Shown: positions 1 to 64,000 of the stretch, one piece after another
Layout of the letters: every line of letters starts with the position of its first letter
Numbering within the stretch: position 1 is the first letter of the stretch
Assembly: GCF_000319575.2 (NCBI RefSeq)
Contig: NC_021291.1
Location: 1,488,001-1,552,000 of the forward strand
Source of the DNA: Spiribacter salinus M19-40
GTDB lineage: Bacteria; Pseudomonadota; Gammaproteobacteria; Nitrococcales; Nitrococcaceae
Length of the DNA: 64,000 nucleotides
Direction: 5' to 3'
Program-made: the position numbers and the translations under genes
Notes under the pieces: model-generated
The model's input: the letters and a program-made list of their open reading frames with translations, nothing else
What the model was told of the DNA's origin: nothing
Databases searched by the model: none

Positions 1-1550
<1,550 letters not shown>

Positions 1551-1598
1551 GGCTGACACCCCTGATTGTGCGAATGCCCCCAGTGTAACTGGACCCGT

Positions 1599-3095
1599 CT
1601 AGACATCGCGAAACAGTCGGACACCACGGCGCCGCAGCAGCGTGCCGATCAGCAGCAGGGCGGCGCTGCCGCCCGCCATTGGCCAGTCTCGCCAACGCAT
1701 GTAGGGCGTCATTCCCTGGCGGGGCACCACCTCGCCCTCGATGACCGCGGCCTCGAACAACGGTCCCTGGTCGCTCACCTCGCCCTGCGCGTCGATCAGG
1801 ACCGACACCCCCGTGTTCGTCGCCCGAATCATCGGCCGGGCCGTCTCCACGGCACGCATTCGGGCCATCTGCAGATGCTGCCAGGGCGCAGCGGTCTGCC
1901 CAAACCAGGCATCGTTGCTGACGTTCAGCAGGATCTCGGCGCCAGGTAAGGCATCCAGCACCTCGGTGCCAAACGTCACCTCGTAGCAAATACTCACCCC
2001 CACCGCATGCCCGGCCGCGCGCAACGGCTCGGCCGAGCGCCCGGCACTGAAATCACCCAGCGGCGTGCCGACAAAATCCAGAATGCCGCCGGCAATGGCC
2101 CGAAACGGCACATATTCCCCAAACGGTACCAGATGGCGTTTGTAGTAGAACTGGGTGTCCTCGCCGGGCACCGCAACGGCGTTAAAGAGCCCCTCACCCG
2201 CCGGGTCGGCTGCGGGTGTTCCCAGGATCAGCGTGCTCCCGGCCCCTTGCGCATCCGCTGCCAGTGTCTCGAGCCAGTCCTCGACTTGTTGATACACCGC
2301 CGGGACCGCCGTTTCCGGCCAGACAATGAGAGATTGCCCCAGCACGGCGCGGCTCTTAGACAGATACTCCGAGAGAATGTCGGCACTCTCGTCCGGGTCC
2401 CATTTGCGCGACTGCGCCACATTCCCTTGAATAATCGAGACCGACAGGGGGTCGCCGCTTGGCACACTCCATGTCCGATCCAGCACGAAACCGGCCAGCG
2501 TAAAGACCCCCAGCATAAGCACCGGCGCCAGCAACCGCAGCGACAAGGGCCGCAGGAACCACCAGGCCAGTGCGCCCGCCACCAGCGCAACCGCCAGGCC
2601 CGGACCGTACACGCCAAACACCGGCGCCAGCGCCGCCAGCGGAGTATCAATCTGGGTGTAGCCAATGCTCAGCCAGGTTGCCCCGGTGAACAGCCAGCTC
2701 CGCACCCACTCCACCAGCACCCAGGCCGCTGGTAAGCCCATCAGCACCATGCAGGTCGAATGCCGGCGCATGGCGCGCCAGCCCAGCAGCAGCGCGAGCA
2801 TGGGAATCAGGGCAAAGAGGGCGACCAGCACACCGGTGGCAATGGCACCGGCCAACGGCCCGCCGCCATAATTCGCAATGCTGTGATAAATCCAGTAGAC
2901 ACCCAGGCCCGCAAAACCCAGGCCAAACAGATAACCCGGCAAAAGCACCTGCCATGGCCGCTGCGCCGGGGCGATCAAGGCAAAAATGACGGCTAGCCCA
3001 AGCACCGGTGCCCAGGCCTGACCATAGGGTGCGAATCCAAGGGGCAGCAAAAGACCCGCCGCGAGGGCGAGGGCCACCCGCAGCGTCATCATCAT
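1599..3095 (-). CDS. lnt: Apolipoprotein N-acyltransferase
   Basis: This inner-membrane enzyme adds the third acyl chain to the N-terminal cysteine of lipoproteins, completing their maturation. The 498-residue protein starts with several hydrophobic segments (about residues 5-190), followed by a periplasmic nitrilase-like domain and a final membrane helix near residue 475. The catalytic Glu-Lys-Cys triad is visible in WPETAVP, YYKRHLVPFGEY and SICYEV. Its ATG overlaps the corC stop by four bases (ATGA), so translation is probably coupled. It is the last gene of the miaB-phoH-ybeY-corC-lnt operon. Confidence 0.97.
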   Translation of the reverse strand: MMMTLRVALALAAGLLLPLGFAPYGQAWAPVLGLAVIFALIAPAQRPWQVLLPGYLFGLGFAGLGVYWIYHSIANYGGGPLAGAIATGVLVALFALIPMLALLLGWRAMRRHSTCMVLMGLPAAWVLVEWVRSWLFTGATWLSIGYTQIDTPLAALAPVFGVYGPGLAVALVAGALAWWFLRPLSLRLLAPVLMLGVFTLAGFVLDRTWSVPSGDPLSVSIIQGNVAQSRKWDPDESADILSEYLSKSRAVLGQSLIVWPETAVPAVYQQVEDWLETLAADAQGAGSTLILGTPAADPAGEGLFNAVAVPGEDTQFYYKRHLVPFGEYVPFRAIAGGILDFVGTPLGDFSAGRSAEPLRAAGHAVGVSICYEVTFGTEVLDALPGAEILLNVSNDAWFGQTAAPWQHLQMARMRAVETARPMIRATNTGVSVLIDAQGEVSDQGPLFEAAVIEGEVVPRQGMTPYMRWRDWPMAGGSAALLLIGTLLRRRGVRLFRDV

Positions 3096-3973
3096 TCGAC
3101 CAGCGCCTCTGCGGCTTCCTCTTCGTCGCCCGGCATCACCTGCAGCAGGTGCAGTCGGCGGCTGTCAGCGCGCAGCACCTCGAAGCGAAGGCCTTCGAGC
3201 TCAAGCGCCTCACCGCGCCGGGGCATATGGCCAAAGCCATTGGCAACGAGGCCGCCGATGGTGTCGAACTCCTCGTCACTCAGCCGGGTGTCGAAGTGTT
3301 CATTGAACACCTCGATGGGGGTAAGCGCCTTGACCACGGTGCGACCGTCATCACTGCGGTTAAGCACCCAGGTGTCCTCATCAAGATCGTGCTCGTCATC
3401 AATTTCGCCGACGATCTGCTCGATGACATCCTCCATGGTCACAATCCCGGCCAGGCCGCCATATTCATCCACCACGATGGCAAGATGATTACGCGATTCC
3501 TGAAAGAGCTTGAGCAAGGCATCCAGGCGCTTGCTCTCGGGGATGAACAGCGCCGGGCGGAGCAACTCGCGCAGGCGAAACTCCCGCTGCTCCTGTGGAT
3601 CAAGATAAGGCAACAGATCCTTGGCAATGAGAATGCCGATGACGTCATCACGGCTATCGCCAGTGACCGGAAAGCGAGAGTGGCCGCTTTCGATGATGGT
3701 AGGCAGCAAATCCCAGACGGATTCGGAGCGCGGCAGCAACGAGGCCTGCGAGCGCGGCACCATGATCTCGCGGACTTGCAGATCCGCGACATTCAGCACG
3801 CCCTCGCACATGGACAGCACATCGGCATCCAGCACACCGCGATGATGGGCCGATCGCAGGGTATGCAGCACCCCCTCACGATTCTCGGGTTCCCGCCCCT
3901 TCAGTGCCTGCGCAATCTTCTCCAGCCACGTCCGATGGCTGGCGCTGGTACTCCCCGGTTGATCCTCGCTCAT
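3092..3973 (-). CDS. corC: CorC/HlyC-type CBS-domain protein (YbeX)
   Basis: This is a 293-residue CBS-pair protein with a C-terminal CorC_HlyC domain. The family has been linked to magnesium/cobalt efflux, and in Escherichia coli (YbeX) also to ribosome metabolism, so the exact role is uncertain. The CBS pair follows IMVPRSQ (about residues 65-190). The C-terminal domain contains DTIGGLVANGFGHMPRRGE. There is no membrane segment. The start at 3973 is chosen because GGAG lies just upstream and the protein then begins MSEDQ, like the E. coli MSDD. An earlier ATG at 4003 inside ybeY lacks such a signal. Confidence 0.93.
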   Translation of the reverse strand: MSEDQPGSTSASHRTWLEKIAQALKGREPENREGVLHTLRSAHHRGVLDADVLSMCEGVLNVADLQVREIMVPRSQASLLPRSESVWDLLPTIIESGHSRFPVTGDSRDDVIGILIAKDLLPYLDPQEQREFRLRELLRPALFIPESKRLDALLKLFQESRNHLAIVVDEYGGLAGIVTMEDVIEQIVGEIDDEHDLDEDTWVLNRSDDGRTVVKALTPIEVFNEHFDTRLSDEEFDTIGGLVANGFGHMPRRGEALELEGLRFEVLRADSRRLHLLQVMPGDEEEAAEALVE

Positions 3974-3995
3974 TCCGCTCCGTTGTGACCTCGCA

Positions 3996-4439
3996 TTAGG
4001 CATAAGGGTCAGAGAACCCTAGCTGCGCCATCACGCGCCGCTCTTCGCCCTCCATAACATCCGCTTCCACGCTAGTCGCATGATCGAATCCAAGCAAGTG
4101 CAAGACACCATGCACCGTTAAATGGGCCCAGTGTGCCGTTTCCGACTTGCTCTGCTCGGCCGCTTCGCGAGCCACCACGGGCGCGCAAATCACCAAATCG
4201 CCCAGCAACGGCAGATCAACCCCTTCCGGCAAATCAACAGGGAAAGAAAGCACATTGGTGGCAGCATCCCGCCCGCGGTAGTCGTGATTGAGGGTGCGGC
4301 CTTCAGGCTCATCCACCAGGCGAATGGCGAGCTCCCAGTCGGTGCGCCGACCCGCGAGGGCCGCATCAACCCAGGCCTGAAACAGCGCGGGCTCGGGGAC
4401 GGACGCCGTCGTGGCGTTCTGAAGGTCCAGGTCTGGCAT
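3996..4439 (-). CDS. ybeY: Endoribonuclease YbeY
   Basis: This is a single-domain metalloendoribonuclease for 16S rRNA 3'-end maturation and 70S ribosome quality control. The 147-residue length is normal for the family. The zinc-binding motif is complete in [11 protein letters not shown], with three histidines at HxxxHxxxxxH spacing. The NVLSFPVD motif typical of the family is also present. It follows phoH by eight bases and slightly overlaps the possible upstream start of corC, so it is part of the same operon. Confidence 0.96.
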
Positions 4440-4447
4440 GGGCCGCC

Positions 4448-5452
4448 TCAGCGCGGCGGCGGATCGTCCTCGCGCCGGTCATAGGCACGAACAATCCGCT
4501 GAACCAGGTCGTGGCGGACCACGTCATGGGCGTTGAAAAAGGTAAAGCTCACCCCGTCGACATCACGGAGAATGTCCACCGCATCCCGCAACCCCGAGGT
4601 CTTGCCCGGTGGCAGGTCGATCTGGGTGACATCACCGGTGACCACCGCGGTGGACCCGAAACCCAACCGGGTCAGGAACATTTTCATTTGCTCGACGGTG
4701 GTGTTCTGGGCCTCGTCGAGGATGATGAACGCTCCGTTGAGCGTGCGCCCACGCATGTAGGCCAGGGGCGCCACCTCGATGACGTTGCGCTCGATGAGCT
4801 TGTTCACCCGCTCGAACCCCAGCATCTCAAAGAGCGCGTCATACAGGGGCCGTAGGTACGGGTCGACCTTCTGGGCGAGGTCCCCGGGCAGAAAGCCGAG
4901 CCGCTCGCCGGCCTCCACGGCCGGGCGCACCAGCACCAGGCGCTGGACCTGCTCGCTTTGCAGGGCCTCCACAGCGCTGGCCACGGCCAGGTAGGTCTTG
5001 CCCGTTCCCGCCGGGCCGATCCCGAAGCTCAGATCCGTCTGCCGGATCGCCGCCAGATAGTCCCGCTGATTGGGTCCTCGGCCCCGTACCAGCCCCTTGC
5101 GGGTCTGAATACTGACCTCATCCGGCGCGACGGGCGCGTCATCCACGGCAGGCGTTGGCACGGCATCGAACTGCGCCTCAGCCTCGGCGTGACGCAGCTG
5201 CAAATGCACGCTCTCGGAGCCCACCGTCTCCTGGGCGGTGGTGGCGTAGAGCGCCCGAATCACATCGCCGGCCCGGCTGACCGCCGGGTCGTCGCCCAGG
5301 ATGCGAAAACGATGGCCACGGTTTTCGATCTCCACGCCGAGGCGCCGCTCAACCTGGCGCAGGTTCTCGTCGAACTGGCCGCAGAGGTTGGCCAGACGCT
5401 CGTTATCCGGGGGCGAGAGGGTGAAGTCGATGGCCTCGGCGCGCGCGCTCAA
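4448..5452 (-). CDS. ybeZ: PhoH-like ATPase (YbeZ)
   Basis: This 334-residue PhoH-family P-loop ATPase works with YbeY in RNA metabolism in the species studied. The Walker A motif is GPAGTGKT (about residue 145) and the Walker B region is FIILDEAQN. The N-terminal 110 residues are the variable RNA-binding part of the family. The start codon overlaps the miaB stop by four bases (ATGA), indicating coupled translation. The only recognised domain is the PhoH ATPase, so the molecular substrate cannot be read from sequence. Confidence 0.95.
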
Positions 5453-6840
5453 GAGACTGCCTGACTGCCCAGGGCCGGCTGGCCCGCGGCCAGATCGGGC
5501 TCGCGCGTGGTATCAATCCCGAGCATCTCGCCGCGCAGGGAATGCGCCATGGCCTCGGTAATGCGCACGTCCACGAATCGGCCGATCAGCCGTCGGTGAC
5601 CGGGGAAGTTGACCACGCGATTGTTCTCGGTCCGGCCCTTGATTTCGTTAGGGTCCTTGCGGGAGACCCCATCCACCAGCACAGACTCCACCTGACCCAC
5701 CATCGCCTCGCTAATGGCACTGGCATTGGCATCCAGCTGCGCTTGCAGGGTTTTTAACCGGGTCTTTTTCTCTTCAGCCGGGGTGGCGTCCGGCAATTGC
5801 GCGGCGGGTGTCCCCGGGCGGCGAGAGAACACAAAGCTGAAGGACTGATCAAAGCCCACCGTCTCGACCAGTTCCATCGTCGCCTCGAAGTCTTTTCGCA
5901 TCTCACCGGGGAAGCCGATGATGAAGTCTGACGAAAGCGTGAGATTCGGGCGCGCCGCGCGCAGCGAGTCCACCAGCGCCAGGAAATGCGCACGGGTGTG
6001 ATTGCGCTTCATGAGCGCGAGCACATTATCCGAGCCGCTTTGCACCGGCAGGTGCAGATGACTGACCAGTTCCGGCACCGTCGCGTAGGCTTCCACCAGC
6101 GCGGCGTTAAAATCGAGGGGATGGGAGGTGGTAAAGCGAATGCGCTCAATGCCCTCAATCGCCGCAATGTAGTGAATCAGCAGCGCCAGGTCGGCGCGCT
6201 CGTCACCCTCTAGCAGGCCATCGTAGCCATTCACGTTCTGGCCAAGCAGCGTGACCTCACGCACTCCCTGCTCGGCGAGCTCGGCGCACTCCGCGAGCAC
6301 GTCATCAAACGGCCGGCTGATCTCTTCGCCGCGGGTGTAGGGCACCACACAAAAACTGCAGTACTTGCTGCAGCCTTCCATGATGGACACAAACGCCGTC
6401 GGCCCGTCCGCCCGCGGTTCTGGCAGGCGATCGAACTTCTCGATTTCAGGGAAACTGACATCCACCACCGAGCGGCCGCTGGCCCGCGCCCGGGTCACCA
6501 TGTCGGGCAGGCGATGCAGCGTCTGGGGGCCAAACACCAGATCAACAAACGGCGCCCGCTCGACAATGGCGGCACCCTCCTGGCTGGCGACACAGCCGCC
6601 CACGCCAATCAGCAGATCCGGATGATCGGCCTTGAGTTCGCGCCACCGGCCCAGCTCGGAGAAGACCTTCTCCTGGGCCTTCTCGCGGATCGAGCAGGTA
6701 TTGAGCAGAATCACGTCCGCCTCTTCCGGCGTCTTGACCCGCTCATAGCCGCCCTCGGCCGCCAGAACATCCACCATCTTGACCGAGTCGTACTCGTTCA
6801 TCTGGCAGCCGTGGGTGCGCACGTAAACCTTCTGTGTCAT
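5449..6840 (-). CDS. miaB: tRNA-2-methylthio-N6-dimethylallyladenosine synthase
   Basis: This radical-SAM methylthiotransferase modifies A37 of tRNAs that read UNN codons. It has 463 residues. The N-terminal domain carries the three cysteines of the auxiliary cluster (THGCQMN, NTCSIR, GGCVAS). The radical-SAM motif CSKYCSFC follows, and a TRAM domain closes the protein. The ATG at 6840 gives the conserved start [15 protein letters not shown]. The ATG twelve codons upstream adds a non-conserved extension. It is the first gene of the miaB-ybeZ-ybeY-corC-lnt operon. Confidence 0.97.
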
Positions 6841-6893
6841 GGCCTGAAGAATACTAGGGCGCCGGGCCGCGAACAATGCGCGGACCCCCTCCC

Positions 6894-8327
6894 CTAACGG
6901 CCATACACGTCTTCAATGCGGGTGATGTCATCCTCGCCCAGATAACTGCCGGACTGCACTTCCACCAGCTCGAGCGGGATCATGCCGGGGTTTTCCAGGC
7001 GATGGACGGTGCCAAGCGAGATATAGGTGGACTCATCCTCCCCCAGCAGGAACACCTCGTCGCCCCGAGTGACCTGGGCCGTGCCCTTCACCACCACCCA
7101 ATGCTCGGTACGGTGATGATGCATCTGCAATGACAACCGGCAACCCGGATTGACCACGATGCGCTTGACCTGAAAGCGATCAGCCCGGATCAGGCCCTCA
7201 TAGCTACCCCAGGGCCGATGCACCTCACGATGTTCCACGGCCTCGGCCCGGCCATCGGCCTGCAGCCGCTGCACCACCGCCTTGACCTCATGTACCCGAT
7301 CCCGCGGCGCCACCAACACCGAGTCCGCGGTCTCAACCACCACGTGATCCTTCAGCCCCACCGTCGCCACCAGCCGACTCTCAGCGCGGACGTAGCTGTT
7401 GTGACTGTCTTCGGCGATGACATCGCCCAGCAGGACATTACCCTGGCCATCGGCCGCACCCGCGCTCATCAGCGTTGACCACGATCCCAGATCACTCCAG
7501 CCGGCCTCCAGGGGCACCATGACCGCGGCGTCGGTCGGCTCCATGACTGCGTAGTCAATGGAATCACTCGGGCAATGCGCGAATCCGCCCTCGCCCAGAC
7601 GAATGAAATCGAGATCCCGCTCGGCCTCGGCCATGGCCGCCTCACAACCCCGAAGAATATCCGGGGCATGCTGCTGCAGCGCTTCCAGATACCGCGACGC
7701 GCGCATCACAAACATCCCCGCGTTCCAGTAAAACCCGCCCGCTTCAAGAAACGCTTGCGCCCCCGCGTCATCGGGCTTTTCGACAAAACGCTGCACCTGG
7801 CGGGCCGTGGCCTGATTCGAGACCGGCTCGCCTGCCTCAATGTAGCCATAGCCGGTCTCCGGGCGGTCAGCCACCACGCCAAACGTGACAAGCCAACCGG
7901 CCTCGGCGGCCTGCACGGCCTCGCTGAGCGCGGTGCGCAACGCGGCCGGCGCCTCGACCAGGTGATCAGCGGGGAACACCGCGAGGATCGCATCCGGAGC
8001 ATCCCGCATCGCCTGCAGCGCGGCCACGCCCACCGCCGGTGCGGTATTACGGCCCACCGGCTCGAGCAGGATCTGCGCGGCGCCCAAGGGGTTATCCCGT
8101 AATTGCTCGGCGACCAGGAAGCGATGCGCCTGATTACACACCACGATCGGGGCAGCCAGGTCTGGCATGCCCTCCAGGCGCTCCAGCGTCTGCTGCACCA
8201 GGGTGCGGCCACTGGCTGCCACATCCAAGAACTGCTTGGGATACGTCTCGCGGGACAGCGGCCAAAGGCGCGATCCCACCCCGCCGGAGAGGATGACTGG
8301 ATGAACGCTCAAACCCGCGGCGGCCAT
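6894..8327 (-). CDS. manC: Bifunctional mannose-1-phosphate guanylyltransferase / mannose-6-phosphate isomerase
   Basis: This enzyme makes GDP-mannose from mannose-1-phosphate and GTP, and the C-terminal cupin can interconvert fructose-6-P and mannose-6-P. The protein has 477 residues. The nucleotidyltransferase signature [13 protein letters not shown] is at the N-terminus, the product-binding FVEKP is near residue 180, and the cupin metal ligands lie in [10 protein letters not shown] (about residues 400-410). The ATG shares one base with the ugd stop (TAATG), so the two form a nucleotide-sugar operon, probably for exopolysaccharide or glycan synthesis. No glycosyltransferases are adjacent. 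Confidence 0.95.
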
Positions 8328-9682
8328 TACTCTGTCGCCCCCGGATTGCCGGGAGCCTGCACCGGCCGGCCAATGGCGTAGTAGGCATAGCCCAGATCCG
8401 CCAAATAATCGGGGTCGTACAGGTTCCGGCCATCAAAGATGACGGGCGCGGCCAGGCGCTCGCGCATGGCCTCGAAGTCCGGGCTGCGAAAGAGATTCCA
8501 CTCGGTCATGATGACCAGCGCGTCGGCGCCCTCAAGGGCCGCCTCGGGGCTGTCACATAACACCAGGCCCTCGCGCTCGCCATAAATGGCCCGGGTCTCT
8601 GCCATCGCTTTGGGATCAAAAGCGCGCACCGACGCGCCGGCCTCCCAGAGCGACTCCATCAATCGCCCCGCTGGTGCCTCGCGCATGTCATCGGTATTCG
8701 GCTTGAATGACAGGCCCCACACCGCAAAGCAGCGACCGCTCAAATGCCCCGCGAAATGCTCGCGGATGCGGTTGAATACGTAATGCTTCTGGCGGTCGTT
8801 GACCTCTTCCACGGCCTGCAGCAGCTGCGGGACGTAATCGACATCGTGGGCGGTGCGCGCCAGCGCCTGAACGTCCTTCGGGAAACACGAGCCACCGTAC
8901 CCCGCTCCGGGGTAGATAAAGTGATAGCCAATGCGCGGGTCCGAGCCAATCCCAATACGCACCCGTTCGATATCCGCGCCGACGCGATCGGCGATGTTGG
9001 CCAGCTCGTTCATAAAACTGATTTTTGTCGCCAGCATGGCGTTGGCGGCGTATTTGGTCAGCTCCGCTGAGCGCACATCCATGCTGATCAACCGATCGTG
9101 GTTGCGGTTGAATGGGCTATAAAGACTGTGAAGCAGGTCCCGCGCCCGCGCATCATCACTGCCAATGATCACGCGCTCGGGCTTCATGAAGTCATCCACC
9201 GCCGCGCCTTCTTTCAGGAATTCCGGGTTGGAGACCACGGCGTAGTCCACTGTCACGCCGCGCGCGGCCAGACCGCGATCCACCGCCTCACGGACCCGGT
9301 CAGCCGTGCCCACCGGCACCGTCGACTTATCCACAATGACCTTGTAGTCGGTCATGTGCTCGGCAATCGAGCCCGCCACCGTCAGCACATGGCGCAGATC
9401 GGCCGAGCCATCCTCGTCCGGCGGTGTCCCCACCGCAATAAACTGCAACTGCCCGTGATGAACGCCGGCGGCCGTGTCGGTGGTAAAGCGCAATCGACCC
9501 GCTTCCCGGTTACGCACCACCACCCCTTCCAGGCCTGGCTCGTAAATGGGAATATCGCCGCGGTTCAGCCGATCGATCTTGCCCCCGTCAACATCAACGC
9601 AGACCACATCGTTGCCCACCTCGGCGAAGCAGGCCCCCGTCACCAGACCCACATAGCCCGTGCCAAAAATCGTGATCCGCAT
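8327..9682 (-). CDS. ugd: UDP-glucose 6-dehydrogenase
   Basis: This NAD-dependent four-electron oxidase converts UDP-glucose to UDP-glucuronate. It has 451 residues. The Rossmann motif GTGYVGLV is at residue 7 and the catalytic Cys lies in GGSCFPKD. The sequence context of that motif ([10 protein letters not shown]) favours UDP-glucose over GDP-mannose dehydrogenase. The NAD and UDP-binding domains are in the usual order. It is coupled to the downstream manC. The deoD stop is only 18 bases upstream, so deoD transcription may continue into this gene. Confidence 0.93.
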
Positions 9683-9700
9683 GCTGCGCTCCCCGGGGCC

Positions 9701-10414
9701 TTAGTCGGCCGTCACCGCCGCCTCCAGGGCGACTTTCATCATGTCCTGAAAGCTGTTCTGCCGTTCATCGGCGCTCGTCGAGGCGCCCGTGACGACGTGG
9801 TCACTCACAGTCAGCACGCTGACCGCGCGCTTGCCAGCCTCGGCGGCGGCGCCATAGAGCCCGGCCGCCTCCATTTCGACCGCCAGAATGCCATGGGCCT
9901 TCATCATCTCGAAGATCGCCGGCTTGGGGTTGTAGAACAACTCCGAGGAGAACACGTTGCCAATGCGCGGATTAAGCGCCGCTGTCCGGGCTGCCGTTAC
10001 CGTCGCCTCGAGCAGGCCGTAATCGGCCATGGCGGCAAAGTCGTAGCCGCCAAACCGGGTGCGATTCACGCTGGAATCCGTCGACGCCCCCATCGCGATG
10101 ATGATGTCGCGGACGGCCACATCCGGGCTCACGCCGCCGCACGTGCCAACCCGGATGATCTTCTCGACCTGGTACTGATTGAACAACTCGAAGGCGTAAA
10201 TGGACATGGACGGAATCCCCATGCCCGACCCCATCACGGAAACGGCCTGGCCACGGTACTGCCCGGTAAACCCAAGCATATTGCGCGTGTTGGTGACTTC
10301 CTTCGCGTCTTCCAGATAATTCTCGGCGATCACCCGGGCCCGCAGCGGGTCGCCGGGCATGAGGACCGTATCGGCAAAATCACCGGGCTCGGCATTAATA
10401 TGCGGGGTAGCCAT
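9701..10414 (-). CDS. deoD: Purine-nucleoside phosphorylase, DeoD type
   Basis: This hexameric phosphorylase cleaves purine (deoxy)nucleosides to base and (deoxy)ribose-1-phosphate in purine salvage. It has 237 residues. The start MATPHINAEPGDFAD matches the family exactly, and AAGGAG lies ten bases upstream of the ATG at 10414. An upstream ATG ten codons earlier is rejected. The substrate-binding MPGDPLRA, the GMGIPS loop and the VEMEAAGLY segment are all present. The acid residue region reads TVSDHV. It is transcribed divergently from the HAD phosphatase gene. Confidence 0.95.
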   Translation of the reverse strand: MATPHINAEPGDFADTVLMPGDPLRARVIAENYLEDAKEVTNTRNMLGFTGQYRGQAVSVMGSGMGIPSMSIYAFELFNQYQVEKIIRVGTCGGVSPDVAVRDIIIAMGASTDSSVNRTRFGGYDFAAMADYGLLEATVTAARTAALNPRIGNVFSSELFYNPKPAIFEMMKAHGILAVEMEAAGLYGAAAEAGKRAVSVLTVSDHVVTGASTSADERQNSFQDMMKVALEAAVTAD

Positions 10415-10564
10415 GGGCAGGCGCTCCTTGTGCCGTTGGGACAATGGAATGTGGAGCGAACTTTACTGACCCCACCGCGTCATGACCAGCGTCCGGGGCC
10501 AGGCGGGGTGCAACCCCCGGCCGGTCAGGGCAGAATGCAACCTCAACAGGTAACGGATCGATCC
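10415..10564. promoter_or_regulatory. Divergent intergenic region between deoD and the HAD gene
   Basis: These 150 bases separate two divergent genes and must hold both promoters. On the minus strand TAAAGT (10460s) is a possible deoD -10 element with TGGTCA about 17 bases upstream, a weak match. No clear plus-strand promoter was recognised. Confidence 0.4.
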
Positions 10565-11164
10565 ATGCAGTCCGATCGCGCACTGGCGCTGTTTGATCTT
10601 GACGGCACGCTGACACGACGCGACACGCTGAGCGATCTGCTGGTACGGCAGTTCGGGGTGGGGCGCTGTCTGGCGGCGGGCGTGCGCCTGTCGCCGTGGC
10701 TGCTGGGGGTCCTGGTCGGCCGCGTCCACCGCGATACGGCGAAGGTCTATGTGCTACGGCATTTCTTTGCCAACATGCCGGCCACCGACTTCGAGGCTTT
10801 GGCCCGTCACTATGCGCTCAACCACCTCGAAAAACTGTTGCGCCCCAAGGCATGGGCGCAACTGGACTGGCATCGTCAGCAAGGCCATCGGGTGATCGTG
10901 ATCTCGGCCTCCATCGCCGATTGGATTCGGCCCTGGACCGAGCGCCTGGGGATTGAGCTGCTGGCGACTGAGCTCGAGCGCCGCCACGGCCGCATCACGG
11001 GTGATCTTGCCGGCGAAAACTGCCGGGGCGAGGCCAAGGTCCGCCGTCTCAAAGAAATCCTGAACCCGGACGCCTACCAGCCGATCCATGCCTATGGCGA
11101 CACCAGCGGCGACACCGCCATGCTGGCCCTCGCCGACCACCCGGTCTATCGGGGTCTACGCTAG
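10565..11164 (+). CDS. HAD-IB family phosphatase
   Basis: This is a 199-residue HAD-superfamily subfamily IB phosphohydrolase. The four catalytic motifs are visible: nucleophile FDLDGTLT (residues 10-17), Ser of motif II in VIVISAS, Lys of motif III in EAKVRR, and motif IV in AYGDTSGDTAML. The size and layout resemble phosphoserine phosphatase-like and PgpC-like enzymes; the substrate is not certain. It ends 20 bases before an acyl-ligase/acyltransferase gene on the same strand, so a phospholipid or acyl-phosphate role is plausible but inferred. The long upstream open frame on this strand is antisense to deoD and ugd and is not coding. Confidence 0.85.
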   Translation: MQSDRALALFDLDGTLTRRDTLSDLLVRQFGVGRCLAAGVRLSPWLLGVLVGRVHRDTAKVYVLRHFFANMPATDFEALARHYALNHLEKLLRPKAWAQLDWHRQQGHRVIVISASIADWIRPWTERLGIELLATELERRHGRITGDLAGENCRGEAKVRRLKEILNPDAYQPIHAYGDTSGDTAMLALADHPVYRGLR

Positions 11165-11184
11165 CGATACGGAGCAGGACGGCC

Positions 11185-13800
11185 ATGTCGAGCATTGATG
11201 AGCTGATCCACCAACGCGTCCCCGCCGATGAGCGGCCGGCGCTGCTGGCCTTCGCAGACCGTGGTGTCATCAAGGTAACCCGTCGCGAACTGGACAGCCG
11301 AATCGCGGCAACCGCTCATGCGCTGCAACAGGATGGCCTTGGCGAAGGCGATCGCGTTCTGCTGCTCGCAGCCAACCGAATCGAATGGATCGTCCTGGCC
11401 CTCGCCACCCTGCGCGCCGGTGGGGTGATCGTGCCAGTCGACACCCAGATGGGCGCTGAAGACCTGGCCCATGTCGTTACTGACGCGGCCCCCTGGCGGA
11501 TTGTCGTCGATGAAGCGAGCGCCCTCGGCCTGCCCCAATCCGTCCCCCGCGAGCGGATCCATCGCCTCGAGGATCTCGGCACCGCAGCCAGCGAAGGCGC
11601 TGATGACGACGAGGCGGCGCCCGCCGCGCCCACCCAGGATGAGGATCGCATCGCCGCGCTCTTCTACACCTCGGGGACCACCGGGCCGCCGAAGGGAGTC
11701 CCCCTCACCCACCGCAACCTCACCAGCAATGTCGAAGGCCTGCTGGCCGAGGCGATTGCCCGGCCAGCGGATCGGGTCTTGCTGCCGCTGCCCCTGCATC
11801 ATGTCTATCCGTTCAGCATCGGGTTGCTGAGCGTTCTCGCCGTGGGGGCGACCCTGGTGATGCCGCGCTCACTCGTGGGCCCGCGCGTTGTCGAGGCACT
11901 GCGCGGCAGTGAGGCCACGATCCTTCTCGGTGTGCCGCGTCTCTATGAGGCGCTCTGGAGCCGACTGGAGACGCGCGTGACGGCCGGCCACCCCACGCGG
12001 CGGCACATCTTCCACGCCCTGCTCGGCGCCTGCCAATCCCTCCAGCAACGGCTGGGCCGTCATCCGGGGCGCTGGCTCTTCCGGCCGGTCATGCGCCGGC
12101 TTGCCCCACGGCTGCGTCTCGCCGTCAGTGGGGGGGCTGCGCTTGACCCGGCCCTCGGTGGCCGGCTGGAGGCGCTGGGCTGGACGGTAGCCACCGGTTA
12201 CGGGCTCACCGAGACCTCGCCCATCCTCACCCTCAACCCCCCGGGCGAGGCGCGGCTTCATACCGCCGGGCGTCCTCTACCTGGCGTGTCGATCGAGATT
12301 CGCGATGGCGAGGTGCTGGCCAAAGGCCCCAATGTCTTTACCGGTTACTGGAACGACGCACTCGCCGCCTCCGACATTCTTGATGCCGACGGCTGGCTGC
12401 ACACCGGTGATGCCGGTGAGATGGACGACGACGGCTTCCTGCATCTCGCCGGTCGCCTGTCATCCACGATCGTCCTGCCCGGTGGCGAGAACATCGATCC
12501 CGAGCGCATCGAGCGCGCCCTCAATGCCCAATCCGCCATCCGCGAAGCCGGTGTCCTCGAGCACGATGGCCGCCTCACGGCCGTGATCATCCCCGAGACC
12601 GAGGGCAGCACCGAGGCCACGCCCGAAGACGCGGCGCTCGCGGCGGTGGACCACGCCCTGCAGACACTCCCCCGGCACCACGCCCTTCAGCACGTGCAGG
12701 TGGGCACCGACCCCTTGCCCCGAACCCGGCTGGGTAAACTCCGCCGTCATCGCCTGCGTGCCCTTTACGACGACCTGGTGGCCGGACGCGCCGATACCAC
12801 GCAGGCCCCCATCGATCCGCAGGATATGGCACCAGAGGACCAGGCGCTGCTGGCTGATCGCGCCGCGCTGGCCACCTGGCAATACCTTGCCGAGCGCTTT
12901 CACGATCAGCGCCTGACCCCCGATTCGCGCCTCGCCCGCGATCTGGGACTGGACTCACTCAGCTGGGTGGATATGGGCATGGCGTTGCGCGAGCGCGCCG
13001 GCATCGAACTGGCGGATGAGGCCATTGCCCGGGTGGAGACCGTTCGTGATCTACTCCAGGAATGCATTCAGGCCGAGGTCAATGCCGAGCATGAGGGCGC
13101 CGGGCGCTCGCTGATTGATGCCCTGCGCGAACCCGAAACACTGCTTGAGACAGCGGATCGCCGAGCCCTGGCGCCCCGCGGCGCCCTGCGCCACGCCAGC
13201 GCCCGAGTGGCGCTGAGCGGCTGTCGACTGATCAACCGGCGCTACGCCCACATCGAAATCGACGGCGAATGGCCTGAACATGGGCCCTGCCTGATCACGC
13301 CCCGACACCTCAGCGCCTACGACCCCATTGCCCTGACGGCCGCCCTGTCGCCAGCACAACTAGAGACCACATTCTGGGCAGGGTGGACGGGTCTGCTGTT
13401 CGCATCGGCCCCGCGACGGGCCTTTAGCCACATCGCCCGGATTCTGCCGATTGATCCCGGGGCAGCGCCCCGTCGAAGCCTGGCGCTGGCGGCGGCCTGC
13501 CTGGAGCGCGGTCATCCACTGATCTGGTTTCCGGAGGGCCAACGTGCCCGGGAGGATGCACTCCAGCCGCTCCGGCCCGGGATCGGTCTGTTGCTGGCGG
13601 CTCACCCAGTCCCCGTGGTGCCGGTGTGGATTGAGGGCACGGATCACATCCTGCCGATTGGCCAGCGGCTGCCGCAGCCGGGCCAGGTGCGCATTCGCAT
13701 TGGCCAGGCCCTGACCGCCGCCGATTACGGCGATAACCGGCGCGATATCGTCCAGTCGATCGAGACGGCCATGCGCACCCTGGGTGAGGCGTCCCGCTAG
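11185..13800 (+). CDS. AMP-dependent acyl ligase - acyl carrier - acyltransferase fusion
   Basis: This is an 871-residue three-domain protein. Residues 1-530 are an AMP-forming acyl ligase with [23 protein letters not shown] and the hinge [13 protein letters not shown] carrier domain follows at about 560-640, with the phosphopantetheine serine in LGLDSLSW. The C-terminal 200 residues are a PlsC-type acyltransferase with HX4D in RHLSAYD and the FPEGQRA block. It probably activates a fatty acid, loads it on its own carrier, and transfers it to a lysophospholipid or related acceptor. The order is the reverse of Escherichia coli Aas. The stop overlaps the ssb stop on the other strand. Confidence 0.88.
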
Positions 13801-14258
13801 AAGGGGATATCGTCGTCGAAGTCGTCCGCGGGCGCTGTCTGCGGGGCCGGCTCCTGGCTGGCTTCCGGGGCTGACTGGCTTGCGGCATGGCTGCTGGCGC
13901 CACCGCCCCCCATGCCACCGCCTGCGCCATCGAGCATCTGCATGTCGTTGACGACGATTTCGGTGGTGTAGCGATCCTGGCCGTCCTGGCCCTGCCATTT
14001 GCGCGTCTGCAAACGACCCTCGACATACACCTTCGAGCCCTTTTTCAGGTACTCGCCCGCGATCTCGGCCAGACGGCTGAAGAACACCAGCCGGTGCCAC
14101 TCCGTGCGCTCCTGCTGCTCGCCGGTCTGCCGATCCTTCCACTGATCGGTCGTGGCCAGTCGCGCGTTGGTGACCGCGCTGCCCGCTGCCGAATACCGAA
14201 CCTCGGGGTCGGCCCCGAGATTACCGACCAGAATGACCTTGTTGATGCCACGTGCCAT
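13797..14258 (-). CDS. ssb: Single-stranded DNA-binding protein
   Basis: This homotetrameric protein coats single-stranded DNA in replication, repair and recombination. It has 153 residues. The OB fold begins [15 protein letters not shown] and contains [10 protein letters not shown] Gly/Ala/Gln-rich linker follows, and the acidic tail ends DDDIPF, the conserved partner-binding tip. Its stop codon overlaps the stop of the convergent ligase gene. In many gammaproteobacteria ssb follows the MFS gene directly; here the sulfurylase/kinase gene lies between them. Confidence 0.97.
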
Positions 14259-14361
14259 GACTGCCTCCGCTAAATGTTGGTCCGGGGCGTCCCTGACCCC
14301 CGTTTCGACCTGTCACTCTACCGCTTCTTCGACCCGCGCCGAAATGCGCGCCGATTACCGG

Positions 14362-16086
14362 TCAACTCAGATCGATAAAGCCCAGATGCTCAAGCTTGAG
14401 GAGCACCTGCTGCGCGGCCTCCTCCGGTGTACTATCCGTTGTATCGATGCGCAGCTCCGGGTCCACGGGCGCCTCGTAGGGATCATCGATCCCCGTGAAA
14501 CCCTTGATCTGCCCGGCACGCGCCTTGGCATACAGGCCTTTGCGATCGCGCCGCTCGCATTCGGCCAGCGGCGTGGCCACATGGATCTCGATAAAGCCGC
14601 CATTCGCCGCCTCGACCATTTCGCGGACATCGGCACGCGTTGCAGTGTACGGCGCAATGGGCGCGCAAATGGCAACCCCGCCGTTGCGGGTAATCTCCGC
14701 GGCCACAAAGCCAATGCGTTGAATGTTGAGATCGCGATGCGCCCGCGAAAAACCGAGCTCGCTGGACAGGTGCTTGCGCACCACATCGCCGTCGAGCAGC
14801 GTGACCGGCCGACCACCCCGCTCCATGAGCTTGACCATCACCGCATTGGCAATGGTGGATTTGCCCGATCCGGATAACCCGGTAAAAAACAGCGTCACCC
14901 CCTGGCGGGCGCGGGGCGGGAAGGTCTTGCGAAGCTCCGCAACCACCTCGGGATAGCCAAACCAGTCCGGGATCTCCAGGCCCTCGCGCATCCGCCGCCG
15001 AAACTCGGTGCCGGAGATGTTCATGACCGTCTCGCTGGCCTCGTCCACTTCATCGATCGGCGCATAGCCCGCCCGCTCCTGGACGTAGACCATCATCCGA
15101 AAGGGCACCATTTCGATCCCCAGCTCATCGGCATAACGGGTCACCATCTCTTGGGCGTCATACGGCCCGTAAATCTCCTCGCCCTGGCTGTCCTTGCCCG
15201 GCCCGGCGTGATCGCGGCCCACAATGAAATGCGTACAGCCATAATTGCGCCGAATGATCGCGTGCCAAAGCGCCTCACGCGGCCCGCCCATGCGCATGGC
15301 AAGCGGCAGCAACGACAGCGCCGTGGTCTGCTCCGGGTACTTTTGCAGGACGTGCTCGTAGCAGCGCACCCGCGAGTAATGATCCACATCGCCGGGCTTG
15401 GTCATGCCCACCACGGGATGAACCAGCAGGTTGGCCTCGGCCTGACGCGCCGCCTGGAACGTTAGCTCCACGTGGGCGCGATGCATCGGGTTACGGGTCT
15501 GGAACGCGACGACCCGGCGCCAGCCGTTGCGGGCAAAGCGCGCACGCAAATCCGCTGGCGTCAGGCGCAGATGGGTAAAATCGTAGTGCCCCGGCAAATC
15601 CAGCGCCTCAATGCGCCCGCCCAGATAAACCGGATGACTGCGCTCGTGGAGATACGCCACGCCAGGATGACCCCGGTCGGTGGTGCCGAACACCGCCTGC
15701 GCCTCTGCCTCAAAATCCGGCCGCCACTGATCACTCACCGTGAGAATGGCGAGGATCACGCCCTCTGGGTCACGCAGCGCAACCCGATCCCCCACCGACA
15801 CCGTTTCCGCCAGCGCCTCGCTCACATCCAGGGTGATGGGCATGGGCCACAGCGTGCCGTCGGTCAGCCGCATCTCGGCGAGCACGCGCTCGTAATCCGC
15901 CTGGCCCAGAAAACCCGCCAGCGGCGAGAAACCGCCGTTCGCCAATAGCTCCAGGTCACAGAGCTGGCGCTCGGTCAGATCCCAGCTGGGATAATCCACC
16001 GCGGCCGTCTTGGCCGCTTCAGCCTGCTCGGTGGTCAGGCGCAGGTCCTTTAGCACCCCACCGTGGGGCGGAATCAGATCCGTCAT
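14362..16086 (-). CDS. Bifunctional sulfate adenylyltransferase / adenylylsulfate kinase
   Basis: This 574-residue fusion makes PAPS from sulfate and two ATP. The ATP sulfurylase part (about 1-390) has the catalytic QTRNPMHRAH with its HxxH and the GRDHAG motif. The APS kinase part (about 395-574) has the P-loop GLSGSGKST and LDGDVVRKHL. The start at 16086 overlaps the stop of the MFS gene by four bases (ATGA), so translation is coupled. The annotated frame can be extended by 32 codons but the extension lies in the MFS gene. No other sulfate assimilation genes are adjacent, so whether PAPS feeds cysteine synthesis or sulfation cannot be told here. Confidence 0.94.
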   Translation of the reverse strand: MTDLIPPHGGVLKDLRLTTEQAEAAKTAAVDYPSWDLTERQLCDLELLANGGFSPLAGFLGQADYERVLAEMRLTDGTLWPMPITLDVSEALAETVSVGDRVALRDPEGVILAILTVSDQWRPDFEAEAQAVFGTTDRGHPGVAYLHERSHPVYLGGRIEALDLPGHYDFTHLRLTPADLRARFARNGWRRVVAFQTRNPMHRAHVELTFQAARQAEANLLVHPVVGMTKPGDVDHYSRVRCYEHVLQKYPEQTTALSLLPLAMRMGGPREALWHAIIRRNYGCTHFIVGRDHAGPGKDSQGEEIYGPYDAQEMVTRYADELGIEMVPFRMMVYVQERAGYAPIDEVDEASETVMNISGTEFRRRMREGLEIPDWFGYPEVVAELRKTFPPRARQGVTLFFTGLSGSGKSTIANAVMVKLMERGGRPVTLLDGDVVRKHLSSELGFSRAHRDLNIQRIGFVAAEITRNGGVAICAPIAPYTATRADVREMVEAANGGFIEIHVATPLAECERRDRKGLYAKARAGQIKGFTGIDDPYEAPVDPELRIDTTDSTPEEAAQQVLLKLEHLGFIDLS

Positions 16087-17288
16087 GATGTCTCCGCTTG
16101 TGTGGTGTTGTGATCGGTAACAGGCGTGGGGGCGCGCAGCCCCATCGCGACGGCGAGCCAAAGCGACGCGGCGAGTGCGCAAAAGATGAACACCCCTTCA
16201 ACGCCGAAGCGGCCATAGACCAGGCCGCCGAGGGCACCGCCCAGAAACGCCCCCAGAAACTGTGCGGTGGCGTACACCCCCAACGCCGTCCCCCGTAGCC
16301 CCTCCGGCGCAAACCGGGTCAGCAACGAGGGCAGACTCGCCTCGAGCGTGTTGAACCCGACAAAGAACAGCCACAGAGCAACGACCAGCGCTGGCAGCCA
16401 GCCACTGAACCCCGCCATGATCAGGTCCGCCACAATGACCAGCGCGGCCACCCCGGCCAGCAACCGATGCAGGATTTGCCGACGCTCGCCAATCATGATG
16501 ATCAGCGCCATGCCTGCCACGGACAAAATCAGCACCGGCACATAGACCAACCAGTGATCACCCCGGGGAATGCCGAGCCGCGACTCAAGCACCACGGGGA
16601 GCACCACAAAACTCGCGGTCAGCACCAGATGCAGCACCAGCACACCCAGGTCCAGGCGCAGCAGGTCGGGATGGCGCAGCACGATGGGCAGCCCACCGGC
16701 GCGTGCATTCACCTCCGGGCGAAAGGCCTTCTCACCACCGGCAGGCACCAGGAAGAACAGCAACGCCATGGCCACCAGCGCCAGCGCCGCGGTCACCCAG
16801 AACACGCCGGCCAGCCCGGACGCTGCCGCAATCCCCGGCCCGGCGACCATGGCCACCAGAAACGCCGCCCCCACACTGATCCCGATCAGCGCCATGGCCT
16901 TGGTGCGCTGGGTATCGCGGGTGAGATCTGCGGCGAGGGCCATGACCGCCGCCGCGATGGCGCCACAGCCCTGCAGGGCCCGGCCCAGGATGACGGTTTG
17001 CACACTCTCGGCCTGCGCCGCAACCACGCTGCCCAGGGCAAAGAGCAGCAGACCGAACACAATGACCGGCCGGCGCCCGATGCGATCCGAGAGCATGCCA
17101 AAGGGCACCTGCAACACCGCCTGCGTGAGGCCGTAGGCGCCAATGGCCAGGCCGATGAGCGCGGGTGTCGCCCCGTCAAGATCGCTGCCGTAGAGCGTAA
17201 ACACCGGCAGGATGAGAAACAGCCCGAGCATGCGCATGCCGAAGATAATCGACAGCCCGGCCGTCGCCCGGCGCTCGTGCGTGTTCAT
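16083..17288 (-). CDS. MFS transporter, YajR-like
   Basis: This is a major facilitator superfamily permease of about 401 residues with around 12 hydrophobic segments. The start region [22 protein letters not shown] resembles YajR-type drug/proton antiporters. The loop 2-3 signature is present as [11 protein letters not shown], and a second motif [16 protein letters not shown] follows. An ATG eleven codons upstream is an alternative start with a possible GGGG signal. The gene is divergent from uvrA, as in pseudomonads, and is coupled to the sulfurylase/kinase gene. The transported compound is unknown; sulfate or a sulfated product is possible only from context. Confidence 0.88.
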
Positions 17289-17389
17289 CGGCCCGGCGCC
17301 GGCGGTTTTTCTTCCGTGCACGTTCGCCCCTGTGGATCGCTGGTTGCGCAGGAGCGGTATACTAGCAAATTGTTTTGACCGGGAAGCCC

Positions 17390-20227
17390 ATGGACGCCAT
17401 CGTCATCGAGGGCGCGCGCACTCACAACCTGCGCGACCTGCACCTCACACTGCCTCGCGGGCAGCTCATCGTGATCACCGGCCCATCGGGTTCCGGCAAG
17501 TCGTCGCTCGCCTTCGACACGCTCTACGCCGAGGGCCAGCGCCGCTATGTCGAGTCACTCTCGGCCTATGCTCGGCAGTTTCTCTCGATGATGGACAAAC
17601 CCGATGTCGATCGCATCGAGGGCCTATCCCCTGCCATCGCCATCGAACAAAAGGCCACGTCGCATAACCCGCGCTCTACGGTGGGCACGGTCACCGAGAT
17701 CCACGATTACCTGCGCCTGCTCTTCGCCCGGGCAGGCACACCGCATTGCCCAACGCACGGTCATGCGCTGAACGCCCAGAGCATTAGCGAGATGGTTGAT
17801 CACATCCTCGCCCTGCCCGAAGGGCGCCGGCTGATGCTACTCGCCCCACTGGTGCGCGGGCGCAAGGGTGAGCATCGGGACACCCTGACCGAGCTTCGCC
17901 GCCAGGGCTTTGTCCGCGTCCGCGTGGACGGCGAGGTGCAGGATCTGGACGACGTACCGCCCCTCGACCCCCAGCGCCAGCACGACATCGACGCCGTCGT
18001 CGACCGCTTTCGAGTGCGCGGAGATCTCGCCACCCGGCTCGCCGACTCGCTGGAGACGTGCCTGAGCCTGGGCGAGGACATCGCCCGTCTTGCCGATATC
18101 GACGACCCGGCGCGTGACGATCTGGTGTTCTCCGCGCGCTACGCCTGCCCCGAATGCGGCTACTCGCTAAGCGAACTCGAGCCCCGGGGCTTTTCCTTTA
18201 ACAACCCCCGCGGCGCCTGTCCCACCTGCGATGGCCTCGGTGTGGAGCAGTTCTTTGACCCCGCCCGCATCGTCACCCAACCGGCGGTGTCGCTCGCCGC
18301 GGGTGCCGTGCGCGGCTGGGACCGGCGTAACGCCTACTACGGCCAGATCATCAACGACCTGGCCCGTCACTACGGCTTTGATGTCGACACGCCCTGGCGC
18401 GAGCTGCCGGAGGCGATCCGCCAGATCGTGCTCTATGGCAGCGGCGAAGAGGAGATCGCCTTTCACTATGCCGGTGCGCGGCGTGGGTCGAACGAGGCGC
18501 GTCACCACCCCTTCGAGGGGGTCGTCAACAACATGGCCCGGCGCTATCGCGAGACAGACTCGGCGGCCGTGCGCGACGAGCTCGCCCGGTTCCTGACTCG
18601 ACGCACCTGCCCGGACTGCGGGGGCAGCCGACTCAATGCCGCGGCCCGCCACGTCACCGTCGGCGAATGGCATCTCCCGGCGATCAACGCCCTGTCCATC
18701 GGCGAGGTCGCCAACCGGCTTGAGGCCCTGACCCTGCCGGGCGCGCGCGCCACGATCGCCGCGGGCATTTTGCGCGAGATCAACCAGCGCCTGGCCTTCC
18801 TGGTCAATGTGGGCCTGGACTACCTGAGCCTCGAGCGCAGCGCCGACAGCCTCTCGGGTGGCGAGGCCCAGCGTATCCGGCTGGCCAGCCAGATCGGGGC
18901 CGGGCTGGTGGGCGTGCTCTACGTCCTCGACGAGCCATCCATCGGCCTGCACCAACGCGATAACGACCGACTGCTCGGCACGCTGCGTCATCTCCGTGAC
19001 ATGGATAACACGGTCATCGTCGTCGAGCACGACGAAGAGGCCATGCGCGCGGCCGACCACATCGTCGACATGGGCCCGGGCGCCGGCAGCGAAGGCGGTG
19101 CGGTGATTGCCGCGGGTACGGCAAAAGAGATCATGGCGGCACCCGCTTCGCTCACCGGGGATTACCTCGCCGGCCGCCGCGCGATCGCCATCCCGAGCGA
19201 CCGCCGAGTGCCCGACCCAAAGCGCGGAATCGCGGTTCGCGGCGCCCGAGGCCATAACCTCCACGGCCTGGATGTCACCTTCCCGGCGGGTCTGCTCATC
19301 GGCGTCACCGGGGTGTCCGGTTCGGGTAAGTCCACGTTGGTCAATGCCACGCTCTACCCCGCCGCGGCAAGCGCCCTGAACGGCGCCGATCTCACACCCG
19401 CCGACTGCGAGGCCATCGACGGCCTCGAGCATTTCGACAAGGTCATTGATATCGACCAAAGCCCGATCGGGCGAACACCCCGCTCCAACCCGGCGACTTA
19501 TACTGGGCTTTTTACCCCCATCCGCGAGCTTTTTGCGGGCACGCCCGAAGCGCGCTCGCGGGGTTACGGGCCCGGGCAGTTCAGCTTCAACGTCCGCGGG
19601 GGGCGCTGCGAGGCCTGTCAGGGCGAGGGCGTCCTGCGCGTGGAGATGCACTTCCTGCCGGATGTCTATGTGCCCTGCGATGTCTGCGAGGGCGCACGCT
19701 ATAACCGCGAGACCCTGCAGATCCGCTATCGGGGCTACACCATCGCCGATGTCCTGGGGATGAGCGTGGCCGAGGCCCTGGAGATTTTCTCCAGCATCCC
19801 CGCGCTGGCGCGCAAGCTGCAGACGCTCATCGATGTGGGCCTGGGGTATGTCCGCCTGGGACAGAACGCGGTGACGCTCTCAGGCGGCGAGGCCCAGCGC
19901 GTCAAACTCGCCCGTGAGCTATCGCGCCGCGGGACCGGGCAGACGCTCTACATCCTGGACGAGCCCACCACAGGGCTGCATTTCCACGACATCGCTCAGC
20001 TGCTTGAGGTGATTCACCGCTTGCGAGACGAGGGCAACACCGTCGTTGTCATCGAGCACAACCTCGATGTCATCAAGACCTGTGACTGGTTGATTGATCT
20101 GGGCCCCGAAGGTGGGGCCGGTGGCGGGCGCATTCTCGCGACCGGCACGCCGGAGGCGGTGGCACAGGTCAGCGAGTCACACACCGGGCGGTATCTCCGC
20201 CCGCTGCTCGGGGATGGCGCCGCTTAG
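17390..20227 (+). CDS. uvrA: Excinuclease ABC subunit A
   Basis: This is the damage-recognition ATPase of nucleotide excision repair, which loads UvrB. It has 945 residues. The two ABC modules show Walker [10 protein letters not shown] and GVSGSGKST and two LSGGEAQR signatures. Zinc modules are seen in CPECGYS...CPTC and CEACQGEG...CDVCEG. The start [14 protein letters not shown] at 17390 fits the family; the GTG/ATG five codons earlier adds nothing conserved. TATACT at 17358-17363 could be a -10 element, but I found no matching -35 and no convincing LexA box. The gene ends over the convergent mdh stop. Confidence 0.98.
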
Positions 20228-21204
20228 GGCAGGAGGTGCTCTACCGCGTCGCGCTCTTCAATCAGCTCCTGCTCGGTGGCGCTCATGCGCTCCCGGGAAA
20301 AGTCGCTGATGTCGAGGCCCTGCACGATCTGGTACTGGCCATTGGCACAACGGACCGGGAAGGAATAGATAATTCCCTCGGCAATGCCGTAGCTGCCATC
20401 TGACGGGATCGCCATGCTCACCCAGTCGCCCTGGGGCGTGCCCAGTGTCCAGTCGCGCATGTGATCAATGGCGGCACTGGCCGCCGAGGCCGCACTGGAC
20501 TGGCCTCGCGCCTTGATGATCGCCGCGCCGCGCTGCTGCACGGTGGGGATGAAGCTCTCTTCCAGCCAGCTCTGGTCTACCAGGTCGCTCGCTGCCTTGC
20601 CGTCCACCTGCGCATGGCTGATGTCCGGATACTGCGTTGCCGAGTGGTTGCCCCAGATCGTGAGCTGCTGGATATCGGTAACGTGCTGTCCCGTGCGGTT
20701 CGCCAGCTGCGCCAGCGCCCGGTTATGGTCAAGCCGCGTCATCGCGGTAAAGCAGTTCGGATCGAGGTCGGGGGCGTTGCGCTGGGCGATGAGCGCGTTC
20801 GTGTTGGCCGGGTTACCGACCGCGAGCACGCGCACATTGCGGCTTGCCACGTCGTTCATGGCCTTGCCCTGCGCCGAGAAGATGGCCGCATTGGCCTCAA
20901 GCAGGTCCTTGCGCTCCATCCCCGGGCCGCGTGGCTTGGCGCCCACCAGCAGAATGTAGTCGGCGTCCTTGAACGCCTCCTCGGCCTGGTCGGTGGCCTG
21001 CAGCCCGGCGACCAGCGGGAAGGCGCAATCGTCGAGCTCCATGACCACGCCCTGGACGGCGTCCATGGCCGGTGGCACTTCAAGCAACTGCAGGATGACC
21101 GGCTGATCCGGCCCCAGCATGTCGCCCGAGGCAATTCGGAACAAAAGACTATAGCCGATCTGGCCTGCTGCGCCGGTGACGGCAACACGAACCGGAGCTT
21201 TCAT
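20224..21204 (-). CDS. mdh: Malate dehydrogenase
   Basis: This NAD-dependent enzyme oxidises malate to oxaloacetate in the TCA cycle. It has 326 residues and is of the cytosolic type, with [17 protein letters not shown] at the Rossmann fold. The catalytic His lies in [13 protein letters not shown], and substrate arginines lie in ERKDLL and TRLDHNR. Its ATG shares a base with the rplQ stop (TGATG), so it is the last cistron behind the alpha ribosomal operon and probably coupled to it. The stop overlaps that of uvrA on the opposite strand. Confidence 0.97.
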
Positions 21205-21617
21205 CAGGACGCCTCCGCTACTTCCTCAGTCTCAGGCGCCTCTTCCGTGACCTCGGCCATGGGCCGGTCAACCAGCTCGACAAACGCCATCGGCGCATTG
21301 TCGCCGGCCCGAAAGCCCGCCTTGAGAATCCGCAGGTAACCACCCGGGCGCTCGCGGTAACGCGGGCCCAGCTCATCAAACAGCTTCGTCACGATGGCCT
21401 TGTCACGCAGCCGCGCAAACGCCAGGCGGCGATTGGCCACCGTGTCGTTACCGGCGAGCGTGATCAGCGGCTCCGCGACTTTGCGCAGCTCTTTCGCCTT
21501 CGGCAGCGTGGTCCGGATCGCTTCGTGCTCGAACAGCGAGGCCGACATGTTCCGGAACATCGCCTGGCGATGGGAACTGTTGCGATTCAGCTTTCTTCCG
21601 GTCTTACGATGACGCAT
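21204..21617 (-). CDS. rplQ: 50S ribosomal protein L17
   Basis: This 137-residue protein lines the polypeptide exit side of the large subunit. The start [20 protein letters not shown] is typical of the family. The C-terminus has an acidic Glu/Ala-rich tail that is longer than in Escherichia coli and suits the acidic bias of this genome. It is the last ribosomal gene of the alpha operon (rpsM-rpsK-rpsD-rpoA-rplQ), 13 bases after rpoA, and is followed by overlapping mdh. Confidence 0.97.
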
Positions 21618-21630
21618 TGCTCTTTATCCC

Positions 21631-22629
21631 CTAGCCCGTCGCCCGGCTGCGGTCCTCGAGGCCGGCCGGCGGCCAGTTCTCGAGACGCATTCCGAGCTGA
21701 AGCCCGTGCTGTGCCAGGACTTCCTTGATTTCGTTCAGCGATTTCTTGCCAAGGTTCGGCGTCTTGAGCAGCTCGACCTCGGTCTTCTGCACCAGATCGC
21801 CCACGTAGTGAATGCTCTCGGCCTTCAAACAGTTGGCGGAGCGCACCGTCAGTTCCAGGTCGTCGATCGGGCGCAGCAGCACCGGATCCACCTCGGGTTC
21901 GCGGCGCTTGGGCTCGTACTCGCCCTCACCCCCCTCGAGGTCAACAAACACCGACAGCTGATCACGCAGCACGCCAGCGGCCAGACGAATGGCCTCTTCA
22001 GGCTCGATCACGCCGCTGGTCTCGATGTCCATGACCAGCTTGTCGAGATCGGTGCGCTGCTCAACACGGGCACTTTCGACGTTGTAGGCCACCCGCCGTA
22101 CGGGGCTGTAGGTGGCATCCAACGCGAGGCGACCAATGGTGCGCTCCTCGTCGGTATCCCGCGCCGTCGCCGGCTCATAGCCGCGACCGCTGGAGATGGT
22201 GATGGACATGCTGATCTCGCCGGCCTTGGTCAGGTTGCAGATAACCAGATCGGGGTTTTTCACCTCAACGTTCTGCTCAGCGCTGATGTCCGCCGCCGTC
22301 ACCACGCCCGGGCCCTTCTTGTGAAGGCGAACCGTGGCCTCGTCGCGGCCGGTCAGGCGCACGGCCAGGTTCTTGAGGTTCAGTAGCACGTCGACCACGT
22401 CTTCCTGGACACCCTCAATGGCGGTGTACTCGTGGAGGACGCCCTCGATCTCGACTTCGGTGACGGCAAAGCCGGGCATCGAAGACAGCAGCACACGCCG
22501 CAGCGCGTTACCAAGGGTATGACCAAAACCGCGCTCCAGCGGCTCAAGCGTAATCCGGGCGCGGCTATCGCTGACGGCGTCAACGTGAACCACGCGCGGT
22601 TTAAGGAAATCCTTAAACTGACCCTGCAT
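21631..22629 (-). CDS. rpoA: RNA polymerase alpha subunit
   Basis: The 332-residue alpha subunit starts polymerase assembly and contacts UP elements and activators. The N-terminal domain contains [20 protein letters not shown]. The C-terminal domain (about 250-320) contains the DNA-binding determinants in RSANCLKAE and [16 protein letters not shown]. Length matches the gammaproteobacterial form. It lies between rpsD and rplQ in the usual alpha operon order. Confidence 0.98.
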
Positions 22630-22667
22630 GAAACAAACTCCTGCTGGCAGGACCGCGTAACGCGATC

Positions 22668-23288
22668 CTACTTGGAATAAAGCTCGATAATGAGATGCTC
22701 GTTGATCTCGGCTGGCAGATCGGCCCGATCCGGGACGCGCTTGAGCGTGCCCTGGAACTGCTTGCCGTCTACCTCAACCCATTCCACCAGACCGTTCTGC
22801 TGGGACATCTCGATGGCGGCCTGCACTCGCAGCTGCTTCTGGGCACGCTCGCGAATGGACACCGTGTCGCCGGCCTTGACCTCGGCCGAGGCGACATTGG
22901 TCACGCGGCCGTTATGAAGGATCGCCCGATGGGCCACCAGCTGCCGGGCCTCGGCCCGCGTGGAGGCAAAGCCCATGCGATACACCATGTTGTCCAGGCG
23001 GCACTCAAGGATCTGAAGCAGGTTCTCGCCGGTGTTGCCTTTGCGGCGATCGCCTTCCTTGTAGTACTTGCGGAACTGACGCTCGAGTACGCCGTACATG
23101 CGCCGTACTTTCTGCTTCTCACGCAGCTGCAGTCCATAGTCGGAAATCCGGCCACGGCGCTGGCCGTGCTGTCCGGGCGGTGAGTCCAGCTTGCACTTGC
23201 TGTCGAGCGGCCGAACGCCACTTTTCAGGTAAAGATCCGTGCCCTCGCGGCGGGCAAGCTTACAGGTTGGTCCGATGTATCGTGCCAT
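22668..23288 (-). CDS. rpsD: 30S ribosomal protein S4
   Basis: This 206-residue primary 16S rRNA binder nucleates 30S assembly. The N-terminus is [19 protein letters not shown], and the S4 RNA-binding domain (about 95-160) includes [20 protein letters not shown] split over two helices. In Escherichia coli S4 represses the alpha operon. The gene is in the conserved rpsK-rpsD-rpoA order. Confidence 0.98.
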
Positions 23289-23303
23289 TGCTCTAACCCC
23301 CGA

Positions 23304-23693
23304 TCAGACGCGACGCTTTTTAGGCGGCCGGCATCCGTTGTGCGGAATGGGCGTCACGTCTTCGATATTCGTGATGCGATAGCCCACATTGTTGAGGGCG
23401 CGAACGGCCGACTCGCGGCCAGGGCCCGGGCCCTTGACCCGCACCTCAAGATTCTTCAAGCCGTATTCCTTGGCGGACTCACCGGCCCGCTCGGACGCCA
23501 CCTGGGCGGCAAACGGCGTGCTTTTGCGAGAGCCCCGAAAGCCACTGCCACCGGCACTGGCCCAGGCAAGCGCGTTGCCCTGGCGATCACTGATCATGAT
23601 CACCGTGTTGTTGAACGTCGCATTGATATGCGCAATCCCGTCGACGACTGAACGCTTGACGCGCTTGCGGGTGCGGGTGGTTGGCTTGGCCAT
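23304..23693 (-). CDS. rpsK: 30S ribosomal protein S11
   Basis: This 129-residue platform protein of the small subunit binds near the mRNA exit site. The conserved core [20 protein letters not shown] and the basic C-terminus [12 protein letters not shown] are both present. It lies 15 bases upstream of rpsD and follows rpsM in the alpha operon. Confidence 0.98.
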
Positions 23694-23716
23694 TGAAATG
23701 CTGTCCTGCTAATGCG

Positions 23717-24073
23717 TTAACGGGTGACGGCACGGCGCGGGCCCTTGCGGGTGCGCGCATTCGTGCGAGTCTTCTGACCACGGACCGTCATGCCACGGCG
23801 ATGACGGATACCGCGATAACAGCCCATGTCCATGAGCCGCTTAATGTCCATTGCCACCTGACGGCGGAGATCACCCTCAACGGCGAACTCGTTGACGGCA
23901 GCGCGCACGCGCTCCAGCTCGTCATCGGTCAGCGCGTTGACCTTGCGATCCGGTTCGATGTTTGCCGCCTGGCAAATCTGCACACCGCGCGTCCGACCGA
24001 CCCCGTAAATCGAGGTGAGCGCAATCGCTGTGTGCTTGTTGGCGGGGATATTGACGCCAGCAATACGGGCCAT
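23717..24073 (-). CDS. rpsM: 30S ribosomal protein S13
   Basis: This 118-residue head protein of the small subunit contacts the P-site tRNA and forms intersubunit bridges. It begins [20 protein letters not shown] and ends with a basic tail, [17 protein letters not shown]. It is the first gene of the alpha operon, 90 bases after rpmJ, with a candidate promoter in that gap. Confidence 0.98.
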
Positions 24074-24115
24074 GAGCCGTTACTCCGAGTTGTTCTTTGC
24101 TCGCGGAAACCCGCT

Positions 24116-24145
24116 AGTGTAGCCGGGTTACCCTATTTCATACAA
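24116..24145 (-). promoter_or_regulatory. Candidate alpha-operon promoter upstream of rpsM
   Basis: On the minus strand TTGTAT and TACACT are separated by 18 bases, about 40 bases before the rpsM ATG. The -10 match is fair and the -35 match is weak, so this is a candidate only. Confidence 0.35.
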
Positions 24146-24163
24146 GCCAGACGCAATCAGCGC

Positions 24164-24280
24164 CTAACCCTGCCGCTGCTTGTGGCGGGCATCGGTCGTG
24201 CAGATCACCCGCACCGTTCCGCCGCGCTTAATGACCTTGCAGTTCCGGCAGATTTTCTTCACCGAGGCACGTACTTTCAT
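24164..24280 (-). CDS. rpmJ: 50S ribosomal protein L36
   Basis: This is the smallest large-subunit protein, with 38 residues. The start is [14 protein letters not shown] at 24280, and the end is HKQRQG. The zinc ligands (CxxC, a later Cys and the His near the end) are intact, so this is the zinc-binding form. It lies between secY and rpsM, the usual place at the end of the spc operon. The longer open frame upstream is not conserved. Confidence 0.97.
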
Positions 24281-24373
24281 CGTCCCGTCTCCGACAAACC
24301 GTTGATCGCCCGCAAAAAGGGCGCGAATCATAGCAGAGCCCCCGCAACCATGCACGGGCCCCGTCCGTGTGTG

Positions 24374-25717
24374 CTAGCGCAACAGTCCCCCACCGGGGCG
24401 GCCATGCGCCTGCAAGTTGGCCTTTTTCATCAGTGGCTCGTACTGGTGCGAGACCAGATGCGCCTGCAACTGGGACATGAAGTCCATGACCACCACCACG
24501 ATGATCAGCAGTGACGTTCCACCAAAGTAAAACGGCACGTTCCAGTACAGAATCAGGAACTCGGGCAACAGACACACCGCGGTGATATACCCAGCCCCGA
24601 CCAGCGTGAGACGCGTCATCACCTTGTCGATATACCGTGACGTCTGCTCACCGGGCCGAACCCCGGGGATGAACGCACCCGATTTCTTCAGGTTGTCGGC
24701 CGTATCCCGCGAATTAAACACCAGCGCGGTGTAGAAAAAGCAGAAAAAGATGATCGCCGCCGCGTAGAACGCGATATACAGCGGCTGTCCCGGGCTCAAG
24801 GTCTGGCCCAGGCGCTGCATCCAGGACAGCCCTTCCATCTCGCCGAACCACTGCCCGATCGTTGCCGGGAACAAAATAATGCTCGAGGCAAAGATCGCCG
24901 GAATCACGCCCGCCATGTTGATCTTGAGCGGCAGATGGCTGGTCTGCCCGGCGTACATCTTCCGGCCCTGCTGACGGCGGGCATAATTGACCGTGATCCG
25001 GCGCTGGCCGCGCTCCATGAACACGATGAACCAAATCACGCCCAGCGCCAGGGCCAACAACACAATGACCGTGGCAATACCCAGCTCGCCGGTCCGCGTG
25101 AGCTCAAGCGTTCCGCCAAGGGCCGCGGGCAGCCCGGCGACGATGCCCGCGAAGATAATCAGCGAGATCCCGTTACCAATGCCGCGCTCGGTGATCTGCT
25201 CACCCAGCCACATCAAAAACATCGTGCCGGTCACCAACGTGGCCGTACCGATGAAAATGAATTGCGGGCTCGGGTCAAGGACCACGCCCTGATTCTGCAG
25301 CGCCACGGTAATGCCGATGCCTTGGAACAGCGCCAGTGCCAGCGTGCCGTAGCGCGTGTACTTGGTGATCTGACGCCGACCCTGCTCACCTTCCTTGCGG
25401 AGCTGCTGGAGCGAGGGCACCACGGCGCTCATCAACTGCATGATGATCGACGCCGAAATATAGGGCATCACGCCCAGCGCAAAAATCGACAACCGCCCCA
25501 GGGCACCGCCCGAGAACATATTGAACATGTCGAGGATCGTCCCCGACTGTGCATCGAACATCTGCGCCAGTGCGGCCTGATCGATACCCGGAATCGTGAT
25601 GTGCGCACCGAGTCGGTAAATGATCAGCGCGACAACCACAAACGTCAGGCGCTGACGCACCTCGGTCAGGCGGCCCATGCCCCCCAGCGCACCCGCATTG
25701 GCGGACGGACCGGCCAC
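24374..25717 (-). CDS. secY: Protein translocase subunit SecY
   Basis: This 447-residue inner-membrane channel, with SecE and SecG, translocates unfolded proteins. Ten hydrophobic segments can be traced. Family motifs such as [14 protein letters not shown] appear here as [17 protein letters not shown], and the cytoplasmic loop [17 protein letters not shown] is basic as expected. The start is directly adjacent to the rplO stop without a gap, consistent with coupling in the spc operon. Confidence 0.97.
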
Positions 25718-26152
25718 CTAGCCCTCGACCTTGCCGCCGGCCTTCTCGATGGCCGCCCGCGCACCCGCGGTTGCTCGCACGCCCTGCAGGGTCACAGCGC
25801 GATCCACCTCGCCGGACATCATCACCTTCGCTGCGAGCGCATTCCGCGGCACGATGCCCGCGGCCTGCAGCGTTTCGAGGTTGACGACATCGCCGTTGAC
25901 CTTGGTGAGCTCGGACAAACGGACTTCCGCTGTGTGCTGGCCCTTGCGCGAGTTAAAGCCGACCTTCGGCACCCGGCGCTGGAGCGGCATCTGACCGCCC
26001 TCAAAGCCGACCTTGTGATAGCCACCGCTGCGGGCCTTCTGACCCTTGTGGCCGCGCCCGGCAGTCTTGCCCAGGCCGGAACCGGCGCCGCGACCCACGC
26101 GATCCGCGTCTGGCCGGGAGCCCGGTGCCGGACGTAGTGAATTGAGTCGCAT
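25718..26152 (-). CDS. rplO: 50S ribosomal protein L15
   Basis: This 144-residue late-assembly protein of the large subunit begins [13 protein letters not shown]. It has the Gly/Arg-rich N-terminal extension [22 protein letters not shown], here quoted in part, which reaches into 23S rRNA. It lies between rpmD and secY, abutting secY. Confidence 0.97.
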
Positions 26153-26154
26153 GC

Positions 26155-26343
26155 TCAGACCTCCTCGACCGAAAGCATGTAGGAGACCTTGTTGATCATC
26201 CCGCGATTCTCCGGGGTATCGGTGACCACCACACTGTGGTGCATGCGCCGAATGCCCAGACCCGATACGCAGGCCCGGTGCCGGGCAACCCGACCGGACA
26301 GGCTGCGCACCAGCGTGACACGTAGCTGTTTGTTCTTAGCCAT
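26155..26343 (-). CDS. rpmD: 50S ribosomal protein L30
   Basis: This 62-residue protein binds 5S/23S rRNA regions and is present in the short bacterial form. It begins [17 protein letters not shown] and contains [13 protein letters not shown], the core of the family. It lies two bases from rpsE and two from rplO in the spc operon. Confidence 0.97.
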
Positions 26344-26345
26344 GA

Positions 26346-26846
26346 TCAGCCCTGAATCTCTTCAACGGTCTTGCCCCGCTTGGCCGCTACCAGCTCAGGC
26401 GAGCTGTAGGCGGACAGGGCGTTAATGGTGGCGCGCACCACGTTCACCGGGTTACGCGAGCCAATCGCCTTGGCGAGCACGTCCTGCACACCCACCACCT
26501 CGAAGACCGCGCGCATGGCGCCGCCGGCGATGATGCCCGTGCCCTCGGAGGCCGGCTGCATGAACACCTTGCTCGAGCCGTGATAGGCCGTGATCGGATA
26601 CTGCAGGGTCGGGCCGTGCAGGCTGACCGTGCGCATGTTCTGGCGTGCCTTTTCCATGGCCTTCTGGATCGCCAGGGGCACCTCGCGGGCCTTGCCGTAT
26701 CCGAATCCCACGGAACCTTCGCCGTCGCCTACAACGGTCAGGGCCGTAAAGCCGAACTGACGGCCGCCCTTCACCACCTTGGCTACACGATTGATGGTGA
26801 TGAGCTTTTCTCTCAGGCCCTCACCGCTGACATCGCTGGTCGCCAT
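26346..26846 (-). CDS. rpsE: 30S ribosomal protein S5
   Basis: This 166-residue protein acts in mRNA helicase activity and decoding accuracy of the small subunit. The double-stranded RNA-binding part has [19 protein letters not shown], and the C-terminal domain has [16 protein letters not shown]. Residues of the spectinomycin loop (VKGGRQF) look wild type. It is in the usual rplR-rpsE-rpmD order. Confidence 0.98.
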
Positions 26847-26863
26847 AGCCTATGTGCCTCTAT

Positions 26864-27217
26864 TCAGAATTTGAGTCCGGCTTCGCGGGCCGCATCGGCA
26901 ATTGCCTGCACCCGCCCGTGATACTTGAAGCCTGCGCGGTCGAAGGCGACCTCGGTGATGCCCGCGGCCGCAGCCCGCTCGGCAATCACGCGGCCAACGG
27001 CCTTCGCTGCATCGATGTTGCCGCCATGCGCCACTTCCGAGCGCACCGACTTCTCCAGGGTGGAAGCGGCCGCCAGCGTCTGGCTGGCGTCGGCCGAAAT
27101 CACCTGTGCGTAGGTATGCCGTGGCGTGCGGTGAATCGTCAGCCGCACCGTGCCCAGCTCCTGCATCTTTGCGCGTGCCTTGCGGGCCCGACGCTGTCTT
27201 GCTGATTTCTTGTCCAT
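26864..27217 (-). CDS. rplR: 50S ribosomal protein L18
   Basis: This 117-residue protein brings 5S rRNA into the large subunit. The start [15 protein letters not shown] at 27217 matches the family length. An ATG two codons earlier overlaps the rplF stop (TAATG) and could also be used. The C-terminal [20 protein letters not shown] is typical. Confidence 0.97.
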
Positions 27218-27222
27218 CGCCA

Positions 27223-27759
27223 TTACTTCTTCTTGGCTTCTTTCATGATGACCCGCTCATCGGCGTACCGTACGCCCTTGCCCTTGTAGGGCTCAGGCGG
27301 GCGATAGGCGCGGATCTTCGCCGCCACCTCGCCGACCAGCTGCTTGTCGATGCCGCGGACCACGATTTCCGTGTTCGACGGCGTCTCGACCGTGATGCCC
27401 TCGGGCACCGCATGATTGACCGGGTGCGAGAACCCGAGGGTCAGATTGATGGTCTTGCCCTGGGCCTGGGCACGGTAGCCCACGCCGACCAGCTGCAAAC
27501 GCCGCTCAAATCCCTCGCTCACGCCCTGGACCATGTTGTTGATCACCGCCCGCGTCGTCCCCGCGAGGGCCACCGCATCCTGGCGGTCCTTGTTCGGGGC
27601 AAACTGCAGCTCCTGTTCGTCCTGCTTCACATCCACCCACTCGTGGATGACGTGATGCAGCTCGCCCTTGGAGCCCTTGACGGTAATGCGCCGCGCCTCG
27701 TCGAATTTGACTTCGACGCCGCTCGGAATCGCTACCGGACTTTTCGCTACTCTGGACAT
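27223..27759 (-). CDS. rplF: 50S ribosomal protein L6
   Basis: This 178-residue protein sits near the sarcin-ricin loop and the factor-binding site. It starts [15 protein letters not shown] and ends with the conserved [15 protein letters not shown] region followed by a Lys-rich tail. It lies 18 bases after rpsH in the spc operon. Confidence 0.98.
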
Positions 27760-27777
27760 GACGCCTTCGTCCCGTCG

Positions 27778-28173
27778 TTAAAACACCACGCAGAGGACTT
27801 CACCGCCCTGGCCCGCATCACGCGCAGCCCGGTCGGTCATCACACCCTGCGAGGTGGAGATGATGGCAGTGCCCAGCCCGCCGCGTACACGCGGCAACGT
27901 CCGCTTGCCTTCAAAGCGGCGCAGGCCAGGGCGGCTGACGCGTTGAATCTCCTCGATGACCGGTCGGCCCTCGTGGTATTTCAGCGCGACCACCAGCGTT
28001 GGCTTCTTGTCGTCGCCATCGACGCGGTAGTCGTGAATATAGCCTTCGCCCTTCAATACGTTGGCGATGGCGATCTTCACCTTCGAGGAGGGCATTGAGA
28101 CCTCCGGCTTCTCGGCGGACTGCCCGTTGCGAATGCGGGTCAGCATATCCGCGATGGGATCGGTCATGCTCAT
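27778..28173 (-). CDS. rpsH: 30S ribosomal protein S8
   Basis: This 131-residue 16S rRNA central-domain binder begins [18 protein letters not shown] and ends GGEVLCVVF. The [12 protein letters not shown] motif is intact. In Escherichia coli S8 represses the spc operon by binding near rplE; here I did not identify the RNA target. Confidence 0.98.
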
Positions 28174-28219
28174 GTTCGCGTCACCTGGTTCCTTGCCTGG
28201 TTATCCCTGTCCATGCCAA

Positions 28220-28525
28220 TCACCAGCTGGACAGCTTCAGACCGGGGATCTCACCGCGCATGGCGGCCTTACGGAGCATGTTCCGCCCGAGACCGAACTT
28301 GCGGTAGTAACCGCGCGGCCGGCCGGAGACATTGCACCGGTTGCGCCCACGCACCGGGCTGGCGTTACGGGGCAGGTTTTGCAGCCGCTCCTGTGCCACC
28401 GCCCGTTCCTCTTCCGAGGAAGCGGAGCTGCTAATGATTGCCTTGAGCTCGGCACGCTTGGTGGCGTACTTGTCGCGCATCTTCTTGCGCTTGAGCTCAC
28501 GCTGGACCATGGAAACCTTTGCCAT
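28220..28525 (-). CDS. rpsN: 30S ribosomal protein S14 (zinc-free form)
   Basis: This 101-residue S14 is of the long form without zinc. Only one of the usual four cysteines is present, in [19 protein letters not shown]. It begins [15 protein letters not shown] and ends GLKLSSW. It lies 12 bases after rplE and before rpsH. Confidence 0.98.
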
Positions 28526-28537
28526 TTCCTGACCTCT

Positions 28538-29077
28538 TTACTTTCGGAAAGGGAAGCCGAAACCCTCGAGCAGGGCCATCGCTTCCTCATCCGTCTCTGC
28601 CGTTGTGCCGATCGCAATGTCCATCCCGCGAATGGCATCGATCTTGTCGAATTCAAGCTCGGGAAAAACCAGCTGCTCGCGCACACCCAGGTTGTAGTTG
28701 CCACGGCCATCAAACGACCGGGGCGAGAATCCACGAAAGTCCCGAATCCGCGGCCCGGCGATGTTAATCAGCCGGTCCATGAATTCGTACATGCGCTCCC
28801 GACGCAGCGTCACCTTGACGCCAATCGGCCAGTCCTCACGGATTTTGAAACCCGCGACGGCTTTGCGCGTGTAAGTCACGATCGGCCGCTGACCGGCAAG
28901 CGCTGCCATGTCCGCCGTGGCGTGGTCGATCACCTTCTTGTCACGGACCGCCTCGCCCAGACCCATGTTGAGCACGACCTTCTCAAGCCGCGGCACCTGC
29001 ATGGGATTGGCGTACTCGAAGCGCTTGGTCAGCGTCGAGACGATCTCGTTTTTGTATTGCTCCCGCAATCTGGCCAT
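28538..29077 (-). CDS. rplE: 50S ribosomal protein L5
   Basis: This 179-residue 5S rRNA-binding protein of the central protuberance begins [13 protein letters not shown] and ends AFPFRK-like as GFGFPFRK. The core [20 protein letters not shown] is conserved. The GTG one codon before the chosen ATG could also serve as start. It follows rplX by nine bases. Confidence 0.98.
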
Positions 29078-29086
29078 CACGGCACC

Positions 29087-29404
29087 CTAATCAATCAGAT
29101 TGTTGTCGGACTTGAAAAAGCGCTGCTTCGCACCATCATCGCCCTCGCGGATGCCGACGCGATCGGCTTTTCCGGTGTTGGGGTTGTAGATGGCCACATT
29201 CGAGCGGTGCAACGGCATCTCTTTTTCGATGATTCCGCCGGCGTCATTGGCCTGCGGGTTGCCTCGCTTGTGCTTTTTCACCATGTTCGCGTTCTCGACC
29301 ACGATGCGATCCCGCTCGGGGATCACTCGGGTCACGCGGCCCCGCCGGCCCTTGTCCTTGCCGGCGATGACCATGACTTCGTCGCCTGTTTTGATCTTGC
29401 GCAT
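29087..29404 (-). CDS. rplX: 50S ribosomal protein L24
   Basis: This 105-residue assembly initiator of the large subunit has an N-terminal KOW motif, with [19 protein letters not shown]. The middle has [12 protein letters not shown]. It lies between rplN and rplE with two- and nine-base gaps. Confidence 0.98.
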
Positions 29405-29406
29405 GA

Positions 29407-29775
29407 CTACAGCACCTCCGGCGCCAGCGAGATGATCCGCATGAAGCGCTCGTTACGCAGCTCCCGGGTCACCGGACCGAATACGCGGGTCCCGATGGGC
29501 TGCAGGTTGGCGTTCAACAGCACCGCGGCATTGCCGTCAAAACGGATCAATGACCCGTCGGAGCGACGAACCCCGCGCTTGGTGCGAACCACCACTGCAT
29601 TGTAAACCTCACCCTTTTTCACTCGACCGCGGGGGATGGCGTCTTTAACGCTCACCTTGATCACGTCCCCGATGCCGGCATAGCGCCGCTTGGAGCCGCC
29701 CAGTACCTTGATGCACTGAACCTCCCGTGCCCCGCTATTATCCGCCGCGCCCAGCAGCGTCTGCATCTGAATCAT
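29407..29775 (-). CDS. rplN: 50S ribosomal protein L14
   Basis: This 122-residue protein forms intersubunit bridges with 16S rRNA. It begins [19 protein letters not shown] and ends [10 protein letters not shown]. It is the first gene of the classical spc operon, 30 bases downstream of rpsQ. Confidence 0.98.
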
Positions 29776-29805
29776 GGCGATTGACTCTCTTGTATTCCGT
29801 TTTGC

Positions 29806-30069
29806 CTACTGCGCTGCGCGCTCGAGGATTTCCACCAGGCGCCACGACTTGCGCTTGGACAATGGTCGGCATTCTTCGACGGCAACCCAGTCGCCGGCGT
29901 TGCATGCATTCTCGGCGTCATGCGCATGCACCTTCGTGGTCCGGCGAATGAACTTGCCGTACAGCGGATGGCGCACAAGCCGCTCGACCGCCACGGTGAT
30001 GGTCTTGTCCATCGCCGAACTCGTGACGCGGCCATTGACGGTCCGCTTGACGTTCTCGTTCTCGCTCAT
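29806..30069 (-). CDS. rpsQ: 30S ribosomal protein S17
   Basis: This is an 87-residue OB-fold 16S rRNA binder. It contains [21 protein letters not shown] and the [17 protein letters not shown] core. It is the last gene of the S10 operon and overlaps the rpmC stop by four bases. Confidence 0.98.
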
Positions 30070-30269
30070 GACGTCTCGCCTGCTTTGATCTTCTCGTTGA
30101 TCACGGTCTTGATGCGCGCAATCTCGCGACGCACCTGGGTCATCTGATCCGGCCGTGCCAGCTGCCCCGTGGCTTTCTGCATGCGCAGATTGAACTGCGC
30201 CTTGTGCTGCTCGAGGAGCTCGTCCTCAAGGCCTTTCAAATCCTTATCGCGAAGTTCACTTGCCTTCAT
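30066..30269 (-). CDS. rpmC: 50S ribosomal protein L29
   Basis: This 67-residue helical hairpin protein sits at the polypeptide exit tunnel, next to the trigger factor site. It begins [18 protein letters not shown] and contains [10 protein letters not shown]. The ATG shares a base with the rplP stop (TGATG); a GTG one codon earlier is possible. Confidence 0.97.
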
Positions 30270-30682
30270 CACATCGCCGTCCGCTCAACGAAGCGCGTCT
30301 GCACCGGAAGCTTGGCCGCGGCCCGGCGAAACGCCTCGCGCGCCACTTCCTCGGAGACACCCTCGATTTCGTAAATCACGCGACCCGGCTGCACCTTGGC
30401 GGCCCAATGGTCGACGTTGCCCTTACCTTTACCCTGCCGCACTTCGAGCGGCTTGGAGGTGATCGGCGTGTCCGGGAAAATCCGGATCCAGATCTTGCCG
30501 CCACGCTTCACATGGCGGTTGATCGCCCGACGCCCGGCCTCGATCTGACGGGCCGTCACCGGACCCCGCGTGGTCGACTTCAGGCCGAACTCGCCGAAGT
30601 TGACCTTGTCACCCCGGGTGGCCAGGCCGTTGTTACGGCCCTTCTGCTGTTTTCTAAATTTTGTGCGCTTTGGCTGAAGCAT
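30269..30682 (-). CDS. rplP: 50S ribosomal protein L16
   Basis: This 137-residue protein helps shape the A-site region and organise tRNA in the large subunit. It begins [17 protein letters not shown] and contains [19 protein letters not shown], which is conserved. It overlaps rpmC and follows rpsC by 21 bases in the S10 operon. Confidence 0.98.
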
Positions 30683-30703
30683 CTCTGTCTCCTGGCGTCC
30701 GCG

Positions 30704-31369
30704 TCAGCCCGCGGCCACGCGCTGATTCGGGGCCTGGTCGGTGTCGAGGATCTCGCCTTTGAACACCCACACCTTGACGCCAATCACGCCATAGGTGGTG
30801 CGGGCCTCGGCAAAGCCGTAATCGATGTCGGCCCGCAGCGTATGCAGCGGCACCCGACCCTCGCGATACCACTCGCTCCGGGCGATTTCGGCGCCGTTCA
30901 AGCGGCCGCCGACCTGGATCTTGATGCCCTGGGCACCCAGGCGCATGGCGTTGCCAACGGCTCGCTTCATGGCGCGGCGGAACATAATCCGGCGCTCCAG
31001 CTGCTGGGCGACGTTCTCGGCGACGAGCTGAGCATCGAGCTCCGGCTTGCGGATCTCTTCGATGTTCACGTGCACCGGAATGCCCATGCGCTGCGTAAGC
31101 TCGCGGCGCAGACGATCGATGTCCTCGCCCTTCTTGCCGATCACGATGCCCGGCCGGGCCGTGTGAATCGTGATCAACGCGTTCTTCGCCGGGCGCTCGA
31201 TGCGGATCCGGCTGATCGACGCATGCGAAAGGCGCTCTTTAATGTATTCCCGAATCAAATGATCCGTGTGCAGCTGATCACCGAAGTGACTGCTGTCGGC
31301 GTACCACATGGAACGCCACTCCTCGGTGATACCGAGACGGAAACCTGTCGGATGAACCTTATGACCCAT
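30704..31369 (-). CDS. rpsC: 30S ribosomal protein S3
   Basis: This 221-residue protein of the mRNA entry channel has an N-terminal KH domain with [18 protein letters not shown] (GxxG loop GKKG). The C-terminal domain ends with [16 protein letters not shown]. It begins [14 protein letters not shown]. It lies between rplV and rplP. Confidence 0.98.
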
Positions 31370-31379
31370 TCCTTGACCC

Positions 31380-31712
31380 CTAGTCCTCGGCGACCGCCAC
31401 AGTGATGTGGCTCGTCCGCTTCAGGATGCGATTGGCCCGGCCTTTCGCCCGGGGCTGGATACGCTTGTACATGGGACCCTCATCCACCTGGATGCGAGCC
31501 ACACGCAGCTCGTCGATATCGGCGCCGTCGTTGTGCTCGGCATTCGCAATGGCAGAATCAACCACCTTGCGCACGATGCCGGCCGCCTTACGCGGGCTGA
31601 ACTCGAGAATCTCGAGGGCCCGTGACACCGGTAGTCCACGGATCTGGTCCGCCACCAGCCGCACTTTCTGCGGCGAGATGATGGCGTATCGAAGCTTGGC
31701 CGCCGTTCCCAT
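31380..31712 (-). CDS. rplV: 50S ribosomal protein L22
   Basis: This 110-residue protein lines the exit tunnel with its beta hairpin. It contains [17 protein letters not shown] and ends with the [18 protein letters not shown] hairpin. It lies three bases after rpsS. Confidence 0.98.
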
Positions 31713-31715
31713 GAC

Positions 31716-31991
31716 CTACCTCTTCGCCTTCTTGTCGGCCAGATGGCCCTTGAAAGTCCGCGTCGGCGCGAACTCACCAAGCTTGTGACCGACCATGTTC
31801 TCGTTGACAAGCACCGGCACATGCTGGCGCCCGTTGTGAACCGCGATGGTGAGTCCCACCATCTCCGGCACCACCATGGAGCGCCGTGACCAGGTCTTGA
31901 TCGGGCGCTTGCTGTTGGCCTCGGCCGCCTGCTGAACCTTCTTCAGCAGGTGGGTCTCAATAAACGGGCCTTTGCGAATCGAGCGTGGCAC
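31716..31991 (-). CDS. rpsS: 30S ribosomal protein S19
   Basis: This 91-residue head protein of the small subunit begins [19 protein letters not shown] and contains [13 protein letters not shown]. It lies 20 bases after rplB in the S10 operon. Confidence 0.98.
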
Positions 31992-32011
31992 TTTTCATCC
32001 ACCCCTGTTCG

Positions 32012-32836
32012 TTAACGTTTGCGACGGCGCACGATGAGCTTGTCCGTGCGCTTGTTGCTGCGGGTCTTGTGACCCTTCGTCGGAATACCCCAGGGCGTCA
32101 CCGGATGACGGCCACCAGATGTGCGACCTTCACCACCACCGTGGGGATGGTCGACCGGGTTCATCACGACACCCCGGACCGTCGGGCGCTTACCGCTCCA
32201 ACGCGTCGCCCCGGCCTTACCCAACGAGCGCAGGGCATGCTCCGAATTACTCACTTCACCCACCGAGGCACGGCAGTCACTGAGCACTTTGCGCATCTCA
32301 CCAGAGCGCAGTCGCAGCGTGGCGTAGGCGCCTTCACGGGCCACCAGCTGAACACTGGCGCCGGCCGAGCGGGCCAGCTGCGCACCCTTGCCCGGGCGCA
32401 TCTCAATGCAGTGCACCTGCGAGCCGAGCGGAATGTTCCGCAGCGGCAGGGCGTTGCCCGGCTTGATCGGCGAGCCGACCCCGGAGCGAACTTCCTGACC
32501 GACCTTCAGGCCCTTCGGCGCGATGATGTAGCGACGCTCACCATCCTTGTAGAGCAACAGGGCGATATGTGCGCTGCGGTTGGGATCGTATTCGATCCGC
32601 TCTACTTTCGCGGACACCGCGTCCTTGTTGCGCCGGAAATCGATCTCGCGATAGCGACGCTTGTGGCCACCGCCGATGTGCCGGGTCGTGATGCGACCAT
32701 GATTGTTCCGGCCGCCGCTCTTGTTGAGCTTGCGAACCAGCGGCGCATGGGGCTCGCCCTTGTACAGCCCATCCTTCGACGGCTGGGCGACGAAGCGCCG
32801 GCCGGGCGAGGTGGGTTTTGCTTTGCGCAATGCCAT
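32012..32836 (-). CDS. rplB: 50S ribosomal protein L2
   Basis: This 274-residue protein is required for subunit association and sits close to the peptidyl transferase centre. It contains [18 protein letters not shown] and the conserved loop [15 protein letters not shown] with the functionally important His. It ends with a Lys/Arg-rich tail. It follows rplW by 27 bases. Confidence 0.98.
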
Positions 32837-32863
32837 GATTATCTGTCCCGTTCGCCTGTTCGG

Positions 32864-33163
32864 TTACTCGACGCCGCCGATGAAGTCGAGCTCTTCGCCC
32901 GCCTCCAGGGCCACGTAGGCTTTCTTCCAGTCGGGGCGCTTACCGGGAATGCGACCGAAGCTCTTGCGCTTGCCGTTCACATTCACCACGCGGACGTCCC
33001 GCACCTTGACCTCGAAGAGCTGCTCCACAGCGGTCTTGATCTCGCGCTTGGTCGCGTCCTTCGCCACCGAGAACACCACCTGATTGGCCTCATCGGCGAT
33101 CAGCGTGCTTTTCTCGGAGATGTGCGGGCCGCGCAGCACCTGGTACATCCGCTCCTGATTCAT
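32864..33163 (-). CDS. rplW: 50S ribosomal protein L23
   Basis: This 99-residue exit-tunnel protein docks trigger factor and SRP. It starts [19 protein letters not shown], where the ATG at 33163 overlaps the rplD stop (ATGA), indicating coupling. A GTG three codons earlier is not conserved. It ends [11 protein letters not shown]. Confidence 0.97.
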
Positions 33164-33768
33164 GCCAGCCACTCCTCGACTTGGCGCAGCGCATCGACCG
33201 TCATCACGACATGCTCATGGGTGAGCAGGGTGACCGGATCCAGCGCCTCGGTGTCACGGACATCCACCCGCGGCAGGTTTCGTACCGCCAGGTAGAGGTT
33301 TTCACTGACCTTCGCGCCCACGACCAGAACATCATCGCTCTTCACGAGCTTATGCACCTTGGCGAGCACGGCTTTGGTCTGCGGGCTGTCGACATCGAAC
33401 GTCCGAACAATGTGCAGGCGCTCCTGGCGCAGCAGCTCGGAGAGGATCGAGCGGATCGCCCCGCGATACATCTTGCGATTGACCTTGACCGAATGGTCGC
33501 GCGGCTTGGCGGCAAATGCCCGACCACCGCTGCGCCACAACGGGCTGCGGATCGTACCGGCCCGGGCGCGGCCCGTGCCTTTCTGGCGCCACGGCTTCGA
33601 TCCACCACCGCTGACCTCTGAGCGCGTCTTCTGGGCCTTGGTACCTGCACGACCGCCGGCCATGTAGGACACCACGACCTGATGAACGAGTGGCTCACGG
33701 AATTCGACGTCGAAGGTGCCATCAGACAGCTCGACCGTCGTGCGTCCACCACGCAGTTTGACTTCCAT
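33160..33768 (-). CDS. rplD: 50S ribosomal protein L4
   Basis: This 202-residue protein lines the exit tunnel constriction and represses the S10 operon in Escherichia coli. The tunnel loop contains [19 protein letters not shown]. The start overlaps the rplC stop (TGATG) and the stop overlaps rplW. Confidence 0.98.
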
Positions 33769-34427
33769 CAGTTACCCCCTGCCGCGGCCGCTTTTTTAAT
33801 GGCCGGGCGAATCATCACGTCGCCGTTGCGGCTGCCCGGGACGGCGCCACGCACCAGCAACAGATGCCGTTCAGTGTCCACGCGCACGATCTCGAGGTTC
33901 TGGGTGGTGCTGCGCACGTTGCCCATCTGCCCCGACATCTTCTTGCCGGGCAGCACGCGGCCCGGGTCTTGGGCCTGCCCGATCGAGCCGGGTGCCCGGT
34001 GCGCGGTGGAGTTACCGTGCGTGTTGTCTTGGGTGCGGAAATTGTGGCGCTTCACCGTACCGGCGAAACCCTTACCTTTCGAGGTGCCCGTCACATCCAC
34101 GATCGTGCCGGCCTCGAACTGCTCAACCGTCAGCTCGCCACCGGCTTCGTAGGTGACCTCGGCGCTGGCGGGCAGCCGAAACTCCCACAGCCCGCGCCCC
34201 ATCTCGACCCCAGCCTTGGCGGCATGCCCGGCCGCGGCCTGGTTCACGCGCGATGGGCGGCGTGCGCCCACGGTGACCTGAATGGCGCTGTAGCCATCCG
34301 GCGACTCGCTCTTAATTTGGGTGACGCGGTTCGGAGTGGCTTCAATGACCGTTACCGGTACTGAAGTCCCATCCTCCATAAACACTCGCGTCATGCCGCA
34401 TTTGCGGCCGACGATTCCGATTGCCAT
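33768..34427 (-). CDS. rplC: 50S ribosomal protein L3
   Basis: This 219-residue protein initiates large-subunit assembly and reaches to the peptidyl transferase centre. It begins [20 protein letters not shown]. The methylated glutamine region [20 protein letters not shown] is intact. The gene is separated from rpsJ by 191 bases, which is unusually long for the S10 operon. Confidence 0.98.
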
Positions 34428-34618
34428 CGTCGAAGTCCTCTTCTATCGAGCAGAGGGTGCTCAGCCAGGGTGCGAAGTAAAACAACCTCGCTGCACCCAC
34501 GCTGGCGCCAGTTACCCGAATTGTGTCTTTCACATGGCGCCGACTTTATCAGCCGGCCAGTTGGGGCCCGCCTCGGCTGTCTGACCCGTGGGTCAGTACC
34601 GAAGTAGTTCCCCGATAC
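34428..34618 (-). promoter_or_regulatory. rpsJ-rplC intergenic region with a palindrome
   Basis: This 191-base gap lies inside the S10 operon. A perfect 16-base palindrome, CTGACCCGTGGGTCAG, sits at 34581-34596, just after the rpsJ stop, and could form an RNA hairpin. It has no following U tract, so it is not a standard terminator. TAAAGT further on is a possible -10 without a good -35. It may regulate or process the mRNA, but that is inference. Confidence 0.4.
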
Positions 34619-34930
34619 TCAGGAGAGCTTGATCTGAACGTCTACACCGGCCGACAGGTCGAGCTTCATCAGCGCATCAACCGTTTTGTCCGTCGGGTCG
34701 ACGATGTCCATCAACCGCTTATGAGTGCGAATCTCGTACTGGTCCCGCGCATCCTTGTTGACGTGCGGCGAGATCAGGATCGTATACCTTTCCTTCTTGG
34801 TCGGCAAGGGCACCGGGCCCCGAACTTGGGCGCCGGTGCGTTTTGCCGTCTCGACGATCTCCCGGGCCGACTGATCAATCAGTCGGTGGTCGAACGCCTT
34901 CAAGCGGATGCGGATCTTTTGATTTGCCAT
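34619..34930 (-). CDS. rpsJ: 30S ribosomal protein S10
   Basis: This 103-residue small-subunit protein also acts as the NusE transcription elongation factor. It starts [17 protein letters not shown] and contains [21 protein letters not shown]. Two ATGs lie two codons apart; 34930 fits the family length and has GGGA upstream. It follows tufA by only 12 bases, so the str and S10 operons run together here. Confidence 0.98.
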
Positions 34931-34942
34931 TGCCATTCCCGA

Positions 34943-36133
34943 TTACTCGAGGATCTTGGCGACGACGCCGGCACCCACGGTGCGGCCGCCCTCGCGCACC
35001 GCAAAGCGCAGGCCCTCTTCCATGGCGATCGGCGCAATCAGCGTGACCGTCATCTGCACGTTATCACCCGGCATCACCATCTCCGTGCCCGAGGGCAGGT
35101 CACAGGCACCGGTAACATCGGTCGTGCGGAAGTAAAACTGCGGGCGGTAGCCATCAAAGAACGGCGTATGACGGCCGCCCTCGTCCTTGCCCAGCACATA
35201 GACCTCGCACTCGAACTTCGTGTGCGGGGTGATCGAGCCGGGCTTGCACAGCACCTGACCACGCTCGACGTCATCACGCTTGGTGCCGCGCAGCAGCGCA
35301 CCGATGTTATCCCCCGCGCGCCCCTCATCGAGCAGCTTGCGGAACATCTCCACACCCGTGACCACGGTCTTGGTCGTGTCCTTCATGCCCACGATCTCGA
35401 CCTCTTCGCCGGTCTTCACAATGCCGCGCTCCACGCGACCCGTGACCACCGTGCCGCGCCCGGAGATCGAGAACACATCCTCGATGGGCATCAAAAAGGC
35501 CCCATCCACCGCGCGCTCAGGCTCGGGGATGTAGGCGTCCATCGACTCCACCAGCTTCACAATGGCCGGGGCGCCCATGTCCGAGGTATCCCCCTCGAGC
35601 GCCTTCAGCGCCGAGCCGGTGGTGATCGGAATATCATCACCCGGGAAGTCGTAGTCGCTCAGCAGCTCGCGGACTTCCATCTCGACGAGCTCGAGCAGCT
35701 CGGCATCGTCAACCATGTCCGCTTTGTTCAGGAACACCACCATCGCCGGCACGCCCACCTGGCGCGCGAGCAGGATGTGCTCACGGGTCTGGGGCATCGG
35801 GCCGTCCGCGGCGGAGACCACCAGAATGGCGCCGTCCATCTGCGCGGCACCGGTGATCATGTTCTTTACATAGTCCGCGTGACCAGGGCAGTCCACGTGG
35901 GCGTAGTGCCGGTCCGTGGTCTCGTACTCCACGTGCGCCGTGGCAATCGTAATACCGCGCTCGCGCTCTTCCGGGGCGTTATCAATCTGCGCAAAATCCT
36001 GCGCCACACCACCGAACTGCTCGGCCAGCACCTTCGTCAGCGCCGCGGTCAACGTCGTCTTACCATGGTCAACATGACCAATGGTGCCAACGTTTACATG
36101 CGGTTTATTACGCTCAAACTTCTCCTTGGACAC
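34943..36133 (-). CDS. tufA: Elongation factor Tu (intact copy)
   Basis: This GTPase delivers aminoacyl-tRNA to the ribosome. It has the full 396 residues. The G domain has [15 protein letters not shown] and NKADMVDD, followed by both beta-barrel domains. The start codon is GTG at 36133, with AAGAGG upstream. It is the last gene of the str operon. It is the only intact tuf gene in this window, because the tufB copy at 51.3-53.0 kb is disrupted. The last ~425 bases differ from the tufB remnant at only four positions by eye, which suggests recent gene conversion. Confidence 0.98.
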
Positions 36134-36188
36134 GGCTCACCTCTTACCCGTCAAATACCTAAAATCGTTTATCGACCGAGCCTCTGGC

Positions 36189-38282
36189 TCAGCCGGCCTT
36201 CTTGATCACTTCGTCAGCGATGCTGCTCGGTGCCTCGGCGTACCCCTCGAACTCCATCGAGTAGGCCGCGCGGCCCTGAGTCGCCGAACGGAGGTCGGTA
36301 GCATACCCGAACATCTCCTTGAGGGGGACTTCCGCGCGAATGATCTTGCCGGCCGGGCCATCTTCCATGCCCTGCACCGTGCCGCGACGGCGGTTCACGT
36401 CACCCATGACATCGCCCATGAACTCCTCGGGCGTCACCACCTCGACCTTCATCATCGGCTCCAGTAGCACGGGCGAACCCTGCATGAAGCCATCCTTGAA
36501 GGCCATCGAGCCGGCAATCTTGAACGCCATCTCGGAAGAGTCCACATCGTGGTACGAGCCATCGAACAGCTCGACCGCCAGGTCGACCACCGGGAAGCCG
36601 GCGAGCACGCCATTTTCCATCTGCTCCTGAATGCCCTTATCCACCGAAGGGATGTATTCCTTCGGCACGACACCACCGACGATCTTGTTCTGGAAGCTGT
36701 AGCCCTCGCCGCGCTCCTGCGGGCGCATCCGGATCCAGACGTGGCCATACTGACCGCGACCACCGGACTGACGGACAAACTTGCCCTCGACTTCCACTTC
36801 CTTGCGGATGGCCTCGCGGTACGCCACCTGGGGCTGACCGACGTTGGCTTCCACTTTGAACTCGCGCTTGAGGCGGTCAACGATGATCTCCAGGTGCAAC
36901 TCACCCATGCCGGAGATGATCGTCTGGCCAGATTCCTCATCGGTGCGAACCTGGAATGACGGGTCTTCCTGCGCCAGCTTCTGCAGCGCGATGCCCATCT
37001 TCTCCTGGTCGCTCTTGGTCTTTGGCTCCACGGCCACGGAGATCACCGGATCCGGGAACTCCATGCGCTCGAGGGTGACCCGATTGTCATTGGCGCAGAG
37101 CGTGTCACCCGTGGTGACATCTTTCAGACCGATGGCGGCGGCGATGTCACCGGCTCGCACCTCTTCGATCTCTTTCCGCTCTTTCGAGTGCATCTGGACG
37201 ATTCGGCCCAGACGCTCTTTCTTGCCCTTGACCGGGTTGTAGACCGTGTCCCCGGACTTCACGACGCCGGAGTAGACGCGGAAGAACGTGAGCGTGCCCA
37301 CGTAAGGGTCGGTCGCAATCTTGAAGGCCAGTGCGGCGTACGGCTCGTCATCGGACGGACCACGCTCGGCATGGCTGCCATCCTCGAGCTCACCCTCGAT
37401 GGCCGGCACTTCCACCGGCGAGGGCATGTACTCGACAACGGCGTCGAGCATGGCCTGCACGCCCTTGTTCTTGAACGCGGAACCACACAGCACCGGCACC
37501 ACTTCGTTGGCGATGGTCTGTTTACGCAGCCCCTCATTGATCTCGGCAACCGACAGCGCCTCGCCGCCGATGTACTTGTCCATCAGCGCCTCGTTGGCCT
37601 CGGCCGCGGCCTCGACCAGGGCCTCACGATAACTGGCGGCGGACTCGGCGAGTTCGGCCGGAATCTCAGCCTCTTCATAGGTCGCGCCCATGTCGGACTC
37701 GTTCCAGTAGATCGCCTTCTCACGAATGAGATCGACGACGCCGGTCAGCTGATCCTCGGCACCGATCGGCAGCTGCACCGGCACGGCGTTGCAGCCGAGA
37801 CGCTCGCGCACCATGTCGACACACCGAAAGAAGTCGGCGCCCATCTTGTCCATCTTGTTGACAAAGATCATGCGCGGCACGCCATAGCGGTTGGCCTGGC
37901 GCCACACCGTCTCGGTCTGCGGCTCAACACCCGCGTTGGCATCCAGCACACACACGGCGCCGTCGAGCACCCGCAGCGAGCGCTCCACCTCGATGGTGAA
38001 GTCGACGTGACCGGGGGTGTCGATGATGTTGATGCGCGTCTCGGGGTACTGCTGATCCATACCCCGCCAGAATGTGGTGGTCGCAGCCGAGGTGATCGTA
38101 ATGCCACGCTCCTGCTCCTGCTCCATCCAGTCCATGACCGCCGCACCCTCATGGACCTCGCCCATTTTGTGAGAGATGCCCGTGTAGAACAGGATGCGCT
38201 CGGTGACCGTGGTCTTACCGGCGTCGATGTGCGCCATGATGCCAATATTGCGATAGCGCTCGATCGGTGTCTTGCGTGCCAA
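36189..38282 (-). CDS. fusA: Elongation factor G
   Basis: This 697-residue translocase GTPase moves tRNAs and mRNA and recycles ribosomes with RRF. The GTPase motifs are [17 protein letters not shown] and FVNKMDK. All five domains are present, with the domain IV tip around [12 protein letters not shown]. It lies between rpsG (18 bases) and tufA (55 bases) in the str operon. Confidence 0.98.
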
Positions 38283-38300
38283 AACGTATACCTCTGACTC

Positions 38301-38771
38301 TTACCAGCGGAAGTGCGAGAAGGCCTTGTTGGCCTCCGCCATGCGATGCGTGTCTTCGCGCTTCTTCACGGCGCTTCCGCGACCCTCGGCCGCTTCCAGG
38401 AGCTCGTTGCCGAGGCGATGGCCCATCGTGGCCTCGCTGCGCTTGCGGGCGGCGTCGATCACCCAGCGCATGCCCAGCGTGTTACGCCGCTGCGGGCGCA
38501 CCTCGACCGGTACCTGATAGGTGGCACCGCCCACGCGGCGGGATTTCACCTCGACCACCGGGCGGACATTCTCGAGGGCGGTCTCCAGGACCTCCATCGG
38601 ATCGCCACTGGATTTCTCGGCCATGCGATCCAGCGCCCCGTAGACGATTTTCTCGGCCACGGCCCGCTTGCCATCGCGCATAATCATGTTGACGAAGCGC
38701 GTCAGCATTTCGCTGTTGTACTTCGGATCCGCAAGGACCTTGCGCTTCGGAACTTCTCTTCTTCTCGGCAT
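38301..38771 (-). CDS. rpsG: 30S ribosomal protein S7
   Basis: This 156-residue primary 16S rRNA 3'-domain binder sits at the E-site. It begins [20 protein letters not shown] and contains [20 protein letters not shown]. In Escherichia coli S7 represses the str operon. It follows rpsL by 14 bases. Confidence 0.98.
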
Positions 38772-38785
38772 AACTGACTACCCGA

Positions 38786-39160
<375 letters not shown>

Positions 39161-39191
39161 AAGGCTCAACTCCAGTCCTTCAACGAACGAC

Positions 39192-39212
39192 AGGCCGGGA
39201 AGTGCCCGGCCT
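39192..39212 (-). other. Leader hairpin of the str operon mRNA
   Basis: A perfect 8-base inverted repeat, AGGCCGGG with CCCGGCCT, has a 5-base loop. It lies between the promoter and the rpsL start. There is no U tract, so it is probably an mRNA leader structure and not a terminator. Confidence 0.5.
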
Positions 39213-39226
39213 GGCGAAAGCCGTTA

Positions 39227-39255
39227 AGTGTATGTTCGGCCCACCGGGGTGTCAA
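39227..39255 (-). promoter_or_regulatory. str operon promoter (rpsL-rpsG-fusA-tufA)
   Basis: The minus strand shows a consensus -35 TTGACA (39255-39250), a 17-base spacer and TACACT (39232-39227). It lies in the 125-base gap between rpoC and rpsL, about 60 bases before the rpsL ATG. This would give the str operon its own transcription, separate from rpoBC. Confidence 0.7.
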
Positions 39256-39285
39256 CTGAACAACCCGGCGAAAGCCGCGTCCTGT

Positions 39286-42200
39286 CTACTCTTCGGGCAG
39301 CCCGGCCTCGTCCGGCGCCGCCGCCGGGGCGCTCAGCCCGAACTGCGGTGCCATCGGAATCATCGGGGCCGGCCCTTCGCGACGCTGCCGCTGCCGGTCC
39401 TGATGGTAGGCATAGCCCGTGCCGGCCGGAATCAACCGGCCCACAATCACGTTTTCCTTCAGGCCACGAAGATCATCCCGAGCCCCGCGAGTCGCCGCAT
39501 CGGTCAGCACCCGCGTGGTCTCCTGGAAGGAGGCCGCGGAGATGAACGACTCGGTGGCCAGCGATGCCTTGGTGATGCCGAGGAGCTGACGCTCATAGCG
39601 CGCCGGCTGCTTGCCCTGGTCGATGAGCACCTCGTTTTCTTCTTCGACCCGCGCCCAGTCGGCCTGCTCGCCGCGCAGATAACGGGTGTCGCCCGACTCG
39701 CGAATCTCGACCTTGCGCAGCATCTGGCGACTGATCACCTCGATGTGCTTGTCGTTGATCTTCACGCCCTGCAGCCGATAGACGTCCTGGATTTCCTTGA
39801 CCATGTAAGCGGCCAGCTCCGTGACGCCCAGCAGACGCAGGATGTCGTGGGGGTTCGGCTCGCCATCGGCGATGACCTCGCCCTTCTCGACGTTTTCACC
39901 CTCGAACACGGTGACGTTGCGCCACTTCGGAATGAGCTCCTCATAGTGCTCGTTCTCGGCGGTGGTGATCACCAGGCGCTGCTTGCCCTTGGTGTCCTTG
40001 CCGAAGGACACCGTGCCGGAGACCTCCGCCAGAATGGCGGGCTCCTTGGGCTTGCGGGCCTCGAACAAGTCCGCCACACGCGGCAGACCACCGGTGATGT
40101 CACGGGTCTTCGACGACTCCTGCGGAATACGGGCAATGACGTCACCCACATCCACTTCGGCGTTGTCGTCCACGCTCACGATCGCACCCGCCGGCAGGAA
40201 GTAGTTCGCCGGGATGTCCGTGCTCGCCAGGTTGAGGTCGTTACCGGCCTCGTCCACCAGCTTGATGAGCGGGCGCAGGTCCTTGTAGGCGACCTTCTCA
40301 CCCGTGCTCTTGCGCACGTGCTCGCCGTTGCCGCGGGTCTTCGGATCGGTCACGACCAGACTGCTCAGGCCGGTGACCTCGTCGGTCTCGCGGTTCACCG
40401 TCACGCCCTCGACGAAGTCGTAGAACTTCAGACGCCCCTTCACCTCGGTGATGATCGGGTGGGTGTGCGGATCCCAGGTCGCCACGATCTGACCGGCCTC
40501 CACGGCCTCTTCGTCCGCCGCGGCGATGGTGGCACCGTAGGGCACCTTGTAGCGCTCACGCTCACGACCGGCCTCATCCATGACCGTGATCTCGCCGGAG
40601 CGGGAGACGGCCACGAGGTTGCCGGAGTGATGGGCGACGGTCTTCAGGTTATGCAGCCGCACCGTGCCGGCGGATTTCACCTGCACATTGCTGACCGCGG
40701 CAGCCCGCGACGCGGCACCCCCGATATGGAAGGTACGCATCGTCAGCTGCGTGCCCGGCTCGCCGATGGACTGCGCGGCGATCACGCCGACCGACTCACC
40801 CACATTCACGCGATGGCCACGGGCGAGATCCCGGCCGTAACAGGCCGAGCACACGCCGTGACGGGTCTCGCAGGTAATCGGGGAGCGCACCCAGATCTCG
40901 TCCACGCCCTCGCTCTCGATGGTCTCGACCAGGCGCTCATCCAGCAGCGTGCCCTGATCGACGAGGATCTCTCCGGTGCCGGGCTGGACGATGTCCTGGG
41001 CCACGACCCGGCCGAGCACGCGCTCGCCCAGGGCCTCGACCACGTCACCGCCTTCGATCAGCGGCGTCATGCGCAGGCCACGATGCGTCCCGCAATCCTG
41101 ATCGGTGACCACCAGGTCCTGCGAGACGTCCACGAGGCGCCGGGTCAGGTAGCCGGAGTTGGCGGTCTTGAGCGCCGTGTCCGCCAGGCCCTTACGCGCG
41201 CCGTGGGTGGAGATGAAGTACTGGAGGACGTTCAGGCCCTCGCGGAAGTTCGCGGTAATCGGCGTCTCGATGATCGAGCCATCCGGCTTGGCCATCAGCC
41301 CCCGCATGCCGGCGAGCTGCCGGATCTGCGCGGCGGAGCCACGGGCACCGGAGTCGGCCATCATAAAGATGGAATTGGTGGACTTCTGGACCACGTCGTT
41401 GCCTTCGCGGTCGGTCACCGTCTCCTTGCCGAGCTTGTCCATCATGGCGCGGGCCACTTCATCGTTGGTCCGCGACCAGATGTCCACCACCTTGTTGTAG
41501 CGCTCGCCGTTGGTGACCAGGCCCGAGGCGTACTGATCCTCGATGTCCTTCACCTCGGTCTCGGCCTCGGTGAGGATGTGCGCCTTCTCGCCCGGAATGA
41601 CCATGTCTTCCATACCGATGGACACAGCGGCCCGGGTCGACATGCGGAAGCCCAGGTACATGATCCGGTCAGCAAAGATCACCGTGGCCTTCAGGCCCAG
41701 GCGGCGATAGCACTGGTCGATGACCTCGGAGATGGCCTTTTTGGTCATGTCGCGGTCGACGAGCTCGAAGGGCAGGCCCTCGGGCACGATGTCGTAGAGC
41801 AACGCCCGGCCAACGGTGGTCTCGAACCGGCGGGTGGCCTCGCTGCGCTCGCCCTCATCATCCACCACCACTTCGTGGATGCGGACGTTGACGCGGGCCT
41901 GCAGGCTGACCGTGCGGCTTTCGTAAGCCCGGTGCACCTCTTCGATGTCGGCGAAGTTCATGCCCTCGCCGGCGCGGTTCTCGAGGGCGAGACTCATGTA
42001 GTAAAGCCCCAGCACCACGTCCTGCGAGGCGCCGATGATCGGCTCACCCGAGGCGGGCGAGAGCACGTTGTTGGTCGCCATCATCAGCGCCCGTGCCTCA
42101 AGCTGCGCTTCCAGCGACAGCGGCACATGCACCGCCATCTGGTCGCCATCAAAGTCGGCGTTAAACGCCGGGCAAACCAGCGGATGCAGCTGGATCGCCT

Positions 42201-43536
42201 TGCCCTCGATGAGCACCGGCTCAAAGGCCTGGATACCCAGTCGATGCAGCGTCGGCGCCCGGTTCAGCATGACCGGATGCTCGCGGATCACCTCTTCCAG
42301 GATGTCCCAGACCTCGGCGGTCTCGCGCTCGACCATCTTCTTGGCGGCCTTGATGGTGGTCGCCAGGCCCAGGCGCTGTAGCCGGGAGAAAATGAACGGC
42401 TTGAACAGCTCAAGCGCCATGCGCTTGGGCAGACCGCACTGATGCAGGCGCAGCGTCGGGCCAACCACGATGACCGAACGCCCGGAGTAGTCGACCCGCT
42501 TACCGAGCAGGTTCTGCCGGAAACGCCCCTGCTTGCCCTTGATCATGTCGGCAAGCGACTTCAGCGGGCGCTTGTTGGTGCCCGTGATCGCCCGGCCGCG
42601 GCGGCCGTTATCCAGCAGCGCGTCCACTGACTCCTGGAGCATGCGCTTTTCGTTGCGCACGATGATGTCGGGCGCGGAGAGATCCAGCAGCCGACGCAGG
42701 CGGTTGTTGCGGTTAATGACCCGGCGATACAGATCGTTGAGATCCGAGGTCGCAAAGCGGCCCCCGTCCAGCGGCACCAGCGGGCGCAGATCCGGCGGCA
42801 GCACCGGCAGCACGGTCATGATCATCCACTCGGGCCGGTTACCCGACTCCAGGAACGACTCGACCAGCTTCAGGCGCTTGGAGAGTCGCTTGATCTTGGT
42901 CTCGGAGTTCGTGGCGTCCATCTGCTCGCGCAGCTTCCCGGTCTCCTCCTGGAGGTCGAGGTTCTTGAGCAGGTGGAACACCGCCTCGGCGCCCATGCGG
43001 GCATCGAACTCGTCGCCGTACTGCTCCATGGCGTCCAGGTACTGGTCGTCACTGAGGAGCTGGCCCTGCTTGAGCGGGGTCATGTTCGGCTCGATGACCA
43101 CGAACGCCTCGAAGTAGAGGATGCGCTCGATGTCGCGCAGGGTCATGTCGAGCAGCAGGCCGATGCGCGAGGGCAGTGATTTCAAAAACCAGATGTGCGC
43201 AGCCGGGCTGGCCAGCTCGATGTGGCCCATCCGCTCACGGCGGACCTTGGCCAGCGTCACCTCAACGCCGCACTTCTCGCAGACCACGCCGCGGTGCTTC
43301 AGGCGCTTGTACTTGCCGCACAGGCACTCGTAGTCCTTGACCGGGCCAAAGATCTTCGCGCAGAACAGGCCGTCCCGCTCCGGCTTGAAGGTCCGGTAGT
43401 TGATCGTCTCGGGCTTTTTGACCTCGCCGAAGGACCACGAACGGATCTTCTCCGGCGATGCCAGACCGATACGGATGGCATCAAAGTCGTCGAGCTGGGC
43501 GCCCGGCTGCTTGAACAGATTCAGTAAATCTCTCAT
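39286..43536 (-). CDS. rpoC: RNA polymerase beta' subunit
   Basis: This 1416-residue catalytic subunit contains the active-site magnesium motif NADFDGDQM. The N-terminal zinc finger is [20 protein letters not shown], and the second zinc site includes [16 protein letters not shown]. Bridge-helix and trigger-loop sequences [20 protein letters not shown] and [19 protein letters not shown] are intact (each given only in part here). It follows rpoB by 14 bases. Confidence 0.98.
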
Positions 43537-43550
43537 ATATGGCTACCCGT

Positions 43551-47618
<4,068 letters not shown>

Positions 47619-47820
47619 CGAGGTTCCTCAACCGGGTTGGGTTCCGCCGTATGCAAGGCTTCGGGGGCTTGCACCATGCAAGTTCCCGCAGACTTGGACA
47701 CGCCGGCCGGCGCGGAGATTCCGCGCGATTCGACGTTGCGAGCAAAACGGCAGCGGGCCGGTGACCGTCAGGCCACCAGCCCCTACCGTCTCAGCTTGCG
47801 GCAATGCCGCCACCGAGCCC
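47619..47820 (-). promoter_or_regulatory. rplL-rpoB intergenic region
   Basis: These 202 bases correspond to the place of the attenuator and RNase III site in Escherichia coli. Two short hairpins are visible, including CTTGC/GCAAG with a 5-base loop at 47668-47682. No U tract follows. No promoter was identified. Partial termination or processing here is inferred from the known operon only. Confidence 0.4.
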
Positions 47821-48198
47821 TTACTTGAGCTCGACGGTGGCGCCTGCCTCTTCAAGCTGACCCTTCAGCTCGTCGGCCTCTTCCTTCGAGGCCCCTTCCT
47901 TCACAGCGGCCGGCACGTTCTCCACCAGCTCCTTGGCCTCCTTGAGGCCCAGGCCCGTGGCGCCACGCACCGCCTTGATCACGCCGACCTTGTTCTCGCC
48001 AAAGCCGGTCAGGGTTACATCAAATTCGGTCTGCTCCTCAGCGGCAGCCTCACCACCACCGGCCGCGGCCGGGGCAGCTGCAACGGCGGCAGCAGCGGTT
48101 ACACCGAACTTCTCTTCCATGGCCTCAATGAGGTCAACGACCTCCATCACGGTCATGCTGGAAATTGTCTCGAGAATGTCGTCCTTGGAAACGGCCAT
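47821..48198 (-). CDS. rplL: 50S ribosomal protein L7/L12
   Basis: This 125-residue stalk protein recruits translational GTPases. It has an N-terminal dimerisation part, an Ala-rich hinge (about 35-55), and a C-terminal domain with [23 protein letters not shown], quoted in part. The C-terminus is acidic, ending GATVELK. It follows rplJ by 69 bases. Confidence 0.98.
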
Positions 48199-48267
48199 CG
48201 TCTTGTCTCCTGGCTGAATCGTTGAAATTAATACGCTAGCGGCAGCAACGGATGTCGCAGCGGCCTA

Positions 48268-48786
48268 CTATTTGGCGTCCTTGACGGCGGAGACGGTACG
48301 CACCAGCTTGCTCGGCACCTCGTTCAAGGTGGTGGCAAGCTTTTGTACCGGCGCCCGCATGGTCGCCATGAGACGACTGATCGCCTCATCGTAGGTCGGC
48401 AGTGTCGCGAGCCGGTCGATTTCCGAGCCGGGGTATTTCTCCCCGCCCACGGCCAGCATCTTCACTACCAGCTGCTCGTGCTCCTTGGAAAAATCCTTGA
48501 GAACACGCGCGGCCGAACCGGGATCTTCCTGCGAGAATGCGAGCAGCAGCGGACCCTGAAAATCATCGGTCATGCACTCGAACTCTGTGCCCTCTACGGC
48601 ACGCTTGGCCAAGGTGTTCTTGACCACACGCACGTAGACACCCGCTTCGCGGGCCTGCACACGCAGGTTATCCATCTCGCCGGCTGAGAGGCCCCGATAC
48701 TCCGCTGCAAGAGCGGAATGGGCCTCATTGGCCACTTCAGCGACTTCCTGCACCATCCGCTTTTTCTGTTCCAGACTTACGCCCAT
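48268..48786 (-). CDS. rplJ: 50S ribosomal protein L10
   Basis: This 172-residue protein anchors L7/L12 dimers to 23S rRNA. The ATG at 48786 gives MGVSLEQKKRMVQEVAEVA, the conserved start, with AGGAGG nine bases upstream. An ATG 11 codons earlier is rejected. In Escherichia coli L10 binds its own leader to repress rplJL; a leader with a clear hairpin lies upstream here. Confidence 0.97.
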   Translation of the reverse strand: MGVSLEQKKRMVQEVAEVANEAHSALAAEYRGLSAGEMDNLRVQAREAGVYVRVVKNTLAKRAVEGTEFECMTDDFQGPLLLAFSQEDPGSAARVLKDFSKEHEQLVVKMLAVGGEKYPGSEIDRLATLPTYDEAISRLMATMRAPVQKLATTLNEVPSKLVRTVSAVKDAK

Positions 48787-48991
48787 ATCCCAATGCCTCC
48801 TGGAACGGCGGTTGGCCATGGCATCCAGGCCCCGTGGCCCGTCTGCCCCCTTTCAACGGTGAACCCGTGCAGGAAATCCGTCCTGTCCCGGTAACACCGT
48901 CTACCGTCGGCGGTCTTGCGACCTTTATGTGGCGAACCACACCAGACGGTCTCTGACGGCTGTCATGACGACAGCCTCAGCACCCTCGCCG
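48787..48991 (-). promoter_or_regulatory. Probable L10 leader (rplA-rplJ intergenic region)
   Basis: This 205-base stretch precedes rplJ, where gammaproteobacteria carry the L10(L12)4-binding leader. A perfect 7-base stem, GGCTGTC/GACAGCC with a 5-base loop, lies at 48958-48976, right after rplA. The L10 kink-turn element itself was not identified by eye, so the assignment rests mainly on position. Confidence 0.5.
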
Positions 48992-49684
48992 CTAAGCGAG
49001 CGTGCTCAGATCGACCGGCACCCCCGGCCCCATGGTCGTCGAGACCGTGGCGCGCTTGAGGTACACCCCTTTCGAGGAAGCCGGTTTAACCTTCTGCAAG
49101 TCGCTAATCAGCGCCTGCAGGTTCTCGGCGAGGGCCTGCGGCTCGAAGTCCGCCTTGCCCACGCTGCAATGAATCAGTCCGCCCTTGTCGGCGCGATACC
49201 GCACCTGACCGGCCTTGGCGTTCTGTACCGCCTCGCCCACTTCCGCGGTCACCGTGCCCACCCGCGGGTTGGGCATCAGGCCACGCGGGCCGAGCACGCG
49301 GCCCAGCTTGCCCACCACGCCCATGGCGTCGGGGCTCGCGATGACCACGTCGTAATCGAGCTCACCGCCCTGCATCCGCTCGGCCAGGTCGTCCATGCCC
49401 ACGGTGTCGGCCCCGGCGGCCTCAGCGGCCTCGGCGTTGGCGCCCTGGGCGAACACCGCCACGCGCACGGTCTTGCCCGTGCCATGCGGCAGCACGGTCG
49501 AGCCGCGCACCATCTGATCGCCCTTCCGCGGGTCGATGCCCAGGTTCACGCTCACATCCACCGACTCGGTGAACTTGGCGGTGGCGAGTTCCTTGAGCAG
49601 GGCAAAGGCCTCAGAGGCCGGATACAAATGCTCCGGATTGACCTTCTCGGCAAATACTTTCTGGCGTTTGGTCAGCTTACCCAT
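48992..49684 (-). CDS. rplA: 50S ribosomal protein L1
   Basis: This 230-residue L1-stalk protein controls E-site tRNA release and represses rplKA in Escherichia coli. It begins [15 protein letters not shown] and contains [19 protein letters not shown]. It follows rplK by three bases. Confidence 0.98.
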
Positions 49685-49687
49685 GGC

Positions 49688-50119
49688 TTAAACCCCCTCC
49701 ACGTCAAGGCCCATGCTCCGGGCAGAGCCCGCGATGGTGCGAACGGCGGCATCCATATCGGCCGCATTGAGGTCAGGCCACTTGGTCTGCGCAATCTCTT
49801 CGAGCTGCGAGCGATTGACCGTGCCCACCTTGTGGGTGTTCGGCGTGCCACTGCCCGACTTCAGCCCCGCCGCTTTTTTCAGCAGCACAGCCGCCGGCGG
49901 CGTCTTGGTGACGAAGGTAAAGCTGCGATCGGAATACGCGGTGATGACGACCGGGATCGGCAGGCCGTTTTCCAACTCTTGGGTCTGGGCGTTAAACGCC
50001 TTGCAGAACTCCATGATGTTCAGGCCGTGCTGACCCAGCGCCGGGCCCACGGGTGGGCTCGGGTTAGCGGCCCCGGCCGGGACCTGCAGCTTGATATACG
50101 CGCTGACTTTTCTTGCCAT
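49688..50119 (-). CDS. rplK: 50S ribosomal protein L11
   Basis: This 143-residue protein of the GTPase-associated centre begins [20 protein letters not shown]. The proline-rich linker and the [15 protein letters not shown] helix that bind thiostrepton are conserved. It lies 75 bases after nusG, with a leader where L1 could act. Confidence 0.98.
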
Positions 50120-50194
50120 TGTCGAAACTCCTTGTGTGGGTGGTAACGCCAGGGGCTCTCACCCTGGCTCCCCGATAGCGGCTGTGTTGCCGCG

Positions 50195-50728
50195 CTAGCC
50201 TTTCTCGACCTGACTAAAGTCGAGCTCCACCGGAGTGGAGCGGCCAAAGATGAGCACGGCCACTCGCAGCCGGCTCTTCTCGTAATTGACTTCCTCGACC
50301 ACGCCGTTGAAGTCGTTGAACGGGCCGTCGGTGACGCGAACCACTTCGCCCACCTCGAACAGCACTTTCGGACGCGGCTTCTCAACGCCTTCACGCACCC
50401 GATTCAGAATTTGGTCCGCCTCGGCGTCCGAGATCGGTGTCGGCCGGCCCCGCGAGGCGCCGATAAAGCCCATGACCCGCGGCACTTCCTTGACCAGGTG
50501 CCAGGTGTCATCGGTCATGTCCATTTGCACCAGCACATAGCCGGGGAAGAACTTGCGCTCGCTCCGGCGCTGCTCGCCTTCCTTCATCTCCACCACTTCT
50601 TCGGTGGGCACCAGGATCTCGCCGAACTGGTCTTCCATGCCGGCACGCGTCACGCGCTCCTCGAGCGCCTTTTTCACCTGGTTCTCAAAACCGGAGTAAG
50701 CGTGTACGACGTACCAGCGCTTCGCCAT
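50195..50728 (-). CDS. nusG: Transcription termination/antitermination protein NusG
   Basis: This 177-residue factor couples polymerase to Rho and to the ribosome through S10. The NGN domain starts [18 protein letters not shown] and contains [11 protein letters not shown]. The C-terminal KOW domain has [19 protein letters not shown]. It follows secE by six bases. Confidence 0.98.
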
Positions 50729-50734
50729 GACTGA

Positions 50735-51112
50735 TCAGCCTCCAGGGCGTACCAGGGCGCCAACGCCCCACATGAAAAACATATCCATCAGCCACAGCAG
50801 AATGGCGACAAGGATGACCATGACCAGCACGATCAACGTAGTCTGAATCGACTCCTGCCGCGTCGGCCAGACCACGCGGCGCAGCTCCTGGCGCGCCTCC
50901 TGGGCGAACGCCCAGGCGTTGCGGCCCGGCTGACTACTCATGGCAATGGCAATCGCAAGGGCGGCCACGGCCACCATGCCGACCACACGGATGAGGTCAG
51001 ACTGGCCTTCGGCCACATAAAAGCCCACCACGCCAGCCAGGAACACGCCTGCTGCCAGGACGAGTTTGGCCTTGTCGGTGCCGGTCGCTTCTGTCTGGTC
51101 TTTTGCGCTCAT
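50735..51112 (-). CDS. secE: Protein translocase subunit SecE
   Basis: This 125-residue inner-membrane protein clamps SecY. Three hydrophobic segments (about 18-34, 40-58 and 88-112) indicate the three-helix gammaproteobacterial form. The conserved cytoplasmic motif EARQELRRVVWPTRQE precedes the last helix. It lies 32 bases after tRNA-Trp. Confidence 0.97.
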   Translation of the reverse strand: MSAKDQTEATGTDKAKLVLAAGVFLAGVVGFYVAEGQSDLIRVVGMVAVAALAIAIAMSSQPGRNAWAFAQEARQELRRVVWPTRQESIQTTLIVLVMVILVAILLWLMDMFFMWGVGALVRPGG

Positions 51113-51144
51113 GAACCCGTGACGGTCTTGGTGGCCGGATAAAG

Positions 51145-51220
51145 TGGCAGGCCAGGAGGGACTCGAACCCCCAACCTACGGTTTTGGAGACCGTTGCTCT
51201 GCCAATTGAGCTACTGGCCT
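51145..51220 (-). tRNA. tRNA-Trp (CCA)
   Basis: This 76-base tRNA, with an encoded CCA end, folds into a complete cloverleaf. The anticodon loop CTCCAAA gives anticodon CCA. It lies between the tufB remnant and secE, its normal place in gammaproteobacteria. Confidence 0.97.
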
Positions 51221-51228
51221 AACGTCGT

Positions 51229-51249
51229 TTGCTGACCGACCGTCAGCAA
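51229..51249 (-). other. Hairpin just upstream of tRNA-Trp
   Basis: A perfect 8-base inverted repeat, TTGCTGAC/GTCAGCAA with a 5-base loop, lies eight bases before the tRNA. No U tract follows, so it may be a processing signal for the tRNA precursor. Confidence 0.45.
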
Positions 51250-51260
51250 GCGAGCCCGGC

Positions 51261-51289
51261 AGTCTACGCCATGCCTCGGGGCAATGGAA
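51261..51289 (-). promoter_or_regulatory. Candidate promoter for tRNA-Trp-secE-nusG
   Basis: TAGACT (-10) has a GC-rich discriminator after it and TTCCAT 17 bases upstream. The -35 match is poor. It lies between the EF-Tu stop and tRNA-Trp, so it would work in either orientation of the neighbouring invertible interval. Confidence 0.35.
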
Positions 51290-51292
51290 GCC

Positions 51293-52642
51293 TTACTCGA
51301 GGATCTTGGCGACGACGCCGGCACCCACGGTGCGGCCGCCCTCGCGCACCGCAAAGCGCAGGCCCTCTTCCATGGCGATCGGCGCAATCAGCGTGACCGT
51401 CATCTGCACGTTATCACCCGGCATCACCATCTCAGTGCCCGAGGGCAGATCACAGGCACCGGTGACATCGGTCGTGCGGAAGTAAAACTGCGGGCGGTAG
51501 CCATCAAAGAACGGCGTATGACGGCCGCCCTCGTCCTTGCCCAGCACATAGACCTCGCACTCGAACTTCGTGTGCGGGGTGATCGAGCCGGGCTTGCACA
51601 GCACCTGACCACGCTCGACGTCATCACGCTTGGTGCCGCGCAGCAGCGCACCGATGTTATCCCCCGCGCGCCCCTCATCGAGCAGCTTGCGGAACATCTC
51701 CACACCCGTGCCCACGGTCGTCGTATCCGCATCCTTGTTGCTGTCACCCACCTCAACAATGATCTGCGAGTTCTGGGTGGTCGCTCCCGCTTTTTTAAAC
51801 GACTGCGACTCGAAGGCCGCACTCAGGCCTGAGTCGGTGTCGACGTCGCGCATCCCGAAAGTGACATCCTTGGTGATATTGAGATCGCTACCAAGGCGCA
51901 CATCCTCAACGATCACGTTCTCGTCGCTGTCGTCCGACCAGAACTGCTCAACACTGTCCATGCGGCCAGCATCCAGCGTGACGTCCTCATCCATACCCGT
52001 GATGTAAACCTGCTCGAGGTTGTCAGTGCGCGGGTTGACAGTGAGGCCCTCGCCATTCTGCGTCTGGTTGTCGTTCACCAGTGTCGCTTCAAGCTTGTCA
52101 GTGCCCTCACCGCCGTCGATAACATCACCGGTGGACAGAGCGTTGGTGCTGGCGCCTTCGCCATTCTGCTGAACCTCAGCAGTGAAGGTGTTGTCTTCGT
52201 CAGTGCCCGTGAGATTGTCAACATTTGTAGTAAGCGTAAAAGTCTCACCCGGGGTGCCGGAATCTTCTTCCGACTCCTCGTCGCCGACACGGTTATCGCT
52301 AGCAATTGTGGTGAACTGCTCGAGTGTCGTGTCCGGGTCTTCGTCGTATGCTGTCTGGTGAGCCTCGACCACGGTCTTGTTGTTAGCGAACGTCGTGGCA
52401 GAGATCAGGTCGCCCTGATTCGTTTCCGCCTCTTCCAGGAACGCCCCGCCAAAAGTATCGGCAGTGAGGTCGCCTGACGCCAGCTTCCCGACCCAGTAGT
52501 CGATACGGGCCTGGGCATTGTTCATGGTGTCTGCGTCGGTGTAGCCGAGCAGGTCCTCGTAGGCCGTTTTGACAATAGCTTCGTTGTCTTGACCGTCAAT
52601 AGCGGTAGCAAACAGCTCGCTGATATCTTCGTAAAGGGACAT
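51293..52642 (-). CDS. Chimeric ORF: acidic S-layer/RTX-like N-terminus fused in frame to the EF-Tu C-terminus
   Basis: This 449-codon frame begins [17 protein letters not shown] at 52642, with a strong AGGAGG upstream. Codons 1-135 are an acidic helical region that loosely resembles DUF4214-type modules. Codons 136-308 are an acidic beta-rich segment, 98-99% identical at DNA level to the start of the gene at 57.6 kb. From 51719 the frame passes into EF-Tu residue about 257 ([12 protein letters not shown]) and ends at the normal EF-Tu stop. It keeps EF-Tu domain III and part of II but no G domain, so it cannot act as EF-Tu. Whether the chimera is made or stable is unknown. It sits in the normal tufB place. 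Confidence 0.8.
51720..52236 (-). repeat. 517-bp inverted repeat, left arm
   Basis: This arm matches 57583-58099 in opposite orientation, over equal length without gaps. Seven mismatches were counted by eye (two adjacent ones change Gly to Asn; most others are silent). It encodes codons 136-308 of the chimera. One edge coincides exactly with the EF-Tu junction and the other with the end of the unique N-terminal part. Confidence 0.93.
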
Positions 52643-52784
52643 TGATAGTCCTCCTGTTGACAATTTTACGATTCCAATCTTATGGGACGTCCAAAGCTAT
52701 GCCGACACTCCCCACGACGATCCACCGGTATCGTCTCGAAAGCCTTGTACCGGATGACAAGCATCTCAGTCAAGCGTTCGCACA
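52643..52784 (-). promoter_or_regulatory. Upstream region carried with the S-layer-like N-terminus
   Basis: These 142 bases lie between the tufB remnant and the MSLYED start and do not match tufA. They end with a strong ribosome binding site, CAGGAGG. A/T-rich stretches TAAGAT and TAAAAT are possible -10 elements, but no well-spaced -35 was found. The region probably came in with the S-layer-like gene and could carry its promoter. Confidence 0.45.
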
Positions 52785-52995
52785 CGTACTCCACGTGCGC
52801 CGTGGCAATCGTAATACCGGGCCCGCGCTCTTCCGGGGCGTTATCAATCTGCGCAAAATCCTGCGCCACACCACCGAACTGCTCGGCCAGCACCTTCGTC
52901 AGCGCCGCGGTCAACGTCGTCTTACCATGGTCAACATGACCAATGGTGCCAACGTTCACATGCGGTTTATTACGCTCAAACTTCTCCTTGGACAC
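52785..52995 (-). pseudogene. tufB: tufB 5' remnant (EF-Tu residues 1-70)
   Basis: The first 70 codons of a second EF-Tu gene follow tRNA-Thr, with a GTG start at 52995 and GGGAGG upstream. The P-loop GHVDHGKT is intact. In switch I, EERERG has become EERGPG, a change not in tufA. After VEY the match stops at 52785, and the frame continues through unrelated sequence to 52666 (109 residues in total). EF-Tu codons about 71-256 are missing, and the 3' part is found in the chimera at 51293-51719. This is the canonical tufB locus, now disrupted. Confidence 0.92.
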
Positions 52996-53037
52996 GGTGC
53001 GGCCTCCCTCTGCGATGTTCGTTACCGGTCTTTTATC

Positions 53038-53112
53038 TGGAGCCCATGGGCGGATTTGAACCGCCGGCCTCTCCCTTACCAAGGGAGTGCTCTACCCCTG
53101 AGCTACATGGGC
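53038..53112 (-). tRNA. tRNA-Thr (GGT)
   Basis: A complete 75-base cloverleaf with encoded CCA. The anticodon loop TTGGTAA gives GGT. It is the last tRNA before the broken tufB, as thrT is in Escherichia coli. Confidence 0.97.
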
Positions 53113-53121
53113 CTATTGCTC

Positions 53122-53195
53122 TGGAGCGGGTGATGGGAATCGAACCCACATCATCAGCTTGGAAGGCTGAGGTTCTACCGTTGAACTACACCCGC
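53122..53195 (-). tRNA. tRNA-Gly (TCC)
   Basis: A complete 74-base cloverleaf with encoded CCA. The anticodon loop CTTCCAA gives TCC. It lies nine bases from tRNA-Thr in the same transcript. Confidence 0.97.
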
Positions 53196-53231
53196 ATGCC
53201 CGCGCCCGCCACGGTTGCGGGTCTTTCTATC

Positions 53232-53316
53232 TGGTGGAGGGTGGAGGATTCGAACCTCCGAAGGCTGTGCCAGCAGATTTACAGTCTGCCCCCGTTGACC
53301 GCTTGGGTAACCCTCC
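53232..53316 (-). tRNA. tRNA-Tyr (GTA)
   Basis: An 85-base class II tRNA with a long variable arm and encoded CCA. The anticodon loop CTGTAAA gives GTA. It is the first gene of the tRNA-tufB transcript. Confidence 0.97.
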
Positions 53317-53331
53317 GAAGTCAAGCCGCGC

Positions 53332-53360
53332 AGTGTTCTAAAATCTGGGCACACTGTCAA
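53332..53360 (-). promoter_or_regulatory. Stable-RNA promoter for tRNA-Tyr-Gly-Thr-(tufB)
   Basis: A consensus -35 TTGACA (53360-53355) is followed after 17 bases by AACACT (53337-53332) and a GC-rich discriminator GCGCGGC, typical of stringently controlled stable RNA promoters. Transcription would run through the three tRNAs into the tufB remnant and the chimera. The promoter lies inside the invertible interval and so moves with the tRNAs. Confidence 0.65.
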
Positions 53361-53432
53361 GCAAATTGCAGTCCCCGCCCCGCGTGTGCGACTGTTCCAG
53401 ACGATCTACCCGAAAAACGCTAGAGGCGCGAC

Positions 53433-54629
53433 ATGCCCGTAACCGCTGGCTCGATTCAACAGACCGAACAGGCGGCGACGCCTTACACCGGTGTTGTCAG
53501 TGTTGCGACGGACCGCGGCCAAGGCACCGGGACGCTGCTCTACGATGGCCGCGCCGTGCTCACCGCCGCCCATATCCTGGAGGGCAGCGGCCCCCTCACG
53601 CAGGCCTCCGCGCAGTTCACCACGCCGGAAGGCAGCTTCCGGCAGGGGTTCGAGAAGTACTCAATCCACCCCAACTACGACGCCGGTAATAACAACTACG
53701 ATCTCGCCCTGCTGTGGTTTGACGAGCCGGTGTCGGCCGCGGCAACGCGCCATTCGCCCTACCGACTGGACAACGAAAACCGCGCCACGGTCGACATGCT
53801 CGGCTACGGCGTCACCGGCACAGGCGAGGACGGCTACACCGTGCCGTCCAATAACGTGCGCCGGTTGGTCGAAAACCGGTTGGAGACCGATGCCGCGACG
53901 TTAAAGGCCACGCTCGGCGATCGCATGGGCTGGGACCCGGCGCCGGGAGAGCAGCTCGTCGCCGATTTTGACAACGGCCAGGATGCCAACGACGCGCTGG
54001 GGCAGCTGATCAACCAGTCCGGCCTGGGGCTCGGCGAGACCGAGGGGCTCATTGCGCCAGGCGATAGCGGCGGCCCCGCCTTGATTAATGGCGCGGTCGC
54101 CGGCGTTGCCAGCTACACCGCCTCGCTGTCCACGCCAACCACCCAGCCGGATGTCAATGCCACAGGCGACTCCAGCTACGGCGAGATCGCGGGCTTTCAG
54201 CGCGTGTCCTCCAACCAGCAGTGGATCGATCAGTCGCTGCGGGCCGAATACCCCAACGCGCCCCAGTCCCCCGATGAGGTCTCCACCACGGTGGTCGAGG
54301 GCGACAGCGCCAGCACCTATGCCTACTTCATGCTGTCGTTTGATGGCGATCGGGACACGCCGGACGAGCTGCTCAGCGTTGACTACCGCACCGAAGACGG
54401 CACCGCCGAGGCCGGCCAGGACTACATTGCCGCAGAAGGCACGCTGATCCTCTACCCCGGCGAGACCGAGGCCGTTATCCCGGTCGAAGTGCTGAGCGAT
54501 AACCTCGTCGAAGGCAACGAGACCTTCTCGTTAAGCGTTTACGACCCCGTGGGCGGGGATTTTGGCGAGGGCGTGGAAGAGCTCACCGCCACCCGCACCA
54601 TCATCGATGACGACGGGATGATGGTGTAG
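53433..54629 (+). CDS. Trypsin-like serine protease with C-terminal Calx-beta domain
   Basis: This 398-residue protein has an S1 chymotrypsin-fold domain (about 18-265). The triad is visible as LTAAHILEG (His), NNYDLALLWF (Asp) and APGDSGGPAL (Ser). A Calx-beta domain follows (about 285-390), with DGTAEAGQDYIAAEGTL and DNLVEGNETFSL. There is no N-terminal signal peptide, so if exported it probably uses a C-terminal (type I) signal; this is inferred from the neighbours. It is transcribed away from tRNA-Tyr. The start has only GAGG upstream. Confidence 0.85.
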   Translation: MPVTAGSIQQTEQAATPYTGVVSVATDRGQGTGTLLYDGRAVLTAAHILEGSGPLTQASAQFTTPEGSFRQGFEKYSIHPNYDAGNNNYDLALLWFDEPVSAAATRHSPYRLDNENRATVDMLGYGVTGTGEDGYTVPSNNVRRLVENRLETDAATLKATLGDRMGWDPAPGEQLVADFDNGQDANDALGQLINQSGLGLGETEGLIAPGDSGGPALINGAVAGVASYTASLSTPTTQPDVNATGDSSYGEIAGFQRVSSNQQWIDQSLRAEYPNAPQSPDEVSTTVVEGDSASTYAYFMLSFDGDRDTPDELLSVDYRTEDGTAEAGQDYIAAEGTLILYPGETEAVIPVEVLSDNLVEGNETFSLSVYDPVGGDFGEGVEELTATRTIIDDDGMMV

Positions 54630-54644
54630 GCGAGCGGCACTGCC

Positions 54645-54839
54645 TTACGCGTCGGCGGGCAGCTCGCCCTGCAGGGCCCGCGCATAGGCCTGGCGCGCGG
54701 TCTGCGCAATCGCCAAGCGCTGCTGGAGCCGTGCGATTTCCTGATCGGTGATCTGGATATTCGTCAACTGACTTTTGGCGGCCTCGGACAGAGTGTCGAG
54801 ATCGTATTCTTTGCCATCAATGGTGATCGGGTTGGCCAT
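54645..54839 (-). CDS. Small protein, DUF6447-like
   Basis: This 64-residue protein starts MANPITIDGKEYDLDTLSEAAK at 54839, with AAGGAG just upstream. A TTG five codons earlier is less likely. The middle is a helix with regular Gln/Leu/Ala (DQEIARLQQRLAIAQTARQAY), probably a short coiled coil. I recall this family as DUF6447, of unknown function, but could not check. It ends 15 bases from the convergent protease gene and lies 75 bases downstream of the recombinase genes. Confidence 0.7.
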   Translation of the reverse strand: MANPITIDGKEYDLDTLSEAAKSQLTNIQITDQEIARLQQRLAIAQTARQAYARALQGELPADA

Positions 54840-54914
54840 GCGTTGCTCCTTCAAGGCGCTGCGTTCACGTTAAAGCCCGCAGTGTAGCGCGCCCGCCCCC
54901 GCCCCGTCAGCCGA

Positions 54915-56111
54915 TCACCCCGGCGTACCCAGCGCACCGGCCACACTGTTCGCCGCCCGCAGTAGCGTCTCCGGGGCCAGGTGGGCATAGCGCATGGTCA
55001 TCTTCGGGCTCTGGTGGCCTAGCAGCGCCTGGACCTCGTAGAGCGAGTGACCGGCGTTGACCAAAAAGCTCGCAAACGAGTGGCGCAGATCGTGCAGGCA
55101 CACATCGGGCAGGCCCGCCCAGCGGCGGACCGCATCCCATCCGGCATGCAGCGAGACGATGGGCTCGCCCGTTTTGGGGTTGGGAAACACCCAGGGATTA
55201 CCCGGCCGGCGAGGCTGGGCGTTCACAATGTCCATAGCCGCTTGCGACAGCGGGATGTGCCGCGTGTAGCCCGACTTCGCGCGCGGCACCGTCAAAATGC
55301 AGCGCTCAAAATCGATGTGCTCCCAGCGCGCATCCAATATCTCCCGCTTTCGCGCCCCGGTGTACAACAACATCCGCGCCACAATCGCCAGCTGCGGGCT
55401 GCGGCTGCGATCAAGCGCGTCAAACAGGCGCTGGACCTCGGCCGAGGTCAAAAACCGCTCGCGGCGGACCTCACCTTTCATGGGTTTAAGCCCCCGGCAG
55501 GGGTTACTGCCCTCGGGCAGGATCTCCCAGCGGATCGCTGCGTTAAAGATCGTGCGCATGTGGATGAGCAGCCGATTGCACGTACCCACGGCCATTCCCT
55601 CGGCGCGTGTGGTTTGCTGCATCGCGAGGATGTCCGCGCGATGGATCTGGTCCAGCGGCAAGGTGCCAAAGCGCGGCATGAGATGCCGGCTGATCTGTGA
55701 TTTGGTGCTCGGCCAGCTGCGATTGTTGATGCGCACATGCGGGAAGTAGTGCTGCTCTACAAATTCATCAAACCGCAACACCTTCGAGCGCTTTTGCGTG
55801 ACCGATGTCGGGTCGTCCCCCGCGGCCAGGGCCGCACGCATCGCCTTCGCCTGCTTGCGGATGCTATTGACCGCTACGCTGTCCAGCCGCCCGATGTGCT
55901 TGAGCCGCAGGCGCTTGTCGTTATCGCGATATCGGAAATACCACGTGCCGGTCCCGCTGGCACGCAGTTCAAGCATGAGCCCTTTAATCGATTCATCAAA
56001 GAAGGCCACCGCACCGCTTTGCGGCAGATGGCGCTGCACGTCCCGCACGAACGCGGGGCTGAGCTTCACAACCGGCAACTGTTTATCACTCCACGATTTA
56101 CCCCCCCCCAT
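54915..56111 (-). CDS. Tyrosine recombinase/integrase, P4-like (copy 1)
   Basis: This is a site-specific DNA recombinase. The N-terminal arm-binding region has GLMLELRASGTGTWYFRYR. A core-binding region follows, then a catalytic domain with Arg in LLYTGARKREIL, HDLRHSFAS, LGHQSPKMTMRYAHL and the nucleophile Tyr. All catalytic residues are present, so it should be active. The start is unsure: ATG at 56111 has no binding site, while TTG at 56078 has GGAG and would align with the start of copy 2. It directly follows copy 2, so the two are probably co-transcribed. Confidence 0.85.
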   Translation of the reverse strand: MGGGKSWSDKQLPVVKLSPAFVRDVQRHLPQSGAVAFFDESIKGLMLELRASGTGTWYFRYRDNDKRLRLKHIGRLDSVAVNSIRKQAKAMRAALAAGDDPTSVTQKRSKVLRFDEFVEQHYFPHVRINNRSWPSTKSQISRHLMPRFGTLPLDQIHRADILAMQQTTRAEGMAVGTCNRLLIHMRTIFNAAIRWEILPEGSNPCRGLKPMKGEVRRERFLTSAEVQRLFDALDRSRSPQLAIVARMLLYTGARKREILDARWEHIDFERCILTVPRAKSGYTRHIPLSQAAMDIVNAQPRRPGNPWVFPNPKTGEPIVSLHAGWDAVRRWAGLPDVCLHDLRHSFASFLVNAGHSLYEVQALLGHQSPKMTMRYAHLAPETLLRAANSVAGALGTPG

Positions 56112-56169
56112 GTGAGGGGGCACATGCGGATCATATACAAGCTGCCAAAGCTTGCATAGACAGCCCAAC

Positions 56170-57342
56170 TCACTTTACCGCCGTACCCCGGCCTGCGCCG
56201 ACCGCCACCACCTCGGCGGCATCCTGGAGCGAGGACTGCGATAGGTGCGCATAGCGCATCGTTGTCCGCGGATTGGCGTGCCCCAGCAAGGCCTGGACTT
56301 CATAGAGCGACCGGCCGGAGTTCACCAAAAAGCTGGCGAAGGAATGGCGCAGGTCGTGCAGCCGAACATCCGCCAAGCCCGCGCGGTGGCGGATCGTGTT
56401 CCAGGCATTAAAGATCGAGACCAGCGGTTGGCCGGTTTTTGGGCTCGGGAACACCCAGGGGTTCTGGTCAGTCCGGAACTGGCGGTTGATCACCTCCAGC
56501 GCCGCCGAAGAGAGCTGGATATAGCGCGGCTTTCCCGACTTTGAGCGGGGCACCGTCAGAATACCCCGCTCGCGGTCGATGTGCTCCCACCGGGCATCCA
56601 GCACTTCACGCTTGCGTGCGCCGGTAAAGATTAGCAAATGGATGATATCCGCGACCATTCGGCCGGCGTAATCATCCAGCACAGCAAGCAGCCGCTCGAG
56701 CTCAGCGTCTGAGAGATACCGCTCACCATGCGCTGCTCCCTTAAGCGGCTTCACGCCCTGAGCGGGGTTGGTATCTTTCGGGATCACCTCCCAGCGGATC
56801 GCGCAGTTGTAGATATGGCGCAGGAGCACGAGGATCCGGTTGCAGGTGCCCACCGCGTAGCCATTGGCGTGCGTTTGCTCGTGCCAGCGCATTACATCCA
56901 TGCGCGAGACCGCGGATAACGGTTGGTGCCCAAACGCAGGCAGGACATGGTGATCCAGCAGGGCCTGCTCCGGCGCCCACGCGCGTTTGCGGGATTTGGC
57001 GTGGGGAATGTAGTGGACCTGGACGAAGTCGCGCAGCGAGGTATCCGAGGCAACCTCGGCCCGGGCATCTTCCACCGGGTCATGGCCCTCACGCACCTGC
57101 TGCATAAATGAGAGAGCGGCCGCCCGCGCCTCGTCCACCGAGCGCTGGTGCACACACCCAATGCGTTTCATCCGCACCCGGCCCGAGCGTGCCCGATAAC
57201 GATAGTACCAGGTGGCATTGGCACTGGGGCGCACCTCGAGCATCAGCCCTTGAGTGACCTCATCATGGAAGCTACGGGTTTTGGGCGGCGGCGCCCCTAA
57301 AATCTGGTGTACTGCCTGACGGGAAAATGTGACAACAGCCAT
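56170..57342 (-). CDS. Tyrosine recombinase/integrase, P4-like (copy 2)
   Basis: This 390-residue recombinase is a paralogue of the next gene downstream, with the same domain order: GLMLEVRPSANATWYYRYR, then FTGARKREVL, HDLRHSFAS and LGHANPRTTMRYAHL with the nucleophile Tyr. The catalytic set is complete. The ATG at 57342 has a strong AAGGAGG; the frame extends 23 codons further without signal. The start faces the right inverted repeat arm, 240 bases away, so its promoter and possible target sites lie in that gap. Confidence 0.9.
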   Translation of the reverse strand: MAVVTFSRQAVHQILGAPPPKTRSFHDEVTQGLMLEVRPSANATWYYRYRARSGRVRMKRIGCVHQRSVDEARAAALSFMQQVREGHDPVEDARAEVASDTSLRDFVQVHYIPHAKSRKRAWAPEQALLDHHVLPAFGHQPLSAVSRMDVMRWHEQTHANGYAVGTCNRILVLLRHIYNCAIRWEVIPKDTNPAQGVKPLKGAAHGERYLSDAELERLLAVLDDYAGRMVADIIHLLIFTGARKREVLDARWEHIDRERGILTVPRSKSGKPRYIQLSSAALEVINRQFRTDQNPWVFPSPKTGQPLVSIFNAWNTIRHRAGLADVRLHDLRHSFASFLVNSGRSLYEVQALLGHANPRTTMRYAHLSQSSLQDAAEVVAVGAGRGTAVK

Positions 57343-57582
57343 TGATGCCTCCTTGCAAACCGAGGCGTGGTAGGTGGTTGGTAGGCAAAACCCAACCAAG
57401 CACCTCACCACCCCCGCTCGTTAATTTATTGAACTTTCAGCCGCTTACGGCCAACCCATCCTATAACCGGGCATCCTAGCCCGACCATTTTGGTAGGTAT
57501 TTGGTATGTGCCGCCGGAAATGCGGCGAAAATCGACTTTTAACTGCTTGAAACAAAGTAGGTTTGATTAAACCGTACTTGTC
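57343..57582. promoter_or_regulatory. Repeat-rich gap between the recombinase gene and the right arm
   Basis: These 240 bases hold no gene. TTGGTAGG occurs twice in the same direction (57378-57385 and 57490-57497), and TTGGTA again at 57501. An imperfect inverted repeat (GGTGGTTGG / CCAACCAAGCACC) lies at about 57373-57403, and GGTTTGATTAAACC and GCCGC/GCGGC palindromes follow. The A/T content is higher than around it. These features fit recombinase arm or core sites, or the recombinase promoter, but neither role is shown. Confidence 0.4.
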
Positions 57583-58099
57583 CGCTTACTACGAATGTTG
57601 ACAATCTCACGGGCACTGACGAAGACAACACCTTCACTGCTGAGGTTCAGCAGAATGGCGAAGGCGCCAGCACCAACGCGCTGTCCACCGGTGATGTTAT
57701 CGACGGCGGTGAGGGCACTGACAAGCTTGAAGCGACACTGGTGAACGACAACCAGACGCAGAATGGCGAGAACCTCACTGTTAATCCGCGCACTGACAAC
57801 CTCGAGCAGGTTTACATCACGGGTATGGATGAGGACGTCACGCTGGATGCTGGCCGCATGGACAGTGTTGAGCAGTTCTGGTCGGACGACAGCGACGAGA
57901 ACGTGATCGTTGAGGATGTGCGCCTTGGTAGCGATCTCAATATTACCAAGGATGTCACTTTCGGGATGCGCGACGTCGACACCGACTCAGGCCTGAGTGC
58001 GGCCTTCGAGTCGCAGTCGTTTAAAAAAGCGGGAGCGACCACCCAGAACTCGCAGATCATTGTTGAGGTGGGTGACAGCAACAAGGATGCGGATACGAC
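57583..58099 (+). repeat. 517-bp inverted repeat, right arm
   Basis: This is the partner of 51720-52236 in opposite orientation, ending at the common GATACGAC. It encodes the first part of the headless gene. Upstream of it the two loci share nothing. Confidence 0.93.
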
Positions 58100-60420
58100 C
58101 ACGCCGGTCGAGCGCATTGAGCTTGAGTTGAACTTTACCTTCGGCGGTGAGGCATACAGCTTCGAGTCGATCACCTCCGAGGATGGCACCTATCAGGGGC
58201 TGGCCACGGCCATTGAGTCGGCGCTGTCCGCTGAGGGCCTTGACGGTGTGGACTCGACGGTCATCGAGACCAACCTCGTGCTCGATAACGCCGGCCGGGG
58301 TTCCACGGCAGGTGATGCGATCATCGGCGGTATGTCCGACTCGGATAAGACCATTGAGAAGCTGAACCTCGTGGTCGATCGCGACAGCAAGATCGATGAT
58401 CTCGCCACGGCTTCCGGCATGGAAGACAACGCGTTTAATAGCGCTGGCTACGAAGGCTTCAGCGAGATCGAGCTGACTTCGGGCGATGCTGAGGGTGATC
58501 TGTCCGTCGAAGATATTCAGGGCACGACCAAGTTTGATGCCTCGACCTTCGCTGGCGAGAGCCTGACGATTAACGCAGCCAGTGCACTGGAGAAGCTCGA
58601 CGCTAATGTGGCGGCGGATGTGGATGTCACCGCCAGCACGGCTGCGGGCGAGAATGTTTACACCACGGGCGCCGGCAGCGACACGCTGACCACCACGGTG
58701 GACGGTAATGATGTCGATACGGTCGGTGAGAGCTTCGCGGCAAGCACCAACGGTGGCGACGACACAGTTGTGATTGATATGGATGATGGCGTGTCGTTCG
58801 ACACCATGGAAGAGCTCGACAACCTGTCGGTTTCCACCGGTGCGGGTGATGATACGGTCAACCTCGACGCCTACGGCACGTTCGACATCTCCACGGGTGA
58901 TGGTAGCGACTTCGTTCGCATCAACTCCGTTGGCGATAACGGTGACGCCACTGCTGGCGAGTGGAGCATCGGTGATGAGACCGGCGCCCAGAGCTTTGAC
59001 GAGCGTGTGCTCTACGAGGCGAGCCTGACGGTTAACTTCGCGGGCATCGAGGAGACGGTGGACGTTGAGACGGATCGGGATGGCAACTTCATCGCGACCC
59101 AGACCGACATCAACACCGCCGTGAAGGCGGCCATTGATGGCAACCACGAGCTGAGCGATCTGCTCAACTACGAGGATGGCACGGGCGATCAGTCGCTCAC
59201 GATCACCTCCAACGTGGGCGGTGTTAACAACCTCGGCATCGCCATCTACCAGCCAGAGCTTGTTGAAGAGGCGTCGACCGGAGAGGCCGCTGGTCAAGAT
59301 GTGGCGCTCGCCGAGGGCGATGTCGCCGCGATCCGTGGCGGACTGATCAGCACGGAGGAATTCAATAGCGCTGACTCTGACGACACCACGGTGGCCAACA
59401 TTGTGGATGCCACCAGCGACGATAACTTCCACGGCTCGCTTAATGCTTCGGGGGCCGGTGATGAGGTGCTGCAGTCCACAGCCGATATCGAAGGTGACGT
59501 GACTGAGGGCGTTAATGCGGCTGACACCGCAGGCGGTATCTTCCAGGATGCCACCAACACCTACTTCGACCTGCAGGCGGGTGGATCGAGCAACAGTGAT
59601 GATGGCTCGATTAACCTGTCCTCGGTGAACGTGGGCGATGGCAGCAACGACATCGTCTCGGTGCACTCGGGTAACGCGAGCGCCAACACGCTGGTGGTCG
59701 ACGAGGCCTTCGGTAAGGTCACGGTGGTGAACTGGCACAAGGTCTCGCCGGATGACGTCGATAATCGGGACGAGATGGGTGAACATGCGCTCGACTTCTC
59801 GGCCTACCTTGACGACCAGGTCGACGACTCGGATAACGACAACGCCGACACGGCGGCCGAGGTGGCGGCCAGCGCGAACATGGTGGCGGGCGCCTCGGCG
59901 CTGGGCACTGCTGTGAGCGCCGGTCTCGATAACGACAACACCGCCAGGGCGAACTCGGTTAACTCCATTCGCTTCGAGCAAAACCTCGCAGACGGTGAGA
60001 CCTTCGGGGCACTCGACGGCGACACCCTGCTCACGGCGCTGAACGCGAGCGACGCGGACGACGAGTACGGCAACCTCAATGATGCCCTGCTCAACCCGGG
60101 CACCACGGCGGATCTGGTGGGTGATACGCAGAACCACATCGTGATGGTCGAGAACGACCTGAACGAAGGTGAGTACAAGGTGTTCCACCTGACTTCTGAG
60201 TCCGACGCTGATGATTTCAGCACGGCCGATGAGCTCGGTACGCTCGACTTCGGGGCCTCCATTAACTTCAACGTGGCAGGTAGCACGACGTTCAAGAACT
60301 ACGTCGAGGCCGCGAGCCAGGCGAAGGATGAAGGGGCAACGGACTTCACCTACGACGTTGTCGACTCCGGTGGCAATGTGGTGGCGACGGCTGATGCTGA
60401 CGTCAACGACGGTACCGGGG

Positions 60421-60533
60421 ACGCTGGCGGTGCTGGCGGCGGTGCTGGCGGAGCTGGCGGCGGCGGTGCTGGTGCTGGCGGCGGTGCTGGTGCTGGTGGA
60501 GCTGGCGGCGGCGGAGCTGGCGGCGCCAGCGAG
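60421..60533 (+). repeat. Gly/Ala-rich coding tract
   Basis: Repeats of GGCGGTGCTGGC-type units encode runs of Gly and Ala, a flexible linker between the beta-rich body and the last ~110 residues. Such tracts may change length by slippage. Confidence 0.8.
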
Positions 60534-60888
60534 ACCGTCGAGGTCACTGGTGCGGGCAACGACGATGCCGCTAACGCCGACGTTACCTTCGACTTCGACG
60601 ATGGCGCCTACGAGTTCGAGATCGCCAACTTCGACACCGGCGACACGCTCGACTTTGGGGACGTCCAAGGGGCGGACCAGGCGATCTTCAACGTGGCCGC
60701 GGATGCGAACCTGGGTGATGGCGAGAAACAGCTATCCGCCGCGAATGGTGACACCGGGGACACGGTCGAGGTGACTCTAACCGGTCTGACAGCTGCGCAG
60801 GACAACGCAGTGTTCAATCAGTCGAGCTTCGAGAACACCTTCGGCGACGATAGTCTCGTGCTGTAGGGCTTGTAAGCAGTGGCGTATG

Positions 60889-60914
60889 GCCCCGCGTCCT
60901 AAGCGGCGCGGGGC
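60889..60914 (+). other. Intergenic hairpin between the two large acidic genes
   Basis: A perfect 8-base stem, GCCCCGCG/CGCGGGGC with a 10-base loop, lies 22 bases after the first gene. No U tract follows, so termination is not clear. It could stabilise mRNA ends or attenuate read-through. Confidence 0.5.
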
Positions 60915-60962
60915 ACCTCCCAGAGACAACCAGGTTTTATCAAGTAAAGGGAAACTAAGATC

Positions 60963-63467
60963 ATGGCTAAGACATTCCTCAACGCCGACGAAACGTTCAT
61001 CGTTGCCAATAACGGCAGCGAAATCGTAGGCGGAAACGGTAACGAGACCATCCAAATCAATTCGGGCATCACCGGCCTCGAGCTCGATGGCAACATTGAG
61101 AAGGTCGAACTCAACAATTTAGCAGCCGCTGACGTTGAGCTTCGTGTGAACAACAGCAACCAGCTGGAGTTTGTGAACGATGGCAACGTGGTTGCGACCG
61201 CTACGGCTGGGCTTAACTCGGCCGTTGATGTTGCTTTCAGTGATGGCAATGCAACGCTGACACAGACGGGTGGAGCGAGCTACACCCTCGCCGATCCGGA
61301 CGACGACACCGATTCTGTGACGGTTGATGCCAATAACTCGCAGGACGGCAACGCGGTCGGCCTCGGTGACGAAACGTCCTCCGACGATGACGGTGGTGGC
61401 GACACCGGGAACATCTTCACGCTCACTACTGATGCGGACACCCTGTCGCCTAATGCTTCATCCACCGCAAATCAGACGAGTGACGATGACGACAGATTCC
61501 GTGCGCCAGAGGATGGCCGGTTGACTACTGCGGATTTCATTGACGCAGGGGATGGGTCTGACACGCTTACCGCAGCGGTCACAAATGCCGCTAACCTGGT
61601 GGTTGCGCCGGAGCTAGTGTCGGTCGAAGAGTGGTATGTCACCCCGACCACAGCCGCTGGTGAGGATGTGGAAATTTCCGGCGCTAATGTAACCGGGCTG
61701 CAGCAGCTCTGGGTGCAGGATGCCGTCGACGCTGACACTAGCGATGACGCCGACGAAGAAATCAACCTCACTAATATCGGCACGGATGTGACCGTCGGCA
61801 TCGAAGGTGGAACGGTTGACAACACAGATGGCAACACCATTGACGTGACCGTAGCATTCACTGGCGTGGCGGGCGCATCTGACTCTGCTTCGGTAGCGTT
61901 GAAGGATGCGGCGGCAGACACAGTGACGGTTGCTAATATCGAGACCTTGAATGTCTCCGAGACGGGTTCCGATGCTACGAGCGATATCGAGACCCTCGTT
62001 CTCGATAGCGCGGAAACCGTGAATGTCAGCTCCACTGGTGAGGGCGTAACCGTGGACGCAGTCACAGCCGGCAATCTGGAGACAATCGACGCATCGGCTT
62101 CCAGTAGTGCGGTTGATTTAAACGTGGACGGAGCCAGCGCCAACACGACATTCACCGGTGGTGACGGCGACGATGTCATCGACTTTGGAACCACCAATAT
62201 TTTCGATGCTGACGACAGCGTTAGCGGTGGCGAGGGTGCTGACACTCTTGGCATTGATGACGAAGAGGCTGCCACAACCGAGGCTTACACCAACATCTCT
62301 GGCTTTGAGGTGCTTCGGGTTAACACCGCTACTACTGCGGGAGACACCATTAACTTGGCGCATTGGGGTGGAATCACTGATGTTACCTTCGCTGCTGCCG
62401 CTGCTGCTACAACGACGGTTGAGAACCTGACCTCAGGTGCGACGGTCGCTCTTGCAGATACGTCTGGCGTTGATCTCGACCTTGAGACAAACGGTGACAG
62501 TGACACGTTGAACCTCGATTTGAATGGTGGAGGTGTGACGTACACGGTCGATGCCGCAAACGTCGAAAACCTCAACGTCAACACCGATGGCGCAACCGGG
62601 ACTTCAACCCTTGCCCTGACTAATGCGCAGCTAGAGACAATTAGTCTGTCTCAGACAGCCGCTACGGATCAGGCTGTTGATCTTGGCACGCTTGGAACAG
62701 TAGTGGAGACGGTTGATCTGTCCGGCTTCGATGCCGATACCCAGACAAACGGTGTAACGGTGGCTTTGAGTGCTACTGCTGTGAACGGGGTTACCGTGAC
62801 CGGTTCGTCAAATGACGACACGATCACGGCGAGTTCCGAGGTTGATACCATCAACGCCGGGGTAGGCGCTGACGCCATCACGGTTGGTGGTGCGCAGGAT
62901 ACCTTCGATGTTGGAGACGACGACGACGTCGACAATATCACCGTTGGCGATACGGATCTGACGAACGCCAATCAGTTCACGGTGAAGAACTTCAACGCAA
63001 CCGGTACAGGCGTTGATACGTTGTCAATTGATGAGGCTACTAACCTTGACACTAATGGCGGTGGCGATATTACTGACGGTCTTGGGGCTGGGGAACTCCA
63101 GTCAGTGACGACTTCAGCAACTGCCTACACCATCGCAGCCGCCGAGGCAGCCATAGAGTTCGCCTTCGAGTTCGACAGCGAAGTTGACCTCGATACGGCT
63201 AGCAAGAGTGACATCCTCGGCGCAATCGGCGCGGCGGATGACGGCACGGATTCGTCTACGACCGCGGGCACCATCACTGCTGACAATGCCGCTGACGCAG
63301 TGCTCATGATTGCGTATCAGGACGGCAATGCTTATCTCTTTGAAGGAGATGCTGGTACGGGTGACACTGCCATCGGTGACGATACAGGCGGCAACGATGA
63401 CATCTCCCTGGTGGGTGTTCTTGAAGATGTCGAAGTTGGGGCGCTGTCCGACGCTAACTTCGCCTAA
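60963..63467 (+). CDS. Acidic beta-repeat S-layer/RTX-like exported protein
   Basis: This 834-residue protein starts MAKTFLNADETFIVANNGSE at 60963. It has no cleavable signal peptide and almost no basic residues. From about residue 155 it contains the same kind of segment as the neighbouring gene (IFTLTTDADTLSPNA, then FIDAGDGSDTLTAAV). RTX-like stretches GGDGDDVIDFG and VGDDDDVDNITVGD follow. The body is beta-strand repeats rich in Thr, Val and Asp, as in S-layer proteins exported by type I systems. It is complete, with its own terminator. A role as surface protein is inferred; no type I transporter is in the window. Confidence 0.85.
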   Translation: MAKTFLNADETFIVANNGSEIVGGNGNETIQINSGITGLELDGNIEKVELNNLAAADVELRVNNSNQLEFVNDGNVVATATAGLNSAVDVAFSDGNATLTQTGGASYTLADPDDDTDSVTVDANNSQDGNAVGLGDETSSDDDGGGDTGNIFTLTTDADTLSPNASSTANQTSDDDDRFRAPEDGRLTTADFIDAGDGSDTLTAAVTNAANLVVAPELVSVEEWYVTPTTAAGEDVEISGANVTGLQQLWVQDAVDADTSDDADEEINLTNIGTDVTVGIEGGTVDNTDGNTIDVTVAFTGVAGASDSASVALKDAAADTVTVANIETLNVSETGSDATSDIETLVLDSAETVNVSSTGEGVTVDAVTAGNLETIDASASSSAVDLNVDGASANTTFTGGDGDDVIDFGTTNIFDADDSVSGGEGADTLGIDDEEAATTEAYTNISGFEVLRVNTATTAGDTINLAHWGGITDVTFAAAAAATTTVENLTSGATVALADTSGVDLDLETNGDSDTLNLDLNGGGVTYTVDAANVENLNVNTDGATGTSTLALTNAQLETISLSQTAATDQAVDLGTLGTVVETVDLSGFDADTQTNGVTVALSATAVNGVTVTGSSNDDTITASSEVDTINAGVGADAITVGGAQDTFDVGDDDDVDNITVGDTDLTNANQFTVKNFNATGTGVDTLSIDEATNLDTNGGGDITDGLGAGELQSVTTSATAYTIAAAEAAIEFAFEFDSEVDLDTASKSDILGAIGAADDGTDSSTTAGTITADNAADAVLMIAYQDGNAYLFEGDAGTGDTAIGDDTGGNDDISLVGVLEDVEVGALSDANFA

Positions 63468-63514
63468 TCCCTCCCTAAGGAGCGGATGCAGCCTCTAAGG
63501 GCTGTTAGCTAAAG

Positions 63515-63546
63515 AAACCCCCGGCTTCGGCTGGGGGTTTTTCTTT
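63515..63546 (+). terminator. Rho-independent terminator
   Basis: An 11-pair stem (AAACCCCCGGC with GCTGGGGGTTT, one G-U pair) has a TTCG tetraloop and is followed by TTCTTT. It lies 47 bases after the acidic protein gene and ends its transcript. Confidence 0.92.
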
Positions 63547-63578
63547 GTGGGACTGACGAAATAGAAAGGAAACAGGAC

Positions 63579-63656
63579 ATGACCAAAGCAATCATCTTTA
63601 CCCTAACGATCCCCCTAGCCGGCTGCAGCGGTATTCCTCTAGTACCGGGTATCTAG
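63579..63656 (+). CDS. 25-residue candidate lipoprotein
   Basis: The short frame reads MTKAIIFTLTIPLAGCSGI and ends LVPGI. A Lys near the start, a hydrophobic stretch and a lipobox LAGC make a complete lipoprotein signal, leaving ten residues after the acylated Cys. GGAAACAGGAC precedes the ATG. Tiny lipoproteins exist in gammaproteobacteria (for example entericidins), but the family here is not recognised. It follows the terminator and would need its own promoter. Confidence 0.5.
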   Translation: MTKAIIFTLTIPLAGCSGIPLVPGI

Positions 63657-63827
63657 AAAAAGGGCTCCCTGAGAAGACTTTATCTTTTAGCAGTAGGTTG
63701 CCTCATATAAAAAGAGAAAAGCGCTCACAGAGCTTCTCTGTGTAGTGGCCACAAATTCAACCGCCCCAGCAAACGGGCCTTGCGACACTCTTGAACGCCT
63801 CCGCCCCCAGTCTCTCAACCCAAGCAA
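63657..63827. other. Intergenic stretch without recognised features
   Basis: No open frame, tRNA or clear repeat was recognised. It includes an A/T-rich piece and a short inverted repeat, AGAGAA/TTCTCT near 63712-63740. Confidence 0.5.
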
Positions 63828-64000
63828 TCAAGACGCCCAGCGATAGCTTGAGTGCAGGCCGCCGAGCCATGTCTTCCGAACAAGTTTCCTGGGTTGCTTA
63901 AAGAAATCTGGGTCGTTACAGGCCAGATTATCTGCGTCTTCAGGGCGTATTGGTGGCTCGGCTTCATTGCTCATGTGTGGTCGGGCGGTGTTGTAGTACT
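63828..64000 (-). CDS. C-terminal end of an integrase-core transposase (runs off right edge)
   Basis: The last 56 codons of a minus-strand frame begin YYNTARPHMSNEAEPPI. The YNTxRPH motif is the end of the DDE integrase core of IS3/IS481-type transposases. The following tail ends SSYRWAS. The main part lies outside the window, so the family and whether it is intact cannot be told. Confidence 0.6.
   Translation of the reverse strand, partial: YYNTARPHMSNEAEPPIRPEDADNLACNDPDFFKQPRKLVRKTWLGGLHSSYRWAS

Follow-up and report, generated by a model that had tools for sequence, protein, structure and literature searches.

The tandem tyrosine recombinases int1 and int2 of Spiribacter salinus M19-40 belong to an integrase branch that probably recombines at a short core inside S-layer-like genes (S genes), and at this locus the recombination would take the form of a shufflon-like inversion exchanging C-terminal cassettes. 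The window, i.e., the whole stretch of 64,000 nucleotides analyzed here, covers bases 1488001-1552000 of a genome consisting of a single contig of 1,739,487 bases. In the proposed mechanism, the surface protein has a fixed N-terminal part and, beyond the core, a C-terminal cassette that can be replaced. The integrase of mobile relatives would insert a prophage or small element at the core and thereby supply a new 3' end; the host surface protein would gain a new C-terminal part, while the old one would be parked beside the integrase. In the window, the integrase pair adjoins the presumed parked cassette S1C, which faces the other cores in inverted orientation. Because the cores are inverted and no element is recognizable, recombination would invert the DNA between them and exchange cassettes, joining another cassette to an expressed 5' end, much like a shufflon. 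We infer that int1 and int2 act at the core and that inversion continues; its purpose would perhaps be to evade phages or grazers or to alter the surface.

If correct, this mechanism provides a concrete candidate crossover site and candidate enzymes for variation of S-layer-like proteins, as well as a link to temperate phages, whose integration would remodel the host surface. In addition, start-less "hypothetical" fragments beside integrases could be explained as parked cassettes. A literature search covering titles and the opening lines of abstracts, largely outside subscription journals, returned no integrase acting in an S-layer gene of Pseudomonadota.

The recombinase pair int1/int2

The initial annotation had described two tandem paralogous tyrosine recombinases with a full catalytic set and the same domain order, and this description holds. 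Both genes are intact open reading frames on the minus strand: int1 (54915..56168) encodes 417 aa from a TTG start, and int2 (56170..57411) encodes 413 aa from a GTG start, with an internal ATG at 57342 that coincides with the end assigned to the gene initially. The proteins are 46% identical in a six-row alignment, and the DNA copies are 62% identical across 1116 nt. Both score above the curated cut-offs for PF00589 and PF13356 (Arm-DNA-bind_3), with 45.2 and 45.4 bits for PF13356 against a cut-off of 27. The N-terminal arm DNA-binding domain PF13356 places them with P4-type integrases, and PF00589 with the R-K-H-R-H-Y set places them in the tyrosine recombinase/phage integrase family; both also match the integrase family phrog_1. 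The motifs TGAR, KSG, HDLRH, LGH, and RYAH, which we take to carry the catalytic residues, are intact in both. The whole genome contains four PF00589 matches.

One congener, G008, carries an orthologous pair at this locus, with 66% identity for int1 and 57% for int2. The values obtained are dN 0.29, dS 1.28, and dN/dS about 0.22 for int1, and dN 0.39, dS 1.51, and dN/dS about 0.26 for int2; since both dS values are near saturation, the ratios are rough. Both genes thus show signs of purifying selection, as judged from the sequences, and a constraint near 0.25 favors use over decay. Given the orthologous pair and the low dN/dS, the pairing is not due to chance. In a tree of 81 rows, the window pair is placed with the corresponding G008 genes, the four forming one group (100/96), so the duplication is older than the split of the two species.

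It is very improbable that the two enzymes constitute a directional switch, one turning it on and the other off, or an obligate heteromer, as had been suggested initially. The paralogues do lie side by side in the same order in two species, their duplication predates the split, both are constrained, and a second tandem pair exists in another locus (L096). However, 34 of 38 close relatives have a single integrase in the fetched stretches, among the matches listed, so a pair appears not to be needed; moreover, of the three congeners with an integrase of this branch, one (G001) carries a single copy. The L096 pair occupies positions 509-1660 and 2284-3162 of a short Methylococcaceae contig with little upstream sequence.

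Inverted arms, surface genes, and the candidate core

The inverted arms noted initially are real. They span 51717..52243 (minus) and 57576..58102 (plus), each 527 nt long and 98% identical to the other. The recombinases are tied to these arms, which start at the apparent recombination core. The int-proximal core CTTACTAC (codons L-T-T; 57585..57592, plus) is where the left-arm homology begins, with ACTT upstream of it at 57576-57579. The second core CTTACTAC (52227..52234, minus) is inverted relative to the first and lies in S1N, where its codons sit within the motif E-T-F-T-L-T-T. S1N is an S-layer-like gene 5' part (51720..52642, minus) that runs from an ATG at 52642 through the core into the arm and continues in frame into the 3' end of tufB. 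S1C is a 3' part without a 5' part of its own, open from the core to the stop (57585..60866, plus). Apart from a few bases, S1N and S1C are homologous only from CGCTTACTAC onwards.

The neighboring gene S2 (60963..63467, plus) is a complete S-layer-like gene of 834 aa, as seen from its reading frame and the repeat comparison, with its core CTCACTAC at 61422..61429 (plus). This core is the end of a 1.85-kb repeat (59584..61429, plus), which comprises the end of S1C and the upstream region and N-terminus of S2. The repeat is 94.7% identical to an inverted copy at the N-terminus of S3 (genome 1562867-1561048), a gene on the minus strand outside the window. Homology between S2 and S3 stops at CTCACTAC (61429 and genome 1561048). 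Beyond the core, the repeat comparison shows no DNA repeat between the two genes, and at the protein level the similarity is only 27% over 540 aa, in a shifted register. In this respect, the surface-gene cluster is laid out like a shufflon: it contains four cores (at 52234, 57585, 61422, and, for S3, genome 1561055), and S2 and S3 have a common 5' part up to the core and differ thereafter. A truncated copy of the S1C end also precedes S3 (L065 9023-10872, corresponding to 73023-74872 in the window frame), mirroring the S1C–S2 arrangement; the copies of the S1C end at S2 and S3 represent a large inverted duplication around the surface-gene cluster.

The sequence CTYACTAC or a close variant, encoding L-T-T of "TFTLTT", is the probable crossover site, because the arms begin there and the 1.85-kb S2/S3 repeat ends there. 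The S1 arms break on one side of the core and the S2/S3 repeat on the other, so breakpoints are present on both sides. The same arrangement recurs in congeners. In G001, a 452-bp copy of the core-proximal part of the S gene lies upstream of the integrase and begins at CGCTCACTAC; in G008, the integrase-side frame and the S gene (core near 1939612) are alike only from the core onward. An origin of the arms and the S2/S3 repeats through RecA-dependent homologous recombination or gene conversion, with the recombinases present by coincidence, is quite improbable. The lengths of 527 nt and 1.85 kb would suffice for homologous recombination, and S-layer genes of Campylobacter fetus are exchanged via homologous repeats. 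Against this, the S1 arms, the S2/S3 repeat, and the G001 stub all have a homology edge at one and the same 8 bp, and the integrase-side frames of other genomes start at or near the core.

The left half of the putative switch is broken into tufB. The gene is split at 51293-52995, and between its 5' and 3' parts lies a piece of about 1 kb carrying the upstream region of S1, its N-terminus, and the arm; in comparison with G008, 1.05 kb stands in place of about 0.54 kb of tufB. The in-frame fusion of S1N with the EF-Tu C-terminus forms a 456-aa ORF. A second tuf gene at about 34950-36140 is an open frame of 397 aa. The fusion looks accidental and could be an assembly error or a one-off event. The break into tufB counts against a switch, as does the fact that a single orientation is known at the window cores, from one genome of the species. 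Recombination between 52234 and 57585 would invert 5.35 kb and convert S1 from a truncated tufB fusion into a full-length gene. In G001, tufB looks degraded as well (C1:1680738-1681449, L061): the 3' part alone precedes the tRNA cluster, and the remnant contains a 197-bp direct duplication (99.5%).

Between the cores at 52234 and 57585 lie the tufB pieces, tRNAs, a protease gene, a DUF6447 gene, and the two integrase genes. The trypsin-like protease with a Calx-beta domain (53433..54629, plus) is possible cargo of uncertain membership; homologues occur at the same locus in G008 (58%) and between integrase and core in a Rhodocyclaceae locus (L082, 52%), and in L104 the protease is matched in two pieces in different frames. 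The DUF6447 gene (54645..54854, minus), whose membership in the system is likewise uncertain, is also found in L060, L067, L084, L086, L090, L098, L104, L163, and L274. Among PHROGs, both genes match only families of "unknown function", and weakly. As the initial annotation had stated, no phage gene is recognized between the arms by Pfam or PHROG matches, which speaks against a plain prophage, and the cores are inverted rather than direct. A tRNA island was also rejected: since the core lies in S genes, the target is not among the tRNAs of the tufB cluster.

"S-layer-like" is used here as a description of the S genes and does not imply S-layer function. S1N, S1C, and S2 have no Pfam match, and S3 matches RTX repeats and Calx-beta without DUF4214. 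In other genomes, DUF4214 is present in all nine scanned S genes that include the 5' part (two of which end at the edge of the fetched stretch), and RTX repeats occur in six of the nine. For a Halomonas DUF4214 protein, an S-layer-like anchor is suggested in an excerpt of PMC11970703.

Integrase relatives and their probable target genes

Scans yielded at least 77 loci from genome contigs and at least 80 from viral contigs. The 2.5 kb upstream of each integrase was examined for a divergently oriented frame of 100 aa or more whose composition is S-layer-like; loci with 2 kb or more of upstream sequence were counted, and the 44 of 157 loci below that were left out. Among the matches listed, 20 of 22 loci with scores of 295 bits or more have such a head-to-head frame, compared with 2 of 7 between 262 and 295 bits and 0 of 84 below 262 bits (Fisher 1e-19, kinship ignored). 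On the 81-row tree, the label is clustered, with 9 changes compared with 24.1 in shuffles, and does not form one clade. The frames in other genomes begin at or near the same core spot: the core lies at or near the frame start in 16 of the 20 S-positive close relatives, again among the matches listed. Two of the 22 close relatives (L093 and L095) and L099 are without an S frame, L087, L091, and L164 have the frame but no clean core, and the L090 frame is an entire gene that possesses a start of its own. For a Pseudosulfitobacter plasmid match (35%), no S-layer gene is listed near the integrase.

Many loci contain a small gene between integrase and core that by eye looks like a helix-turn-helix regulator. 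HTH_3 is matched in two of three tested genes (G001 and G043); the third, from the plasmid element, has no Pfam match and hence no HTH_3. The window has no small regulator-like gene in this position. Two further arrangements were observed: two successive integrase-regulator-cassette units in Polynucleobacter (L087), and a complete S gene flanked by two integrases in an Oxalobacteraceae MAG (L090).

The pattern TTYACNCTYACTACNA has five matches, spread over 4 of the 14 congeneric genomes scanned, compared with 0 for the reversed control; by position, all five matches are S-gene cores, and the pattern misses S2 of the window genome. Codon usage was assessed at 21 integrase-adjacent sites, comprising 16 of the 20 S-positive close relatives together with L081, L102, the window genome, G001, and G008 (L087, L090, L091, L164, L101, and L108 were left out). 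As these sites were picked by their amino acids, only the choice of codon counts as a test. The first core codon (L) is CTC in 17 of 21 sites, with 3.9 expected from the same frames, and the second (T) is ACT in 17 of 21, with 5.1 expected; the corresponding probabilities of about 1e-9 and 8e-8 assume independent sites, which these, sharing ancestry, are not fully. For the full-gene sites (n=12), no statistic is claimed, since five were located by a regular expression containing CTCACT after a degenerate pattern had found the genes. An IMG/VR scan for further full-gene cores found only the contig already known.

The bases preceding the core at the 21 sites mostly differ between species, apart from A-C-T at -9 to -7 (17, 16, and 19 of 21). 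The close relatives L082, L159, and L160 have more pre-core sequence in common. In L086 and L102, the pre-core bases resemble the TFT codons of the full gene, so the frame is not cut exactly at the core there. Inverted half-site symmetry peaks at the expected center, but 78 of 1000 column shuffles are as good; this symmetry is weak and is not relied on. The core motif alone does not imply the enzyme: in the congener G012, a complete S gene contains the core, and no integrase of the branch lies beside it. In a further MAG (G042 C33:1-150; L258, L276), the contig ends about 134 bp past the S-gene core, as if the assembly had broken at alternative cassettes in the population.

An S-gene 5' part with a core was found on the same contig in eight cases, four with direct and four with inverted cores. 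In the direct layout, a prophage or small element lies inside the S gene and carries a replacement 3' end. The cores of Tepidimonas ignava are 47.1 kb apart and enclose a tailed prophage with genes for holin, endolysin, tail, tape-measure, tail-sheath, head, and terminase proteins; the layout had led us to expect, before the sequence was fetched, an S gene in direct orientation at the far end (an unrecorded expectation), and it was then found. In the viral contig G054, the distance is about 55.8 kb; the interval encodes tail, primase, and annealing proteins, and the S gene is cut off by the contig end. The remaining direct cases are Noviherbaspirillum aerium (L097; about 8 kb) and the Pseudomonas plasmid pA62H2 (7.7 kb, including a VapE-domain gene). 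The inverted layout is seen in the window genome (5.35 kb, with S1N fused to tufB), G001 (3.2 kb), G008 (about 21.6 kb, provided that the record is circular), and G043 of the Rhodocyclaceae (about 30 kb). The inverted layouts of the three congeners may represent one inherited state and not repeated switching.

Uninterrupted S genes are present in 3 of 10 other Tepidimonas genomes, all three matched at the core; the other seven have no match there and are uninformative. The N-terminal part of the uninterrupted genes is 69-77% identical to that of T. ignava. Beyond the core, the displaced cassette scores above the phage-borne one in all three, at low identities (29-49% for the displaced cassette). 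A search for the empty site of the Pseudomonas plasmid element matched only the plasmid itself. In Vreelandella lionensis (L098/L104, NZ_MWVI01000086.1), two integrase-core-cassette units with some similar genes lie in the same orientation, their cores 16.9 kb apart; this looks like stacked integration and an archive of former C-terminal parts.

Since the four located relatives with direct cores are integrated elements, int1 and int2 may be leftovers. They would then be the remnants of one or two integrative elements that were stacked at the S-gene core and decayed, with nothing switching now; the protease may be what is left of their cargo, and the S gene would have been dispersed by rearrangements that followed. 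The relatives in the Tepidimonas prophage, the phage contig, and the VapE element on the plasmid are consistent with such a history, as are the two units in V. lionensis, the protease homologue between integrase and core in L082, and the accidental look of the tufB fusion. Nevertheless, this history is unlikely: both integrases have stayed intact in two diverged species, at a dN/dS near 0.25; neither phage nor replication genes are recognized between the arms; simple integration does not give inverted cores, which three congeners have; and exchange inside the cluster is indicated by the S2/S3 breakpoint at the core.

The preferred reading, a shufflon-like inversion at the window locus, can be extended tentatively to the branch as a whole, which may use the codon motif of S genes as its att site and swap C-terminal halves, the pair in this genus being a switch. 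The branch spans phages, plasmid-borne elements, and chromosomes, mainly of Pseudomonadota. Each integration would amount to a lysogenic conversion of the S-layer, perhaps excluding competing phages, and older C-terminal versions would stay as an archive beside the integrase. The duplicated pair would have been kept by the host as a switch for surface-protein shuffling.

Comparison with known systems

FimB and FimE of the E. coli fim switch are about 200 aa long, lack an arm domain, and invert a promoter. The resemblance to them, which the initial annotation had invoked, is confined to the presence of two adjoining tyrosine recombinases. In contrast, int1 and int2 are twice as long, possess an arm-binding domain, and score 20.5-24.8 bits with the NCBIfam DNA-invertase models NF007370 and NF007371, far under the cut-offs of 221-222. 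An invertase of the FimB/FimE type was rejected because of length, domains, and these scores. The earlier interpretation is thus retained as regards the link between arms and recombinases and the lack of recognized phage genes, and not supported as regards FimB/FimE kinship and the need for a pair.

With P4-type, prophage, and island integrases, int1 and int2 share the domain order (PF00589 and PF13356) and the PHROG integrase family. Kinship with island integrases, which the initial annotation had named as the finding that would overturn its view, is borne out in part: close relatives include integrases encoded by a tailed prophage and by small elements with direct cores. It does not extend to the site: the att site lies in a surface-protein gene whose 3' end is exchanged, and in the window the cores are inverted instead of direct, with no prophage recognized and no larger island between them. 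A partial precedent is given by phage 21 and e14, which restore the 3' end of icd on integration. The S-gene elements likewise bring a replacement 3' end of the target gene; unlike in icd, the C-terminal part that they bring to the large surface protein is diverged, so that the product is altered.

Variation of a surface protein through DNA rearrangement is also common to the sap system of Campylobacter fetus and the Vpma/Xer1 system of Mycoplasma agalactiae. The sap S-layer switching relies on long homologous repeats, which sets it apart from the window. It is named in the excerpt of PMC11852207. In the Vpma system, as far as the excerpt of PMC5634654 describes it, the Xer1 recombinase acts on lipoprotein genes, and this differs from the window as well.

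Among the systems described in the sources, as far as their excerpts go, the R64 shufflon is the nearest mechanism. It consists of the recombinase Rci, the sfx sites, and PilV, and its sites have a conserved core and right arm and a variable left arm (PMC11852207, excerpt). The window differs in that its recombinases have an arm-binding domain and phage or element integrases as relatives, the putative target is S-layer-like, and no compact repeat array of the sfx type is seen. What the two have in common is a tyrosine recombinase adjoining interchangeable C-terminal segments of a surface protein, a conserved core and right arm next to a variable left arm, and a crossover within coding DNA, which in the window would fall at the L-T-T codons of the S genes.
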